DNA of 64,000 nucleotides from Gammaproteobacteria bacterium. Its GTDB lineage: Bacteria > Pseudomonadota > Gammaproteobacteria > DSM-19610. Below are positions 1 through 64,000 of this stretch, piece after piece. The stretch is from the NCBI GenBank assembly GCA_026197075.1, contig JAPHQV010000028.1, forward strand, positions 1 through 64,000. The letters run 5' to 3'. Below the pieces are notes generated by a model. That model was not told where the DNA came from and did not search any database. It saw nothing but the letters and a program-made list of their open reading frames with translations. Made by a program: the position numbers and the translations under genes. The first letter of the stretch is position 1. Each line of letters begins with the position of its first letter.

Positions 1-835
1 CTTCACCAATGCGGCGGAACTCGAGACGGTCCTGGGGCATGATTTCGAGGTGGTGCTGCACAGTGAGTACCAGCTCGCGCTCCTGGAGGCGGCCCGCCTG
101 CCGGTTCCCCTGCGGGTGTGGGTGAAGCTGGACACGGGCATGCACCGCCTGGGTTTCCTGCCCGCATGCCTGGCGGAGATCGCCCGTCGCCTGGAGGCAT
201 TGCCTCTGGTGCGGCAGCCGCTGGCCTATCTGTCCCATCTCGCCTGTGCCGACGAGCGTGCCAATCCCGTCAGCGAGGTCCAGCACCGGTGTTTCGAGGA
301 TGCCCTGCAGGGGCGGCCCGGCGAGCGTTCTCTTGCCAACTCCGCCGGCCTGCTCGGCTGGCCTGCCGCCCGCTATGACTGGGTGCGGCCGGGTATCATG
401 CTCTACGGGGTTTCCCCCTTCCAGGATGCCCTGGGCCCGGAACTCGGTCTGCGCCCGGCCATGACCCTGGAAACCCGTCTCATCGCCATTCGCGAGCTGT
501 GCCGTGGCGATGCCATCGGCTATGGCGGCAGCTGGGTATGTCCCGAGGACATGCGCGTGGGTGTGGCCGCCATCGGCTATGGAGACGGCTATCCCCGTCA
601 TGCCGCCGCCGGCACCCCGGTACTCCTCCGGGGAAGCCGCGTGCCGCTGGTGGGGCGGGTGTCCATGGACATGATCACCCTGGACCTGCGTGGTCACGAG
701 GATGTGCAGATCGGGGATCGGGTGGTGCTGTGGGGCGAGGGCCTGCCGGTGGAGGAGGTGGCCGCCGCCGCCGACACCATCGGCTACGAACTGCTTACCG
801 GCATCACCGGGCGGGTGCAGCTGGAGTACGATTGA
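1..835 (+). CDS. alr: alanine racemase, 5' end cut by window edge
   Basis: PLP-dependent enzyme that interconverts L- and D-alanine to feed peptidoglycan synthesis in the cytoplasm. The reading frame is open from the first bases of the window, so the N-terminal part with the PLP-binding lysine lies outside. The visible part has the family's LDTGMHRLGF segment, the ANSAGLL and WVRPGIMLYG segments, and the C-terminal IGYGDGYPR motif that carries the catalytic tyrosine. The C-terminal beta domain ends normally with a TGA stop. The gene is followed after 3 bp by radA, so the two are probably cotranscribed. The DnaB gene that often precedes alr is not visible here. Identification is secure; only the true start is missing. 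Confidence 0.95.
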   Translation, partial: FTNAAELETVLGHDFEVVLHSEYQLALLEAARLPVPLRVWVKLDTGMHRLGFLPACLAEIARRLEALPLVRQPLAYLSHLACADERANPVSEVQHRCFEDALQGRPGERSLANSAGLLGWPAARYDWVRPGIMLYGVSPFQDALGPELGLRPAMTLETRLIAIRELCRGDAIGYGGSWVCPEDMRVGVAAIGYGDGYPRHAAAGTPVLLRGSRVPLVGRVSMDMITLDLRGHEDVQIGDRVVLWGEGLPVEEVAAAADTIGYELLTGITGRVQLEYD

Positions 836-838
836 GCC

Positions 839-2206
839 ATGGCCAAGGCGAAGATCCTCTACACCTGTAACGAATGCGGCGCGCAGAGTCCCAAGTGGAG
901 CGGCCAGTGCGGTGACTGCGGGGCCTGGAACAGCCTGGTGGAAACCGCCGCAGTGGCGCCCGCCGCCGGCAAGACGGCGCGCTTCGTCAGCTACGCCGGC
1001 GAACAGGCCGGCCGGGTGCAGGAGCTGTCGCAGGTGCAGCCCGGCGCCGAGCAACGCACCCCCGTGGGTTTTGGGGAGCTGGACCGGGTGCTGGGCGGTG
1101 GCCTGGTGGCCGGCTCGGTGATCCTCATCGGTGGCGACCCCGGCATTGGCAAGTCCACCCTGCTGCTGCAGGCCTTGGCGGCCTTCGCGCAAACACTCTC
1201 CACCCTGTATGTGACCGGTGAGGAATCCCCTGAACAGGTGTCCCTGCGCGCCCGGCGCCTGGGCCTGGCGGGCGAGGGTGTGCGCCTGCTGGCGGAAACC
1301 TCGGTGGAGCGCATGCTGGAGATCGCCCACCGCGAACGGCCGCAGGTGATGGTGGTGGATTCCATCCAGACCGCCTACACGGAACTGTTGCAGTCAGCGC
1401 CCGGCTCCGTGGCCCAGGTGCGCGAGAGTGCGGCCCAGCTGGTGCGCTTTGCCAAGCAGACTGGCACGGCCCTGTTCCTGGTGGGTCATGTCACCAAGGA
1501 AGGCACCCTGGCGGGGCCGCGGGTGCTGGAGCACATGGTGGACACGGTGTTGTATTTCGAAGGCGATGCCGGCGGGCGCTACCGGGTGGTGCGGGCCATC
1601 AAGAACCGCTTCGGGGCGGTGAACGAGCTGGGTGTGTTCGCCATGACCGATCGCGGCCTGAAGGAAGTCAGCAATCCCTCGGCGATCTTCCTCTCGCGCC
1701 ACGAGGAACCGGTGCCCGGCAGCGTGATCATGGTCACCATGGAAGGTACGCGTCCGCTGCTGGTGGAGGTGCAGGCACTGGTGGATCACAGCCAGTTGTC
1801 CAACCCGCGACGCGTGACCCTGGGGCTGGAGCAGAACCGCCTGTCCATGCTGCTGGCGGTACAGCACCGCCACGGCGGTATCGCCATGGGTGATCAGGAT
1901 GTGTTCGTGAACCTGGTGGGCGGGGTGCGCGTCAGCGAGACAGCGGCGGACCTGGCGGTGTTGCTGGCGGTGTTGTCCAGTTTTCGCAACCGTCCGCTGG
2001 CCACGGACCTGATCGTCTTTGGCGAGGTGGGCCTGGCCGGCGAGGTGCGCCCGGTGCCCAATGGCCAGGACCGGCTGCGCGAGGCCGCCAAGCATGGCTT
2101 CCGGCGCGCCATCGTGCCGGCTGCCAATGCCCCCAAGGGCGGGCGCATCGATGACATGGAGGTGGTGGCGGCACGCCGCCTGGGCGATGTGCTGGAGTTG
2201 ATTTAA
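839..2206 (+). CDS. radA: DNA repair protein RadA (Sms)
   Basis: RecA-like ATPase that promotes branch migration during recombinational repair. The 455-residue protein has the full family layout: an N-terminal zinc finger with cysteines 10, 13, 24 and 27, a Walker A motif GGDPGIGKST near residues 98-107, a Walker B at about 171-175, the RadA-specific KNRFG motif at about 255-259, and a C-terminal Lon-protease-like domain from about residue 285. Length is normal for the family. It starts 3 bp after alr. It is convergent with the FHA gene, with only 37 bp between the two stops; that gap holds a weak GTCGG/CCGAC stem. Confidence 0.97.
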   Translation: MAKAKILYTCNECGAQSPKWSGQCGDCGAWNSLVETAAVAPAAGKTARFVSYAGEQAGRVQELSQVQPGAEQRTPVGFGELDRVLGGGLVAGSVILIGGDPGIGKSTLLLQALAAFAQTLSTLYVTGEESPEQVSLRARRLGLAGEGVRLLAETSVERMLEIAHRERPQVMVVDSIQTAYTELLQSAPGSVAQVRESAAQLVRFAKQTGTALFLVGHVTKEGTLAGPRVLEHMVDTVLYFEGDAGGRYRVVRAIKNRFGAVNELGVFAMTDRGLKEVSNPSAIFLSRHEEPVPGSVIMVTMEGTRPLLVEVQALVDHSQLSNPRRVTLGLEQNRLSMLLAVQHRHGGIAMGDQDVFVNLVGGVRVSETAADLAVLLAVLSSFRNRPLATDLIVFGEVGLAGEVRPVPNGQDRLREAAKHGFRRAIVPAANAPKGGRIDDMEVVAARRLGDVLELI

Positions 2207-2243
2207 GCGGTTTTTCGTCGGACTTCAGCCCGACATCCACATG

Positions 2244-3224
2244 CTAGCCCAGCGCCGACAATTCCCGCTCCACCAGCTCGGGATCGCCGAGGTTCAACTC
2301 CACCAGTCGACGCAAGTGGGTGATGCTGTCCACGTCGATATCGTGGCAGCGGAAGCCGATCCATTGCGCGTCTGCATGCGCCACTTCCACATCCATGCGG
2401 ATGGTGATCTCCTCGTTGAGGTGAACATCCAGGCGATAGACTTGTTCGCTCTCCGGCTCCCAGTCCGCGGGGCGCTCTACGAGCGCGCCATGCAGGGAGA
2501 TGTCCGATAGCCGTGCCGGCCACTGCTGTGTTCCCTGGTGCAGGGTGGCAGGTACTTCAAAATGAATGCGGCTGAAATCCCGCTGCTCGTCGGGGCCCTT
2601 CTCGACCGCCGGCGGTGCCATGGCCGCCTGCTCCTCTACGAAGAATTGCAGTTGCAGGGTACCGATACGGATCTGGTCGCCATTGCGCAGGGCCCAGGTC
2701 TCGTCGCCCAGGGCCTGGTCGTTGACGATGGGTGGACTGTCGCCTTCCAGGTGAGAAAGAAAATAGCCGCTGTCGCGCCGCACGATCACGGCCACGGCCA
2801 CATGGCTCTTGCCGACCCGGGTCATGGCCTTGTCGAGTCGAATGGTACGTCCCAGATGACTGCCATTGAGGATCTGCAACCAACCGATGGCGGGTTGGCG
2901 CACAATCTGTCCGGCCTGTCCGACGAAAGTGCCGCCGGCCTCCAGGCTGAAACCGAGGGTGTGCTTGCCCACCTGGATCACATCGCCGTCATTGAGTTCA
3001 TGGGCGGCGGCGCTGACGCCATTGACGCTGATCTCATGCTGGTCGCCCAGGGCGGTCAGCTGGTAGTGCGCGCCCTGCTTCTGGATGCGCGCGTGTTCCG
3101 GCTCCACCGCCAGGCTGTCGATGTGGATGGCGCATTCCGGCGCACGACCGATAATGGCCTCCTCCTCGCCCAGTGGGTAGATCTTCAGCTTCTTGTCTTT
3201 GAACGACAGCGTGAGCTTCGCCAT
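2244..3224 (-). CDS. FHA-FHA-PilZ domain protein
   Basis: 326-residue soluble protein with three signalling domains. A first FHA domain spans about residues 20-93 (IIGR at 24-27), a second about 115-205 (RVGKS, NGDQIRIG), and a C-terminal PilZ domain runs from about 213. The PilZ part keeps both c-di-GMP binding motifs, RDFSR at 215-219 and DISLHG at 241-246. FHA domains bind phosphothreonine peptides, so the protein could link Ser/Thr phosphorylation to c-di-GMP; that link is an inference. The start at 3224 is chosen because AAGGA lies about ten bases upstream and a longer N-terminus looks non-conserved. No kinase gene is adjacent. The precise function is unknown. Confidence 0.85.
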   Translation of the reverse strand: MAKLTLSFKDKKLKIYPLGEEEAIIGRAPECAIHIDSLAVEPEHARIQKQGAHYQLTALGDQHEISVNGVSAAAHELNDGDVIQVGKHTLGFSLEAGGTFVGQAGQIVRQPAIGWLQILNGSHLGRTIRLDKAMTRVGKSHVAVAVIVRRDSGYFLSHLEGDSPPIVNDQALGDETWALRNGDQIRIGTLQLQFFVEEQAAMAPPAVEKGPDEQRDFSRIHFEVPATLHQGTQQWPARLSDISLHGALVERPADWEPESEQVYRLDVHLNEEITIRMDVEVAHADAQWIGFRCHDIDVDSITHLRRLVELNLGDPELVERELSALG

Positions 3225-3368
3225 CCCGTTGGTTTCCTTACGCTGGAGCTTGCGCCCGATTATAGTTCCCGGTCCCTGGCTCACAAGCCGGCCATGCCGA
3301 AATGTGAGGTGTATCACAGTTCCGTGGGGGCGATGCGACCGCCCGACACCATACTGTCGGCCATTGGC

Positions 3369-3776
3369 TCAGGAAGTTGATTCCCGGGGACGCAGCTCCA
3401 GGGCCAGGGAATTGATGCAGTAGCGCAGACCGGTGGGGGGTGGGCCATCCTCGAACACATGGCCCAGGTGGGCGTCACAGCGTCGGCACAGCACTTCCAC
3501 CCGGCGCATGCCATGGCTGCTGTCCTCGTGGCGGGTCAGGGCCGATTCCTCGGCGGGTTGCCAGAAACTCGGCCAGCCGCTGCCGGAGTCATACTTGTGT
3601 TCGGAGGAGAACAGCTCCGCGCCACAGCATACGCAGTGGTAGCTGCCGGCAATCTTGCAGTCGTGGTAGCGGCCGCTGAAGGGCCGTTCGGTACCGTGTC
3701 GGCGGGTTACCTGGAACTGGTCTTCCTCCAGTAGCGCGCGCCATTCCTCCGGGGATTTTTCCACTCGCTCGCTCAT
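3369..3776 (-). CDS. msrB: peptide-methionine (R)-S-oxide reductase MsrB
   Basis: Reduces the R epimer of methionine sulfoxide in damaged proteins, normally with thioredoxin as donor. The 135-residue protein is a complete single-domain MsrB. It has two zinc-binding CxxC pairs (cysteines 48/51 and 97/100), the family segment SGSGWPSFW at about 64-72, GHVFEDGP, and the catalytic cysteine 120 in RYCINS near the C-terminus. No signal peptide is seen, so it is cytoplasmic. Its start overlaps the stop of the upstream CorB-like gene by 4 bp, which suggests translational coupling and one operon. Confidence 0.97.
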
Positions 3777-5065
3777 GATTCCTCTTCCTTTTTATCCGTG
3801 GCCGTGTGGTGCTTGACCGGCTGCAGGCGCGCGGTCTTCACCAGGTTGTCCTTGATCTGCACGATCTCCACCGGGTAGCCTGCCAGCAGCAGACTGGTGC
3901 CGGGTTCGGGGATATCCTCCATGTGCTCCAGGATCAGGCCGTTGAGGGTCTTGGGACCCTGGGTGGGCAGGTCCATGCGCAGTGCCCGGTTGAGGTCGCG
4001 CACCGTGGCGGTACCGTCCACCAGGTAGCTGCCGTCCTCCTGCGGTGTGTAGTCCTTGATGCTTTCGATGGGGTCGGTGGTGAATTCGCCCACGATCTCT
4101 TCCAGGATGTCCTCCAGGGTCACCAGGCCCTGGAGATCGCCATATTCATTCACCACCAGGCCCACCCGCTGTCGTGAACGCTGGAAATTGCGCAGTTGCT
4201 GGTTGAGGGAGGTGTTCTCGGGCACGAACAGGGGTTCGCGCACCAGGGCCAGCAGTTTGTCCTCGTCCAGCTCGCCCTTGCGCAGGGCGGGCAACAGATC
4301 CCGCAGGTGGGCGAAGCCGATCACCTCGTCGATGCTGTCGCGGTAGACCGGCAGGCGCGTGTACTGCAGGGTCATGATCTGTTGCTCGATATCGGTCCAC
4401 TCGTCGTTGAGGTCGATGCCCAGCACCTCGTTGCGGGGGATCATGATGTCCTCCACCGTGACCTGCTCCAGGTCGAGCAGGTTGAGCAGCATCTTCTGAT
4501 GACGCTTGGGGATCATGGCGCCGGCCTCCAGCAGCACGGTACGCAGCTCCTCGCGGCTCAGCGCCTGGCTGCTGCTGCCTTCCCGTTGCACGCCCAGTAG
4601 CCTCAGCAGGCCGTTGGCGATCAGGCTCACGCCCCAGACGATGGGCCACATGATGTGTTGTAGCGGGGTATAGATATGGGCCGCGGGGAAGGCGATGCGT
4701 TCCGGGTGCAGGGCGGCGAGGGTCTTGGGGGTGACCTCGGCGAACAGCAGGATGACCAGGGTCAGCAGCACGGTGGCCACCCACAGTCCGTTCTCCCCCA
4801 GTTGCCGCAGCGCGATCAGGGTGGCGATCTGGGTGATGAGGATGTTTACCAGGTTGTTGCCCACCAGGATCATGCCGATCAACCGGTCGGGTCGATCCAG
4901 CAGCGCCTGGGCCCGCATCGCGCCACGATGCTTGCCGCGCACGAGATGGCGCAACCGGTAGCGGTTCAGGGTCATGAGTCCGGTTTCGGAGCCGGAGAAG
5001 AAGGCGGACAGTCCCAGCAGCAGGACCAGTGCGCCATAGAGTGCGCTTAAGGGGATGGCGTCCAA
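3773..5065 (-). CDS. CorB/CNNM-type transporter-associated protein (DUF21, CBS pair, CorC_HlyC)
   Basis: 430-residue inner membrane protein of the CNNM/CorB group, linked in other bacteria to magnesium export or resistance. Residues about 1-190 form the DUF21 membrane domain with an N-terminal hydrophobic helix and further helices. A CBS-domain pair follows at about 200-330 ([39 protein letters not shown]), then a CorC_HlyC domain to the end. The place next to ypjD and ffh matches E. coli yfjD, which supports orthology. Its stop overlaps msrB by 4 bp. It lies 82 bp downstream of ypjD on the same strand. The exact transported ion cannot be read from sequence. Confidence 0.92.
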
Positions 5066-5147
5066 GCGGGGAGAGCCTCATCGATGGCCATGGGGCCCCA
5101 TTGTACGGAACCAGGTTTTGAATACCAAAACCGGCCGCTGCCGGTGC

Positions 5148-5960
5148 TCAGTATTTCCCCAGCAGCAATTCCAGCACCAGCTTGCTGCCGAAGTAGGCCA
5201 GCATCAGGAAGCCGAAGCCGCTCAGGGTCCAGCGGATGGCCTTGCGGCCGCGCCAGCCGTGGCGTTTTCGCCCCAGCAACAGGCCGGCGAATACCGTCCA
5301 GGCCACCAGGGAGAGTACCGTTTTGTGGATCAGGTGCTGGGCAAAAATATCCTCCAGAAACAGCACTCCGGTGAACAGGGACAGGCTCAAGAGAATGAAA
5401 CCCGTGCCGATCATCTGGAACAGGAGCGTCTCCATGGTCTGGAGGGGTGGCAGCGCGCGCACGAAACCCCCGGGGCGGTGGTTGTGCAGCTGGCGGTTCT
5501 GGAGCGCCAGCAGGAGGGCCTGGAAGGCCGCCAGGCCGAGGATGCTGTAGGCCAGCACCGAGAGCAGGATGTGAGCCTCGATTTGCCAGGAAAGAGTTTT
5601 TTCCACAACAGGTTGCGCTTGATGGCTCAGGGAGAGCACGAGGCTGATGGCAGCGATGGGCAGGAGCGCGATCCCCAGGTTCTCCACCGGCTTGCGCAGG
5701 GCGGTCAGGAGCAGCAGGCCGGCGGTGAGCAGGGCGATCAGGGAAGAGGCATTGAAGAAACCGAGATCGAGACCCCTGGCGCCCAGCAGGCTGGGCAGCA
5801 GCACCCCGGCGTGGAGGGCCACGGCCATGAAACCCACTGCCAGTGCCCCGCCACGCGGCCAGTGTGCGGTGGGGCCGATCCCGGCGAGGCGTGTGGCGAG
5901 AATGACGCTGGCCGCGAGATAGAGCACGATGGCCAGGTTTGCGATCAGCTGAGCATGCAT
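5148..5960 (-). CDS. ypjD: YpjD/CcsA-like cytochrome c assembly family membrane protein
   Basis: 270-residue multi-pass inner membrane protein with about eight hydrophobic helices. It belongs to the CcsA/HemX-like family (cytochrome c assembly protein domain). The central segment from about residue 125 (SWQIEAHILLSVLAYSILG) carries the conserved histidine environment of the family. E. coli has its ypjD between ffh and yfjD, and the same neighbours occur here, so this is the best name. A role in haem or cytochrome maturation is suggested by family but not shown. Transcription runs away from the metallo-beta-lactamase gene at 6114, leaving 153 bp of divergent promoter space. Confidence 0.88.
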   Translation of the reverse strand: MHAQLIANLAIVLYLAASVILATRLAGIGPTAHWPRGGALAVGFMAVALHAGVLLPSLLGARGLDLGFFNASSLIALLTAGLLLLTALRKPVENLGIALLPIAAISLVLSLSHQAQPVVEKTLSWQIEAHILLSVLAYSILGLAAFQALLLALQNRQLHNHRPGGFVRALPPLQTMETLLFQMIGTGFILLSLSLFTGVLFLEDIFAQHLIHKTVLSLVAWTVFAGLLLGRKRHGWRGRKAIRWTLSGFGFLMLAYFGSKLVLELLLGKY

Positions 5961-6113
5961 GCCAGGAGAGTCGGTAAGGTCAGGTCAGGGAAGGGCATGA
6001 TGGCATATCGGCCGGGCACATAGAAGGGCTCCGGCACGTTGGGCGGGACCGGCCCGGCCGCGAATAAACAGGTACCCGGGGTGTCGTCCCCGGTATCCAC
6101 ACAGTGGAATGGC

Positions 6114-6878
6114 ATGGATATACGGATTCTTGGATGTAGCGGCGGGATCGGCGTGGGGCTGGCCACCACCTCCATGGCGATTGACGAGGACATCCTCATC
6201 GATGGAGGGACCGGGCTGGGCGAACTCAGCCTGGACGAGATGGCCGCGGTGCGTCACATCTTTCTGACCCATTCCCACCTGGATCATATCGCCGGCCTGC
6301 CCATGCTGGTGGATTCCATATTCGAACGTATTCGCACCCCCATCGTGGTGCATGGCCGTCCCGAAACCCTCGCGGCGCTGCGTGAGCATATCTTCAACTG
6401 GGTGATCTGGCCCGATTTCAGCAAACTGCCCAATCCCGAACGACCGGTTTTGCGTTTTGAGGAAATCCATCCCGGGCAGGTAGTGGAGCTGGACGGGAGG
6501 CGTATCGAGGCCATCGCGGTCAATCATGTGGTGCCCTGTATCGGCTACCGCATCGAGGCCGGCGGCAAGGCCTTCGCCTTCAGTGGTGACACCACGACTA
6601 CCGACCATTTCTGGGAGGTGCTGAACGGCTACGACCAGCTGGACCTGCTGGTGGCCGAATGCGCCTTTCCCAACCGCGAGCTCGAATTGTCGCGCATGGC
6701 CTACCATTATTGTCCGCAGTTGCTGGCCGCCGACCTGGCCAAGCTGCGCCACCGACCGCAACTGTATCTCAGTCACCTCAAACCGGGCATGGAGGCGCAG
6801 ATCCTCAGCGAATGCGCGGAAATGATCGAGGGCTTCCCCCTGCGCCTGCTGTCCGGCGGGTGTCGCTTCCAGCTATAA
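6114..6878 (+). CDS. MBL-fold metallohydrolase, class II cAMP phosphodiesterase/RNase Z-like
   Basis: 254-residue soluble metallo-beta-lactamase-fold enzyme. The metal-binding motif THSHLDH stands at residues 52-58, followed by later histidine and aspartate ligands (NHVVP, FSGDTTT, LSHLKPGME). The N-terminal MDIRILGCSGG and the overall layout resemble the class II 3',5'-cyclic-nucleotide phosphodiesterase and RNase Z groups; the substrate cannot be decided. The start at 6114 is preferred because it begins directly at the first beta strand. A longer start at 6039 would add a proline/glycine-rich stretch without family support. It sits 53 bp before ffh; a TATAAT hexamer at 6874-6879 in its last codons could serve ffh. 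Confidence 0.85.
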   Translation: MDIRILGCSGGIGVGLATTSMAIDEDILIDGGTGLGELSLDEMAAVRHIFLTHSHLDHIAGLPMLVDSIFERIRTPIVVHGRPETLAALREHIFNWVIWPDFSKLPNPERPVLRFEEIHPGQVVELDGRRIEAIAVNHVVPCIGYRIEAGGKAFAFSGDTTTTDHFWEVLNGYDQLDLLVAECAFPNRELELSRMAYHYCPQLLAADLAKLRHRPQLYLSHLKPGMEAQILSECAEMIEGFPLRLLSGGCRFQL

Positions 6879-6931
6879 TCGGTCTTTCCGGGCGCCTGGC
6901 GCCCGTCATTTGACAGCAAGCTGGATCTGCC

Positions 6932-8290
6932 ATGTTCGAAAACCTATCGGAACGGCTGGGCCGTACCCTCAAGAACCTGCGTGGGCAGGGGCGGCTGAGC
7001 GAAGACAATATCAAGGACACCCTGCGGGAAGTGCGCATGGCGTTGCTGGAGGCGGATGTCGCCCTGCCGGTGGTCAAGGAATTCATCGAGCGAGTGCGGG
7101 AGCGGGCGGTCGGTCATGAGGTGCTGCAAAGCCTGACCCCGGGCCAGGCCCTGGTGAAGGTAGTCCATGATGAGCTGGTGCACATTATGGGCGAGGCCAA
7201 CGACGAACTGCAGCTCAATGTACAACCACCGGCGGTGGTGCTGATGGCCGGCCTGCAGGGCTCGGGCAAGACCACCAGTACGGCGAAGCTGGCACGCTGG
7301 CTCAAGGAGCGGCGCAAGAAATCGGTCATGGTCACCAGTTGCGACGTGTATCGCCCGGCGGCCATCGAGCAGTTGCGCACCCTGGCCGGCGAAGTGGACG
7401 TGGCCTTCTTTCCCAGCCAGCCCGACCAGGATCCGCTCGCCATTGCCCAGGCGGCACTCGATGCGGCCCGCCGGCAGCACGTGGATGTGCTGATCGTCGA
7501 TACCGCCGGGCGCCTGCATATCGACGCCGACATGATGCAGGAGATCCAGCGCCTGCACGCTGCCGTGAATCCGGTCGAGACTCTGTTCGTGGTGGACAGC
7601 ATGACCGGCCAGGATGCCGCCAACACCGCGCGTGCCTTCCACGCGGCCCTGCCGCTCACCGGCGTGGTGCTGACCAAGACCGATGGCGATGCCCGCGGCG
7701 GCGCCGCCCTGTCCATCCGCGCCATTACCGGTAAGCCGATCAAATTCCTGGGGGTGGGGGAGAAGACCGCCGCCCTCGAGCCCTTCCATCCCGACCGTGT
7801 GGCCTCGCGTATCCTCGGCATGGGCGACGTGCTCAGCCTGGTGGAGGAGGCGCACCAGCAGGTCGACCAGGACAAGGCCGCCAAGCTGGCCAGGAAGCTG
7901 CAGAAGGGCAAGGGCTTCGACCTGGAGGATTTCCGCGATCAGCTACAGCAGATGCTGAGCATGGGCGGCATGAGCAGCCTGCTGGACAAGTTGCCCGGTG
8001 TCGCCAGCCTGCCCAAGGGCGTCAAGGAGCAGGCCAACGACCGGGATCTGCATCGCATGGTGGCGGTGATCAATTCCATGACGCCCCAGGAACGTCGTCA
8101 TCCCGACATCATCAAGGCTTCGCGGCGCAAGCGCATCGCCACGGGCTCCGGCACCCAGGTGCAGGATGTGAACAAGCTGCTCAAGCAGTTCATGCAGATG
8201 CAGAAGATGATGAAAAAGATGTCCAAGGGTGGTATGGCCAAGATGATGCGCGGTCTGAAGGGGCGTATGCCCACGGGCCTGCCCTTCTGA
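6932..8290 (+). CDS. ffh: signal recognition particle protein Ffh (SRP54)
   Basis: GTPase subunit of the signal recognition particle, which binds 4.5S RNA and targets nascent membrane proteins to FtsY. The 452-residue protein has the N domain (about 1-90), the G domain with GLQGSGKTT at 107-115, DTAGR and TKTDGDARGG, and a methionine-rich M domain to the C-terminus that binds signal peptides and RNA. Length is normal. It is preceded by a GGGCGCC/GGCGCCC hairpin at 6889-6905. No Rho-independent terminator on its own strand follows: the hairpin just downstream has its T-run on the opposite strand. Confidence 0.98.
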   Translation: MFENLSERLGRTLKNLRGQGRLSEDNIKDTLREVRMALLEADVALPVVKEFIERVRERAVGHEVLQSLTPGQALVKVVHDELVHIMGEANDELQLNVQPPAVVLMAGLQGSGKTTSTAKLARWLKERRKKSVMVTSCDVYRPAAIEQLRTLAGEVDVAFFPSQPDQDPLAIAQAALDAARRQHVDVLIVDTAGRLHIDADMMQEIQRLHAAVNPVETLFVVDSMTGQDAANTARAFHAALPLTGVVLTKTDGDARGGAALSIRAITGKPIKFLGVGEKTAALEPFHPDRVASRILGMGDVLSLVEEAHQQVDQDKAAKLARKLQKGKGFDLEDFRDQLQQMLSMGGMSSLLDKLPGVASLPKGVKEQANDRDLHRMVAVINSMTPQERRHPDIIKASRRKRIATGSGTQVQDVNKLLKQFMQMQKMMKKMSKGGMAKMMRGLKGRMPTGLPF

Positions 8291-8318
8291 AATAAAAACG
8301 GCAGCCCGGAGGCTGCCG
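8291..8318 (-). terminator. Rho-independent terminator of the small RNA
   Basis: CGGCAGCC (8299-8306) and GGCTGCCG (8311-8318) form a perfect 8-bp stem around a 4-nt loop. On the minus strand the stem is followed directly by TTTTTATT (8298-8291). On the plus strand it is followed by TGTAACGG with no T-run, so it is not a good ffh terminator. The polarity therefore requires a minus-strand transcript. Confidence 0.8.
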
Positions 8319-8449
8319 TGTAACGGTGCTGCAACATATTTTGTTGTTCTGGTTGCTTGTAGCACTTGACCCGTGACTCTGTGCAAGGCGACGCGGTCAG
8401 TTCTCCTCCAATCCTCTTGTTATTCTTTGGCGTCTGTATCGGCGCCTGT
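8291..8449 (-). ncRNA. candidate sigma-54-dependent small RNA (CrcZ-like plan)
   Basis: Non-coding transcript of about 150-160 nt predicted on the minus strand between ffh and rpsP. Three signals agree: a sigma-54 element at 8459-8474, a Rho-independent terminator at 8291-8318 with its T-run on the minus strand, and no credible open frame between them. The RNA would contain AATAACAA at 8424-8417 inside a run of A-R-N triplets, three closely spaced GGA triplets at 8414-8404, and a hairpin (GTGCT 8365-8361 and GCAAC 8356-8352 pairing with GTTGC 8335-8331 and AGCAC 8330-8326). The hairpin loop exposes AACAACAAAA at 8348-8339. AANAANAA motifs are the known Hfq/Crc target in Pseudomonas CrcZ/CrcY, which are also sigma-54 dependent. 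The similarity is one of plan, not proven homology. The GGA cluster leaves a CsrA/Rsm role open. Confidence 0.6.
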
Positions 8450-8458
8450 CTGTACCAG

Positions 8459-8474
8459 AGCAAGTGCCATGCCA
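8459..8474 (-). promoter_or_regulatory. sigma-54 promoter for the small RNA
   Basis: On the minus strand the sequence reads TGGCATG-GCAC-TTGCT. This matches the sigma-54 consensus TGGCACG-N4-TTGCW at every position except one or two in the -24 box, with correct spacing between the -24 GG and the -12 GC. The start point would fall near 8447-8449. A GACATGTC palindrome at 8515-8522 lies about 70 bp upstream of that start and could be part of an enhancer-binding site, but it does not match the NtrC consensus. The activator is unknown. Confidence 0.7.
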
Positions 8475-8851
8475 GGTATGCCAATACATTGTTTTGAGGC
8501 GGGTAATCTGTCATGACATGTCGTATTCCTTGCGAACAGGCCATTTTTTGTAAGATATTTCGTCAGTTTGGAACAGGATCGTGACGGGGGCGATTTTAAG
8601 ATAATTCAGTATTAACAGTTAGATATGATATTGCCCCGAACAAAATCACGGAAAAATTTTCCTTGTCAGGGATTCCGACAGGTTCTGGCCCGGCCGACTG
8701 CGCGGTGCTGCATGCTCCGAACCCGGTGAAGGCAGGGCGCAAGCCCGCCACAAGGCTTCCCTTTTATACGAATTCCAGTAGAATGCGCCGTTTACCCGTG
8801 GCCCGAATCCGGGCCGGTTTGTTGTGGATTTTCGATAGAGGAAAGAATTTC
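8475..8851. other. AT-rich intergenic region upstream of rpsP and of the small RNA
   Basis: No convincing gene. This stretch would hold the enhancer region of the minus-strand sigma-54 promoter on one side and the leader of the rpsP operon on the other. It contains GACATGTC at 8515-8522 and a GGAAAA/TTTTCC palindrome near 8650-8662. A weak candidate -10 (TAGAAT, 8779-8784) has only a poor -35 match upstream. The rpsP leader is not a recognised riboswitch. Confidence 0.4.
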
Positions 8852-9100
8852 ATGGTGACCATTCGAATGACTCGGGGCGGCGCCAAGAAGCGGCCCTTTT
8901 ACCATCTGGTGGTGACCGACAGCCGTAACCGTCGCGATGGCCGCTACATCGAGCGTATTGGCTTCTTCAACCCCATTGCCACGGGCCAGGAAGAACGCCT
9001 GCGTATCGACGTGGAACGCGCTGAATACTGGATTGGCAAGGGCGCGCAGACCTCCGACCGGGTCGCGAGCCTGTTGAAGGAAAGCAAGAAGGCCGCTTGA
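8852..9100 (+). CDS. rpsP: 30S ribosomal protein S16
   Basis: 82-residue ribosomal protein of the small subunit. It begins with the family signature [18 protein letters not shown] and has the [22 protein letters not shown] segment typical of bacterial S16 split across residues about 20-41. The start at 8852 is supported by GAGGAAAG just upstream; longer upstream reading adds unrelated residues. It is the first gene of the conserved rpsP-rimM-trmD-rplS operon. Confidence 0.98.
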
Positions 9101-9149
9101 CGGCCTGTTGTCCTGGTCGGCGCCTGATTCCGCGCTGTCCCCGGAGTCC

Positions 9150-9680
9150 ATGGTGACACAGGCAGACAAGGCGGAGACCCCCGATACCCGCGTGACGGTG
9201 GGGCGCATCACCGGGGTGTACGGTGTGAAGGGGTGGTTGCGTATCTACTCCTTTACCGAACCCCGCGCCAATATTCTGGAGTACAACCCCTGGCAGTTGC
9301 GACTGGCGGACGGTTGGCACAGCGTGGAATTGCTGGATGGCAAGGCCCATGGCAAGGGTGTCATCGCGCACCTGGCCGGTTGCGAGGATCGGGACCAGGC
9401 CGCACGCTGGGTGGATGTGGAAATCGCGGTGCGGCGTGAGCAATTGCCGGCCGTCGAGGCCGGGGAATTCTACTGGCGTGATCTCGTCGGCCTGCGGGTG
9501 ATCACCACCGCCGGCCAGGAACTGGGTGTAGTGGATCACCTGCTGGAAACGGGCGCCAATGATGTGCTGGTGGTCCAGGGTGAGCGTGAGCGCCTCATAC
9601 CCTATGCAATGGGTGAGGTGGTGACGGCGGTGGACCTGGAGGCCGGCGAGCTGCACGTGGACTGGGATCCCGAGTACTGA
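9150..9680 (+). CDS. rimM: ribosome maturation factor RimM
   Basis: 176-residue 30S assembly factor that binds S19 and helps mature the 3' domain of 16S rRNA. It has the N-terminal RimM domain ([22 protein letters not shown]) and a C-terminal PRC-barrel ([13 protein letters not shown]). The start at 9150 is chosen for a GGAG five bases upstream. A TTG at 9108 would give a slightly longer form. It lies 49 bp after rpsP and 4 bp before trmD, as expected for the operon. Confidence 0.96.
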
Positions 9681-9684
9681 GCCC

Positions 9685-10422
9685 ATGCGCATCGATGTGG
9701 TCACCCTGTTTCCGGAGTTGGTGCAGACCCTGACGGAACACGGGATCCCGCGCCGGGCCGCCGAGCGGGGTCTGTTGCGACTGGAGACCTGGAATCCGCG
9801 CGATTACACCAGGGACCGGCATCGCACCGTGGATGACCGGCCCTACGGCGGCGGCCCCGGTATGGTGATGCGGGTAGAGCCCCTCCAGGCGGCGATCCAG
9901 GCGGCGCGCCAGGCGGACGTGGCGGCGCCGGTGATCTACCTGTCGCCCCAGGGGCGACGGCTGGACCAGGCCGGAGTGCGTGAGTTGGCCCGGCGGCCCC
10001 GGTTGATCCTGGTGGCCGGTCGCTACGAGGGCGTCGACGAACGCCTCATCGAGGCCGAGGTCGACGAGGAATGGTCCATCGGCGACTATGTGCTGAGCGG
10101 CGGTGAGCTGGCGGCCATGGTACTGGCGGACGCGGTGACACGGTTGTTACCCGGCGCGCTGGGTGACGCGGATTCCGCTGGGCAGGACTCTTTCATGGAA
10201 GGCCTGCTGGACTATCCGCACTACACGCGTCCGGAAGAGATCGCCGGCCGGCGGGTACCGGAGGTGCTGCTCGGTGGCAACCATGCCGAGATCGAGCGCT
10301 GGCGACGCCAGCAGGCCTTGGGCAGGACCCGGGAACGACGCCCGGACCTGCTGGAGCTGCTGGAGCTGGACGAGGAACAACAGGCACTGCTGGCGGAATA
10401 CCTTCGCCAGCGGTCGAAGTGA
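9685..10422 (+). CDS. trmD: tRNA (guanine(37)-N1)-methyltransferase TrmD
   Basis: SPOUT-class enzyme that methylates G37 of tRNAs and so prevents +1 frameshifting. The 245-residue protein starts [13 protein letters not shown] and contains the [12 protein letters not shown] segment, the [12 protein letters not shown] segment and the trefoil-knot SAM-binding region [16 protein letters not shown]. The C-terminal helical domain is complete. Third gene of the rpsP operon, 4 bp after rimM and 75 bp before rplS. Confidence 0.98.
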
Positions 10423-10497
10423 GTGGCCCGGAATACCGGGTCAGGCGTTGGCGAAGTTTAATTTACAATCTGGATTTACCGTTGTGGGGATCGAACC

Positions 10498-10842
10498 ATG
10501 AGCAACATCATCAAAGAACTGGAACAGGAACAGCTGAAGACGGACATACCGGATTTCGGTCCCGGCGACACCGTGGTCGTGCAGGTGAAGGTGGTGGAAG
10601 GCAGCCGCGAACGTCTGCAGGCCTTCGAGGGCATCGTCATCGCCAAGCGCAATCGCGGCATCAACTCCGCCTTTACGGTGCGCAAGATTTCCCATGGGGA
10701 AGGCGTGGAACGTGTGTTCCAGACCCACAGCCCGGTGGTGCAGGGAATCCAGGTGAAGCGTCGTGGCGACGTGCGTCGTGCCAAGCTGTACTACCTGCGC
10801 GACCTGTCCGGCAAGGCCGCCCGTATCAAGGAAAAGATCTAA
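10498..10842 (+). CDS. rplS: 50S ribosomal protein L19
   Basis: 114-residue large-subunit protein located at the subunit interface. It carries the family segments [39 protein letters not shown] and [13 protein letters not shown], and has normal length. Last gene of the rpsP operon. It is followed by a strong terminator at 10953-10987. Confidence 0.98.
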
Positions 10843-10896
10843 TTCCTTTCTCGTCGTTGCGGCGGATGCCGTAACCGGGGCGGATGGGGAGCATGG

Positions 10897-10917
10897 ATGC
10901 CGGCCTTGCGCCGGCAT
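10897..10917. repeat. REP-like intergenic palindrome
   Basis: ATGCCGGC (10897-10904) and GCCGGCAT (10910-10917) form perfect 8-bp arms around CTTGC, followed by GAC. It lies between rplS and its terminator. The form resembles the palindrome at 21892-21911, suggesting a dispersed intergenic family. Copy number in the genome cannot be judged here. Confidence 0.5.
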
Positions 10918-10952
10918 GACAACCGACCCGCGATCTCCAGATCGCTGCAAGA

Positions 10953-10987
10953 GGGGCCCCCGGCAACGGGGAGCCCCTTTTGTCTTT
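10953..10987 (+). terminator. Rho-independent terminator of the rpsP-rplS operon
   Basis: GGGGC plus CCCCG form a long GC stem with CGGGG and GCCCC around a GCAA tetraloop, with a single bulged A. The stem is followed by TTTTGTCTTT. It stands 110 bp after the rplS stop. Confidence 0.88.
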
Positions 10988-11054
10988 GCGGAAGGGCACT
11001 CCCGCTGTGCGCGGCTGCTACAATGGCGGCTGCGATCCGCCGGGAGCAACGCCC

Positions 11055-12854
11055 TTGCCCGTCATCACTGTCATTACACCGCTGAGGAATCTGCTGCTCA
11101 TCCTGCTGTTCGGCGTGCTGTCGGCACGGCCAGTGGCGGCTGTCGAAGATGCCCTCGGCCTGTCGGAACTGGCCATGCTGGCACGGGTCGGCGCCCCGCA
11201 ACTGGCACTGCGGCACCTGGATGCCCAGCAGCCTGTCTATGCGGAGGATCCCGTCACCTGGATGAGCCTCGAGCGGGAGCGCGTCTACCTGCTGCGGACC
11301 CTGGGAGACGTGGATGCGGTGATCGAACGGCTCGCGGCACTGCCGCCGGATGTGTCCGTGGATTTCCGTCGCTGGGCCCATACCGAGTGGGCTTCCGCCT
11401 TGCTGGAACAACAGCGCCCCGGTGAAGCCCTGGGGGTATTGCGCGACCTGCTGTGGAATGCGGCCGACGCGCAGATGGATACCCTCATGCGCTGGCGGCG
11501 CATGGTGATCCAGGCCTATCTGCTGGATGCCGAGCTGGAGGATGCCCGCAGCGCGCTGGTGCGCTACCAGCAGGATTTCGGTGCCGGTGGCCGGGAATGG
11601 AATCAACTGCGCCTGCGGGTGCTGCTGCAGACGCAGCGGTACGAGGAAATGCTGGCCCTGCCCACGGAAACCGAGGACGCGATGGACACGGTATTACGGC
11701 TGGCGGCCCGCTTGCGCAGCGGGAAGCAGGCGGCCGAGGAAGTGCACCAGGCGGCACGCCAGATCGCGCTGGCCCCGGATACCGCCCCGGCAGCCCGTGC
11801 CCTGGCCTGGCAGCTGGCGGTGGAGGCGGCGCGGGGCCTGCCACCGTTGCAGTATATCGACACCCTGGAACAGGCCCTGGCGCTGCCACGTGAGGCGCAG
11901 CCGGAGTGGGTGTTGTTCGAGGTGACGGGCGATCTGCTATGGGATGCCTGGTTGGCCCATGGCCGCAAGCTGGGCAACCAGGAGCAGCGCCTGCTGGGCG
12001 CCGACGATGACTGGTATTTCCCGGCCACCGAGGCACTGGAAACGGATCCGCTGCGGGCACGGGTCCTGTTCAGCGTGCTCAGCGCCCATGGCAGCACCCC
12101 GGAACGCCGCGAACTGGCGCACGAGTACCTGGTGTCCCTGCTCGTGGCCCTGCCACGGGGAGAGCAGCTGGTGCAGCGGCTGTACCTGGACTCGCGCCGC
12201 TTCGAGGACAGCGACCGGCTGCCCGGGGTGATCCGCTATCGACTGATCGACGCGGCGTTGGAGGGCGGCGACCTGCGGCTCGCTTCGCGACTGATGCAGG
12301 ATATGGCGCAACCACCGCCCGGGGCCGATGCGATGGAATGGGGGCTGCGGCGGGCGCGGGTGGCCATCCACACGGGCCAGGCGGAACAGGGGGCGGCCAT
12401 GCTGGCCAGTCTGCTGGGGGACGAACGCCCACTGGCTGACGAGCAGCTGGACCGCTGGGTGCAGGTGGTGTTCGACCTGCAGACGGTGACGGCCCACGCG
12501 CAGGCCATTGACCTGTTCGAGCGCCTGCTGCTACGGGAAATGCCCACACAGCGCACGCGTGAGATACTGTTCTGGCAGGCCGATTCCTGGCAGGCACTGG
12601 GCAAACCGGCGCGGGCCGCCTATCTTTACCTGCAGTCGGCCACGCTGACCGATCCTTCCGCCATGGATCCCTGGGCGCAGACGGCCCGTTACCATGCCGC
12701 CCAGTCCCTGGCCGAGGCCGGTCTGCTGGAGGATGCGCGACGCGTCTACCAGACCCTGCTCAACGCCACCCGCGAGCCGGGGCGGCGGGCCATGCTGCTC
12801 AACGAGATCCAGCGGCTGCAATTGCGAGCCGCGGCACGGGAGGTGCGTTCATGA
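11055..12854 (+). CDS. exported TPR-like repeat protein of unknown function
   Basis: 599-residue protein beginning at a TTG with GGGAG about ten bases upstream. The N-terminus (LRNLLLILLFGVLSARPVAA) is a clear signal peptide with cleavage near AVAAVE/PVAA, so the protein is periplasmic or outer-membrane associated. The rest is alpha-helical and rich in Ala, Leu, Arg and Glu with irregular TPR-like pairs (ARAAYLYLQSATLTDPSAMD, QSLAEAGLLEDARRVYQTLL at the C-terminus). No catalytic motif is seen. Its stop overlaps ogt by 4 bp, implying cotranscription, though no functional link to DNA repair is evident. An upstream TTG at 10980 would start inside the terminator and is rejected. Confidence 0.7.
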   Translation: MPVITVITPLRNLLLILLFGVLSARPVAAVEDALGLSELAMLARVGAPQLALRHLDAQQPVYAEDPVTWMSLERERVYLLRTLGDVDAVIERLAALPPDVSVDFRRWAHTEWASALLEQQRPGEALGVLRDLLWNAADAQMDTLMRWRRMVIQAYLLDAELEDARSALVRYQQDFGAGGREWNQLRLRVLLQTQRYEEMLALPTETEDAMDTVLRLAARLRSGKQAAEEVHQAARQIALAPDTAPAARALAWQLAVEAARGLPPLQYIDTLEQALALPREAQPEWVLFEVTGDLLWDAWLAHGRKLGNQEQRLLGADDDWYFPATEALETDPLRARVLFSVLSAHGSTPERRELAHEYLVSLLVALPRGEQLVQRLYLDSRRFEDSDRLPGVIRYRLIDAALEGGDLRLASRLMQDMAQPPPGADAMEWGLRRARVAIHTGQAEQGAAMLASLLGDERPLADEQLDRWVQVVFDLQTVTAHAQAIDLFERLLLREMPTQRTREILFWQADSWQALGKPARAAYLYLQSATLTDPSAMDPWAQTARYHAAQSLAEAGLLEDARRVYQTLLNATREPGRRAMLLNEIQRLQLRAAAREVRS

Positions 12855-13348
12855 AAGAGGATGCCTTTGACCTGGTCCTGCCCACCCCGCTGGGGCGCCT
12901 GGGGGTGCACATGGCGGGAGAACGACTGCGCGCCATCGAGTACCTGGGCAAGGACGTACTGTTGAAGCCGGGACGCAGCATGGCCAGCCGGCGCGTGGCG
13001 AGCCTGCTGGAGCATTATTTTCACGATGGCCGCGCCGCACTGGAATTGCCGCCCCTGCTGCTGGAAGGGACCCCCTTCCAGCAACGGGTCTGGCAGGCGC
13101 TGTGTGCCATTCCGCCTGGCACGACCCTGACCTATGGAGCCCTGGCCGCACGCCTCGGCAGTGGCGCGCGGGCCATTGGCGGCGCCTGCCGGGAAAACCC
13201 CATCCCCATCCTCGTGCCCTGCCACCGGGTGGTGGGCAAGACCGGTGGCGGCGGCTATTCCGGCCACACCCAGGGACCGATGATGGCGCGCAAATACTGG
13301 CTGCTGGCCCACGAGGGCGCGGTGGAACACCTGCCCGTCGCGCTGTGA
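12851..13348 (+). CDS. ogt: methylated-DNA--protein-cysteine methyltransferase
   Basis: 165-residue suicide repair protein that removes O6-alkyl groups from guanine in DNA. The C-terminal ATase domain has TPFQQRVWQAL, the IPPGTTLTYGALA helix-turn-helix region and the active-site PCHR motif with cysteine 124, followed by GGYSGH. The N-terminal domain is short, as in Ogt rather than Ada. The ATG overlaps the stop of the TPR-like gene. No Ada regulator is seen nearby. Confidence 0.95.
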   Translation: MKEDAFDLVLPTPLGRLGVHMAGERLRAIEYLGKDVLLKPGRSMASRRVASLLEHYFHDGRAALELPPLLLEGTPFQQRVWQALCAIPPGTTLTYGALAARLGSGARAIGGACRENPIPILVPCHRVVGKTGGGGYSGHTQGPMMARKYWLLAHEGAVEHLPVAL

Positions 13349-13379
13349 GCGGGGCTGGTGATTTTTTCCCGTTCGGATC

Positions 13380-13409
13380 CTTGAAAAGCACGTGCCGGGC
13401 CCTCACCTA
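13380..13409 (+). promoter_or_regulatory. candidate heat-shock (sigma-32) promoter of htpG
   Basis: CTTGAAA (13380-13386) matches the sigma-32 -35 box exactly. After 13 bp follows CCCTCACCTA (13400-13409), a partial match to the CCCCAT-type -10. Its place 44 bp upstream of the htpG start supports the call. Confidence 0.5.
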
Positions 13410-13452
13410 GAAACCACATTCCGTTTTGTGAACCAACAGGTGAGTTCGACCC

Positions 13453-15351
13453 ATGACCATCGAAGCCCATAAGGAAACCCTCGAGTTTCAGACCGAAGTA
13501 CGCCAGCTGCTCAAGCTGATGATCCACTCCTTGTATTCCAACAAGGAGATCTTCCTGCGCGAATTGGTCTCCAACGCCTCTGATGCCTGCGACAAGCTGC
13601 GCTTCGAGGCCCTGGGTGATGATGCCCTGTATGAAGGTGACCAGGGTACGGAGATCCGCGTCGATATCGACAAGGAGGCCCGCACCATCACCCTCCACGA
13701 CAAGGGCATCGGCATGAGCCGCCAGGAGGTGGTGGACAATATCGGTACCATCGCCAAGTCCGGCACCCGCCAGTTCTTCGAATCCCTGACCGGTGACCAG
13801 GGCAAGGACAGCAAACTCATCGGCCAGTTCGGTGTAGGTTTCTATTCCGCCTTCATCGTGGCCGACAAGGTCACCCTCGTGACCCGACGCGCCGGTCTGG
13901 GCGCGGAACATGGTGTGCGCTGGGAATCGGACGGCGCGGGCAGCTACAGTCTCGAGACGGTGGAGAAGGCCACGCGTGGCACCAGCGTCACCCTGCACCT
14001 GCGCGAGGGCGAGGACGAGTTCCTCGAACCCTACCGTGTGCGTTCCATCATCACCCGCTATTCCGACCACATATCCCTGCCCATCCAGATGAAATCCACG
14101 GACGCGGACAAGGCGGACGAGTACGAAACCGTCAACAAGGCCTCGGCCCTGTGGGCGCGACCCAAGCGCGACATCAGTGACGAAGAGTACAAGGAGTTCT
14201 ACAAGCACGTGGGCCACGACTTCGAGGAGCCGCTGGCCTGGACCCACAACCATGTGGAAGGTACCCAGGAATACACCACCCTGTTCTATATCCCCAAGCG
14301 GGCGCCTTTCGACCTCTGGGATCGTGAACGCCGCCACGGTATCAAGCTATATGTGCGTCGCGTGTTCATCATGGACGATGCCGAACAGCTGATGCCCCAG
14401 TACCTGCGCTTCGTGCGTGGCGTAGTGGATTCGGACGACCTGCCCTTGAATGTGTCGCGCGAGATTCTGCAGCACAACAAGGTCATCGATACCATTCGTG
14501 GCGCCTCGGTGAAGAAGGTGCTGGGCTTGCTGGAAACCATGGCGAAGGACGAACCGGAGCAGTACCGCGAGTTCTGGCGGGAGTTCGGCCGCGTGTTGAA
14601 GGAAGGTCCGGGCGAGGACTTCGGTAATCGCGAGCGTATCGCCGGGCTGCTGCGTTTCGCCAGTACCCATGCGGACAACGAAGAGCAAAACGTCTCTTTG
14701 CAGGACTATATCGGGCGCATGAAGGAGGATCAGGACAAGATCTATTATGTCACCGCCGACAGCTTCGCCGCCGCGCGGAACAGCCCCCACCTGGAGGTGT
14801 TCCGCAAGCACGGCATCGAGGTGCTGCTGCTGTCCGACCGGGTGGACGACTGGATGATCTCGCACCTGAACGAATTCGACGGCAAGCCGCTGGTATCCAT
14901 CGCCAAGGGCGACCTGGACCTGGGCAAGCTGGAAGATGAACAGGAAAAGGAAAAGGTGGAAAAGGCCGCCGACGAATTCAAGGATGTGCTGGAACGCATG
15001 CAGACGGCATTGGGTGACAAGGTGAAAGAGGTGCGTGTGAGTCACCGCCTGACCCGCTCACCTTCCTGCCTGGTGCTGGAAGAACATGACATGGCCATGC
15101 ATATGCAGAAGATCCTGCAGCAGGCCGGTCACAGTCTCCCGGTGAGCAAGCCGATCCTGGAGATCAATCCCGGTCATGCCCTGGTCCAGCGTTTGAAGGC
15201 GGAAGGCGATGAGGAACGCTTCAGTGACTGGAGTCATGTGCTGTTCGACCAGGCCATGCTCAGTGAGGGTGGGCAGCTGGAGGATCCCGCCACCTTCGTA
15301 CGGCGTCTCAATGATCTGCTGGTGACGCTGGGGGGATCAACCCCGTCTTGA
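13453..15351 (+). CDS. htpG: molecular chaperone HtpG (Hsp90)
   Basis: 632-residue cytoplasmic Hsp90. The N-terminal GHKL ATPase domain has the N-box ([16 protein letters not shown]), DKGIGM, and [11 protein letters not shown]. The middle domain includes the conserved DLPLNVSRE motif, and the C-terminal dimerisation domain is complete. The eukaryote-type charged linker is absent, as in bacteria. The preceding CTTGAAA box suggests heat-shock control. Its stop overlaps the TTG start of hslR, another heat-shock gene, so both are likely in one operon. Confidence 0.98.
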
Positions 15352-15740
15352 GTGATACCGCGGCAGAACGGGTGCGGCTGGACAAGTGGCTGTGGGCGGC
15401 GCGTTTCTTCAAGACCCGGTCCCTGGCCGCGGAGGCCATTCAGGGTGGCAAGGTGCACCTCAACGGCGCACGGGTGAAGCCGGCGCGGATGCTCCAGGCG
15501 GGGGACAGCCTGGAGATCCACAAGGGTACGGAGTGCTTCGTGGTGGTGGTGGAGGCACTGGGGGAACGACGCGGTTCCGCCACCGTGGCGCGCACCCTGT
15601 ACCGGGAGACCGATGAAAGCATCCTGGCGCGGGACTTGCGGCGCGAGCAGGAACGCCTGCAGGCGGCGGGCCTGAGTCAGCCCGCGCAGCGCCCGGACAA
15701 GAAACAGCGCCGCCAGTTGCGGCGGTTGAAGGATGGTTGA
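15348..15740 (+). CDS. hslR: ribosome-associated heat shock protein Hsp15
   Basis: 130-residue S4-domain RNA-binding protein that recycles free 50S subunits carrying nascent chains in E. coli. The S4 domain occupies about residues 7-70 ([24 protein letters not shown] in its first part, then [14 protein letters not shown]). The C-terminal tail is basic ([16 protein letters not shown]). The TTG start at 15348 overlaps the htpG stop, consistent with translational coupling. Pairing with htpG fits a heat-shock operon. Confidence 0.92.
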
Positions 15741-15746
15741 GGTGCA

Positions 15747-15771
15747 GGGGACAGACTTGAAGTCTGTCCCC
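15747..15771. terminator. palindrome between convergent genes, probable bidirectional terminator
   Basis: GGGGACAGACTT and AAGTCTGTCCCC are perfect 12-bp arms around a single G (effective loop larger). It fills the 39-bp gap between the convergent hslR and receiver genes. T-runs are short (CTCT), so termination strength is uncertain. Similar GGGGACAGACTT hairpins are common intergenic repeats in proteobacteria, so it may also be a mobile repeat. Confidence 0.6.
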
Positions 15772-15779
15772 TCTACGAG

Positions 15780-16466
15780 CTAGCAATAGGCCGCGCGTAG
15801 CGGCTCGTCGTAGTGGGCGATCAGGGCCCAGAGAATGGGGATCATGGGATCGCTGTCGGCGGCGGTATTGAGCACCAGGGGCAGGTTGGCCGGCCGGGAT
15901 TCCAGCAATTGCAGGGCGTGGTCATGCAGTGACTCGCCGCTGTCCATATTGATCAGCGCCAGGTCGTAATCGCCGCGCAGCAGGGCCAGCTCCGTCTCCT
16001 GGGCATTCCGGGTGCGAACCAGTCGTGCCTGGTGACCCAGGGTGTCCTGCACCAGCCGGGCTTGCTCATCATCGTCGTCCACCTGGAGTACCCGTGGACG
16101 CCGTCCGGCGGCCTGTTGACTGGCCTGTTTGAGGGCGAACACCAGGCGCGCCTGGTTGGCGGTCTTGTCGAGCCAGTCCGGTGCCTGGCGCGGTTGCCGG
16201 AGCTTGCGCTGGCGCGTGGTCAGGACCATCAGGGGCAAATCCGCGTACTGGCGGCGGATGTCCAGGGCCAGGGAAATTCCGTCCTGGTCGGGCAGCAGTA
16301 AATCGATGGCCACGCCATCGTAGAACTGGCGTCGCAGCAGCTGGCGCGCCTCCACCACATTGCCGGCCAGTTCCACCTGGATACCGGCACGGCGTAGCTG
16401 GGTGGCCAGGGGATGTTGTCCATCATGGGAGGCTTCGCATAGCAGGATGCAGGGTGTACAGCTCAT
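15780..16466 (-). CDS. stand-alone tandem receiver-domain protein
   Basis: 228-residue protein made of two CheY-like receiver domains with no output domain. Domain 1 (about 1-112) keeps the likely phosphoacceptor Asp55 in IDLLLPDQDG and the conserved lysine 101, but its acidic pocket is atypical (LLCEASHD). Domain 2 (about 124-228) has a strong acidic pocket (QVDDDDEQ), yet the phosphoacceptor position is Asn173 (LALINMD), so it is probably a pseudo-receiver. No histidine kinase is adjacent. It is divergent from the MoxR-type ATPase at 16803, with 336 bp between. A phosphate sink or protein adaptor role is possible. Confidence 0.75.
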   Translation of the reverse strand: MSCTPCILLCEASHDGQHPLATQLRRAGIQVELAGNVVEARQLLRRQFYDGVAIDLLLPDQDGISLALDIRRQYADLPLMVLTTRQRKLRQPRQAPDWLDKTANQARLVFALKQASQQAAGRRPRVLQVDDDDEQARLVQDTLGHQARLVRTRNAQETELALLRGDYDLALINMDSGESLHDHALQLLESRPANLPLVLNTAADSDPMIPILWALIAHYDEPLRAAYC

Positions 16467-16802
16467 TCTCGGCCCTTTGTCGAGGTAACAGGTATGGCGT
16501 GAGCATTTTTGGACATCTCACCCATGATGCTTTCGCGCGGTGTGGTCCCGCGTCACATGCCCAGGGATAACGGCCTGGCGGCGGTTTTTTTTAGGACCGG
16601 TTTACCGGCCAGGATGCATTTGCGCCACGGCACCGTGCCGGCTTCTCACGGGCACCCCTGCAATCGCCGTGGGAATATGCATTTTCTTAGGGAAATGCGT
16701 AACATGGGCGGCTATTGCGGTCAGCTCCCGGTGCCTGGGTGCGGCCTGCCAGCCAGGTCCGCAGAGACCTGTTTCTTTTCGACCAGACGTGGTGAACGAC
16801 GC
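16467..16802. other. divergent intergenic region
   Basis: 336 bp between the receiver gene and the MoxR-type ATPase. No gene seen; an in-frame extension of the ATPase through it is cysteine/arginine-rich and unlike the family. It holds a CGGCAC-C-GTGCCG palindrome near 16628-16640, a GCATTTTC/GGAAATGC inverted repeat at 16679-16698 (one mismatch) that could be an operator, and a T8 tract near 16585-16592. It does not match the c-di-GMP riboswitch consensus. Confidence 0.4.
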
Positions 16803-17849
16803 ATGCGCCCCTCCCAATTGATCACCGTTTTGCACCGTGAATTCGAAAGTACCGATACCGGCCACCACACGCCGGTGATGTTGTGGGGGCCACCCGGGGT
16901 GGGGAAGTCCCAGATGGTGGCTCAGGTGGCCGCGGACCATGACGTGCCGGTGATCGACATCCGCCTGTCCCAGATGGAGCCCAGTGACCTGCGCGGCATC
17001 CCGTTCCGGGTGGGTGATCATGTGGAGTGGGCGGTGCCGGCCATGTTGCCCGATGCCGCTCGCCATGGTCTGCGCGGCATTCTGTTCCTGGACGAGATCA
17101 CCTCGGTGCCGCCCAGTGTGTCGGCCGCTGCCTACCAGCTGATCCTCGACCGTCGCCTGGGCGCCTACGAGGTGCCCGAGGGCTGGGCCATTTTCGCCGC
17201 CGGCAACCGTCAGGGTGACCGCGGCGTGACCTACACCATGCCGGCGCCCCTGGCCAACCGTTTCTCCCATTTCGAACTGGACGTGAACCTGGACGACTGG
17301 GTGGCCTGGGCCTATGCGCACGGGATCGACGAACGCCTGATCGGTTTCCTGCGTTTCCGTCCCGAGCTGCTGTTCGAGTTCGATCCGGCCCACAACCCGG
17401 TGGCCTTCCCGTCGCCGCGTTCCTGGGAATTCGCCCACCGGGCCCTGCACAAGTTCGGTGACAACAACGAGCTCATGGTGGGCGCACTGCAGGCCTGCGT
17501 GGGCCCGGCCGCCGGGGTCGAGCTGGCCGCCTTCGTGGACAACCTGGACCAGTTGCCGGACATCGATGCCATCCTGCGCGGCGAACAGGTGTCCGTGCCG
17601 CGTGAGACCGACCTGCAGTACGCAGTGGCGTCGGCCCTGGTGGCGCGTGCCATTCGTGTCAAGGACACGCCGGAGGCCCAGGAGGGCTGGGGCCGCATCC
17701 TCGATTACGCCGGACGTTTCCCGCAGCGGGAAATGGGGGTCATGCTGGTGTCCGACATGCACCGTGCCGTGGGCCAGGACCTGTTCGGCGTGCCCCAGTT
17801 CTCGGTCTGGGCCAAGGCCGTGGCCGATGTGATGTTGTTCGACATGTAG
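16803..17849 (+). CDS. MoxR-family AAA+ ATPase
   Basis: 348-residue AAA+ ATPase. Walker A GPPGVGKS lies at 29-36, Walker B GILFLDEI at about 92-99, sensor-1 FAAGNRQGD follows, and a helical lid completes the protein. MoxR-type ATPases act as chaperones that load metals or remodel partners together with vWA proteins. The very next gene, 12 bp downstream, encodes such a partner, so they form a two-gene module. The start at 16803 is chosen because the conserved domain begins there. Confidence 0.88.
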   Translation: MRPSQLITVLHREFESTDTGHHTPVMLWGPPGVGKSQMVAQVAADHDVPVIDIRLSQMEPSDLRGIPFRVGDHVEWAVPAMLPDAARHGLRGILFLDEITSVPPSVSAAAYQLILDRRLGAYEVPEGWAIFAAGNRQGDRGVTYTMPAPLANRFSHFELDVNLDDWVAWAYAHGIDERLIGFLRFRPELLFEFDPAHNPVAFPSPRSWEFAHRALHKFGDNNELMVGALQACVGPAAGVELAAFVDNLDQLPDIDAILRGEQVSVPRETDLQYAVASALVARAIRVKDTPEAQEGWGRILDYAGRFPQREMGVMLVSDMHRAVGQDLFGVPQFSVWAKAVADVMLFDM

Positions 17850-17861
17850 GCCCGCCGGGCG

Positions 17862-19151
17862 ATGCTGAACGACGACATCGAAACCAAGCTGAGCGCGGCA
17901 CGCACCCGCCTCATCCTGGAACGCCCCTTCCTCGGGGCACTGGTGCTGCGCCTGCCCATGAAGGCGGCCAGGCCGGAACGCTGTAAATCCATCGGCACCG
18001 ATGTGCGCGCCCTCTATTACAACCCCGACTACATCCGCCAGCTCACCCTGGAGCAGACCCAGTTCGTGCTGGCCCACGAGGCACTGCATTGCGCGCTGTC
18101 CCATTTCGCGCGTCGTCAGCACCGCGTCAAGCAACGCTGGGATATCGCCTGCGACCTGGCCATCAACCCCTTGCTCATCAAGGACGGCCTCAAGCCACCG
18201 CCCGGCGTGCTGCTGGAATCGGGCTACGAGGACATGACCGCCGAGGAGATCTATCCCTACATCAAGGATGATCTCCAGCAGGAAACCCACGACGATCATT
18301 TCTACGACCAGGAACAGCAGAACCGCGACCAGCACAAGCCGCCGCCACCGCAACAGCAGCAGGATGCCGGTCGCGGCGAGGAACCGCACGAGTCCGATGA
18401 AGGGCAGGGGGAACGGCCGGAGACCGACGAGAACCAGGCCAGCGGCGCCGGTGCCGCCCCGGAGCTGGACGAGCAGGGCGAGGACGACGAGGATTTTCCG
18501 CCGCCGCCTCTGAGCGAGACGGAGCGGGAACAGCTGGCGGTGCAATGGCGCCAGCGCCTGGCCGGCGCCGCCCAGCAGGCCCAGCAGGCCGGCAAGCTGA
18601 GCAGCACCCTGGCGCGATTGGTGGAACACCTGCTACAGCCACAGTTACCCTGGCGCATGCTGCTGGCGCGCTACATGACCGCCTCGGCGCGGGATGATTA
18701 CAGTTACTTCCGGCCCTCGCGCCGCGAGGGCGAGGCCATCTTTCCCACCCTGCGCAGCAGCCAGGTGGACGTCATGGTGGTTGTGGACACCAGCGGCTCG
18801 GTGCGCGACGAGGAGATCCGCGAGTTCATTACCGAGATCGACGCCATCAAGGGCCAGATGCGCGCGCGCATCACCCTGCATGCCTGCGATGCGGCGCTGT
18901 CGAAGAATGGTCCCTGGATCTATGAACCCTGGGAGGCCTTCACCGTACCGGCGGGCATGCAGGGCAGCGGCGGCACGCGCTTCACCCCGGTGTTCGACTG
19001 GATCCGCGAACAGGGCAACAACCCCGACCTGCTGGTCTACTTCACCGATGCCGACGGCGAGTTCCCGAAGCAGGAGCCCGACTTCCCGGTGTTGTGGCTG
19101 GTGAAGGGACGCGGCAAGGTGCCCTGGGGGCAGCGGATCCAGTTGAACTGA
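17862..19151 (+). CDS. putative metallopeptidase/vWA-like protein (DUF2201 type)
   Basis: 429-residue partner of the preceding ATPase. The N-terminal domain has a zinc-protease-like HEALH at 72-76 followed by SHF. A long acidic, Gln/Pro/Glu-rich low-complexity linker spans about 140-220. The C-terminal domain is vWA-like with a MIDAS DTSGS at 309-313, a downstream GSGGTRFTPVFD and FTDADGEF. In the ATPase-vWA pairs known, the vWA subunit binds the client and the ATPase remodels it. The substrate is not known. No signal peptide; cytoplasmic. The layout matches the DUF2201 family as remembered, not as searched. Confidence 0.82.
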   Translation: MLNDDIETKLSAARTRLILERPFLGALVLRLPMKAARPERCKSIGTDVRALYYNPDYIRQLTLEQTQFVLAHEALHCALSHFARRQHRVKQRWDIACDLAINPLLIKDGLKPPPGVLLESGYEDMTAEEIYPYIKDDLQQETHDDHFYDQEQQNRDQHKPPPPQQQQDAGRGEEPHESDEGQGERPETDENQASGAGAAPELDEQGEDDEDFPPPPLSETEREQLAVQWRQRLAGAAQQAQQAGKLSSTLARLVEHLLQPQLPWRMLLARYMTASARDDYSYFRPSRREGEAIFPTLRSSQVDVMVVVDTSGSVRDEEIREFITEIDAIKGQMRARITLHACDAALSKNGPWIYEPWEAFTVPAGMQGSGGTRFTPVFDWIREQGNNPDLLVYFTDADGEFPKQEPDFPVLWLVKGRGKVPWGQRIQLN

Positions 19152-19214
19152 GCGGAGGCGGGCGCGCAACTGGCGCACGCGGAGCTGGCGGGTATGGACA
19201 CGCTGTTTCGTGGA

Positions 19215-20102
19215 CTATTCCAACCAGCGCCCGAGTTCGTCTGTCGCCACGTCGATGAAGGCCCGCAGCTTGGGCGGGACGAAGCGCTGCCGTGGGTACA
19301 CCAGATGCACCGGGTCGGCCCGCGCGAGCCATTGCGGCAGCACGCGCACCAGGGCGCCGGATTCGATTTCCTCATGGCACATATAGGTGGGCAGCAGGCC
19401 GATCCCATCCCCGGCCAGGGTCATGGCCCGTACCACCCCGAAGTCATTGACCATTACGTGTCCCGGCATCGGGATGCTGATGCTGCCCTTGTCATTAGAT
19501 AGCGCCCATGTCTCCTTGCCAAGCTGGGTGAATTGCAGGCAGCGGTGCCTGGCCAGGTCCTGCGGCTTGTCCAGCCGCGGGGCATCGCGAAGATAGTCCG
19601 GGCTGGCGAAGGGCGCCCAGCAGGCAACCCCCACCCGCTTGGCGACGAGGCTGGAATCCTCAAGCTCGCCGGCGCGGATGGCGACATCGACCCCTTCCGC
19701 CACCAGGTCGACGAAGCGGTCGGTCAGCATCAGCTCGATATCGATCCTGGGGTGGAGACGGTGCAGGGCGCACACCAGGCCGGATAACAGGGTGTCGCCG
19801 AAATCGGCCGGAGCGGTTACGCGCAACCGGCCGCGCGCCTCTCCCCTGGCCGTGGTCACGGCGGCTTCCGCGTCGAGCATGTGCTCCAGCCCGGTGGCGG
19901 CATGATCGAAGTAGAGCGCGCCGGCCTCGGTCAGATGCAGGCGCCGCGTGGTGCGCTGCAAGAGGGTGACCCCGAGACGTTGTTCGAGCCGTGACACGCG
20001 GGTGCTGACCGTGGAAGGCGGCAGCCCGAGCAGCCGGGCCGCGGCACTGAAGCTCCCGGTCTGCACCACCTTCACGAAAACCGCTGTCTCGTTGAGATCC
20101 AT
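19215..20102 (-). CDS. LysR-family transcriptional regulator
   Basis: 295-residue LTTR. The N-terminal winged helix-turn-helix (about 1-60: SFSAAARLLGLPPSTVSTRVS) is followed by the effector-binding domain beginning near residue 90 (GRLRVTAPADFGDTLL). The gene is divergent from the pirin gene, with 100 bp between starts that contain a TTATTCA/TGAATAA operator-like palindrome. Regulators of this subgroup often sit divergent from pirin and isochorismatase genes, which they probably control. The inducer is unknown. Confidence 0.93.
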   Translation of the reverse strand: MDLNETAVFVKVVQTGSFSAAARLLGLPPSTVSTRVSRLEQRLGVTLLQRTTRRLHLTEAGALYFDHAATGLEHMLDAEAAVTTARGEARGRLRVTAPADFGDTLLSGLVCALHRLHPRIDIELMLTDRFVDLVAEGVDVAIRAGELEDSSLVAKRVGVACWAPFASPDYLRDAPRLDKPQDLARHRCLQFTQLGKETWALSNDKGSISIPMPGHVMVNDFGVVRAMTLAGDGIGLLPTYMCHEEIESGALVRVLPQWLARADPVHLVYPRQRFVPPKLRAFIDVATDELGRWLE

Positions 20103-20107
20103 GATTA

Positions 20108-20127
20108 TTATTCATTCAGTTGAATAA
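20108..20127. promoter_or_regulatory. probable LysR operator
   Basis: TTATTCA (20108-20114) and TGAATAA (20121-20127) are perfect 7-bp arms separated by 6 bp, starting 6 bp upstream of the LysR start codon. The site fits the T-N11-A form bound by LysR proteins and is set in an AT-rich divergent promoter. A second half-site TTCGAATAA follows at about 20132-20140. Confidence 0.55.
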
Positions 20128-20202
20128 TGTTTTCGAATAATACCATCTAGTACGGGTAATGTCATGGGACTAAAGTGCAGTCATCAACGCACGGAGGTCG
20201 AC

Positions 20203-21072
20203 ATGAAACAGCTCGCATTCGTGAAACGCAGCAACGGCAGCCACTGGGTGGGCGATGGCTTTCCGGTACGCAATATCTTCACCTACCAGGACCTCGGCGA
20301 GGAAATCTCCCCCTTCCTGTTGATGGATTACGCCGGCCCTGCCCATTTCGAACCGAGTACCCGTCGGCGCGGGGTGGGCGCCCATCCGCATCGCGGGTTC
20401 GAAACCGTCACCATCGTCTATGCAGGCGGTGTCGCCCATCGTGATTCGGCCGGCGGCGGGGGCAGTATCGGGCCGGGTGACGTGCAGTGGATGACGGCGG
20501 GTTCCGGTGTCCTGCACGAGGAATTCCATAGTGCCGATTTCGCGCGCACCGGAGGCCAGTTCGAGATGATCCAGCTCTGGGTCAATTTGCCGGCGCGCCA
20601 CAAGATGACGGCGCCAGCCTACCAGGCGATCACGGATGAACAGACACCACGCGTGACCCTGCCCGACGATGCCGGGACGATGCGCCTGATCGCCGGGGAA
20701 TATGCCGGGATTGCAGCGTCCACGCACACCTTCACGCCGATGAACGTATGGGATATGCGCCTGCAGGCGGGCGGGGTCTTGTCGTTCGACTTTCCGGCCG
20801 GGGATACCGTCGCGCTGTTCGTGTTGCGTGGGGCACTGAGTATCTGTTCACACACAGTGCGTGCGGCGGAACTGGCGGTCATGGAGCGCGAGGGCTCGCG
20901 GTTGCAGTTCGAGGTCATCGAAGACGCGGTGGTCTTGCTGTTGAGCGGCCCGCCACTGGGCGAGCCGGTCGTCGGCCACGGCCCCTTCGTGATGAACAGT
21001 CAGCAGGAGGTCGAGCGTGCGATCCGTGATTTCAGTGCTGGCAGGTTCAACACGGCGGTGCTATCCGGGTAG
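20203..21072 (+). CDS. pirin family protein
   Basis: 289-residue bicupin of the pirin family. The metal-binding residues align with human pirin spacing: His61 and His63 in HPHRGFET, His105 and Glu107 in LHEEFH. Family members are iron-containing and some are quercetin 2,3-dioxygenases or redox sensors; activity here is not known. The start at 20203 is supported by ACGGAGG upstream. It is divergent from a LysR gene and followed after 106 bp by an isochorismatase-family gene, a common trio. Confidence 0.93.
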   Translation: MKQLAFVKRSNGSHWVGDGFPVRNIFTYQDLGEEISPFLLMDYAGPAHFEPSTRRRGVGAHPHRGFETVTIVYAGGVAHRDSAGGGGSIGPGDVQWMTAGSGVLHEEFHSADFARTGGQFEMIQLWVNLPARHKMTAPAYQAITDEQTPRVTLPDDAGTMRLIAGEYAGIAASTHTFTPMNVWDMRLQAGGVLSFDFPAGDTVALFVLRGALSICSHTVRAAELAVMEREGSRLQFEVIEDAVVLLLSGPPLGEPVVGHGPFVMNSQQEVERAIRDFSAGRFNTAVLSG

Positions 21073-21178
21073 GCCCTTTATCCCCATTCCCGCGTCGCTC
21101 AATGGCGGGAGCTGTGGTGACTGAAGAGCTCACCAGGCAGTTTTATAAGCGTTTAACCCCCAACCTTGGAGAACTACC

Positions 21179-21805
21179 ATGAACAAATCATATGTCCGTC
21201 TCGACAGGAATGAGGCCGCCGTCCTGATGGTAGACCATCAGGCCGGGTTGATGTCGCTGGTCCGTGATATCGATCCCGATAAATTCCGCAACAACGTGCT
21301 CGCCACGGCCGACCTGGCAAAGTACTTCGATCTGCCGACCATCCTCACCACCAGCTTTGAAACCGGCCCGAATGGTCCATTGATGACCGAGTTGAAGGAC
21401 ACCTTCCCCGAGGCTCCCTACATCGCGCGCCCCGGCCAGATCAATGCCTGGGACAACGAAGACTTCGTGAAGGCGGTGAAGGCTACCGGTAAAAAACAGT
21501 TGATTGTCGCCGGCATCGTCACCGAGGTCTGTGTTGCCTTCCCGACCTTGTCCGCGCTTGCGGAAGGATTCGATGTGTTTGTCGTGACCGATGCCTCGGG
21601 CACCTTCGATCCGATCACACGGGCCGCGGCCTGGGATCGCATGTCTGCCGCCGGCGCACAATTGATGACCTGGTTCGGCATTGCCTGCGAATTGCACCGC
21701 GACTGGCGTAACGATGTCGACGGCCTGGGCAGCTTGTTTGCCAATCACATCCCTGATTACCGCAATCTCATCAACAGCCACACCTTCATGCAAGCCGCCA
21801 ACTAA
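21179..21805 (+). CDS. isochorismatase-family cysteine hydrolase (YcaC-like)
   Basis: 208-residue cysteine hydrolase similar to E. coli YcaC. The nucleophile region GIVTEVCVAFP places the catalytic cysteine at residue 118, and Asp19 in VDHQAG is the likely general base. The family hydrolyses isochorismate-like, nicotinamide-like or unknown amides; YcaC itself has no settled substrate. A good AT-rich leader with GGAGAA precedes the ATG. It is probably cotranscribed with the pirin gene. Confidence 0.92.
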   Translation: MNKSYVRLDRNEAAVLMVDHQAGLMSLVRDIDPDKFRNNVLATADLAKYFDLPTILTTSFETGPNGPLMTELKDTFPEAPYIARPGQINAWDNEDFVKAVKATGKKQLIVAGIVTEVCVAFPTLSALAEGFDVFVVTDASGTFDPITRAAAWDRMSAAGAQLMTWFGIACELHRDWRNDVDGLGSLFANHIPDYRNLINSHTFMQAAN

Positions 21806-21891
21806 GGGGGCAATCGATGGGGGGCACACCCTGGCCTCCGCCCCTGTGCAACGCTTGGCGCATGTCTGCACCACCCCGCTCAATTCCCTTG

Positions 21892-21911
21892 ATCCCGGCA
21901 TATGCCGGGAT
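21892..21911. repeat. REP-like intergenic palindrome
   Basis: A perfect 20-bp palindrome, ATCCCGGCAT followed by its complement ATGCCGGGAT, then GACGG. It lies between the convergent isochorismatase and pentapeptide genes. It shares the CCGGC core and trailing GAC of the repeat at 10897-10917. The remainder of 21806-22036 shows no gene. Confidence 0.55.
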
Positions 21912-22036
21912 GACGGGTATGGGGCATTTATTCTCCATGATGAGAGCGCGGTGCGCTTGCCATTCAAGTGCGTGTATTTTGATAGCCAAGTCTTCTCGGC
22001 GTTCTTTGCGCCTTTGCGGTGGATGCTTTCGAACAG

Positions 22037-22879
22037 CTAACGGCATTCCCCCACTGAACCCGGCCGGCAGCGGCGGCGGTCGGTCCACATGGCGCTGTCC
22101 AGTTTCGCGCCCTCCAGCCTGGCATTGGTAAGATCGGCACCTACCAGGGTGGCGCGGCTGAGATCGGCGTCCTGCAGTGTGGCACCGATGAGCAGGGCGT
22201 CTACGAAGTTGGCCTTGTGCAGGTCCGCGCCGGTGAAATCGGCGCCTTCCATGCTGGTATTCACGAAGCGGCATTCCTGCGCCTTCACCTGCTGCAAGAG
22301 CGCGCTGTCAAGACTGGCGCGCTCGAAACTGGCCTCGGTGAGATCGCTGCCCTGCAGGTCCGCGCCCTCCAGCCGGGCTTCCAGGAACTGGGTCTTCTGC
22401 AGCTGTGCGTTGCCCAGCCGGGCATTGCGCAAATCGGCTCGGCTGAAGCGTGCCCCCGCCAGTTGCGCGCCCTCGAACACGGCCTCGTTCAGCAGCGTGC
22501 GGGTCAGGATGCTGGATTCCATCAATGCCTCGCCGAAGTCGGCGCCACTGGCGTCGGCATAACTCAGGTTGGCACCGCGCAGATTGCTGCGCTGCAGGTT
22601 CGCGCCCTGCAGTTGGGCATTGCGCAGGCTGGCATTGCGCAGGTCCAGGCCGCCAAGATCGCGTTCGCGCAGGTCGCACCCGGTCCAGTTCACCTGGGGG
22701 GCGGGAGGATCGTCGCAGGCAGCCTGTGCCGGTTGGGAGAGGCAACACAGCAACAGGATCCCCCCGGTATACGCCTGGCGTAGGGCCTTGGCCTTGTGTC
22801 CTGCCGGTGTGGAGCACGAACTCCGGTGGTTCTGGTCAGTGCGGCCCGATGCCGGACGACCGGAAGAATATAACCGCAT
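22037..22879 (-). CDS. exported pentapeptide-repeat protein
   Basis: 280 residues. A long N-terminal segment leads to a hydrophobic signal core (GGILLLCCLSQPAQA), after which the mature part begins. From about residue 60 it is almost only pentapeptide repeats of the A(D/N)LXX type (ADLRNARLGNAQL, GADFTGADLHKANF), which fold as a right-handed quadrilateral beta helix. Such proteins include DNA-mimic gyrase protectors, but an exported one is unlikely to act on gyrase. The start at 22879 is chosen for AGGA eleven bases upstream; the extended n-region is unusual, so the exact start is uncertain. The stop is followed by the repeat-bearing spacer. Confidence 0.78.
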   Translation of the reverse strand: MRLYSSGRPASGRTDQNHRSSCSTPAGHKAKALRQAYTGGILLLCCLSQPAQAACDDPPAPQVNWTGCDLRERDLGGLDLRNASLRNAQLQGANLQRSNLRGANLSYADASGADFGEALMESSILTRTLLNEAVFEGAQLAGARFSRADLRNARLGNAQLQKTQFLEARLEGADLQGSDLTEASFERASLDSALLQQVKAQECRFVNTSMEGADFTGADLHKANFVDALLIGATLQDADLSRATLVGADLTNARLEGAKLDSAMWTDRRRCRPGSVGECR

Positions 22880-23512
22880 GCAGCTGATCCTGTTGGTTGG
22901 GCCTGGTGCCCGCAAGGCACACAGGTGGACTATATCAGGGATGCCATCAGGCTGGTTTTGTGGCCCCGATCACGGTCTGGTCGTCAAAAAAGTGGCAGAC
23001 GTGGACTGATTTCCTGCCCGATTTCCCGTGGAAAATTGCAGTGCAGCACCTAGGAAAATACTGACCTTTGTTGTAAGAAAAGTTCTGTTATGGCCACGCA
23101 TGCCACGAAGGATTTAGTCCCTCAACCCGAAAAAAATTTATAACTAAATGTTTTATAGTACAAAATAACCATCTCCTCAAGTCGCTCTCCTGTCCGGATA
23201 CGAGCAGGCGCAATCTGTACGGCCGCAGCAATAAATGTAAAATATGCCGACAAATCGGGCTCTTGCATTGTTCTTTACGGGAAAGCAGGGTAACGTGGGT
23301 CGTGCAGTCGTGGGTGGTTACATCCACCGGTCTCCAGGGATAATAAATACGGAAGATTGGGAAGACCAGACTGTAGCGTCCAAGTGCAGCCGACGGGAAC
23401 GGATTTCCACAGGAGTTCGATGCGTCTGCTGCCCATCATTTGACAAGAACAAGAGCTTTCGGCGGAGAGATTCCGCCGTGCCGAGCGTTTGGACGTGCAG
23501 GAGTCCTGGTAC
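22880..23512. other. long AT-rich intergenic region with leader mini-ORF
   Basis: 633 bp between two divergent genes, much poorer in GC than its surroundings around 23040-23260. No long coding frame with a ribosome site is seen. Features: a GGTGG/CCACC hairpin near 23315-23330, a GATAAT hexamer at 23338-23343, and an eight-codon ORF at 23420-23443 with a strong AGGAG site, in frame with the downstream diguanylate cyclase (see findings). The low GC might mark transferred DNA or simply regulatory sequence. Confidence 0.45.
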
Positions 23513-25111
23513 ATGTTGGGAGGCGAGGTTCCGGTTCGAGGCGATGCCGGCGCAGCCAAGGTGCTGCGCTTGCTGGATGCCTTGCGCGAGTCCGAGGCGG
23601 GACGGCTCATCCATGGGCAGGTCGAACGCATGCTTTCCGAGGTGGTCGACCGGCAGGTCGCCATGGAAGAGGCCTACCTTGCCGTCACCCAGGCCCTGCT
23701 CGATGCCTATGCCCAGCATCTCTCCGACGGGTCCAGTGAAAAGGTACAACTCAAGCTGTTGCAAGCCCGCTTGCAACCACCCCTGACCGAGTCCGAACTG
23801 CGCGCCGTCAGCGCGGCGGTGGTGGAATATGGCGGGCGTATCGAATCCCTTTCCGAAGTCGATACCGGTCTGTTCCGGGATGCGGTGGCCCCCCTCCTGC
23901 GAGCCTTCGGCATCCAGGCACCCACCTCTGCGCCAGTGGTGGAGGAGAAGACCCCGGTGGCCAATGGCGCTGAGCCAGAGTCGATGTCTACCAGCGCCGA
24001 ATCGCGCGGCGAAGTTCCTGCTGCTGCCGTGACCGAAGAAGAAGTTCCTGCCGCGGTACCGCCCGAAGAAACGGAATCACCGCACCTGGAAGCCGGATGG
24101 GAAGAAAACCTGGATGCCGCCCTGTCCAGTGATCCACGTGTGGATCTTTCCGATCCCTTGCAGGGGTCGGTGCCATCCCACCATCAGCCGATGGAACCGG
24201 TCGAACGGCGCGTCGATTCCGTGTACCGCACCCATCTCGATTCCAAGCGTCGCGATATTCAGAAATTGCAGTCTACCCTGGCGCAAAGGGTGTTGGAGAC
24301 CATCACCCAGAATGAGGAGTTCGGCGTGCTGCTGGAGGTGGTGCTTGGCGAGCTGCACCAGGTCAGTGATGCCGAGGAACTGGAAGAACTGCGCTGGACC
24401 CTGATTCGGGAGATCGAAAAACTCAACAGAGGCCACCATGAACTGGCCGACAAGCTCGACAGTACGCATCATTACCTGCAGCTCATCGAATCGGACAGCC
24501 GCCAGCTGAGCGATGAGCTTACCCGGGTACGGCTGTTGAGTCTCACCGATGAGCTGACCGGGCTGCCCAACCGGCGTGCCTTCCTGCGCCGCCTCGAGGA
24601 CGAGGTGGCCCGGGTACAGCGCTATGGCTTCCCCCTGTCGCTGGCGCTCATCGACCTGGATTACTTCAAGCAGATCAATGACCGCTATGGCCATGCGGCG
24701 GGAGACGAAGTACTCAGTCTCTATTCCAAGAACATCCTGTCCATATTCCGCCATCATGACCTGGTGGCGCGCTATGGTGGCGAGGAGTTTGCGGTACTGC
24801 TGCCCAATACCGATGCGGATGGTTCGCGGCGTGCACTGACCAAGGTGAAGAAGCGTGCCGCCGAGACCAGCTGGAGCGTGGATGACAAGGTCATGCCCGT
24901 GCCGACCTTTTCCGCCGGTGTGTCCCTGTACAAGCCGGGCGAGACGGTGGGATCCTTCATCGACCGGGCCGACAAAGCCCTGTATCGCGCCAAGCGATTG
25001 GGTCGCAACCGGGTGGAACTGGATTCCACCTATACAGCCGAAGCCGGCAATCCCGAGGAAAAAAGCGCGGAATCCGGCCCGGAAACCGCACAAGGTGCCG
25101 AGGAATCCTGA
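23513..25111 (+). CDS. diguanylate cyclase (GGDEF)
   Basis: 532-residue protein that makes c-di-GMP from two GTP. The C-terminal GGDEF domain has GGEEF at 422-426 and an upstream RHHD at 413-416, which is the RxxD inhibitory site with correct spacing, so product inhibition is expected. The N-terminal half is helical with an acidic, Pro/Ala-rich linker in its middle and no membrane segment or known sensor domain. The ATG at 23513 has AGGAG nine bases upstream. A TTG at 23489 lacks a close ribosome site. An upstream mini-ORF in the same frame is noted separately. Transcribed alone, then thioredoxin follows after 130 bp. Confidence 0.92.
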   Translation: MLGGEVPVRGDAGAAKVLRLLDALRESEAGRLIHGQVERMLSEVVDRQVAMEEAYLAVTQALLDAYAQHLSDGSSEKVQLKLLQARLQPPLTESELRAVSAAVVEYGGRIESLSEVDTGLFRDAVAPLLRAFGIQAPTSAPVVEEKTPVANGAEPESMSTSAESRGEVPAAAVTEEEVPAAVPPEETESPHLEAGWEENLDAALSSDPRVDLSDPLQGSVPSHHQPMEPVERRVDSVYRTHLDSKRRDIQKLQSTLAQRVLETITQNEEFGVLLEVVLGELHQVSDAEELEELRWTLIREIEKLNRGHHELADKLDSTHHYLQLIESDSRQLSDELTRVRLLSLTDELTGLPNRRAFLRRLEDEVARVQRYGFPLSLALIDLDYFKQINDRYGHAAGDEVLSLYSKNILSIFRHHDLVARYGGEEFAVLLPNTDADGSRRALTKVKKRAAETSWSVDDKVMPVPTFSAGVSLYKPGETVGSFIDRADKALYRAKRLGRNRVELDSTYTAEAGNPEEKSAESGPETAQGAEES

Positions 25112-25241
25112 TTTTCCCCCGTGGTTCCCTTGAAATCCCATCTCTGCGCCCGCATCCTTGCCTTATCGGTTATTCGTACTCTGTGCGGATGAACATCCTT
25201 GAGCGGACCCGGGTCCGCGCGTATTCAACGGGAGATCGCTT

Positions 25242-25616
25242 GTGGCGACAGTAGAGCTTACGAAAGAGAATTTTGAACAGATCATTACCGGGAGCGACAT
25301 GGTGCTCGTGGATTTCTGGGCCCCCTGGTGCGGACCTTGCCGCAGCTTCGCCCCGGTATTCGAACAGGCTGCGGAGAAATACCCTGACGCGGTGTTTGCC
25401 AAGGTCAACACCGAGGAAGAGCAGGAAATCGCCGCTCATTTTCAGATTCGTTCCATCCCCACACTGATGATCTTCCGTGAAAAGATCATCATCTTCTCCC
25501 AGCCGGGCGCATTGCCGGCTTCGGCCCTCGACCAGTTGGTGGAGCAGGCCTCCAAGCTGGACATGGAGCAGGTGCGCCGGGACATCGAGACGCAGGCCTC
25601 CTCGCAGGCCGGCTAG
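25242..25616 (+). CDS. thioredoxin
   Basis: 124-residue cytoplasmic thioredoxin. The active site WCGPC places cysteines 30 and 33, and the cis-proline motif RSIPTLMIF is present. A C-terminal extension of about 15 residues (EQVRRDIETQASSQAG) goes beyond classical TrxA. The start is GTG at 25242 with GGGAGA upstream; no ATG is available. It is convergent with moeA, with only 4 bp between stops. It may be an accessory thioredoxin rather than the principal TrxA. Confidence 0.92.
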   Translation: MATVELTKENFEQIITGSDMVLVDFWAPWCGPCRSFAPVFEQAAEKYPDAVFAKVNTEEEQEIAAHFQIRSIPTLMIFREKIIIFSQPGALPASALDQLVEQASKLDMEQVRRDIETQASSQAG

Positions 25617-25620
25617 CCGT

Positions 25621-26877
25621 TCAGATCAAGCCGGAAAAGGGCTGTACCTCCACCAGTTCCCCGGCCGCCACGCCGGCGCAGTCGGCCGGCAGGATGATGA
25701 AGCAATCGGCCTGGCTCATGGAGGTGAGTACGTGGGAGCCCTGCAGGCCCGTGCTGTTTACCCGTAGCTGACCATCCTCACCCCGCACCAGGCGACCACG
25801 CTGGAAATCGGTGCGCCCCGGCGCCTTTTTCAGCGGAGTTTCCGTGGGCAGTTGCAGGGTCATGGCCGGTGCCTGCACCTGACCCATCATGGCGCGCAGG
25901 GCCGGCTGCACGAACTGGTAGAAGGTGGCCATGACGGATACCGGGTTGCCCGGCAGGCCGAAAAATACCGCTCTTCCAAGCCGGCCGAAGGCCAGCGGCT
26001 TACCCGGTTTCATGGCGATGCGCCAGAAGTCCACCTGGCCCAGCTCGTCCAGGGTTTGTTTTACGAAGTCAGCCTCACCCACGGACACGCCGCCGCTGGT
26101 GATGACCACGTCGGCCATGGCGGAGGCATCACGGAATGCCTGCTGTATGGCCGCGCGATCGTCACGTATGACCCCAAGGTCGAGTAGTTCCACCCCCAGG
26201 CGGGTGAGCATGCCATGCAGCGTATAGCGGTTACTGTCGTAGATCTGGCCCTCCAGCAGGGGCTCTCCGACACTGCGCAGCTCATCACCAGTGGAGAAGA
26301 AGGCCACCCGCAGACGCCGCCGCACCCGTACTTCCCCCAGGCCGAGAGAGGCGAGCACACCCAGGTCGGCAGCCGTGATACGGTGGCCGGGACGCAGGAC
26401 CACTTCGCCACTTGCCATGTCTTCACCGGCACGGCGTACATTGCTGCCAGGCTGGTGGCCGGTGCCGATGCGGATTCGCTCGCCTTCGACGCGGACCTGT
26501 TCCTGCATGATGACCGTATCGGCTCCCTTGGGAATCATGGCACCGGTCATGATACGTACACATTGTCCCGTGGCGACTTCACCCACGAATCCCGTGCCGG
26601 CGAAGGCCTTGCCGATGAGTTGCAGTTCCGCTTCCCCTTGCGCGGGAAGATCCGCGCCGCGCAACGCATACCCATCCATGGCGGAATTGTCATGGGGTGG
26701 TACGTCGATGCCGGAAATCACTTCCTGTGCCAGTACCCGATCAAGGGTGTCGCGGAGAGGCAGTTGTTCCGCGCCCTCGATGACCTGCAGCAGGGCGGCG
26801 ATTTTCTTGCGTGCGTCCTCCACGGACAGCAAAGCGTCTCTGGGTGTGGCACAGGGATCGGGGCGGGTATCGGTCAT
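25621..26877 (-). CDS. moeA: molybdopterin molybdenumtransferase MoeA
   Basis: 418-residue enzyme that inserts molybdate into adenylylated molybdopterin. All MoeA domains are present: an N-terminal part with PPHDNSAMDGYA, domain III with TSGGVSVGEADFV and LPGNPVSVMATF, and a C-terminal beta domain. It is the last gene of a mobA-mobB-moeA cluster on the minus strand, 34 bp after mobB. No molybdenum riboswitch is seen upstream. Confidence 0.96.
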   Translation of the reverse strand: MTDTRPDPCATPRDALLSVEDARKKIAALLQVIEGAEQLPLRDTLDRVLAQEVISGIDVPPHDNSAMDGYALRGADLPAQGEAELQLIGKAFAGTGFVGEVATGQCVRIMTGAMIPKGADTVIMQEQVRVEGERIRIGTGHQPGSNVRRAGEDMASGEVVLRPGHRITAADLGVLASLGLGEVRVRRRLRVAFFSTGDELRSVGEPLLEGQIYDSNRYTLHGMLTRLGVELLDLGVIRDDRAAIQQAFRDASAMADVVITSGGVSVGEADFVKQTLDELGQVDFWRIAMKPGKPLAFGRLGRAVFFGLPGNPVSVMATFYQFVQPALRAMMGQVQAPAMTLQLPTETPLKKAPGRTDFQRGRLVRGEDGQLRVNSTGLQGSHVLTSMSQADCFIILPADCAGVAAGELVEVQPFSGLI

Positions 26878-26911
26878 GAGAGTATGGCCTGTGAATAGTG
26901 GACCAGGGCTT

Positions 26912-27436
26912 TTACCCGTCGGTGCGTACCCGGGCGATTATAAACGCCGCGACCTGCTCCGGCGAATTGAGATCCAGTACGGGTAGATGGGTATTCAACG
27001 CCGTGTCGCTGGCCACGGCAATGATGTGTGGATCCCCCGGGAACAGCAGGGGTTGGCCCGTTGCCGCGCGGTGCAGTTCGATCCTGGGGAAGGGCAGGTG
27101 ACGAAAGCCTTCCACCAGCACCAGGTCCAGCTGGTCCCGCGGCAGGATGGAGAGCAGCGATTCCAGGCGCGGTTCGCGCGTTTCCGGGTAATCATGCAGC
27201 AGCGCCCAACGCTGGTCGGAAGCGATCAGCAGGTGATCGGCGCCGGCCTTGCGCAGTTCGTAGCTGTCCTTGCCGGGGGTGTCGATCTCGAAGTCGTGAT
27301 GGGCATGCTTGATCACGCCGACGCGCAGCCCGGCCTGACGCAGCCGAGGCAGCACCCGGGTCAGCAGGGTGGTCTTGCCGGTGCCGCTCCAGGCGGCGAA
27401 CCCCAATACCGCTGGCAGGGAAGGCGTGTTCTTCAT
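26912..27436 (-). CDS. mobB: molybdopterin-guanine dinucleotide biosynthesis protein MobB
   Basis: 174-residue GTP-binding accessory protein for the guanylation of molybdenum cofactor. The P-loop AWSGTGKT lies at about 15-22, followed by VGVIKHAHHDFEID, the MobB signature. Its start overlaps the mobA stop by 4 bp, so the two are translationally coupled. Confidence 0.95.
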   Translation of the reverse strand: MKNTPSLPAVLGFAAWSGTGKTTLLTRVLPRLRQAGLRVGVIKHAHHDFEIDTPGKDSYELRKAGADHLLIASDQRWALLHDYPETREPRLESLLSILPRDQLDLVLVEGFRHLPFPRIELHRAATGQPLLFPGDPHIIAVASDTALNTHLPVLDLNSPEQVAAFIIARVRTDG

Positions 27437-28044
27437 GGAGATGCGGCCAACAGGGCTTCGAGATGCGCCTGTTCCTCCGGGGTGTTCATGTTCAGGAACT
27501 GTTCCGGGTGATCGGAGAAGTCCGCCCGGGCCGGTTGCTGCGAGAGCACCCAGTCGCGGGTCTTGCGCAGGCCGCTCGCCAGGGCGGCACGCAGCTCGGG
27601 CGCCAGGTCCCGGTGCAGCATCAGGTGCACCGGTTGCAGGTGCTCGCCGTCATGGGCCACACACAGGCGCGCCCCGGCCTGCTGCAGTGCCGCCAGCATG
27701 CGAGGGGCGTAGTCGGGGGCCGGCAGGGGGGCATCGCAGGGCACACTGAGCAGGTATTCGGTCTGGCATTGTTCGAGACCGGCCAGCATCCCCGCCAGGG
27801 GCCCGGCATAGTCAGCGCTTGCGTCCTCGACCACGGGATAACCGAAGGCACGGTATCGATCCAGATGGCGATTGGCGTTGATCAGCAGGGCATCGGTCTG
27901 CGGCGCCAGTGCCTGCAGCAACCAGGCCACCGCGGGTTGTCGTCCGAGCATGAGCAGGCCCTTGTCCTGGCCACCCAGACGTCGGCCACGGCCGCCGGCC
28001 AGGATGAGTCCCGTGATGGTGGTGGAGTGGTTTGCGCTGGGCAT
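27433..28044 (-). CDS. mobA: molybdenum cofactor guanylyltransferase MobA
   Basis: 203-residue nucleotidyltransferase that attaches GMP to Mo-molybdopterin. The N-terminal motif LAGGRGRRLGGQDKGLL binds GTP, and DAPLPAPD gives the metal-binding region. The start at 28044 begins just before the conserved motif; a longer reading frame upstream is not conserved and would be antisense to the SIMPL gene. First gene of the cluster, divergent from 28132 with 87 bp between. Confidence 0.95.
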   Translation of the reverse strand: MPSANHSTTITGLILAGGRGRRLGGQDKGLLMLGRQPAVAWLLQALAPQTDALLINANRHLDRYRAFGYPVVEDASADYAGPLAGMLAGLEQCQTEYLLSVPCDAPLPAPDYAPRMLAALQQAGARLCVAHDGEHLQPVHLMLHRDLAPELRAALASGLRKTRDWVLSQQPARADFSDHPEQFLNMNTPEEQAHLEALLAASP

Positions 28045-28131
28045 GAGGCGATGACGGGGTTTCGCAGGAATGGAGCTGTAGTATAGCGGCAGTGTTACAA
28101 TCGATACATTACACGAGTGGAGGAGGTGATC

Positions 28132-28815
28132 ATGGGCGTCATGCGGATCGGGCTGGTAATGGCCCTGATGGGCGTGTTTCTGTCGGTCCAGGCGGCCGAT
28201 GAGCCGCGCTACCAGCAAGTGCATTTCCAGGTGGAGCGCAGCCAACAGGTGGGCAATGACCAGATGCAGGTGTGGCTGACGGCACAGGCCGAGGGCAGTG
28301 ATCCGGCGCAGCTGGCGCGTACCATCAACGAAACCATGGAATGGGCACTGGCACGGCGTGGCCAGAGCGAGGGCATGCGGCTGAAGACCGGCAATTACCA
28401 GACCCAGGCGCTGCGTGACAAGGACAAGCTGCGCGGCTGGAAGGTGAGCCAGGATCTCCACGTGGAAGGCACGGACATCCCCGCCATCAGCGCCCTGGTC
28501 GGCGAGTTGCAGGAGCGCCTGCAGGTACGCTCCATGGGCTTTTCCGTTTCCGATGTGGCGCGCCGCACCGCCGAAGAGCAATTGATCGAGGCGGCCCTGC
28601 AGGCCTTCCAGGAGCGCGCCGGCAAGGTGCAGCGCATCATGGGGGCCTCGGGTCACCGCCTGGTAAACGCCAGCATCCAGACCGGCGGCCACTTTCCGGG
28701 GCCGGTGCTGCGCGCCCAGGTGGCCAGTGCCGAGATGGCGGCGCCCGCGGTACAGGCGGGGGAATCGGAAGTACGGGTTACCGTGGCCGGCAGTATCGAA
28801 CTCATCATGCCCTGA
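28132..28815 (+). CDS. exported SIMPL-domain (DUF541) protein
   Basis: 227 residues with a cleavable signal peptide (MRIGLVMALMGVFLSVQAA) and one SIMPL domain. The domain starts at about residue 30 (VHFQVERSQQVGNDQMQVWLTA) and ends with EVRVTVAGSIELIMP, typical of the family. SIMPL proteins are periplasmic or outer-membrane proteins of uncertain function, some linked to oxidative stress. The start at 28132 follows GGAGGAGGTG. It is followed after 10 bp by xerD, possibly cotranscribed. Confidence 0.85.
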   Translation: MGVMRIGLVMALMGVFLSVQAADEPRYQQVHFQVERSQQVGNDQMQVWLTAQAEGSDPAQLARTINETMEWALARRGQSEGMRLKTGNYQTQALRDKDKLRGWKVSQDLHVEGTDIPAISALVGELQERLQVRSMGFSVSDVARRTAEEQLIEAALQAFQERAGKVQRIMGASGHRLVNASIQTGGHFPGPVLRAQVASAEMAAPAVQAGESEVRVTVAGSIELIMP

Positions 28816-28825
28816 GGAGGTACGG

Positions 28826-29752
28826 GTGGTGGAATCCGCACGTGCCGCCAATGCCGTTCCCGATACGGAACTGGCGCTGGTGGAGCGCTTTCTCGATGCC
28901 CTGTGGATGGAGCGCGGCCTGAGCCGCAATACCCTGGCTGCCTACCGCCAGGACCTGCTCGCGTTGGCCGCCTGGCTGGCGGGCGAGCAGAACAGATTGC
29001 TGGCGGCCGACCACGGTGACCTGCAGCGTTATCTTGCCCATCGCCATGCCACGGGGGCCAAGGCGCGTACCGCGGCGCGTGGGCTGTCCAGCCTGCGACG
29101 CTTCTACCGCCACCTGCTGCGCGAAGGCCAGCTGCGCGTTGACCCCACCGCCCTGATCGGGACCCCCAAGCTCCCCCGGCCCCTGCCCGGTACCCTGAGC
29201 GAGGAAGAAGTGGAACGTTTGTTGAAGGCGCCCGATCCCGGGACGCCCCTGGGGCTGCGTGACCGGGCCATGCTGGAGCTGCTCTACGCCACGGGCCTGC
29301 GGGTGACGGAGCTGGTGGAATTGCGGGTCGACCAGGTCAGCATGACCCAGGGCGTGGTGCGGGTGTTGGGCAAGGGCAGCAAGGAGCGCCTGGTGCCTTT
29401 GGGGGAAGAGGCCCTGCAATGGTTGCAGCGTTATGGCGAGGAGGCACGGTCGGAACTGGCGGTGGGCCAGGGCGGTGACCAGTTGTTCCTGTCGCGGCGC
29501 GGGGAGGGCATGACACGCCAGGCCTTCTGGTACCGGATACGCGCTCACGCCCGCCAGGCGGGCATCCAGCGTCACCTGTCGCCCCACACCCTGCGGCATG
29601 CCTTTGCCACGCATTTATTGAATCATGGCGCCGACCTGCGCGTGGTGCAGATGCTGTTGGGGCACAGCGACCTGTCCACCACCCAGATCTACACCCATGT
29701 GGCGCGCGAACGGCTCAAGCAATTGCATGCCCGACATCACCCCCGTGGCTGA
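28826..29752 (+). CDS. xerD: site-specific tyrosine recombinase XerD
   Basis: 308-residue recombinase that, with XerC, resolves chromosome dimers at dif. The N-terminal SAM-like core-binding domain spans about 13-100, and the catalytic domain holds Arg159 (TGLRVTELV), a lysine in GKGSKERLV, His254 and Arg257 (HTLRHAF), His280 (LGHSDLSTT) and nucleophile Tyr289. The DsbC-like gene that follows is a well-known xerD neighbour and supports XerD over XerC. The start is GTG at 28826 or 28829 with GAGGAGG upstream; both give nearly the same protein. Confidence 0.94.
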   Translation: MVESARAANAVPDTELALVERFLDALWMERGLSRNTLAAYRQDLLALAAWLAGEQNRLLAADHGDLQRYLAHRHATGAKARTAARGLSSLRRFYRHLLREGQLRVDPTALIGTPKLPRPLPGTLSEEEVERLLKAPDPGTPLGLRDRAMLELLYATGLRVTELVELRVDQVSMTQGVVRVLGKGSKERLVPLGEEALQWLQRYGEEARSELAVGQGGDQLFLSRRGEGMTRQAFWYRIRAHARQAGIQRHLSPHTLRHAFATHLLNHGADLRVVQMLLGHSDLSTTQIYTHVARERLKQLHARHHPRG

Positions 29753-29848
29753 AGCGAGGGTTTCTGCTACAGTGGCCGAACTTCAGGTCCAGCAGGCAGT
29801 CTTATGTTGGTGCTTTTTACCGATTATCAGCAAAAAGAGTGAGTTGTG

Positions 29849-30568
29849 ATGAAATATGCAGTGATGATGGGGATGCTGGCGGGTCTGGCAATGCTTACGG
29901 TCCCGGTGCTGGCGGAGGAGGACCAGGGTGAGGCCGCGGTGCGTGCCGCGCTCGGCGATGTGCAGGCAGACCGGATACGCCCGTCGGCCATCAAGGGCCT
30001 CTACGAGGTCGTGATCGGGCCTCACGTATTCTATGTCAGCGCCGACGGCCGACACATGCTGCAGGGGGATCTGGTGGACATGGCCAAGGGTCGGAATCTG
30101 ACCCAGCCGGAACGGGAGGCCGCCTTGCGCAGTACCATCGAGGGGGTCGGCGAGGAGAACATGCTCATCTTCAGCCCCGATAAAACCCGCCATACCATCA
30201 CGGTGTTTACCGATATCGATTGCGGCTACTGCCGCAAGCTGCACGAGGAGATGGCGGCCTATCATGACAAGGGAATTCGGGTTCGTTACCTGATGTTCCC
30301 CCGTAGCGGGATCGATTCCCCTTCCTATGACAAGGCCGTGTCGGTCTGGTGTGCCAAGGATCGTAATGAAGCCCTGACCCGGGCCAAGCAAGGCAAGGAT
30401 CCGGTGCCCGGGAAATGCGACAACCCGGTGGAGCGTCATATGGCCTTGGGACAGAGCATCGGCGTGCGCGGCACGCCGAGTATCGTGCTGGAGGATGGGC
30501 GGGTAGTGCCGGGCTATGTGCCGGCGGATCGCCTGGCCGCCATGCTGGAGGCCAACCCCGCGCCCTGA
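29849..30568 (+). CDS. dsbC: DsbC-type periplasmic thiol:disulfide isomerase
   Basis: 239 residues with an N-terminal signal peptide ending near VLA/EED. The N-terminal dimerisation domain (about 28-90) is followed by a thioredoxin fold with active site CGYC (Cys125, Cys128), a second cysteine pair (VWCAKD, GKCDNP) and cis-Pro in GTPSIV. DsbC reshuffles wrong disulfides in periplasmic proteins and is kept reduced by DsbD. It follows xerD after 96 bp, the same order as in many gammaproteobacteria. Confidence 0.93.
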   Translation: MKYAVMMGMLAGLAMLTVPVLAEEDQGEAAVRAALGDVQADRIRPSAIKGLYEVVIGPHVFYVSADGRHMLQGDLVDMAKGRNLTQPEREAALRSTIEGVGEENMLIFSPDKTRHTITVFTDIDCGYCRKLHEEMAAYHDKGIRVRYLMFPRSGIDSPSYDKAVSVWCAKDRNEALTRAKQGKDPVPGKCDNPVERHMALGQSIGVRGTPSIVLEDGRVVPGYVPADRLAAMLEANPAP

Positions 30569-30578
30569 GAGCGGGATC

Positions 30579-30744
30579 TAGGAGCCTGTCGGACTTGAGC
30601 GATCGTAGCGAGCAAGGTGGGAGAGCGAGAACAGATTTTCATGATTTCGAGGCGCATAGTAGACCTACGCAACGAGAAATCAGGGAAATCTGGGCCGCTC
30701 TCCCACCGGCGCAGTAGATCAGCCTCAAGTCCGACAGGCTCCTA
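30579..30744. mobile_element. MITE-like palindromic element
   Basis: A 166-bp element bounded by perfect 21-bp inverted repeats (30579-30599 and 30724-30744) beginning TAGGAGCCTGTCGG. The interior also pairs: GGTGGGAGAGCG near 30616-30627 pairs with CGCTCTCCCACC near 30696-30707, and further blocks pair towards the centre. The terminal TA on each side could be a TA target duplication, as used by IS630/mariner-type elements (inference). It encodes no protein. The last three bases form the TAG stop of fdxA, and the whole hairpin lies between two convergent genes. Confidence 0.7.
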
Positions 30745-31065
30745 ACGCTCCAGCAGGTCCAGCTTGCCGGGTTTGCCGTTCCATTCGTCGGCATCCGGCG
30801 GGGCATCTTTCTTCTGGGTAATCACCGGCCAGTCCTTTGCCAGCTCTTCGTTCAGGGACAGAAACTGTTCCTGGTCCGCGGGCAGGTCATCCTCGGCAAA
30901 GATGGCCTCGGCAGGACATTCCGGTTCGCACAGGGTGCAATCAATGCATTCCTCGGGATCGATGACGAGGAAATTCGGGCCTTCATGGAAGCAATCCACC
31001 GGACAGACTTCCACGCAGTCCGTGTATTTGCACTTGATGCAGTTTTCACCCACTACAAATGTCAT
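30742..31065 (-). CDS. fdxA: 7Fe ferredoxin FdxA
   Basis: 107-residue ferredoxin that carries one [3Fe-4S] and one [4Fe-4S] cluster. Nine cysteines are placed as in FdI-type proteins: 9, 12, 17, 21, 25, 40, 43, 46 and 50. The C-terminal tail ending LLER is of normal length. The stop codon TAG is supplied by the end of the MITE-like repeat. A good GGGAGCAG ribosome site precedes the ATG. Cytoplasmic electron carrier; its partner is not visible nearby. Confidence 0.95.
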
Positions 31066-31165
31066 ATTCTGCTCCCTTCATGACTGGCGCTCCGCGGATC
31101 GCGCGCCACTGTGTGGGAGACATAATAGGGCGTGGAGAAGAATTTTTCGAGGCCGGTGACCGCTT

Positions 31166-32236
31166 TCAGGTCGCGGTGCGGGCCTGGGGCTTGTCCGTCG
31201 GCATAATTGTGGTTTCCACCCGGTTGCGCCCCTGTTCCTTGGCAAGGTACAGGGCCTGGTCGGCCGCGGCGACCAGGTCGGCCGCGGACTCCGGTTGTCC
31301 ACTGTCGCGGGTGGTGGTGCCGATGCTGAGGGTGAGGTGATCGGTGACCTTGGAGGCCTCATGAGTGATGCGGAGGTCACGCACTTCCTTGAGCAGTTCC
31401 CGCGCTACCGCTTCCGCACCTGCCTGGTTGGTGTCCGGCAGCACCACGACGAATTCCTCCCCGCCGTAGCGGGCCACCAGGTCGGTGGGGCGTTGCACCA
31501 CGCGATCCAGGGTGCGTGCCACCATGCGCAGACAATCGTCGCCGGCCTGGTGGCCATAACGGTCGTTGAAAGGCTTGAAATAATCGATGTCGAGCAGGAT
31601 CAACGACAAAGGTGTGTCGTTGCGTACCGAGCGCTGCCATTCCCGCTCCAGCACGTCGTCAAACTGGCGTCGGTTGGCGATACCGGTGAGGCCGTCCAGG
31701 GAGGACAGGCGGTGCAGTTCGCGGTTGCTTTGCGCCAGCTGGGCATTCATTTCGCGCAGCTGTTCCTGCATTTCGCGCAGGGCATGATAGGCCTCGTCCC
31801 GCTCGCGCTGCGCCAGGTAGCTCTTGGAGTGGGCGCGTATGCGGGCGATGAGTTCGATGGGTTCCGGCAGTTTGACCAGGTAATCGGTGGCACCGTTGGC
31901 GAAGGCATCGCTCTTGATCTTGGGGTCGTCCTTGCTGGACAGTACGACGATGGGGATGTCCCGGGTCATGGGGTTGGCGCGATAGAAACGCACCAGGGTC
32001 ATGCCGTCGATGTCAGGCATGACCAGGTCCTGCAACACCGTGGTGGCCTTGACCTCTACGGCCATATTGATGGCCGTCTTGGGGTCGCTGCAGTAGTGGA
32101 ATTCGATGCCGGGTTCGTGCTCCAGCATGCGACGGATGCCCTCGGCGACCATGGCCTGGTCGTCCACCAGCAACACCACCGCCCAGTTCGGGCTTTTCAC
32201 CGTTTCCCTCTGCACGGGTGCCTCGTTCCCCATCAT
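31166..32236 (-). CDS. wspR: diguanylate cyclase response regulator WspR
   Basis: 356 residues. An N-terminal receiver domain has Asp70 as phosphoacceptor (VLQDLVMPDIDG), the same residue number as in P. aeruginosa WspR, then a helical stalk (about 145-180) and a GGDEF domain with GGEEF at 258-262 and inhibitory-site RPTD at 249-252. It also shares VVLLVDDQAM and HLTLSIG-type segments with Pseudomonas WspR. It is the output enzyme of the Wsp system: phosphorylation by WspE raises c-di-GMP. Last gene of the wsp operon, overlapping wspF by ATGA. Confidence 0.95.
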   Translation of the reverse strand: MMGNEAPVQRETVKSPNWAVVLLVDDQAMVAEGIRRMLEHEPGIEFHYCSDPKTAINMAVEVKATTVLQDLVMPDIDGMTLVRFYRANPMTRDIPIVVLSSKDDPKIKSDAFANGATDYLVKLPEPIELIARIRAHSKSYLAQRERDEAYHALREMQEQLREMNAQLAQSNRELHRLSSLDGLTGIANRRQFDDVLEREWQRSVRNDTPLSLILLDIDYFKPFNDRYGHQAGDDCLRMVARTLDRVVQRPTDLVARYGGEEFVVVLPDTNQAGAEAVARELLKEVRDLRITHEASKVTDHLTLSIGTTTRDSGQPESAADLVAAADQALYLAKEQGRNRVETTIMPTDKPQARTAT

Positions 32237-33276
32237 GAGCCTCGATCTGCCGCAACATTATGTTTTTTATGCCGATTCGCTATGGATTCCCCAATGGCTC
32301 CAAGCGGCAACACGGACACTGCCGCATCCAGTTCAGCAGCAGCTTTCGGCATACCATAAACGGCCGATGTAGCCATATCTTGAGCCAGGGTATGCCAACC
32401 CTGGCCGCGCAGGGCCAGCAGACCCTCGGCTCCATCCCGGCCCATGCCCGTCAGCAGCACCCCGGTGACGCCACCCTGCCAGTGGGTCACCAGGCTGGAG
32501 AAAAAGGCATTGACCGAGGGCCGGTAGGGATAATCCACCGGATCAGCGGTGTAGCCCAGCCGCTGGTCGGCCTTCAGTACCAGGTGGTCGTGACGACCGG
32601 CGACCAGTACCGTGCCGGGTCGCGGCGCATCGCCTTCCTGCGCCAGGCGTACCGGCAGCTGGATGCGACCACCCAGCCACTCGGCAAAACTGGCCACGAA
32701 CTGTTCATCCACATGCTGGATCACCACGATCGCCGCCGGGATGTCCCGCGGTAATGCACCCAACACTTCCGCGAGGGCGGCCGGGCCGCCGGTAGAGGCG
32801 CCGATGGCGATCATTTGCTGCTCCGGGTGATCGTGGACACAGGGTTTCGGTTTGCCCAGGGCGGCATCCAGGCGTGCCTGGCCGCGCAGGAGCATCTTGA
32901 CCGTCTCCAGCTTGGCCAGCAGGGCCGTGCGTCCCTCACCGGTACCCGAGGCGCCCAGGACAGGGGTATTGACCGCATCCAGGGCCCCGGCCCCCATGGC
33001 CTCGAATACCTTGGGGGTGTTTTCCCGCACCGAAGCGGTGACCACCAGGATGGCGCAGGGGCTGTGGGCCATGATCTGGCGGGTGGCCTCGACACCATCC
33101 ATGTCCGGCATGATCAGGTCCATGAGGATAATGTCCGGTGTATTGTCGCGTGCCTTGGTGACGGCTTCACGGCCATTTTCCGCCGTCCATGCCAGGGTAT
33201 GGACGGGGTCGGAGGCGATGACCCGGCGCAGGGCTTCCCGTGCGATCTGGGAATCATTGACGATGGCGATTCTCAT
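32233..33276 (-). CDS. wspF: chemotaxis methylesterase WspF (CheB)
   Basis: 347 residues. The receiver domain has Asp53 (LMDLIMPDMDG), and the CheB methylesterase domain has catalytic Ser161 (IGASTGGP), His188 (VIQHVD) and Asp281 (TGMGRDGAEG). It removes methyl groups from WspA and resets the system; in Pseudomonas its loss gives wrinkly, high c-di-GMP colonies. It lies 28 bp after wspE and overlaps wspR. Confidence 0.95.
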   Translation of the reverse strand: MRIAIVNDSQIAREALRRVIASDPVHTLAWTAENGREAVTKARDNTPDIILMDLIMPDMDGVEATRQIMAHSPCAILVVTASVRENTPKVFEAMGAGALDAVNTPVLGASGTGEGRTALLAKLETVKMLLRGQARLDAALGKPKPCVHDHPEQQMIAIGASTGGPAALAEVLGALPRDIPAAIVVIQHVDEQFVASFAEWLGGRIQLPVRLAQEGDAPRPGTVLVAGRHDHLVLKADQRLGYTADPVDYPYRPSVNAFFSSLVTHWQGGVTGVLLTGMGRDGAEGLLALRGQGWHTLAQDMATSAVYGMPKAAAELDAAVSVLPLGAIGESIANRHKKHNVAADRGS

Positions 33277-33304
33277 TTTTTTCTACTCACTCCGTGTCGT
33301 GGGC

Positions 33305-36031
33305 TTACGCCTCTCCAATCAAATCCAGTACCGCGTCCAGCAGGGTCTCATCGTGAAAACTGCCCTTGGTGAGATAGTAGTCGGCGCCGACCTCGAGACC
33401 GCGGGCGCGATCTTCCTCGCGGTCCTTGTAGGAAACGATCATCACCGGGGTCGACTTCAGGGTGGGGTCTTCCTTGATGTGAGCGACGAATTCAAAACCG
33501 TTCATGCGTGGCATGTCCACGTCGCTGATTACCAGGTCGTAGTGACCGGTACGTACCGCATTCCAGCCGTCCATGCCATCCACGGCCACGTCCACGGCGT
33601 AGCCGCGGGAGACGAGCATATTGCGTTCCACCTCGCGCACGGTGATGGAATCGTCCACCACCAGTACGCGCTTGCCACGGTGTACGTGATGATGGGTCCC
33701 TTTTTCACCCAGGTGATCAAGACGTCCGCCCGCGATCAGGATATCGATACTGCGGATGAGATCGTCCACGTCGAGGATCAGACAGGGTGAGCCATTCTCG
33801 AGGATGGCTGCCGCGCTGACGTCTTGCACCTTGCCCAGGCGTGGGTCCAGGGTCTGGACCACCAGGTTGCGCTCACCCAGCAAACGATCCACCGCCAGGC
33901 CATAGCGATCCATGCGTTCACCCAACACGACGATGGGAAGTGTGTCTTCATGGCGCTCCGTGTTTTCCAGCTCCAATACCTGGTGAGCGGACAGCATGCC
34001 GATGTGCTGGTTGCCGAGGGTGAAGTATTGCCGGCCTTCCATGGTCTCGATATGGTCGCGATGGATACTGAGGGTGCGTTCGATACGCGCCAGGGGGAAG
34101 GCGTAGGGTTCGCCACCGATTTCCACCAGCAGGGCGCGCACCACCGAAAGCGTGAGCGGAAGCTGCATATGGAATTGCAATCCCTGGCCAGGTGTCGATG
34201 TGGCGCGTACCATGCCGCGCATTTCCTGGACGGCGCTGTGTACCACGTCCAGGCCTACGCCGCGCCCGGAGATCTCGGTTACCTGGTCGCGGGTCGAAAA
34301 GCCGGGCAGGAACAGGAATTCCATCAGTTCCGCCTCGGAAAGCTTGGCGGCCATCTCGGCGCTGGTAAGCCCCTTTTCTACCACCTTGCCGCGCAGGCTT
34401 TCCACCTCGATCCCACGCCCGTCGTCGCGCACGGTAATGGACAACATGCCGGCACTGTGCGTGGCTTCCAGTGTGATGGTGGCCTGTTCCGGTTTGCCGG
34501 CGGCGCGGCGTTCCTCCACGGTTTCCACGCCATGGTCGACGGCATTGCGTACCAGGTGATTCAAGGGTGCCTCGACCTTGCTGAGGATGTCACGGTCCAC
34601 CCGGGTTCCCAGACCCTCGATCACCAGTCTCACGTCCTTGTTCAGGCTGCGAGCCAGGTCGCGCACCATGCGCTGGAAACCTTGGACGCCGTCACTGAAG
34701 GGGCGCATACGGCTGGCCACTACCTCCCGGTTGAGGCGGTCGGCGAGGTTGTGGCTGCGCCGGTCATATTCCTCGAGCTCCCCGAGCCGGTCGGCGAGTC
34801 GGTGTCGGCACTGCCCGGCCTTGTGTTGCGCCTCGCTGATCAGGCGTGTGACGTATTCGCCGGACTGATGATTGTTCACAGCCTCGCTGAGGCGATCGAG
34901 AATGGCAATGAGCTCCACCTGGCGATGCTTGACCTGTACCAGCCCCTCGGCAAAGGGGCGCAACCAGCGGGATTCCACCCGGACTTCGCCGGCCAGGCCC
35001 ATCAACCGGTTGAGGCTTTCCGGGGATACGCGGATCGCGGTGTCCAGGCTTGCCCGTGGGCCGGTTCGTTCCACCACGGGCGTGGTCGGTGTTTCGGCAG
35101 GCGTGGTCTCCTGATTGGCCGTGGCGGCGATCGGGTGGCCGCCATCCAGTACCAGATGCAGGTTGTGCAGCAGTTCGGTGACCTCGCCGGCCTGTTGCTG
35201 CAGCCATTGTGACGATTCCTCGGTGCGTACACGGGCGATCCGGGTGAGCAGATCCACCGCGTGCAACAGCACATCGATCTGCTCCGGATTCAGGCTCAAC
35301 TTTCCGTCCTGGGCCGCCACGAAGATGTCCTCCATGGCATGGGCGATACGCACGCCACAGTCCACATCCACCATGCGCGCCGCACCCTTGATGGAATGGG
35401 AGGCGCGCATCAGGGCCTCCAGCTGGATCTTGTCGTTGGGATTCTGTTCCAGTTGCAACAGGCCTTCGTTGAGCACCTGGCCATGGCTGTCCAGTTCCGC
35501 GCGGAACAGGTCGAGCATGGTTTCGTCGGCCGTGAATCCACGGGTATCCACAGGGGGGTGCTGCACGTTCACGTTCGATTCCGTGGACGACGCGGGTTTG
35601 CGTGTCGTTGTCCCGGCGGCAGGGGTGCCTTTCAATGCCTCGGTCAGGGACTGGATGCGCACTTCATGGCTGGCTTGCCAGGCAGGCAATTCAGCTTCCG
35701 TGAGCCTGGAAATGCCACCCAGCAGATCAAGTGCCTGCAGGCAGTGGTCGATATGCCCGGCATCGATGCGCAGGCGACCTTCCTGGGCCGCGACGAACAG
35801 GTCCTCCAGGGCATGGTTGATGCGCACCCCGGCCTCGATATCCACCATGCGCGAGGCTCCCTTGAGGGAATGGGCGGCGCGCATGCACGCCTCCAGGGCC
35901 GCGCCATTACCGGCATCCTGCTCCAGTGCCAGAAGATTCTCGGACAGGGACTGGAGTTGGCTTTCCGCCTCGATGCGGAACAGTTCCATCAGGGAGAAAT
36001 TCCCCAGACCCTTGTCTTCGCCTTCACTCAT
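33305..36031 (-). CDS. wspE: hybrid CheA-type histidine kinase WspE with two HPt domains
   Basis: 908 residues, longer than P. aeruginosa WspE (about 755 as recalled). Two similar HPt domains open the protein: residues about 15-110 with His54 (RAAHSLKGAS) and about 172-270 with His212 (RASHSIKGAA). Then come the dimerisation/P3 region, the HATPase (NHLVRNAVDHGVE, DDGRGIE, FSTRDQVTEISGRGVGLDV), a CheW-like domain and a C-terminal receiver (LVVDDSITVREVE, VISDVDMPRMNG). It phosphorylates WspR and WspF when WspA is activated. It overlaps wspD by 4 bp. Confidence 0.95.
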   Translation of the reverse strand: MSEGEDKGLGNFSLMELFRIEAESQLQSLSENLLALEQDAGNGAALEACMRAAHSLKGASRMVDIEAGVRINHALEDLFVAAQEGRLRIDAGHIDHCLQALDLLGGISRLTEAELPAWQASHEVRIQSLTEALKGTPAAGTTTRKPASSTESNVNVQHPPVDTRGFTADETMLDLFRAELDSHGQVLNEGLLQLEQNPNDKIQLEALMRASHSIKGAARMVDVDCGVRIAHAMEDIFVAAQDGKLSLNPEQIDVLLHAVDLLTRIARVRTEESSQWLQQQAGEVTELLHNLHLVLDGGHPIAATANQETTPAETPTTPVVERTGPRASLDTAIRVSPESLNRLMGLAGEVRVESRWLRPFAEGLVQVKHRQVELIAILDRLSEAVNNHQSGEYVTRLISEAQHKAGQCRHRLADRLGELEEYDRRSHNLADRLNREVVASRMRPFSDGVQGFQRMVRDLARSLNKDVRLVIEGLGTRVDRDILSKVEAPLNHLVRNAVDHGVETVEERRAAGKPEQATITLEATHSAGMLSITVRDDGRGIEVESLRGKVVEKGLTSAEMAAKLSEAELMEFLFLPGFSTRDQVTEISGRGVGLDVVHSAVQEMRGMVRATSTPGQGLQFHMQLPLTLSVVRALLVEIGGEPYAFPLARIERTLSIHRDHIETMEGRQYFTLGNQHIGMLSAHQVLELENTERHEDTLPIVVLGERMDRYGLAVDRLLGERNLVVQTLDPRLGKVQDVSAAAILENGSPCLILDVDDLIRSIDILIAGGRLDHLGEKGTHHHVHRGKRVLVVDDSITVREVERNMLVSRGYAVDVAVDGMDGWNAVRTGHYDLVISDVDMPRMNGFEFVAHIKEDPTLKSTPVMIVSYKDREEDRARGLEVGADYYLTKGSFHDETLLDAVLDLIGEA

Positions 36032-36720
36032 GAGAGTTCCTTTTTCAGGGCATAGAGCAGCAGTTCATCGTCGAGACAGGCGACGTTGTGTTCCTTCCAC
36101 TGCAGGATGTTCCGGGTGTAAGTGGCCTTGGCCTTGCCAATGGTGGTGGGCACTGCACGCAAGTCATGGCCGGCGAAACGATGGGTTCCCTGTACCTCCG
36201 TCACGGGGAACACGAACTGGTCACTATCCCGGTCGATGAGCATCATGCGCGCAAACACGTCGTAACCAAGGTCCCGGTTGGTGAGGTTGCCCTGGTGCAG
36301 GCCCAAGAGGGTGCCAAGAGAAACACAGATGCGCAGCTCCCCACGGATGTTTACCAGGCCACGGATCAGCCCCTGGCCGCGATGGGGCAGCCTGTGGATG
36401 GGTTTGAGTGTGGTGATCTCGCGCACCAGGTGGCTGGGCAGGGAAAGCCAGTCATCGCCCAGGCGGAAGATCACCACCGAATGGGTATGCGGTGCGTGCT
36501 GTTTCTTCTTGCAACTGTAGACCCGACTCCATTCCTCCTGGTAGCCCTCCGGCATGGGTCGGTCCAGGATGCGTCGTCCCGCTTCCGTATAGCGTTCACA
36601 ATTACGGCAGTGGGTGACGCGCTGCAGGACTTCGCAGCTGGGGCCGGCAGCGGACCATACTCCGATCCGGTTCCAGCAGTCTTCCAGGATGATTTGCTTG
36701 GCTGCGGTGTTCGAACTCAT
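36028..36720 (-). CDS. wspD: CheW-type coupling protein WspD
   Basis: 230 residues. The N-terminal part carries the cysteine-containing HCRNCERYTEAGRRIL segment seen in WspD, and the CheW fold follows (VIFRLGDDWLSLPSHLVREI, GLVNIRGELRICVSLG). It couples the WspA receptor to WspE. Overlaps wspC and wspE by 4 bp on each side, so translation is coupled. Confidence 0.93.
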   Translation of the reverse strand: MSSNTAAKQIILEDCWNRIGVWSAAGPSCEVLQRVTHCRNCERYTEAGRRILDRPMPEGYQEEWSRVYSCKKKQHAPHTHSVVIFRLGDDWLSLPSHLVREITTLKPIHRLPHRGQGLIRGLVNIRGELRICVSLGTLLGLHQGNLTNRDLGYDVFARMMLIDRDSDQFVFPVTEVQGTHRFAGHDLRAVPTTIGKAKATYTRNILQWKEHNVACLDDELLLYALKKELS

Positions 36721-37976
36721 GCCTTGGCGCCTCCTGCAAGGGCCGCCGCGCGCTCAGTGCGCTGGCGCAATAACTGTGCTTCGCGCCGCTCGCCGCGCCG
36801 TTCGCACAGCAGGGCAAGGTGGGTCAGGGACTCCAGGTGATGGGGTTCGAGATACAGGGCCTTGCGCCAAAAACCCTCGGCTTCCATTGACTGCCCCGTG
36901 GCCTCGCGTACCAGGCCGAGCAGGTGGAAGGCTTCCGCCGAAGGGCCTTGCTGCTGCAGGTGCCGTTCGCAGAGGTCGGCGGCCTCGGCCAGGTGACCCT
37001 GGTTGGCCAGCTGCAAAGCCTCCTGCAGGTCGTTGTCCGCAACCCGCGTGGTAGCGACCCTGGTCCGTGGAGCCGGTTCGGGGGCGGCTGGCTTGGCAGC
37101 GGAAGGTCGGCTTGCCGTTCGTTTGCTCTTTTTCGGTCGTGGCAAAGTAGGATCGGGACGCTCCCTGGCACGCCGTTCATCGCGAAGTTTGCGGAAGGCG
37201 AAGGCACTGGGATATCGGCTGGAGGCCTGCCAGCTGTCCAGGAACAGCCCTGCCTCGGCGTGCCCGATGAACAGCACACCCGTATCCTTCAGCAGCTTGC
37301 GCAGCACCTGCAGGGATTGTTCCTGGGTGGCGCGATCGAAGTAAATGAGCAGGTTGCGACAGAACACCACGTCATAGGGCGCTATCCCGCTCAGGAAACC
37401 CGGACTGAGCAGGTTGCCCTGCCGGAAATGCACCAGGCCGCGGATGCGTTCCTCGAGCTGGTATTCGTCGTCCACGGGAGTGAAATGGCGCTGGCGGAAG
37501 CTCAGGTCATGGCCCCGGAAGGAATTGTTGCGATAGCGGGCCTGTCGGGCACGCAACAGGTTGCGGGCACTGATGTCCACGGCATCGATATGGAACCGGG
37601 TTGCCGGAAGACCGAGGTCGCACAAGGCCATGGCGATGGAATAGGGCTCCTCGCCGGTGGAACAAGGAATACTGAGGATGCGCAGGGTCTGCTCGCTGCA
37701 TTGGGCCAGCCATTCCTCCTGTACCAGGCGTTTGAACGCATCGAAAGGACGCTGATCGCGGAAGAACCAGGTTTCCGGTACCACGATCTCCTCGATCAGG
37801 GCTTCCAGTTCGCTTTGCGTGCTGCGCAACATCTGGTAATAGGCATCCAGGTCGCTGTCCCGACGCAAGTGTTCCTGACGCCGCTGGACCGCACGCAGGA
37901 TGCTGGATTCCCCTATGGTGTGGACATCCAGCCCCATGTTCTGTTTGAGCAGCTGTTCGATGGCGACCAGGGACAT
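36717..37976 (-). CDS. wspC: chemotaxis methyltransferase WspC (CheR) with TPR tail
   Basis: 419 residues. The CheR SAM-dependent methyltransferase domain (about 1-270) has the FLREQRPF-like EIVVPETWFFRDQ, STGEEPYSIAM and CRNLLIYFD motifs. A basic linker follows, then about two TPR units at the C-terminus (QLANQGHLAEAADLCERH, LYLEPHHLESLTHLA). It methylates WspA. The ATG at 37976 shares its A with the TGA of wspB, so the start is well fixed. Confidence 0.94.
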   Translation of the reverse strand: MSLVAIEQLLKQNMGLDVHTIGESSILRAVQRRQEHLRRDSDLDAYYQMLRSTQSELEALIEEIVVPETWFFRDQRPFDAFKRLVQEEWLAQCSEQTLRILSIPCSTGEEPYSIAMALCDLGLPATRFHIDAVDISARNLLRARQARYRNNSFRGHDLSFRQRHFTPVDDEYQLEERIRGLVHFRQGNLLSPGFLSGIAPYDVVFCRNLLIYFDRATQEQSLQVLRKLLKDTGVLFIGHAEAGLFLDSWQASSRYPSAFAFRKLRDERRARERPDPTLPRPKKSKRTASRPSAAKPAAPEPAPRTRVATTRVADNDLQEALQLANQGHLAEAADLCERHLQQQGPSAEAFHLLGLVREATGQSMEAEGFWRKALYLEPHHLESLTHLALLCERRGERREAQLLRQRTERAAALAGGAKA

Positions 37977-38434
37977 CAGGTGGACCCCGGCGCGAAGAGT
38001 TGCCTGCACACCGTTTCCGGCAGCAGTTGCGTGGAGCGCAGCAGGTGAATCATGCCCTTTTCATCGCGGGTGATATCGCCCAGGTATGGGGTTTCCTCGA
38101 TATGCACGCCGGCGCTGGTGAAGTCATCCTCGTTCACCTTGAGGGTTTCGGTGACCTGTTCCGCCAGCAGGCCGAGCAGGCGCTGTCCGCCACCGGGCAG
38201 TGGATAGTCGACCAGCATGATGCGGCTGGTCATGTGGCGGTTGCAGTCTTGCCCCTGGACGAGGTGGCGCAGGTCGATGACCGGTACCAGCTCACCCCGG
38301 TAATCGAACAGCCCGGGCACGTAGGCGGGGGCCTGCGCGATCGGCTCCAGCCGTGCATAGGGCGCCACTTCGCTGATCGCCCGCGCCTCGAGGGCATAGC
38401 GGCTCGTACCCAGCTGAAACACCAGCAACAGCAT
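37976..38434 (-). CDS. wspB: CheW-type coupling protein WspB
   Basis: 152-residue CheW-domain protein (VFQLGTSRYALEARAISEV, GLFDYRGELVPVIDL). Acts as the second coupling protein of the Wsp complex with WspD. The start at 38434 is supported by AGGGG upstream and by the CheW fold beginning at the N-terminus. Lies 13 bp after wspA and overlaps wspC by one base. Confidence 0.92.
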   Translation of the reverse strand: MLLLVFQLGTSRYALEARAISEVAPYARLEPIAQAPAYVPGLFDYRGELVPVIDLRHLVQGQDCNRHMTSRIMLVDYPLPGGGQRLLGLLAEQVTETLKVNEDDFTSAGVHIEETPYLGDITRDEKGMIHLLRSTQLLPETVCRQLFAPGST

Positions 38435-38447
38435 GCGGCGGCCCCTG

Positions 38448-40505
38448 TCAGTCGCTGACCTTGAAGTTGGCGGCGGCACCCTGCAGGCCGCGGGCGGCAT
38501 CGTTCAGTTGCTGAATGGCACCGTTGGACTGGCGCAGTGACTCCGCCGTCTGGGAGGCCGATTCACTCAATTGCACCATGGCATCACGTATCTGCTGCCC
38601 GGCCTGTGCCTGCGCCTGCATGCCTTCGTGTACTTCCTCGAAACGCGGAATCAGGGTCTCCACCTGTTCGATGATGTGGCCAAGCTGGCCACCCACCTCA
38701 TCCACATCGCTCACGCCCCGGCGCACTTCCTCGGAGAATTTCTCCATACCCATGACCCCGGCGGATACCGCGGACTGCATTTCCTTCACCATCTGTTCGA
38801 TATCCCAGGTGGCCACCGCGGTCTGGTCGGCGAGGCGACGGATCTCGGTGGCCACCACGGCGAAGCCAACCCCGTATTCGCCGGCCTTTTCCGCCTCGAT
38901 GGCGGCATTGAGGGACAGCAGGTTGGTCTGGTCGGCCACCTTGGTGATCGTGGTAACCACCGTATTGATATTGCCCGCCTTCTCACTCAATACCGCGAGC
39001 TTGGCACTGATGGCGGCAGTGGCTTCCATCATGTGACGCATGGTCTGTTCCATGCGCTGCAGGGAACGCCGCCCCTGGTTGGCACCTTCGGAGGTTTTCC
39101 AGGCCACGTCCGTGACCTCGTTCATGGTCTGAACCAGCTCCTTGGAGGTGGCGGAGATTTCCGTGACCGTGGTCTTGATCTCGTTGGTGGTGGCGGCCTG
39201 TTCCGTTGCGGTCGCCTCCTGCTGTTTGGAGGTGGCGGCGATCTCCGTGGCCGAGGAGGTCACCTGGATGCCGGACTGCTGGATGCGCGATACCAGGGTG
39301 TTGAGGCTGTCGACCATCTTCTGGATGCCGCTGGCCAGCTCGGAAATCACGTCATGGTCGCGGTACACCATGATCTGGCCGGTGAGATCACCATTGGCGG
39401 CCATGTCCACCACGCCCTGGATCAGTTCCACCTTGCCGCGGACGTCCTCGGCGGCCTGACGTTCCCGTTCCACGGTCTCCTGCACGGTGCGCGAGAGGCT
39501 GTTGAAACCCGTGGCCAGCATGTGGAGTTCCCTGAGGGCATGGGTATTGACGGTGCCCGTATAGTCGCCCTGCCCGATGTGTTCCATGTCGCGGGACAAG
39601 TGATCCAGGGGGGCGAAGATGAAGCGGTTGAGCATGACCACGGCGATGAGCAAACCCACGAAGGTGATGCCCATGAAGGCCAGGGTCGAGGTCCATTGCA
39701 TGCGCTCGGTAACGGCCAGCAGATCGGTCACGTCCTCCAGGACCGTCAATTCCAGGACCGGTGCTCCATTGGCGGCGGCAATACTGAACGGGACGGACAG
39801 TGTGTTTTCGTCCCCGTCGTGCCACCCCTCGGAGCGGTACAGGACATCCCCGTTCGGGGAACTGATCTGCAGGGGGGCGCGCACGGCATTTTCGGTGACC
39901 TGCAGGCCGATCACGGGATCGATCACCAGTTCAAGGTAGGCATGGGGTTGGGGACTGCCCACGGCCACCAGCGCCGAGTAACGTGGACCCAGGGGAGAGT
40001 TCCAGAGTCCGCCCAGGGGTTGCAGACGTTCCTGGCCTTCCCGGTGCCTGGCCTGTTCGAAAAGAAAGGTGGTCATCTGTTGCGGCAGCTGTTGTTGTGG
40101 CGCGCTGCTTTCCAGCACCAGGTTGAAATCCAGGTCGTAGATGCGCAGGTTGAGCAACCCGAGGGGAATCGTGGCGTCTTCCTGCACCGCGAATACATCC
40201 TCGAATTCCAGCCGGATCCGGCGTTGCAACTCGCCATCGGTGGGTTGTTTCATCAGCTCGCGAATCAGGTCATCCAGGCGGTAGGACTGGATTTCGAGAC
40301 CCAGGGCCGAGGCTTCCATGTGTAATTCCGACAACAGGCTGCCGGTGGTGACCTCGATGACCCGTGACAGGGTGCGGGTCTGGGCGTCCAGGGAGGCCTT
40401 GCGGAATTGCTGTCCGGTGAAGTAGGTCAGTATGACGGACAGCAGACCGAGGCCGAGCAGGATGGCGATGGCGACGGTTTTCAATGAGATTTTTTCGATG
40501 CGCAT
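38448..40505 (-). CDS. wspA: methyl-accepting chemotaxis protein WspA
   Basis: 685-residue inner-membrane receptor. An N-terminal membrane helix (about 12-32) is followed by a periplasmic sensing domain of about 240 residues, a second membrane helix near residue 275-298 ([19 protein letters not shown]), a HAMP domain and a long cytoplasmic signalling coiled coil with the hairpin tip around [19 protein letters not shown]. In Pseudomonas WspA responds to surface contact. The ATG at 40505 follows AAGGA. First gene of the operon; 221 bp separate it from mutS, on the same strand, including a CT/T-rich tract. Confidence 0.95.
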
Positions 40506-40726
40506 GGGTTTCCTTGCCTGTAATAGCGGTTCGCTGCCCGGTCGGGCGCCAGCCAGGTCGGGGCGTGCGGGCGGACAACCCGCAACCCGCCGAAACGGCG
40601 ACACCTGACCTCGGGGGTAGCAAATTGGATGCCACTGCAGGAAGATTTTCTAACTAATTGATAAAAAAGAGAGAAAAAAATATGGTAGGAGGGTGGTGCG
40701 GGGGAATGTGCCGGAATACCGGCGGA

Positions 40727-43294
40727 TCAGCCGGCCAGTTCCTTGAGTTTGAACAGAATATCCAGGGCCTGGCGGGGGCTGAGTTGCTCGGGGTCGATGC
40801 CCTGCAGGGCATCGCAGAGGGGATGATCCTGGTCGGGCTGGAACAGGTCGATCTGCTGTTGCGGAACGGCGGCGGTGCGATCCCGGGTCTGCTGTTCCAG
40901 TTCCTGCAAGCGGCTGCGGGCCTGGTCCAGCACCGCCTTGGGCACGCCGGCCAGGGCCGCCACCTGCAGGCCGTAGCTGCGGTCGGCCGGGCCTTCCTTC
41001 ACCGCGTGCAGGAAAACGATCCGGTCACCGTGTTCCACCGCATCGAGATGCAGGTTGGTGATGTCCTCGTAGAAGTCCGGCAACCGTGTCAGCTCGAAGT
41101 AATGGGTGGCGAACAGGGTGAAGGCGCGCAGGCGCACCGCCAGGTCGACCGCCACCGCCCAGGCCAGGGACAGGCCGTCGTAGGTGCTGGTGCCGCGGCC
41201 GATCTCGTCCATCAGCACCAGGCTGCGGTCGGTGGCGTTATGGAGGATGTTGGCGGTCTCGGCCATCTCCACCATGAAGGTGGAACGTCCCGATGCGAGG
41301 TCGTCGGCGGCCCCGATGCGGGTGAAGATACGGTCTATCGGTCCCAGGCGAGCGCTCCGCGCAGGCACGAAACTGCCGGCGTGAGCCAGCAGTACGATCA
41401 GGGCCGTCTGGCGCATGTAGGTGGATTTTCCGCCCATGTTGGGACCGGTGATGATGAGCATGCGGCGTGCATCGTGCAGCCACACGTCGTTGGGCACGAA
41501 GGGGGTGTCGGAGACCTGTTCCACCACCGGATGACGGCCGGCCTCGATCCACAGGCCGGGTTCCGCCACCAGTTCCGGAGCGCTCAGGTCCAGACTCAGG
41601 GCGCGTTCGGCGAAGGTGGCAAGTACGTCCAGTTCGGCCAGGGCGGTGCCACACTCGGCGAGCACCGCGTGGTGCCGGACCAGTTGGTTGAGCAACTCGT
41701 CATAGAGCTGCTTTTCCCGGGCCAGACTGCGGGCGCGGGCACTCAGCACCTTGTCCTCGTGTTCCTTGAGCTCCGGGGTGATGTAGCGCTCGGCGCCCTT
41801 GAGGGTCTGGCGGCGCTGGTAGTCCAACGGCACCTTGCCGGCCTGGCCGCGGCTCACCTCGATGTAGTAGCCATGCACCCGGTTGTAGCTGATCTTGAGA
41901 TTGGCGATGCCCGTGCGGGTCCGTTCACGGGCTTCCATGTCCAGCAGGTACTGGTCGCCGTGTTCGCTCAGGTTGCGCAGTTCGTCGAGTTCACTATCGT
42001 AGCCGGCCGCGATGACGCCGCCATCGCGCAGCAGCACCGGGGGCGATTCCGGCAGGGCGGAGGTGAGCAGATCGAATACCTCGGGGTGCGTGCCCATGCG
42101 CGCCGCCAGTTCCGCGAGCAGCGGGTCATCGCAGCCGGCCAGCAGGGGCTGCAGTTCCGGCAGCCGCCCCAGGGTGGTACGCAGGCCGGTGAGATCACGT
42201 GGCCGCGCCGAGCCGAGGGCCACCCGGGTGAGGATGCGCTCCAGGTCGGCGCTGCCGCGCAGCAGTGCGCGCAGGTCTTCGAAGCGGCGGTTCTCCAGTA
42301 GCGCGGCCACGCACTGGTGCCGGCGGTGAAGGATGCCGGTATCACGCAGCGGGCGGTGCAGCCAGCGGCGCAGCAGCCGTCCACCCATGGCGGTGATACT
42401 GCGGTCCATTACCCCCATGAGGGTGTGTTCGTGCTGGCCGGACAGGGAATGGTCCAGCTCCAGGTTGCGGCGCGTGGCGGCATCGATGAGCACGCTGTCC
42501 TCGCGTCGTTCCACGCCCAGGCCACGCAGGTGGGGCAGGGCGGCGCGCTGGGTGTCCTTTACGTACTGCAGCAGGCAACCGGCGGCACCGATGGCCAGAT
42601 CCAGGTCCTCGACCCCGAAGCCGGCCAGATCATGGGTGCCGAATTGGGTGCAGAGTTCGCGCCGCGCCGATTCGGTATCGAAATGCCAGGATGCCCGGTG
42701 GCGCAGGCCGGGCAGGCGGCGCCAGGAGCCGGGTGGATTCTGGTCTTCGGGCAACAGCAGTTCCACCGGGCGCAGCCGTTCCAGTTCCGCCAGCAGGGCC
42801 TCCTCGCCACGGCTTTCCTGGATGCTGAAACGGCCGCCGGCCAGGTCCAGCACGGCCAGGCCGAAGGCGTGATCCGCACCTGGATACAGGGCCGCCAGTA
42901 ATTGCTCCTCGCGTTCCGCCAGCAGGGCCTCGTCGGTCAGGGTGCCGGGGGTGACGATGCGCACCACCTGGCGTTCCACCGGCCCTTTGCTCGCCGCCGG
43001 GTCGCCGATCTGTTCGCAGATGGCCACCGATTCGCCCTGCTTCACCAGCCGTGCCAGGTAGGACTCGGCGGCATGCACCGGCACGCCGGCCATGGCGATG
43101 GGTTCGCCGGCCGACTGGCCGCGGCTGGTCAGGGTGATGTCCAGGAGCTGCGCGGCACGGCGCGCGTCCTCGTGGAACAGTTCGTAGAAATCCCCCATGC
43201 GGTAGAACAGCAGCGTGTCGGGGTGCGCGGCCTTGATGCGCAGATACTGCTGCATCATGGGGGTGTGGGACGGCTTGGCGGAGGGAAAGGACAT
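40727..43294 (-). CDS. mutS: DNA mismatch repair protein MutS
   Basis: 855-residue ATPase that recognises base mismatches. The N-terminal mismatch-binding domain has the [10 protein letters not shown] motif with the intercalating Phe and Glu, and the C-terminal ABC ATPase domain has Walker [10 protein letters not shown], then [12 protein letters not shown] and THYFELT. Length is normal (E. coli 853). The start at 43294 places the family's MMQQYLRIK segment near residue 14; upstream extension to 43585 is not conserved. The ribosome site is weak. Confidence 0.97.
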
Positions 43295-43378
43295 CGGCGG
43301 CAAGTCTACCCAATGCGGCAGGGGCGGGTAAGCCTTGCGGTGCCCGGGCGGGTTTGCTACCCGCCTCCAGAGCTCGCG

Positions 43379-43395
43379 TGCACCAGATGAGTGCC
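43379..43395 (+). promoter_or_regulatory. NtrC-like binding site upstream of amtB
   Basis: TGCACC-AGATG-AGTGCC matches the NtrC consensus TGCACC-N5-GGTGCA in all of the first half and four of six bases in the second. Its centre lies about 130 bp upstream of the predicted amtB start point, the distance usual for an enhancer site. Only one such site is clear. Confidence 0.5.
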
Positions 43396-43491
43396 CGCAG
43401 GCATCGCAATGCTCTTTCATGGTGCGCACTGTGTCATGCATGCACAGGCATGAGGCATGTAGTCGACTGAATTTAATGAATCTTGCCGAAG

Positions 43492-43507
43492 TGGTGCGAA
43501 TCTTGCT
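43492..43507 (+). promoter_or_regulatory. sigma-54 promoter of amtB
   Basis: TGGTGCG-AATC-TTGCT matches TGGCACG-N4-TTGCW with exact spacing; the -24 GG and -12 GC are present. Predicted start point near 43518, giving a leader of about 85 nt. amtB is a classical nitrogen-limitation gene, which supports the call. Confidence 0.75.
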
Positions 43508-43551
43508 CCCTGGGACTGACCCTAATGGCCGAGTTTGGCGAATCCGTACCA

Positions 43552-43576
43552 GGAATGCCCCGTAACGGGGCATTCC
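43552..43576 (+). promoter_or_regulatory. stable hairpin in the amtB leader
   Basis: GGAATGCCCCG (43552-43562) and CGGGGCATTCC (43566-43576) form a perfect 11-bp stem with loop TAA, about 25 bp before the amtB ATG. No T-run follows, so it is not a terminator; it may affect RNA stability or translation. Confidence 0.5.
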
Positions 43577-43602
43577 GAAGACCACAACAGGAGAGCACCT
43601 CG

Positions 43603-44919
<1,317 letters not shown>

Positions 44920-45045
44920 GGAGCCCGCCGGCCGCCGGGCTTGCGTCCGCCGGGAGGGTCTGTTACCAAGTCGATTGATCCCATCGAGGCCGCCTGCCCC
45001 TGGCGCGCGGTCGGGACAACCGACCAATCAGACGCGAGGGCCACC

Positions 45046-45351
45046 ATGTCGACAGCCAGCCGGAACTATGACGAGAAGCGTGATTTCATCCGCATGACGG
45101 TGGATTGCGCCCTGACCCTGCGGGAGGTGGAAGGCGGGCGTCAATACGCCGGCCGGTGCGTGAACCTGAGCAGCACGGGTGCCATGGTGTTGTTCGACGA
45201 GCCGCCGGCCATGGGCCAGCGACTGGAACTGCATATCGAGCCCCGCCTGGCACTGGTACCGGCCCTGGATGCCCTGGTGGAGGTGGTACGCGTACTGCCC
45301 GCCGCCGACGGGGGTTTCGAGGTGGGCATGAGCATCGTCGAGATGCGCTGA
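45046..45351 (+). CDS. PilZ-domain protein
   Basis: 101-residue single-domain PilZ protein. Both c-di-GMP motifs are present: RDFIR (residues 12-16) and NLSSTG (40-45). It is a likely c-di-GMP receptor of the adaptor type; its target is unknown. The ATG at 45046 follows GAGGG. It stands between amtB and pncC, 10 bp from the latter. Confidence 0.88.
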   Translation: MSTASRNYDEKRDFIRMTVDCALTLREVEGGRQYAGRCVNLSSTGAMVLFDEPPAMGQRLELHIEPRLALVPALDALVEVVRVLPAADGGFEVGMSIVEMR

Positions 45352-45361
45352 GCCTGGCGGC

Positions 45362-45853
45362 ATGGATCAGCTCGAGTTGCACAGGCTGGCCGGGGAGGTG
45401 GGGGATGCCTTGCAGCGCCAGGAGGCCCGCCTGGTGACCGCGGAGTCCTGCACCGGCGGCTGGGTGGCCAAGGAGCTTACCGCCATCCCCGGCTGCTCCG
45501 CCTGGTTCGACATGGGCTTTGTCACCTACAGCAACCAGGCCAAGCAGGAGCTGCTCGGGGTGCGCGCCGGGACCCTGGAGACACAGGGGGCGGTGAGCGA
45601 GGCCACGGTGGCGGAGATGGCCGCGGGAGCACTGACGCGCAGCGGCGCCCAGGTGGCCCTGGCCGTCAGCGGGATTGCCGGTCCGGGCGGCGGCAGCCCG
45701 GACAAGCCCGTGGGCCTGGTGTGCTTCGGCTGGGCGACCCGCGCCGGCGGCCGGCGCACCACGAGCGAGCATTTCACGGGCGATCGGGAGGCGGTACGCG
45801 CCCAGGCGGTGGCCCGCGCCCTGCGCGGGGTGCTGGATGTCCTCGCCACCTGA
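45362..45853 (+). CDS. pncC: nicotinamide-nucleotide amidohydrolase PncC (CinA C-terminal domain)
   Basis: 163-residue enzyme that deamidates NMN to nicotinate mononucleotide in the pyridine nucleotide salvage cycle. The CinA C-terminal signatures AESCTGGWVAKELTAIPGCS and AVSGIAGPGGGSPDKPVGLV (in halves) are present. In many gammaproteobacteria pncC lies just upstream of recA, as here with thpR inserted. The stop overlaps the thpR start by 17 bp. Confidence 0.95.
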   Translation: MDQLELHRLAGEVGDALQRQEARLVTAESCTGGWVAKELTAIPGCSAWFDMGFVTYSNQAKQELLGVRAGTLETQGAVSEATVAEMAAGALTRSGAQVALAVSGIAGPGGGSPDKPVGLVCFGWATRAGGRRTTSEHFTGDREAVRAQAVARALRGVLDVLAT

Positions 45854-46376
45854 GGCCCCGCGCCAGCGACTGTTCTTTGCCCTCTGGCCGCCGCCCGAAC
45901 GGGTGCGGCCGCTGGCGGCGCTGGTGCGCCGGCATACGCCTGCACAGGCTCGCCGGATGGACGCCGGCAACCTGCATGTCACCCTGGCCTTCGTGGGTGC
46001 GGTGACGGCGGATACCCGGGCCTGTATGGAACAGGCCGCGGCGTCGGTGCGGGGGGAACCCTTCGAATTGATCCTGGAGCGCATCGGGACCTGGCCCGGC
46101 CCCGGCATCCTCTGGCTGGCCCCGGAGCGCTGCCCGCCGGCCCTGCAGCGGCTGGCCATGGACCTGCAACAGGCCCTGCAACCCTGCGGCTATGTACCCG
46201 AGCAACGCCCCTACCAGCCCCACGTCACCCTGGCCCGTAAACTGAAGGACGTGGTTCCCGCTGCCACCATAGCCCCGCTGCATTGGCCGGTGCGCGATTT
46301 CGTCCTCGTGGACTCCGTCACCGGGCCGGCCGGGCCCCGTTACCAGGTGGTCGCCCGCTGGCCCTTGGTACCCTAG
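45837..46376 (+). CDS. thpR: RNA 2',3'-cyclic phosphodiesterase ThpR (LigT)
   Basis: 179-residue 2H phosphoesterase that opens 2',3'-cyclic phosphate RNA ends or ligates 2'-5' bonds. The two catalytic HxTx motifs are HVTL at 47-50 and HVTL at 129-132. The start at 45837 lies within the end of pncC. Followed by the recA promoter region. Confidence 0.92.
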   Translation: MSSPPEAPRQRLFFALWPPPERVRPLAALVRRHTPAQARRMDAGNLHVTLAFVGAVTADTRACMEQAAASVRGEPFELILERIGTWPGPGILWLAPERCPPALQRLAMDLQQALQPCGYVPEQRPYQPHVTLARKLKDVVPAATIAPLHWPVRDFVLVDSVTGPAGPRYQVVARWPLVP

Positions 46377-46386
46377 CCGGTACCCC

Positions 46387-46424
46387 TTGTCAGGGCGTTG
46401 CCGACTACTGTATATTTACCCAGT
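46387..46424 (+). promoter_or_regulatory. recA promoter P1 with LexA box
   Basis: TTGTCA (46387-46392) and TATATT (46411-46416), 18 bp apart, form a sigma-70 promoter. A LexA box TACTGTATATTTACCCAGT (46406-46424, CTG-N10-CAG) overlaps the -10, the usual position for SOS repression. The leader to recA is about 200 nt. Confidence 0.7.
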
Positions 46425-46524
46425 CCATGATTCAGTCACCTGGCGTCGTGGCTTGTGTGCCAGGTTCCGAAGATGAACGTAACCGCAGGGTCGTAAAGCC
46501 TTTTAATCGTCTCATGGACAGGAC

Positions 46525-46553
46525 TTAGCAGGTGACCGGGGCTGTGTGATAAT
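46525..46553 (+). promoter_or_regulatory. possible second recA promoter P2
   Basis: TTAGCA (46525-46530) and GATAAT (46548-46553) are separated by exactly 17 bp, with an extended TGT in front of the -10. No LexA box is seen here, so this promoter would give basal, SOS-independent expression. Confidence 0.45.
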
Positions 46554-46621
46554 CGCAGCCGTTTACCACGCGCCGGGGCAGGGATGCCCCCGGCGACAAT
46601 CGAACGATGGGGAGAATCAAG

Positions 46622-47662
46622 ATGGATGACAACAAACGCAAGGCGCTCGGCGCGGCCCTCGGCCAGATCGAAAAACAGTTCGGCAAGGGCGCCGTGATGC
46701 GCATGGGCGACGTGGTCGCCCGCGACGTGGAAGTGGTGTCCAGTGGTTCCCTGGCGCTGGACGTGGCGCTCGGCGTGGGCGGTTATCCGCGCGGCCGCGT
46801 CATCGAGATCTACGGTCCGGAATCCTCCGGCAAGACCACCCTGACCCTGCAGGCCATCGCCGAAGTGCAGAAGCTCGGCGGCACGGCCGCCTTCGTGGAC
46901 GCGGAACACGCCCTCGACCCCGGCTATGCTGAAAAGCTCGGTGTCAACGTGGACGATCTGCTGGTATCCCAGCCCGACACCGGCGAGCAGGCCCTGGAGA
47001 TCACCGACATGCTGGTGCGCTCCGGCGCCGTGGACATCGTGGTGGTGGACTCGGTGGCGGCCCTGACGCCCAAGGCGGAGATCGAGGGTGAAATGGGTGA
47101 TTCCCACATGGGCCTGCACGCCCGCCTCATGTCCCAGGCCCTGCGCAAGCTTACCGCCAACATCAAGCGCTCCAACACCATGGTGATCTTCATCAACCAG
47201 ATCCGCATGAAGATCGGCGTCATGTTCGGCAGCCCTGAAACCACCACCGGCGGCAACGCCCTCAAATTCTATGCCTCGGTGCGTCTCGATATCCGCCGCA
47301 TCGGCGCCATCAAGAAGGGCGACGAGGTGGTGGGCAACGAGACCCGCGTCAAGGTGGTCAAGAACAAGGTGGCGCCGCCCTTCCGCCAGGCCGAATTCGA
47401 GATCCTCTACGGTGAAGGCATCTCCCGCGAGGGTGAGCTCATCGAACTGGGTGTGAAGCATGGCTACATCGACAAGGCGGGCGCCTGGTACAGCTACCAG
47501 GGCGACCGCATCGGCCAGGGTAAGGAAAACGTGCGCCAGTTTCTCAAGGACAACCCGGACATCGCCAAGACCATCGATGCTCAGGTGCGCGCCGAATTGC
47601 TGGTGAAGCCGCGCTCGGCCCCGGCCGACAAGGAAGACGTGGCGGAGCTGGAAGAAGCCTAG
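46622..47662 (+). CDS. recA: recombinase RecA
   Basis: 346-residue recombinase and SOS co-protease. Walker [10 protein letters not shown] at about 65-73, Walker [10 protein letters not shown], and loop regions with [14 protein letters not shown] are present. The start at 46622 has GGGGAG upstream. The LexA box at 46406 indicates SOS control. It is followed after 10 bp by recX. Confidence 0.99.
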
Positions 47663-47672
47663 GCCCCTGAGT

Positions 47673-48122
47673 ATGGACGCGGACGTCGAGTACAGTCCCG
47701 CGGATATCCGCGCCCGGGCCCTGGGTCTGCTGGCACGGCGCGAGCACAGCCGCCTGGAGCTGGCACGCAAACTGCGCCAGCGGGGCATGGCGGGCGCGGA
47801 CCTGGAACAGGTACTGGATGAACTGGCGGCGGCCCGCCTGTTGAGTGATACCCGTTTCGCTGAAGAGTATGCCCGCAGCCGTGCCAGCCGCGGCTACGGG
47901 CCCCTGCGCATCCGTGCCGAGCTGCGCGAGCGGGGCATCGATGACGCGGGCATCCAGGCAGCCCTCGCGGAGCTGGGCGAGGACTGGTGCCAGCAGGCCC
48001 GCGCGGCGCGACAGCGGCGCTTTGGCGCGGAGTCGCCCGCCGACCTGAAGGAGCGGGCGCGCCAGAGTCGCTTCCTGCAACAGCGTGGCTTCAGCCCCGA
48101 GCAGATCCGCCAGGCCCTGTAG
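47673..48122 (+). CDS. recX: regulatory protein RecX
   Basis: 149-residue inhibitor of RecA filament extension. Three-helix repeats are visible, starting with ALGLLARREHSRLELARKL and QVLDELAAARLLSDTRFAE. It follows recA after 10 bp and shares its SOS promoter. Confidence 0.95.
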   Translation: MDADVEYSPADIRARALGLLARREHSRLELARKLRQRGMAGADLEQVLDELAAARLLSDTRFAEEYARSRASRGYGPLRIRAELRERGIDDAGIQAALAELGEDWCQQARAARQRRFGAESPADLKERARQSRFLQQRGFSPEQIRQAL

Positions 48123-48252
48123 ACCGAAAATCCGCTCTCCTTGCGCGCCGTACCCGGGCTCGAGGGGGAAATCATTGGGTATACACCTGTTTATCTCCGT
48201 GCCCCCAATGGTAGGATTGGTCTTTGGCTGAACGAACCTGAATCCGACCATC

Positions 48253-50862
48253 ATGTCCACCAGCAAACAACTGCGACAACAATTCCTGGATTTCTTCCGC
48301 GAGCGCGGCCACGAGGTGGTGCCCTCCAGCCCCCTGGTGCCGGCGGACGATCCCACCCTGTTGTTCACCAATGCCGGTATGGTGCAGTTCAAGGACGTGT
48401 TCCTGGGCAAGGACCAGCGTGCCTACAACCGCGCCGTCTCCAGCCAGCGCTGCGTGCGTGCCGGCGGCAAGCACAACGACCTGGAAAATGTCGGCTACAC
48501 CGCCCGCCACCATACCTTCTTTGAAATGCTGGGTAATTTCAGCTTCGGCGACTATTTCAAGCGCGAGGCCATCCAGTACGCCTGGGAATTCCTCACCGAC
48601 ACCTTGCAGCTACCGCCGGAAAAACTCTGGGTGACGGTGTTCGAGGAGGACGAGGAAGCGGCCGACATCTGGCTCAAGGAGATCGGCGTGGACCCGGCGC
48701 GTTTCAGCCGCATCGGCGCCAAGGACAATTTCTGGTCCATGGGTGATACCGGTCCCTGCGGTCCCTGCACCGAGATCTTCTACGATCACGGCCCGGACGT
48801 GGCCGGCGGCCCGCCGGGCACGCCCGAGGAAGACGGGGACCGCTACATCGAGATCTGGAACCTGGTATTCATGCAGTACGACCGTGACCGGGAGGGAAAT
48901 CTCAACCCCTTGCCACGGCCCTCGGTGGATACCGGCATGGGCCTGGAACGCCTGGCCGCCGTCATGCAGGGCGTACACAGCAATTACGAAATTGACCTGT
49001 TCCAGCATCTCATCCGGGCCGCTGCTGCCCTGGCCGGCAGTAACGACCTGGAAGACAAATCCCTGCGCGTCATTGCCGACCACATCCGCGCCTGCGCCTT
49101 CCTGGTGGTGGACGGAGTCATGCCTTCCAACGAAGGTCGCGGTTATGTGTTGCGACGCATCACCCGGCGCGCCATCCGCCACGGCCACAAGCTGGGCATT
49201 CAGGGCAGCTTCTTCCACAAGCTGGTGGAACCCCTGGTGGAGCAGATGGGTGAGGCCTACCCGGAACTGGTCAAGTCCCGCGAACAGGTGGAACGGGTAC
49301 TGCGCCAGGAAGAGGAACGTTTCGCCGAGACCCTCGACAAGGGCATGCGCATCCTCGAGGAAAGCATTGCCGACCTGAATGGCAACCTGATTCCCGGTGA
49401 GACGGTATTCAAGCTCTACGATACCTACGGATTCCCCCTCGACCTTACCGCGGACATCGCCCGCGAACGCAATCTCACCATCGACCTGCAGGGTTTCGAG
49501 GCCAGCATGGCGGCGCAGCGTGACCGTGCCCGGGCCGCCAGCCACTTTGCCGCCGATTACGGCGCCGGCGTGGAATTGCAGGAGTGCACCGAATTCACCG
49601 GTTATGGCCAGCTCACCGACACCAGCCGGGTGATCGCCTTATACAAGGGCAGCCAGCCGGTGACCCAGCTCGAGGCCGGTGAGCAGGGCATGGTGATCCT
49701 GGACCATACCGCTTTCTATGCGGAATCCGGTGGCCAGGTGGGAGACCAGGGCGAACTGATCAACGGCAACGCCCGTTTCGAGGTGCACGACACCCAGAAA
49801 CAGGGCAAGGCCTTCGCCCATCTCGGTATGCTGGAGGCGGGCAGTCTGCGGGTCGGCGACACGGTGCGTGGCGAAGTGAACGCCGCTCGCCGTCGTGCCA
49901 CCATGCTCAATCATTCCGCCACCCACCTGCTGCATGCCGCCTTGCGCCAGGTGCTGGGTGAACATGTGCAGCAGAAGGGATCGCTGGTGAACCCCGAGCG
50001 ACTGCGCTTCGACTTTGCCCATTTCGAGCCGGTGAGCAGCGAGCAGATCGAAACCCTGGAACGCATCGTCAACGAACAGATTCGCAGCAATGCTGCCGCG
50101 GAAACCCGCCTCATGCCCATTGCCCAGGCCATGGAGTCAGGTGCCGTGGCCCTGTTCGGCGAGAAATACGGTGACGAGGTGCGGGTGCTGTCCATCGGTG
50201 ATTTCTCCGTGGAACTCTGTGGCGGCACCCATGTGGAGCGCGCCGGCGATATCGGCCTGTTCAAGATCGTCAACGAGACCGGAATCGCCTCCGGCGTGCG
50301 CCGCATCGAGGCGGTAACCGGCGATGGGGCGCTGGCCTACATCGGCGAGACGGAAAAGAACCTGCAGCGCATCGCCCAGCTGGTGAAGGGCGGGCGCGAG
50401 GACGCCGAATCCCGGGTCGTGCAGTTGATGGATAAGACCCGCAAACTGGAAAAGGAACTGGAACAGCTCAAGTCCAAACTGGCCAGCAGCCAGGGTTCCG
50501 ACCTGGCCGATCAGGCGATGGAGGTGGCTGGCATCCAGGTGCTGGCCGCCCGCCTGGACGGGGTCGATGCCAAGGCCTTGCGCGAGACCGTGGACCAACT
50601 CAAGCAGAAGCTGGGGTCCGCCGTCGTGCTGCTGGCCGTGGTGGAGGAAGGCAAGGTGTCCCTGGCCGCCGGGGTCACCAAGGACCAGACCGGGCGCATC
50701 AAGGCCGGCGAGCTGGTCAATGCCGTGGCCCAGCAGGTGGGTGGCAAGGGCGGCGGGCGGCCCGACATGGCCATGGCCGGCGGCAACCAGCCGGAGCACC
50801 TGGACGCCGCCCTGGCCTCGGTGGCGGACTGGGTACGCGCACGCGCCACCGCCACGGCGTAG
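48253..50862 (+). CDS. alaS: alanine--tRNA ligase
   Basis: 869-residue class II synthetase. The N-terminal catalytic domain starts with [20 protein letters not shown]; the editing domain contains [11 protein letters not shown] and the CGGTHVER zinc motif; the C-terminal oligomerisation domain is complete. It follows recX after 130 bp that show no gene. Gene order recA-recX-alaS is conserved. Confidence 0.99.
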
Positions 50863-50981
50863 TTCATGGTTTAATCCAGCGCGGTTTTGTAGTTTAATCT
50901 GCGCCTTTGTTCGCGCGGCCTGCCGCGCAGGATTTCCCAGGCAGTTCTCACTCCCGGCCAGGCCCGGGCGAATGGATCATC

Positions 50982-52202
50982 ATGGCGCTGATTGTTCAGA
51001 AGTACGGTGGCACCTCCGTCGGCACGGTGGAGCGTATCGAGGCGGTGGCGGAAAAGGTCATCAACTACCGCAATAACGGTAACGAGGTGGTGGTCGTGGT
51101 GTCCGCCATGAGCGGCGAAACCAACCGCCTGCTCGACCTGGCCAAGGCCATCAGCCCGCGTCCCGCGCCCCGGGAGCTGGACGTGTTGCTGGCCACCGGT
51201 GAGCAGACCACCATTGCCCTGTTGACCATGGCCCTGGAAAAGCGCGGCTGTGCGGCCCGCTCCTATACCGGCGGCCAAGTGCATATCCGTACCGACAGCA
51301 CCCATAACAAGGCCCGCATCCAGGATATCGATGGCACGGCCATACGCCGCGACCTGGTCGCCGGACGGGTGGTGGTGGTGGCGGGTTTCCAGGGCGTGGA
51401 CGAGCAGGGCAACATCACCACCCTGGGCCGTGGCGGTTCCGACACCACGGCGGTGGCCCTGGCCGCGGCCCTCAAGGCCGATGAATGCCAGATATTTACC
51501 GACGTGGACGGAGTCTATACCACCGATCCACGGGTGGTGCCCGATGCCCGCCGACTGGAGCGCATCACCTTCGAGGAAATGCTGGAGATGGCCAGCCTGG
51601 GTTCCAAGGTGCTGCAGATCCGCTCGGTGGAGTTCGCCGGCAAATACAATGTACCCCTGCGCGTCCTGTCCAGCTTCGAGGAAGGGCCGGGCACGCTGAT
51701 CACCTATGAGGAAGAGGGAATGGAACAGGCCTTGATCTCCGGCATCGCCTTTAACCGTGACGAGGCGAAACTCACCGTGCTGGGCGTGCCCGATCAGCCC
51801 GGTATCGCCCACAAGCTGCTGGGCCCCATAGCCGATGCCAATATCGAGGTGGACATGATCGTGCAGAACGTGAGCCCCGACCAGACGGCCACGGACTTCA
51901 CCTTCACGGTCCATCGCAACGACTACGATCGCGCACTGGAAATCCTCGGCCAGGTGGCCCGGGAACTGGGTGCCCGCGAAGTGAGTGGGGATAACAAGAT
52001 CGTCAAGATCTCCATCGTCGGGGTCGGCATGCGCTCCCATGCGGGCATTGCCGCGACCATGTTCGAGACGCTGGCCCGGGAAGGGATCAATATCCGCATG
52101 ATCTCCACCTCGGAGATCAAGATTTCCGTCGTGGTGGACGAAAAGTATCTGGAATTGGGCGTGCGCGCCTTGCATGAGGCCTTTGACCTGGCGCGAGCCT
52201 GA
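50982..52202 (+). CDS. lysC: aspartate kinase
   Basis: 406-residue kinase that makes aspartyl phosphate for Lys, Thr, Met and diaminopimelate synthesis. The catalytic domain begins MALIVQKYGGTSVG and includes GRGGSDTTAVALAAAL; two ACT domains near the C-terminus (FNRDEAKLTVLGVPDQPGIAH, VKISIVGVGMRSHAGIA) allow feedback control by amino acids. The 119-bp leader is too short for a lysine riboswitch; it holds a GCGCGG/CCGCGC hairpin. It is followed by csrA, a frequent arrangement. Confidence 0.97.
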   Translation: MALIVQKYGGTSVGTVERIEAVAEKVINYRNNGNEVVVVVSAMSGETNRLLDLAKAISPRPAPRELDVLLATGEQTTIALLTMALEKRGCAARSYTGGQVHIRTDSTHNKARIQDIDGTAIRRDLVAGRVVVVAGFQGVDEQGNITTLGRGGSDTTAVALAAALKADECQIFTDVDGVYTTDPRVVPDARRLERITFEEMLEMASLGSKVLQIRSVEFAGKYNVPLRVLSSFEEGPGTLITYEEEGMEQALISGIAFNRDEAKLTVLGVPDQPGIAHKLLGPIADANIEVDMIVQNVSPDQTATDFTFTVHRNDYDRALEILGQVARELGAREVSGDNKIVKISIVGVGMRSHAGIAATMFETLAREGINIRMISTSEIKISVVVDEKYLELGVRALHEAFDLARA

Positions 52203-52203
52203 T

Positions 52204-52222
52204 TTTCCCGAATCTCGGGAAA
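52204..52222 (+). other. hairpin after lysC
   Basis: TTTCCCGA and TCGGGAAA form a perfect 8-bp stem with loop ATC directly after the lysC stop. The following bases are AT-rich (TGGTAATTAAAATAAAAAG) without a T-run, so it is at best a weak terminator. Confidence 0.45.
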
Positions 52223-52366
52223 TGGTAATTAAAATAAAAAGTTAATATGTGAGCTATAGTTTCTGTCAGCGTGGCCGACACAGGGGGTGTCTGGTGCGCG
52301 CCTGGTTCGTACCGATCGCGTTGTACGCGGGATTTGGTTTGCGAAAGCATGTAAGGAGACGTGGGA

Positions 52367-52567
52367 ATGTTGATACTGACACGCAGGGTGGGTGAAACCC
52401 TCATGATCGGTGATGAAGTCACGGTGACAGTTCTGGGTGTCAAGGGCAACCAGGTCCGCATTGGTGTGAATGCCCCCAAGGATGTTTCGGTCCACCGGGA
52501 AGAGATCTACGAACGCATCAAACGCGAACAGGACGAAGACAGTTCGCAGGAAATCGCCGGAAACTGA
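52367..52567 (+). CDS. csrA: carbon storage regulator CsrA
   Basis: 66-residue RNA-binding dimer that controls translation and stability of many mRNAs. The signature [18 protein letters not shown] and the [11 protein letters not shown] segment are present. The start at 52367 follows AAGGAG with 9-nt spacing; the GGA of this site and the nearby GGGA could be CsrA targets for autoregulation (inference). The gene has its own AT-rich upstream region. Confidence 0.98.
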
Positions 52568-52600
52568 CCAGACCAATATATTCAGCCTTTACGAATGCAC

Positions 52601-52651
52601 CGGGCACCGGTATCCTACGCACCTCTCGGGGTCGTAGTGAACCGGTGCCCG
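52601..52651. other. large hairpin between csrA and tRNA-Ser
   Basis: CGGGCACCGGT (52601-52611) pairs perfectly with ACCGGTGCCCG (52641-52651), with an inner CTACG/CGTAG stem and a 13-nt loop. No T-run follows. It may act as a terminator for csrA or a structured spacer; the function is unknown. Confidence 0.5.
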
Positions 52652-52689
52652 ATGCGTTTGGTGGGTGCGTACTCAACCCCCGCAGTTCT

Positions 52690-52779
52690 GGAGAGATGGC
52701 CGAGAGGCTGAAGGCGCACCCCTGCTAAGGGTGTATAGGGGAAACTCTATCGAGGGTTCGAATCCCTCTCTCTCCGCCA
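52690..52779 (+). tRNA. tRNA-Ser (GCT)
   Basis: 90-nt tRNA including encoded CCA. Acceptor GGAGAGA pairs with TCTCTCC, the anticodon stem CACCC/GGGTG surrounds GCT at 52724-52726, a long variable arm typical of Ser is present, and the T arm is GAGGG-TTCGAAT-CCCTC. Reads AGC/AGU codons. Followed at once by a terminator. Confidence 0.97.
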
Positions 52780-52786
52780 TCCATAT

Positions 52787-52811
52787 AAAAGCCCCGCAAG
52801 GGGCTTTTTTT
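52787..52811 (+). terminator. Rho-independent terminator of tRNA-Ser
   Basis: AAAAGCCCC and GGGGCTTTT with a GCAA loop, ending in seven Ts. It is the core of a longer inverted repeat (52766-52830) that includes the tRNA 3' end. Confidence 0.9.
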
Positions 52812-52924
52812 ATGGATGGCGGAGAGAGAGCCCGGTGAGAACCCTTCGGTTCGACGGAGCGGCCGCAGGTATTTCCCCACCCTTGCACTTTCCTCCTGGA
52901 TTCCGGATAATGCCCCGCTCTTAC

Positions 52925-53001
52925 GCGCCCGTAGCTCAGCTGGATAGAGTACTCGGCTACGAACCGAGCGGTCGGGAGTTCGAATCTCTCCGGGCGCGCC
53001 A
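52925..53001 (+). tRNA. tRNA-Arg (ACG)
   Basis: 77-nt tRNA including CCA. Acceptor GCGCCCG pairs with CGGGCGC, the anticodon stem CTCGG/CCGAG surrounds ACG at 52959-52961, and the T arm has GTTCGAAT. A34 is expected to be changed to inosine by TadA, reading CGU, CGC and CGA. A terminator follows at 53015. Confidence 0.97.
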
Positions 53002-53047
53002 TACAAGCGAAGCTGCCACCCTTACAGGGTGGCTTTTTTGTTTCAGC
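52984..53047. repeat. 64-bp direct repeat, copy A (tRNA-Arg 3' end plus terminator)
   Basis: Spans the last 18 bases of tRNA-Arg with CCA, the spacer and the terminator. It is identical to 53169-53232, 185 bp downstream. Such a copy of a tRNA 3' end is typical of attachment sites or of a decayed tandem tRNA duplication. Confidence 0.9.
53015..53043 (+). terminator. Rho-independent terminator of tRNA-Arg
   Basis: GCCACCCT and AGGGTGGC form an 8-bp stem with loop TAC, followed by TTTTTTGTTT. The same terminator recurs in copy B at 53200-53228. Confidence 0.9.
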
Positions 53048-53057
53048 GAAGTGCCTT

Positions 53058-53079
53058 CGGAGAGGTTCGAACTCCCGAC
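53058..53079 (-). pseudogene. inverted fragment of tRNA-Arg (T arm)
   Basis: Read on the minus strand, 22 bases match 52971-52992 of tRNA-Arg with one mismatch (GTCGGGAGTTCGAACC versus ...AATC). It covers the T stem and loop and part of the acceptor strand but no anticodon arm, so it cannot form a tRNA. Confidence 0.75.
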
Positions 53080-53168
53080 GTTTCAATCGGGTCGAGTTCG
53101 ACCAGCGGCGCAGCCGCGCAGAACGGCCGCAGGGCCGGCCCGGAGGGCGAGGGGCGCAGCCCCGAGTC

Positions 53169-53232
53169 ATCTCTCCGGGCGCGCCATACAAGCGAAGCTG
53201 CCACCCTTACAGGGTGGCTTTTTTGTTTCAGC
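53169..53232. repeat. 64-bp direct repeat, copy B
   Basis: Exact copy of 52984-53047: partial T arm, acceptor 3' strand, CCA and terminator, but without the rest of a tRNA. The bases just before it (53080-53168) are a GC-rich low-complexity stretch with no gene. Upstream of it lies the inverted tRNA-Arg fragment. Confidence 0.9.
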
Positions 53233-53312
53233 AGGCTCCCTTTTCTTCCTGGGGTTTTGTTTGCGCGGCACATACGGGATCATGACCATTCCCAATGGAC
53301 CGGAACCTCTGT

Positions 53313-54158
53313 ATGGCATCCAAGCGCAGCTATCTCCTGATCGATAACGGTTCCACCCGTGCCGAGGCCACGCTGAACCTGAGACGCCTGGCCGTGGCCC
53401 TGGGCGAACGCTGCGGGGTCGAGGTGGCGGCGGTATCCCTGCAACATGCCGATCGCATCCCGGCCGCGGCCCTGGGCGGCTGCGCGGCCGATACCCTGCC
53501 ATCTTTCCTGCGCAGCAAACGCGCGGAAGGGGTCGAGGAGTTCGTGCTGGTGCCGCTGTTTTTCGGCAGCAGCCGTGCGCTGACCCGTTTCGTCCCCGAC
53601 ACGGTTGGCGAGGTGGTGCAGGAAACAGGTGCTTTCCGTCTTGAACTGGGGCGATCCCTGTATCCCCTGCCGGACGGTGAGCCACGCCTGGCCGGACTGC
53701 TCTGTGACCAGGTGAGCCGGACGGCCGCGGATCACGACGTGCAACTGGAGCAGGTGGTGCTGGTGGATCACGGTTCGCCCATCCCGGAAGTGACGGCTGT
53801 ACGCCAGGGACTGGCCAGGGAGATGCGGGAGCGACTGGGTCCGGGGATCAGCCTCCAGGAAGCGGTGATGGAACGGCGCGCCGGCAGTGAATACGATTTC
53901 AACGGTGCCTTGTTGGAGGAACGGCTGCAGGCCATGGCGCGGGAGCATCCGCACCAGACGGTGATCCTGGCCATGCTGTTCTTCTCTCCGGGACGGCACG
54001 CGGGCGCGGGGGGCGATATCGAGGAAATCTGCCAGCGGGTGATGCAGGCGGCTCCCGGGTTCCGGGTCATTCCCACCGCCCTGGTGGGAGAGCACGAGGG
54101 CCTGGTGGACATCCTGGCGGATCGGCTGCGGGAGGCGGAGGGGCGCCTCGGTGGTTAG
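53313..54158 (+). CDS. CbiX/SirB-type sirohydrochlorin chelatase-like protein
   Basis: 281 residues with two CbiX-like halves: an N-terminal half from about residue 5 (YLLIDNGSTRAEATLNLRRL) and a C-terminal half from about 145 (VVLVDHGSPIPEVTAVRQGL). The family inserts cobalt, nickel or iron into sirohydrochlorin. The first half has Asn-Gly in place of the catalytic DHGS histidine, while the second keeps DHGS, so only one site may be active. The start at 53313 is chosen by the domain edge; the ribosome site is weak. It is convergent with the M48 protease gene with a 4-bp overlap of stops. Confidence 0.75.
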   Translation: MASKRSYLLIDNGSTRAEATLNLRRLAVALGERCGVEVAAVSLQHADRIPAAALGGCAADTLPSFLRSKRAEGVEEFVLVPLFFGSSRALTRFVPDTVGEVVQETGAFRLELGRSLYPLPDGEPRLAGLLCDQVSRTAADHDVQLEQVVLVDHGSPIPEVTAVRQGLAREMRERLGPGISLQEAVMERRAGSEYDFNGALLEERLQAMAREHPHQTVILAMLFFSPGRHAGAGGDIEEICQRVMQAAPGFRVIPTALVGEHEGLVDILADRLREAEGRLGG

Positions 54159-56089
54159 GCGCGTTTCCCGCTTTCCTTAAAAGATTCCACCAGGGGCAAG
54201 GGCATGTGCAGTGCCGCGCAGATGGCGCGCAGCAGTTCCTGCTCGGCCGTGACGGCCTGCCCGTCGTGGTGAACGGTGGTCGCCAGGGCGCGTAGCAATT
54301 GTTGCTTGTCGGGCAGGCGCAATTCATCAAGCCTGGCCAATGCCGCATCCAGCCGCTCGGGCCAGTCGTTGGCCCTGGTTTCACCTTCAGGCGCCTCCAG
54401 GTTCAGTACCTCCAGGCCCGCCTTCAGGGCGGCCCGGGCGGCTCCAGGATCCTGTGCGTGGCCATGGTATGCCAGGATGGTGAGCAGATTCCGGGCTTCA
54501 TCCAGCAGATCCCCCAGGCCGCGACGGCCACTGGCACGCGCCTGGCTGGGATAGCGGGCATCCTCCAGTTGGCTGGCCAGCAGTCTCGCCAGGCAATATT
54601 CGAACACGCCCACCTGCCTGTCGGCCTGGATGAGGTCTTCCACCAACGCCAGCAGTTTCTGCAGCTCTTCCTCCGGACGTCGACGCAGGGCGGGGAAGCT
54701 GATTTCCAACAGCGGTATGCGTAACTCCGCCGCCAGCCGCGGTTCAATCCCGAACAGGGTGCGCACCTGCCCCTCGCTCTCCGCGCCCAGGGTCTGGGCT
54801 ACCCGCAGTAATTGGGTCTCGCGGATGGTGGGATCGGGATCCATGAGCAGGTAGCAGATGAGTTCCGGAGCCCATTCGCCGGAGTGGGCGGCGCGCTCCA
54901 GGGGCTTGGGAATGGCCGCTACCAGCAGTGTGGCAGCCAGGATCTGGCCGACACCGGGTTGGCCCATCTGTTCGATGAGATGATCGGGATCGAGGGGCAG
55001 GCCCCCGGGGCCGCGCGGGCGTTCCTCCCGGGTGGCGCTTTCCTCCTCGGAAGCCTGGCGTGCCTGGGCATGGCGGTGCATCTGCACGGCGATCGCGGTG
55101 AACTCGGAAGGATCGAAGCCGGGCTCGATGGCCTGGATGCGCTTGACCAGGGGCGGATGGGTGGAGAACAAGGCACTGGCCAGGCCCTTCGCAAACAACA
55201 TATGCCCCACTTCCTCGCTATCGGTCATCAATACCGAGCCGTTGCTGGCGGCACCGATCTTTTTCAGGGCGCCGGCAATGCCCTCGGGTTGGCGGGTGAA
55301 CTGCACTGCCGAGGCATCGGCCAGGTATTCACGCTGGCGCGATACCGAGGCCTGGATCCAGCGTCCGAAGAACAGCCCGATGTAACCCACCAGCATCAGC
55401 GCCAGGCCCAGCACGACGATCCCGCCACCGTTACGATTGCTGCGTGAGTGACGCATGGCGAACAGTACCCGCCGGCCGATCACCGTCAAGACCAGGATGC
55501 CGAACAGGATGCCGATGAGGCGGATGTTCAGGCGCATGTCGCCGTTGAGAATATGCCCGAACTCATGGGCGATCACCCCCTGTAATTCATCGCGATCGAG
55601 GCTTTCCAGGGCGCCCCGGGTCACGGCCACGGCGGCATCGGCGGGGGTGTAGCCGGCGGCAAAGGCGTTGATGCCGGCCTCCTCATCCAACACATAGACT
55701 TCCGGGACCGGCACGCCAGCGGCGATGGCGATCTCCTCCACCACGTTGCGCAGTCGCCGTTTCAGGGGATCGGTGGTATCAGGGTCCACCAGCGTGCCGC
55801 CCAGTTCGCGCGCAACCGTACCGCCGCCGCTGCGCAGGCGCAGGGTGCGGTACAGGCTGGCGAAGCCGATCAGGCCGCCGGTGAGCAGGGTGGTCCAGAC
55901 CAGCAAGCCGGCATGCTGGCTGAGAAGGTCGCGCCAGCCCGGGGGTTCCTCCAGCCCTCCCGTCTGGCTGAACAGGGTCAGGACGATGAGGTTCACCGCC
56001 GCGATGATGGCGAGCACCGCCAGGGTGAAGAGGACGAGCAGACCGCGGGTGCGGCGCTGCGCCCGGTCCTGGTGCTCGAAGAAATTCAC
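54155..56089 (-). CDS. M48-family metalloprotease with long C-terminal extension
   Basis: 644-residue membrane protease. Two N-terminal hydrophobic helices (about 16-40 and 62-82) precede an M48 peptidase domain with zinc motif HEFGH at 175-179 and the third ligand in REYLADASAVQF. Two more hydrophobic helices lie at about 195-240. HtpX-type enzymes are about 290 residues, so the roughly 300-residue helical C-terminal part is an addition. It stands 9 bp downstream of lemA on the same strand; LemA and M48 proteases are recurrent partners. Confidence 0.88.
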   Translation of the reverse strand: MNFFEHQDRAQRRTRGLLVLFTLAVLAIIAAVNLIVLTLFSQTGGLEEPPGWRDLLSQHAGLLVWTTLLTGGLIGFASLYRTLRLRSGGGTVARELGGTLVDPDTTDPLKRRLRNVVEEIAIAAGVPVPEVYVLDEEAGINAFAAGYTPADAAVAVTRGALESLDRDELQGVIAHEFGHILNGDMRLNIRLIGILFGILVLTVIGRRVLFAMRHSRSNRNGGGIVVLGLALMLVGYIGLFFGRWIQASVSRQREYLADASAVQFTRQPEGIAGALKKIGAASNGSVLMTDSEEVGHMLFAKGLASALFSTHPPLVKRIQAIEPGFDPSEFTAIAVQMHRHAQARQASEEESATREERPRGPGGLPLDPDHLIEQMGQPGVGQILAATLLVAAIPKPLERAAHSGEWAPELICYLLMDPDPTIRETQLLRVAQTLGAESEGQVRTLFGIEPRLAAELRIPLLEISFPALRRRPEEELQKLLALVEDLIQADRQVGVFEYCLARLLASQLEDARYPSQARASGRRGLGDLLDEARNLLTILAYHGHAQDPGAARAALKAGLEVLNLEAPEGETRANDWPERLDAALARLDELRLPDKQQLLRALATTVHHDGQAVTAEQELLRAICAALHMPLPLVESFKESGKRA

Positions 56090-56098
56090 GGGCGCGCC

Positions 56099-56683
56099 TT
56101 ACTGGAAATCCACCTGCACGGCGGCGCGCTTCTCCGGTGCCTCGATGTCCAGCAACTGGGCCGGCTGGAAGCCGAAATTGTTGGCGACGAGGTTGTTTGG
56201 GAACATTTCACGCTGGTTGTTGTAGTCCATGACGGCATCGTTGAAGCCCTGGCGGGCGAAGGCCACCCGGTTCTCGGTGCTCACCAGTTCCTCGGAGAGC
56301 TGCATCATGTTCTGGTTGGCCTTGAGGTCAGGGTAGTTCTCCGACAGGGCGAACAGGCGACCGAGGGCGCCGGCCAGGCCCTGTTCGGAGCTGGACAGGC
56401 GACGCATGGCCTCGGCATTGCCGGGATCGGCGGCGGCTTCCTTCAGGTTGCCCATGGCCTGGTTGCGCGCCTGGATCACGGCTTCCAGTGTGTCGCGCTC
56501 ATGACTCATGTAGCGTTCGGCCACCTTTACCAGGTTCGGAATCAGGTCATAGCGGCGCGTGAGCTGCACGTCGATCTGGGCAAAGGCGTTCTTGTAACGG
56601 TTACGGGCGGTGACCAGCCGGTTATAGATGACAACGGCGAAAACAACCACCAGCACGAGGATGCCAAGCAGGACCCATTCCAT
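56099..56683 (-). CDS. lemA: LemA family protein
   Basis: 194-residue protein with one N-terminal membrane helix (MEWVLLGILVLVVVFAVVIY) and a long helical domain with YKNAFAQIDVQLTRRYDLIP and AVMDYNNQREMFPNNLVA. The ATG at 56683 follows GGGGGAA. LemA is often found next to HtpX-like proteases and TPM domain proteins; its role in the pair is unknown. Confidence 0.93.
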   Translation of the reverse strand: MEWVLLGILVLVVVFAVVIYNRLVTARNRYKNAFAQIDVQLTRRYDLIPNLVKVAERYMSHERDTLEAVIQARNQAMGNLKEAAADPGNAEAMRRLSSSEQGLAGALGRLFALSENYPDLKANQNMMQLSEELVSTENRVAFARQGFNDAVMDYNNQREMFPNNLVANNFGFQPAQLLDIEAPEKRAAVQVDFQ

Positions 56684-56760
56684 TTCAATTCCCCCAGTAA
56701 GGTGACTCCGGATCAGTCTACTCGACCTGGACGGCGAGGGCGAGCGGGTGCCCGAGCTTT

Positions 56761-56781
56761 CCTGTACCCGTGGGGTACAGG
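56761..56781 (+). promoter_or_regulatory. hairpin covering the ribosome site of the HAD gene
   Basis: CCTGTACCC (56761-56769) and GGGTACAGG (56773-56781) form a perfect 9-bp stem with loop GTG, ending one base before the ATG at 56783. Folding would hide the G-rich ribosome site. It may regulate translation or terminate minus-strand lemA transcripts that start upstream. Confidence 0.5.
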
Positions 56782-56782
56782 T

Positions 56783-57688
56783 ATGCTGTGCGCCATGAAG
56801 CATGCGTCTGAAATCCTGCTGTGTTGCGACCTGGACCGCACGGTGCTGCCCAACGGTCACGAACCGGAAGACGTCCTGGCACGGCCCCTGTTTGCCCGCG
56901 TGGTCGCCCGTCCCGAGATCACCCTGGTCTATGTCAGTGGCCGCGATCGCCGGCTGCTGCAACAGGCCATTCGTGATTACGCCATCCCGGTGCCGGACTT
57001 TGCCATCGGTGACGTGGGTACCACCCTGTATCATATCGAGGCAGGCGAGTGGCGCGAGGAAACCGCCTGGTCCGCTCACATCGCCCAGGACTGGCAGGGC
57101 GAACCGGCGCAGACCCTGCACGGCTACCTGCGGGATCTGCCGGAGTTGCGCCTGCAGGAACCGGAAAAGCAGAACCGCCACAAGCTCAGCTACTACACCA
57201 CTACCGACCTGGACGCGAAACGGCTCCGGGAGGCCGTGAGGCAATGCCTGGCGCGAGAGGGGGTTACGGCCAATCTCATCTGGAGCATCGACGAAGTGAA
57301 CCGGCTGGGTCTGCTGGATATCCTGCCGGCGCGCGCCTCCAAGCTCCATGCCATCGAATTCTTCATGGGGTTACAGGGAGTCAGTGCGGGAAACACAGTG
57401 TTCGCCGGCGACAGTGGCAACGACCTGCCAGTACTCGCAAGCAGCATCCCCGCCGTGCTGGTACGCAATGCCCAGGAGGAAGTGCGCGAAGAAGCGCTGG
57501 CACTGGCCCGACAGCAGGGTACCCTGGATGCCCTCTACCTGGCACAGGGTGATTTTCTCGGACTGAACGGTCACTATACCGCCGGCATCCTCGAAGGACT
57601 GGCCCATTTCCAGCCGCGTACGCAGAGCTGGATCGAGACGGAACTGCAGCGACTGCAGGGGACCGGCCATTCACCTGCCGGTACCTGA
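56783..57688 (+). CDS. HAD-superfamily phosphatase, sucrose-6-phosphate phosphatase-like
   Basis: 301-residue HAD type IIB enzyme. The nucleophile motif DLDRT has Asp16 and Asp18, YVSGRDRRLL is motif II, and FAGDSGNDLPVL is motif IV. The cap region is of the Cof/SPP type (sucrose-phosphate or mannosylglycerate phosphatase). No sucrose synthesis gene lies beside it, so the substrate is open. An alternative start is 56795. Divergent from lemA with 99 bp between. Confidence 0.82.
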   Translation: MLCAMKHASEILLCCDLDRTVLPNGHEPEDVLARPLFARVVARPEITLVYVSGRDRRLLQQAIRDYAIPVPDFAIGDVGTTLYHIEAGEWREETAWSAHIAQDWQGEPAQTLHGYLRDLPELRLQEPEKQNRHKLSYYTTTDLDAKRLREAVRQCLAREGVTANLIWSIDEVNRLGLLDILPARASKLHAIEFFMGLQGVSAGNTVFAGDSGNDLPVLASSIPAVLVRNAQEEVREEALALARQQGTLDALYLAQGDFLGLNGHYTAGILEGLAHFQPRTQSWIETELQRLQGTGHSPAGT

Positions 57689-57696
57689 CCGAGCAA

Positions 57697-58188
57697 ATGA
57701 GGTTCTTTCCCATGTTACGTCAGTTGAAGTCCTGGTCGTGCCTGCTGCTGGTTCTGTCACTCACAGCCTGTGCATGGCTGCCGCAAAAACCCCAAGCCCC
57801 TCGTGTCAGCCTGGTGAGTGTGCAGCTCATTTCCATGGAGTTACTGGAGCAGCGTTATGGCCTCACGCTGCGGATACAGAATCCCAATGATTTTGCCCTG
57901 AACATCCAGGGCCTGGATTTCGAGGTGGAGCTGAACCGCATGCCTTTCGCCTCCGGGGTTGCAGGCCATCATGTGGCGGTACCGGCCTTCGGTGAAGCAC
58001 TGATGCAGGTGGAGGTATCATCGAGTGTCTGGTCACTGGCGCGCCAGTTGCGCGAAGTGGGCGAAGCCCGCCAGGAGGAATTCCACTATCGCATCCATGG
58101 GCGCATGTCCCTGGGCAGACGTCTGACCGCCATTCCCTTCGAGTCAGCCGGTACGATCCCCCTGATACCGACCACACCGACACGCTGA
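57697..58188 (+). CDS. LEA14-like (Water-stress) lipoprotein
   Basis: 163 residues with a lipoprotein signal: LLLVLSLTAC with lipidation at Cys25. The mature part is a LEA type 2 fold (ISMELLEQRYGLTLRIQNPN, ALNIQGLDFEVELN), a beta-sandwich also found in desiccation-related proteins. Probably attached to a membrane and facing the periplasm. Function is unknown. It starts 8 bp after the HAD gene, likely cotranscribed. Confidence 0.85.
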   Translation: MRFFPMLRQLKSWSCLLLVLSLTACAWLPQKPQAPRVSLVSVQLISMELLEQRYGLTLRIQNPNDFALNIQGLDFEVELNRMPFASGVAGHHVAVPAFGEALMQVEVSSSVWSLARQLREVGEARQEEFHYRIHGRMSLGRRLTAIPFESAGTIPLIPTTPTR

Positions 58189-58194
58189 CGCACC

Positions 58195-58854
58195 TTACCC
58201 GTTCGTGTCCGCGAGACTTGCCAGGCCCTCGGAGGCGATTTCGCGCACTTCCGCATCAGGGTCGGTCACGAGGCGTTGCAGCTCAGGCAAAACCGTGGAA
58301 TCGCCACTGAGGGCCAGGTAGTGGGCGGCGTCGCCACGGATGCGGGCATCTTCGTGGTGCGTGAGGCGTATCAGGTCCGGCAACAGCGTGGCCATGAAAT
58401 CGGTCGAGGCAAGCTCCTCCACCAGCGCGCTGACACCGATGCGCACCGACAACTCCGTGGCCGGATCGCCGAGCAGTTCCACCAGGCCCTGGCGGTGGAG
58501 GGGGTTGCGACGCAGAAAGTCGGCAGCCTCGTCAAGCTGGCTGTGGGTGATCAGTTCCATCAGGTAATCCGCCTGGCCGCGTGGTGACGCCGTCCGTTCC
58601 ACCCACTGTGTGAGTTCCTGTTCCGAATACAGACCGGTGAGCTCGAAGGGACCGATGCGAATCCAGGGCACCGAACGAACACCATGGCGAGCGGCTTCCT
58701 CGGTGGCCTGTTCAATATTGAAGACCTGCAACTGGCGAATCCGGCCGCTTTTGACCAGTTCGGCCATGGCGCGCAGCACTGTCGGGCAATGGGGACACTG
58801 GCTGGCCACGAAAAGCAAGGCATCCGGGGCCTGTGTTTGCGGGTCAGTGCTCAT
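58195..58854 (-). CDS. thioredoxin-fold protein with C-terminal HEAT repeats
   Basis: 219 residues. The N-terminal thioredoxin fold (about 10-90) has a CPHC motif (Cys20, Cys23) and cis-Pro in RSVPWIRIG. The C-terminal part (about 100-219) is made of HEAT-like repeats (DARIRGDAAHYLALSGDSTV, DAEVREIASEGLASLA). This suggests a redox domain linked to a protein-binding scaffold. No signal peptide. It is convergent with the LEA14-like gene, with only 6 bp between stops. Confidence 0.8.
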   Translation of the reverse strand: MSTDPQTQAPDALLFVASQCPHCPTVLRAMAELVKSGRIRQLQVFNIEQATEEAARHGVRSVPWIRIGPFELTGLYSEQELTQWVERTASPRGQADYLMELITHSQLDEAADFLRRNPLHRQGLVELLGDPATELSVRIGVSALVEELASTDFMATLLPDLIRLTHHEDARIRGDAAHYLALSGDSTVLPELQRLVTDPDAEVREIASEGLASLADTNG

Positions 58855-59076
58855 GATGGAGTGTTCCTTGCCAAGGGTCTGCGTTGCGGGGTGCGGTCTG
58901 GAAACTGCTTGAAAACCAAGTGTGATGTGGCATGCTTACCGCTTGATGCCGGTATTATTCCACAGCTCCTTTTATACCAGTGCCCGGCAGTACAGGCCAG
59001 TGGGTTCAGCTATGAAAAGGCATCGGCGGCGTGCGCGGCCAGGGTATGCCGGTACTCACGAGGGCATGAGAATATT

Positions 59077-60891
59077 GTGCTGAAGTTGCGTACGTACAAA
59101 CAGGATCTCGAACGCAAGCCGGCCATCGAGCTGCAGGCGGTTCGCCTGCGCAAGTGGATCGAGAAACTGCCGCGGCTGAATTTCGACGAATCCGTCGCGG
59201 CGCTGGGCCGTGTCCTGGACGATATCAACCGCACATCCCTCAGTCCTGCCCAGCGCTTTTCCGCCCTCGAGGTGCTGTCACCGGAAGTGGATCAGTTGAT
59301 CGCCGGGCTGCCAAGACACTATGCCGCGCTTTCCTTTCCCATGTCCTATGGAAAGCGTGAACTGTACCGGCACACACAGGGCCTGCTGGAGGCCATGTCC
59401 ATCGGTTACAACGCCGTGATCACCGAACTCGTGCGCGGGGACGCGGAAGTGGACGCGTCCCACACACGTATGCGGGATGCCTTGCTGCAAGCCGTCCAGT
59501 ACACCGGGCAACGTATCCTGCATGCCTATTCCGTATACGAGAATGCACCGGAGGGTTGCTGGGGGGAGTTGCACCGCATATATCAATACGCGGAACAGAA
59601 GGGTGTGGCCAGTGTCCGGGTGGAACACCTGGCGGATTTTTCCATCCGCGATGCCTACCTGCGCATCGTGATGCTGGGTTTGGCGAATCCGTATCACCTC
59701 ATGCAAGGGGAAGCGATCGAGGTATATGCCCATTTGCGCAAGTGGTGCCTGGCGGTACGCCTCGTGTGCCCCGAGGAAATGCGGGTCACGCCGGGTCAGC
59801 CGGTACTCGGCAATAGCTTTGTCGTGGATCTTGCCGGCGAGGATCCCCCCCGCTTCTGCCTGTCGGATGAGGAAGAGGAACATGAACACATACGGGTACT
59901 GCGCCTGGAGGAGTTGGTCAGGATCGTAACTGCCGAAATCACCAGGATATCCAAGCGTGAACGGCTTGATATCACCGAGCGCCTGTACCGGGATTTTTTG
60001 CGCAGGTTGCGCAATGCCTGGGGAAGCCGGCAGCAACGGAAGCAATCACGGGACCCCTGTGACGGGGTGGCCGATATTGCCGCCGGCCTGGCCTCCAGTC
60101 ATTATTTTATCGGCGGTGAGACCGATTTTACGCCCGAGGATGTTGAAATCGCCCTGCATGGCAGTGCCTTTCAGCGCGAACAGGAACTCAGCCTGGTGCC
60201 GCTGGAAAATGAGGAATGGAAGCATGGCGAAACCCAGGAAAAACTGGCCAAGGGTATTCTGAAACCCAGATCCTTCGGTTTCGATGTGGATGCCAAGGAA
60301 GATGATATCTGGAAAAAGGCCAATACGACTGCCGTACAGCAGAAAACCGGCCTTGAGTTGTCCGTCGAGGAACGATTGCTGAAGACGCTGTTCAATCTGA
60401 CGTATCGCAATTGCAGTCCGGGCGGTACCGGCCTGGAGTATACCGGCGAAAAAGGCTTGCGCCTGCGGGTAGGGGAGATCGTCGCCTTGCGCCATCAGGA
60501 GAAGGACGGGACCAGGCAATGGTCCCTGTCCGCGGTGCGTTGGCTCTACTGCGGAGAGGGGGAGCCGGGGATTCAGGTGGGGCTGCATCATGTGGGTGGA
60601 GGCGCCCGTGCGGTGGCCGTGCGTGGCCTCGGTGGTGAGGGCGCAGGCAGTCACTATTTGCGTGCGCTGCTACTGGCGCAAGAAGAGCAGCAAAGCCTGG
60701 TGGTGCCTACCGGGCGCTTTGATAGCGGAAGTCGCCTGTTGTTGAACGATGGTACCGCCTTGTGGTACGCGGATCTTGGCCGTTTGCTGCAGACCAGCAA
60801 GACCTTCAGTCAGTTCCTGATCAGTATGCGGGCTCCGGATGGTGAAGAACGGAGACACATCGTCGAGTCGCTCTACAAGGTCCTGCAATAG
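59077..60891 (+). CDS. conserved protein of unknown function
   Basis: 604 residues, soluble, not assigned to a known family with certainty. The N-terminal part contains a tryptophan-leucine region (LRKWIEKLPRLNFDESVAAL) and long helices; the C-terminal region has two beta-rich blocks, the last (RQWSLSAVRWLYCGEGEPGI, GSRLLLNDGTALWYADL) resembling PilZ-like domains but without the RxxxR and D/NxSxxG motifs. GTG at 59077 is chosen as start for lack of an upstream ATG in frame. A five-codon ORF at 59066-59083 overlaps it in another frame. It ends 1 bp before the stop of the next, convergent gene. Confidence 0.65.
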   Translation: MLKLRTYKQDLERKPAIELQAVRLRKWIEKLPRLNFDESVAALGRVLDDINRTSLSPAQRFSALEVLSPEVDQLIAGLPRHYAALSFPMSYGKRELYRHTQGLLEAMSIGYNAVITELVRGDAEVDASHTRMRDALLQAVQYTGQRILHAYSVYENAPEGCWGELHRIYQYAEQKGVASVRVEHLADFSIRDAYLRIVMLGLANPYHLMQGEAIEVYAHLRKWCLAVRLVCPEEMRVTPGQPVLGNSFVVDLAGEDPPRFCLSDEEEEHEHIRVLRLEELVRIVTAEITRISKRERLDITERLYRDFLRRLRNAWGSRQQRKQSRDPCDGVADIAAGLASSHYFIGGETDFTPEDVEIALHGSAFQREQELSLVPLENEEWKHGETQEKLAKGILKPRSFGFDVDAKEDDIWKKANTTAVQQKTGLELSVEERLLKTLFNLTYRNCSPGGTGLEYTGEKGLRLRVGEIVALRHQEKDGTRQWSLSAVRWLYCGEGEPGIQVGLHHVGGGARAVAVRGLGGEGAGSHYLRALLLAQEEQQSLVVPTGRFDSGSRLLLNDGTALWYADLGRLLQTSKTFSQFLISMRAPDGEERRHIVESLYKVLQ

Positions 60892-60892
60892 T

Positions 60893-61840
60893 TTACCCGG
60901 TACCTTCCCCGAACCAGAAATCCAGATCCCTGGCGAGAAAATCCTGCACCGGCATGTAATGGGAGCCGTCGCAGGAAAAGGTGAGTCCCAGCATGCCGTT
61001 CATGATGTTGAGTGAAGCGGAGCGCAGGTAGATGGTGTCGTCGGCGAGCCGCAGGGCCTTGAACTGTTTGAACGTCGCGTGGATTTGTTCCGGCGTGATC
61101 CGGGCCCGCTCGGGATAGGGCCGCAATGGGTAGGCCAGGCAGAAATCGGGATTGATGATTTCATCGACGGAGACGATCTGGTAGCTATAGGGGTCGTCGA
61201 TCAGCCAGATGGAACAGCGGCCGCTGGAGAAATGAATCTTGCAATGGAATACCCCATGTTCACGGATCAGGGTCTCGAACATCTCCAGCACGGCGTCGAT
61301 ATGTTCTTCCAGCAGACTGGGCGCTCGCTTTTGCATGAATACCGTGCTGCGCACCGCCGGATCGCCGCGGAACTGTTGCCACTGCATTTCCTGCGGCCGC
61401 AATTGCGTGTCCTGCAGCAGGGCATTGACGGGAAAATCCGCCGCAATGAAACCCAGTAACTGCTCATCCTGGCGTACGGCCTGCAGGGCCGTGATGCACT
61501 GCTGCTGGTCATAGATGCTGCGATACACCGAGGACAGCATGATGCCCTTGAACGGAAGGTTATTGGTGAGGTAGGGGCGTCGGGAAAGGTCGGTACCACG
61601 CCAGGCAAGGTCGATTTGCTCCTGGCGCACCATGGAAGAGCGCTCGATGCCGTTCACATCCCAGGCATAGAGCAGCACGCAGTGAGGGATGCCGGTAATG
61701 GCATCGGCCAGTACCTGGTCCAGCCGGTCCGGTTCCGCCCAGGCACCGGCGCATTGTTGTGCCAGCTTCCCCAGCGGGTCTGATACGGTTTCGGCCAAGG
61801 CGGCCTTCTTGGCCAGGATCTGTTCTTGCAGGCTGCTCAT
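60893..61840 (-). CDS. PDC/Cache-like sensor domain protein
   Basis: 315 residues with no signal peptide or membrane helix and no output domain. The central part resembles a PDC sensor domain (YAWDVNGIERSSMVRQEQ, RRPYLTNNLPFKGIMLSSVY), normally extracytoplasmic in chemoreceptors. A soluble form may be an adaptor or a ligand-binding protein. It ends back to back with 59077-60891. Its start lies 129 bp from the divergent FAD oxidoreductase. Confidence 0.65.
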   Translation of the reverse strand: MSSLQEQILAKKAALAETVSDPLGKLAQQCAGAWAEPDRLDQVLADAITGIPHCVLLYAWDVNGIERSSMVRQEQIDLAWRGTDLSRRPYLTNNLPFKGIMLSSVYRSIYDQQQCITALQAVRQDEQLLGFIAADFPVNALLQDTQLRPQEMQWQQFRGDPAVRSTVFMQKRAPSLLEEHIDAVLEMFETLIREHGVFHCKIHFSSGRCSIWLIDDPYSYQIVSVDEIINPDFCLAYPLRPYPERARITPEQIHATFKQFKALRLADDTIYLRSASLNIMNGMLGLTFSCDGSHYMPVQDFLARDLDFWFGEGTG

Positions 61841-61969
61841 GGGTCTGGCGTATCTCTTCAGGTCGTGACAGGGTTGCAGTGTAGTGCATAGAGTATGGTG
61901 CAGGTAAGATATCGTCCCATGAAGTCTTCCCGGTCAACTTTTCCCGCTGTACCTGTCTGATTCATTGCC

Positions 61970-63046
61970 ATGTCACAGCAGGTGAATGTACTGATCATCG
62001 GCCAGGGCCTGGCCGGCACCCTGCTGGCCGCGAATCTGGTGGCGCGCGGTGTACGGGTGCTGGTGGCGGATGATGGCCATCGCAGTTCCTCCACGCGCAT
62101 GGCGGCTGGACTGCTCAATCCCGTCAGCGGTCTGCGCTTGACCAAGTCGCGCCAGGCGGAACGTTTCATCCCCGAGGCCCTGCACACTTATGCAGATCTC
62201 GAGCAGAGATGGGGTGCGAGCTTTTACCATGCCACGCCGCTGTTGCGGATCTTCCGTTCCGAACGACAGCGGGCCGATTGGCTCAAGCGTCTGGGTTCCC
62301 CCGATTATGCTGCCTACCTGCAGGCGCCACTGGCGCCGGAAGCGCTGCCGGCAGGCCTGCGCGCACCCCATGGCGCAGGCCTGCAGCAACAGACCGGTTA
62401 TCTCGACACCGCCAGCTTCCTCGATGCCGGCCGTCACTGGCTGCGCCAGCAGGATGCTCTGCACGAGGGCCTGTTCGACTGGTCCGAGCTCCGCTTGTCG
62501 GGATCGGCGGCGTGCTGGCGCGAGTGGACGGTGCAGCATGTGATCGCTTGCGAGGGATATCGGGGTCAGGACAATCCCTGGTTCGGCTGGCTGCCCTTCC
62601 GGCCCTGCAAGGGGCAGATCCTGACACTGGAGACCGGAGACCCGCTGCCCGCATGGATACTCAATCGCGGCACCTGGCTGGTACCGCTTGGAAAGGGTCG
62701 CGCCCGTATCGGCGCCACCTATGAGCGGGACGCCATCGATTCGGGTCCCAGCCTGGCCGCACGCGAGATCCTGTTGCGTGAGGCGCATGCATTGTTTCCG
62801 GACCGCGTGCGCTGGAGCCTGGTAGAGGAGGCCGTGGGCGTGCGGCCCGGGACCCGTGACAAAATGCCCCTGGTGGGTTTGCATCCGGAGTACCCACAGC
62901 TGGGCATGTGTAACGGCTTTGGTTCCAAGGGGGTGTTGATGGCGCCCTATTACACCCGCTGCCTGGCAGCGGCCCTGGTCGAGGGCGCGGCCTTGCCCGC
63001 GGAGGCCAGCCTGCAGCGCTGGTGGAATCCCCATGCAAGCGGGTGA
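61970..63046 (+). CDS. FAD-dependent oxidoreductase (DAO family)
   Basis: 358 residues. GQGLAGTLLA at 11-20 gives the GxGxxG FAD site, and a D-amino-acid-oxidase-like substrate domain and C-terminal FAD motif (GVRPGTRDKMPLVGL, NGFGSKGVLMAPYY) follow. Related enzymes include glycine oxidase ThiO and tRNA-modifying MnmC-type oxidases; the substrate is not evident. The stop overlaps the next gene by 14 bp. Confidence 0.85.
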   Translation: MSQQVNVLIIGQGLAGTLLAANLVARGVRVLVADDGHRSSSTRMAAGLLNPVSGLRLTKSRQAERFIPEALHTYADLEQRWGASFYHATPLLRIFRSERQRADWLKRLGSPDYAAYLQAPLAPEALPAGLRAPHGAGLQQQTGYLDTASFLDAGRHWLRQQDALHEGLFDWSELRLSGSAACWREWTVQHVIACEGYRGQDNPWFGWLPFRPCKGQILTLETGDPLPAWILNRGTWLVPLGKGRARIGATYERDAIDSGPSLAAREILLREAHALFPDRVRWSLVEEAVGVRPGTRDKMPLVGLHPEYPQLGMCNGFGSKGVLMAPYYTRCLAAALVEGAALPAEASLQRWWNPHASG

Positions 63047-63659
63047 ATCGCAGCGGGCCAGGCAGGGCGGGCAGGGGAGGTCATCGTCGTCTCTTACGGC
63101 CATGGCCCAGGCGGCCGTGGCCGAGCGGCTGGCACCGGGTATGCACGCCATTGATGCCACGGTGGGCAACGGCCACGATACCCTGTTCCTGGCCCGCCAG
63201 GTGGGGGCCACGGGGCAGGTGTACGGTTTCGACCTGCAGGCCTGTGCCCTGGCCGCCGCGTCCGCGCGGCTGCTGGCGGCGGGGGTTGCGGACCGGGTCC
63301 GCCTCATCCATGCCGGTCATGAGACCATGGCGGAACGGCTACCCGCGAGGCTGCGGGGAGGGGTGCAGGCCATCATGTTCAACCTGGGCTACCTGCCAGG
63401 CAGCGACAGGCAGTGCATCACCCGCGCCGTCAGCAGCCTCCAGGCCCTGCGGCAGGCCCTGGAATGGCTGGCGCCGGGAGGATTGCTGACGGTGCTGGCC
63501 TACCGGGGCCATGCCGGAGGGGCGGAGGAGGCGGATGCCGTGGCCCGATGGTTGCAGGGCCTGGAACCTTCCCTTTACCAGGTTGGTCAGCAGTATGGCG
63601 ATGCGGCAAGGGGCACGGGTCCGGAACTCGGACTGGTGTATCGGCGTCCCAACCGGTAG
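63033..63659 (+). CDS. YtqB-like class I SAM methyltransferase
   Basis: 208-residue methyltransferase of the rRNA_methylase family (PF06962, from memory). IDATVGNGHDTLFLARQVG is the SAM-binding motif I, and FNLGYLPGSDRQ matches the NLGYLPG signature. B. subtilis YtqB is reported to modify tRNA. The ATG at 63033 lies 14 bp inside the end of the oxidoreductase gene, so coupling is likely. Confidence 0.88.
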   Translation: MQAGESQRARQGGQGRSSSSLTAMAQAAVAERLAPGMHAIDATVGNGHDTLFLARQVGATGQVYGFDLQACALAAASARLLAAGVADRVRLIHAGHETMAERLPARLRGGVQAIMFNLGYLPGSDRQCITRAVSSLQALRQALEWLAPGGLLTVLAYRGHAGGAEEADAVARWLQGLEPSLYQVGQQYGDAARGTGPELGLVYRRPNR

Positions 63660-63751
63660 GAGCCTGGCCTTGCTGGCCTTGCTGGCGTTCGGCCGGGCGA
63701 TTCGTATCAGGCATACTATTCACTCTCAGAAGCATCGCGCCACTCATCACC

Positions 63752-64000
63752 ATGACAAAGATAACCAAGCCGGATTCGCTACCGCCCAGCAAATCATCGC
63801 GCCAGGACATCGAAGGCTTCTTGCGCCAGGTGGCGACCCTGCCCGCGGTGCGTGGCACGGGACAGTCCGGCCGGCTCATCTTTGCCATGGATGCCACTGC
63901 CAGTCGTGAGCCGAGTTGGGACCAGGCGGCACAGATCCAGGGGCGCATGTTCGAAGAGACCGCGGCCCTGGGCGGACTGGATGTACAGTTGTGTTACTAC
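63752..64000 (+). CDS. vWA-domain protein, 3' end cut by window edge
   Basis: First 83 residues of a vWFA-domain protein. The MIDAS-type motif appears at about 44-50 (FAMDATASR), followed by PSWDQAAQIQGRMF. The N-terminus is short and polar, so it is probably cytoplasmic. The ribosome site is weak. A 9-bp tandem repeat (CTGGCCTTG) lies upstream near 63664-63681. Confidence 0.75.
   Translation, partial: MTKITKPDSLPPSKSSRQDIEGFLRQVATLPAVRGTGQSGRLIFAMDATASREPSWDQAAQIQGRMFEETAALGGLDVQLCYY

Follow-up and report, generated by a model that had tools for sequence, protein, structure and literature searches.

A sigma-54 small RNA gene between ffh and rpsP, probably controlled by PrsK/PrsR and likely to bind Hfq

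In the stretch of 64,000 nt analysed here (the window; positions 1-64,000 of contig JAPHQV010000028.1, assembly GCA_026197075.1, Gammaproteobacteria bacterium, DSM-19610), ffh (6932-8290, plus strand) is followed by rpsP (8852-9100, plus strand, recognised from its translation). The gap between them raises the question of what its minus strand encodes, under which regulator and to what effect. A first, sequence-only reading had proposed a minus-strand small RNA with a sigma-54 promoter, built like CrcZ of Pseudomonas. The comparative data agree with the first part of this proposal: on the evidence of sister identity and of orthologous position in the family, the gap almost certainly holds a real sigma-54 sRNA gene, with a predicted transcript of ~158 nt (8291-8448, minus strand). 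The convergent neighbour ffh has its stop codon next to the sRNA terminator, and rpsP is the divergent neighbour on the promoter side.

The -24/-12 element TGGCATGGCACTTGCT (8459-8474, minus strand), which had been described as near-perfect, is a canonical GG-N10-GC and is conserved in every orthologue with readable sequence. One such element in 64 kb is not unlikely and is by itself not significant. Perfect matches to the sigma-54 pattern TGGCAYNNNNNTTGCW occur twice in the window, and sites with at most one mismatch occur 7 times against 5.3 expected, while the whole genome holds 25 perfect sites versus 3 in the reversed control. The second perfect element of the window (40619-40634, minus strand) lies upstream of a chemoreceptor-like ORF.

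Transcription is predicted to start near 8448, 12 nt past the GC of the -12 element, and to end in the T-run TTTTTATTT (8297-8291) of an intrinsic terminator, whose 9-bp stem-loop (8298-8319, minus strand) shows compensatory changes in the orthologous stem. No terminator-like site was found on the plus strand at 8290-8740, and the terminator about 130 bases past the element is indeed one whose T-run exists on the minus strand only. The two A-rich motifs of the first reading are also present. The 5′ part of the RNA contains AATAACAA (8417-8424, minus strand), and AACAACAA (8348-8341) falls within the A-rich loop AACAACAAAA (8348-8339) of a hairpin predicted at 8326-8365 (minus strand), the counterpart of an A-rich-loop hairpin in other genera, although one of its inner pairs is broken in the sister species. 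The predicted fold of the window RNA is more stable than that of shuffled sequences (z = -2.5).

The window's genus is represented by two species only. In the sister species (G001), the RNA is identical at 153 of 158 positions (96.8%) and the sigma-54 element at 16 of 16, whereas identity is 78% from the element to the first upstream box, 78.5% in the next stretch and 95.8% in ffh. The excess of the RNA (96.8%) over the flanking intergenic DNA (~78%) indicates selection on the RNA. Counterparts of the minus-strand element, the RNA and the terminator occupy the ffh-rpsP gap in 16 of the 19 readable family genomes, including one orthologue (L007) in which runs of N hide part of the promoter. In the other three (G004, G008 and G009; loci L269, L271 and L270, respectively), a sensor-kinase-like gene replaces the sRNA, while ffh and rpsP are kept; the gap of G008 still has a terminator-like remnant. 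Outside the family, a pattern scan of 80 ffh loci from other genomes found the promoter-RNA design only in two distant MAG loci, L034 and L037, which have a sigma-54 element, boxes and an A-rich RNA with a terminator. With respect to the conservation on which the first reading was staked, position, promoter, terminator and A-rich motifs are kept between genera, but the detailed body of the RNA is not shared by the window's genus and the other genera of the family.

A covariance model (R1) built from ten orthologues of other genera recovers four held-out orthologues with 69-96 bits but does not detect the RNA of the window's own genus, whose RNA body has diverged from that of the other genera; there, orthology is read from the shared position, promoter, boxes, terminator and A-rich sites. 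In the ten-orthologue alignment, 94.5% of the cells pair, and 15 pairs show changes on both sides, a number that none of 500 shuffles reached (mean 7.2). Sliding the pairing partners destroyed the covariation signal, with far lower scores. The alignment holds 27 G-U cells and 5 A-C cells, which indicates that the fold belongs to the minus (sRNA) strand. Across the class, R1 gave convincing matches only within the family; the weak ones (18-29 bits), two family genomes aside, lacked both a box and a correctly positioned promoter, and they were rejected.

The upstream DNA, a control region that the first reading had overlooked, suggests which regulator acts on the promoter. A proximal box, TGACGAAATATCTTACA (8549-8565, minus strand), precedes the -24 element by 74 nt, a spacing common to the orthologues, and a distal one, TGTCGGAATCCCTGACA (8664-8680, minus strand), with one mismatch to the box pattern, precedes it by 189 nt. 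In the orthologues, the box is 17 nt long and reads TGWCG-N6-YTTACA, with the proximal copy at 74 or 75 nt and the second at 187-190 nt; the boxes of one genus are one helical turn closer (63 and 177 nt), and those of L034 and L037 are at 73 and 188/200 nt. The window box ends in CTTACA, most of the others in TTTACA. Haft et al. (2006) described, in front of PEP-CTERM genes, a 17-nt motif (motif 1), ending in TTTACA and sometimes repeated, which precedes a sigma-54 motif by a mean of 62.8 nt (range 32-92) and was assigned to the response regulator PrsR (PMC1569441). The proximal box of the sRNA and its spacing fit this published unit (17 nt, 32-92 nt). Within the family, the same unit, with a spacing of 73-78 nt, precedes genes whose products have PEP-CTERM-like tails, and also a gene for a protein of ~60 residues; the window's own genome carries one such unit (G000:C11:170020-170124), followed by an ORF ending in EVPVPAALWLLGSGLLALFGLARRRV. 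The composite box-spacer-promoter pattern was found in 47 of 369 genomes of the class (Gammaproteobacteria), mostly before PEP-CTERM genes, with 0 control matches. Elsewhere in the window, a perfect PrsR-type box, TGTCGGCATATTTTACA, occurs at 23236-23252 (minus strand), but no sigma-54 element accompanies it at the usual spacing.

The corresponding proteins are encoded in the same genome, which has two PrsR (719 and 700 bits; cut-off 503), PrsK, PrsT, two exosortases and Hfq. Each PrsR copy (G000:C3:3544-4875 and G000:C19:82404-83735) lies on one of the exosortase contigs. Because the boxes match the PrsR motif and PrsR, PrsK, PrsT and exosortases are present, the sRNA looks like one controlled by PrsK/PrsR. 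Control by PrsR, through direct binding as we infer, is considered very likely, and the regulatory RNA probably belongs to the PEP-CTERM surface-protein switch system. It shares with the PrsR regulon of Haft et al. (2006) the 17-nt TTTACA-type box, the 74-nt spacer, the sigma-54 element and the association with PrsK/PrsR/PrsT and exosortases, but the promoter here drives a non-coding RNA and not a PEP-CTERM protein gene. In Desulfovibrio vulgaris, five PEP-CTERM targets had been predicted for a PrsR-type regulator, and DNA-affinity mapping enriched all of them (PMC3333781). In the same study, the response regulator DVU0679 had an sRNA as a mapped target, as proposed here, but with another regulator and context, the D. 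vulgaris sRNA being adjacent to its regulator.

The A-rich sites also persist between genera. The 18 RNAs together contain 64 copies of AAYAA, whereas dinucleotide shuffles give 14 +/- 4; the motif is present in all 18 and is mostly unpaired, and the enrichment is absent from upstream control DNA. The longer AANAAYAA occurs 20 times in these RNAs against 1.4 expected, again mostly at positions predicted to be unpaired, and individual RNAs have 1-7 A-rich sites. The distal face of Hfq reads ARN repeats (PMC8121710), and the RNA is likely to bind Hfq. An alternative offered by the sequence-only reading, CsrA binding at three GGA triplets, fared less well: the triplets exist, but neither GGA (62 versus 73.5 expected) nor ANGGA (16 versus 21) is enriched in the orthologous RNAs, and a CsrA sponge of the CsrB/RsmZ type was rejected in view of this lack of a GGA excess.

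In the proposed mechanism, phosphorylated PrsR would bind the two boxes ~74 and ~189 bp upstream and activate the sigma-54 RNA polymerase, which would produce an RNA of ~158 nt ending just before the ffh stop codon. The exposed AAYAAYAA (ARN) sites of this RNA would bind the distal face of Hfq, and the RNA could thereby capture or titrate Hfq, in the manner of CrcZ, in concert with the surface-protein programme. As a whole explanation, a sigma-54 sRNA in the PrsK/PrsR (exosortase/PEP-CTERM, exopolysaccharide) regulon is favoured with reasonable though not strong confidence, the gene, the promoter and the box type being read from sequence comparison. Capture or titration of Hfq is tentatively put first among its possible functions, at somewhat under an even chance, since promoter, A-rich sites and terminator survive between genera while the rest drifts.

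Next comes a PrsR-controlled but ordinary base-pairing sRNA, in which the A-rich loops would serve as a handle for the distal face of Hfq (class II type) and Hfq would assist pairing to target mRNAs; this is a possible reading, though a less probable one. The conserved hairpins and a G-run in the other genera (GGGGG 26 times versus 6 expected) suggest more than a sponge, and 1-7 A-rich sites per RNA are few for one. However, neither the window's genus nor L034/L037 has the G-run, which leaves no visible seed that every member shares, and the search for a target mRNA of the sRNA found none. A-rich sites in the leaders of the co-regulated PEP-CTERM genes, considered as direct evidence for titration, numbered 8 versus 4.0 +/- 1.7 in the family, a count that includes a duplicated locus, and 7 versus 6.5 in the class, and they were not counted for either function.

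A different activator, GlrR (QseF), is an unlikely substitute for PrsR. GlrR activates glmY, a sigma-54 sRNA gene of Enterobacteriaceae (PMC6075780), and GlmY/GlmZ resemble the RNA described here in promoter type, in length and in having an NtrC-family regulator linked to the envelope state; they differ from it in box, locus and sequence, and Rfam gives no match. All sRNA-bearing genomes that were checked encode GlrR, even where PrsR is missing, and a TGTCG half-site is common to both boxes. PrsR exceeds the cut-off in 12 of the 16 sRNA-bearing genomes; among the draft assemblies that keep the sRNA, G002, G006 and G018 have no PrsR above the cut-off, and G017 has only a fragment. Conversely, G004, G008 and G009 have PrsR and have lost the sRNA. 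PrsR-type units still precede PEP-CTERM-like genes in G002, G006 and G017, so a missing PrsR is more simply explained by an assembly gap, and there as elsewhere the sRNA boxes match those before PEP-CTERM genes. The GlrR site itself, the dyad TGTC-N10-GACA, is not found upstream of the sRNA, where the boxes are TGWCG-N6-YTTACA, but is located beside glrR in several family genomes, with its own sigma-54 promoter. Downstream of glrR, family genomes have a sigma-54 promoter (G000:C26:51299-51314, minus strand; L217-L221, L230 and L232), in several with the dyad, and in several it precedes a small EF-hand-like protein. A second candidate sRNA is seen in the window's genome and in G013, where the promoter leads into a short stretch that has a terminator but no ORF; the glrR-downstream loci scanned against Rfam gave no match.

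The RNA is also antisense to the ffh-rpsP spacer, in which no plus-strand terminator was seen (8290-8740), and it could in principle be an antisense or transcription-interference element modulating read-through from ffh into the rpsP operon. This is quite improbable: the minus strand alone shows the fold, the G-U pairs and the excess of A-rich sites, and in the three genomes that lost the sRNA to a sensor-kinase gene, ffh and rpsP remain.

The RNA is very improbable as the leader of a small unannotated protein, since one orthologue (L017) does contain an SD-ATG ORF of 21 codons but no ORF is common to the orthologues, none with a ribosome site exists in the window, as first noted, or in the sister species, and the RNA structure shows compensatory changes.

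The likeness to CrcZ has to be considered separately from homology. CrcZ, CrcY and CrcX of the Pseudomonadaceae likewise are non-coding RNAs with a sigma-54 promoter driven by an NtrC-type response regulator, and they expose several AANAANAA/ARN sites to the distal face of Hfq. CrcZ is ~400 nt long, and the present sRNA is less than half of this length. The boxes are of the PrsR type and not those of CbrB, the locus is ffh-rpsP and not the neighbourhood of cbrAB, no covariance model matches, and no Rfam family matches the sRNA even up to E = 5. The CrcZ-like build thus stands as far as the sigma-54 promoter and the exposed AANAANAA-type sites are concerned, while the parallel with catabolite repression is not supported, given the PrsR-type boxes and the lack of an Rfam match, which also argue against a relative of CbrAB/CrcZ. 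True homology to CrcZ/CrcY under CbrAB, for which the promoter and the AANAANAA-type sites could be cited, is therefore largely refuted by box type and missing family match and is extremely unlikely, the neighbourhood being different and CbrAB having been described as unique to Pseudomonadaceae (PMC8871633).

The RNA represents a new sigma-54 sRNA family, plausibly CrcZ-like in action without being CrcZ. PrsK/PrsR has so far been a switch for PEP-CTERM proteins defined by comparative genomics. A full-text search of open-access papers found none that ties exosortase or PEP-CTERM regulation to a small RNA; the words for both subjects occur together in PMC3333781 and PMC8092127, of which the first makes no such link. 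It is conceivable, at less than even probability, that PrsK/PrsR also makes an Hfq-capturing RNA, forming a second sigma-54/two-component/Hfq-titration circuit, of an evolutionary origin independent of CbrAB-CrcZ, that ties the state of the envelope or biofilm to global post-transcriptional control. An sRNA under this type of promoter would add a post-transcriptional arm to the control of exosortase and exopolysaccharide functions, with a bearing on floc and biofilm formation. It would also mean that the combination seen in CrcZ, of sigma-54, a response regulator and A-rich sites for Hfq, has arisen more than once.

Other PrsR-type promoters were also seen before sequences of a different kind. 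At L160, L163, L166, L175 and L179, they are directly followed by a conserved protein of ~60 residues (MNAKVEKKINGxSVTANP..) without a PEP-CTERM tail, of which L235 and L236 have more distant versions. At L255, in another family (that of G101), some 110 nt (~110) free of ORFs come after a PrsR-type promoter, 3′ of position 1500, and then a GC-rich stem with a T-rich tail, possibly an unrelated sRNA of the PrsR regulon. At L254, a tiny ORF rich in Gly and Met (MGGGMGGRGGMGGGGM..) stands under such a promoter, and behind it lies a strong hairpin.
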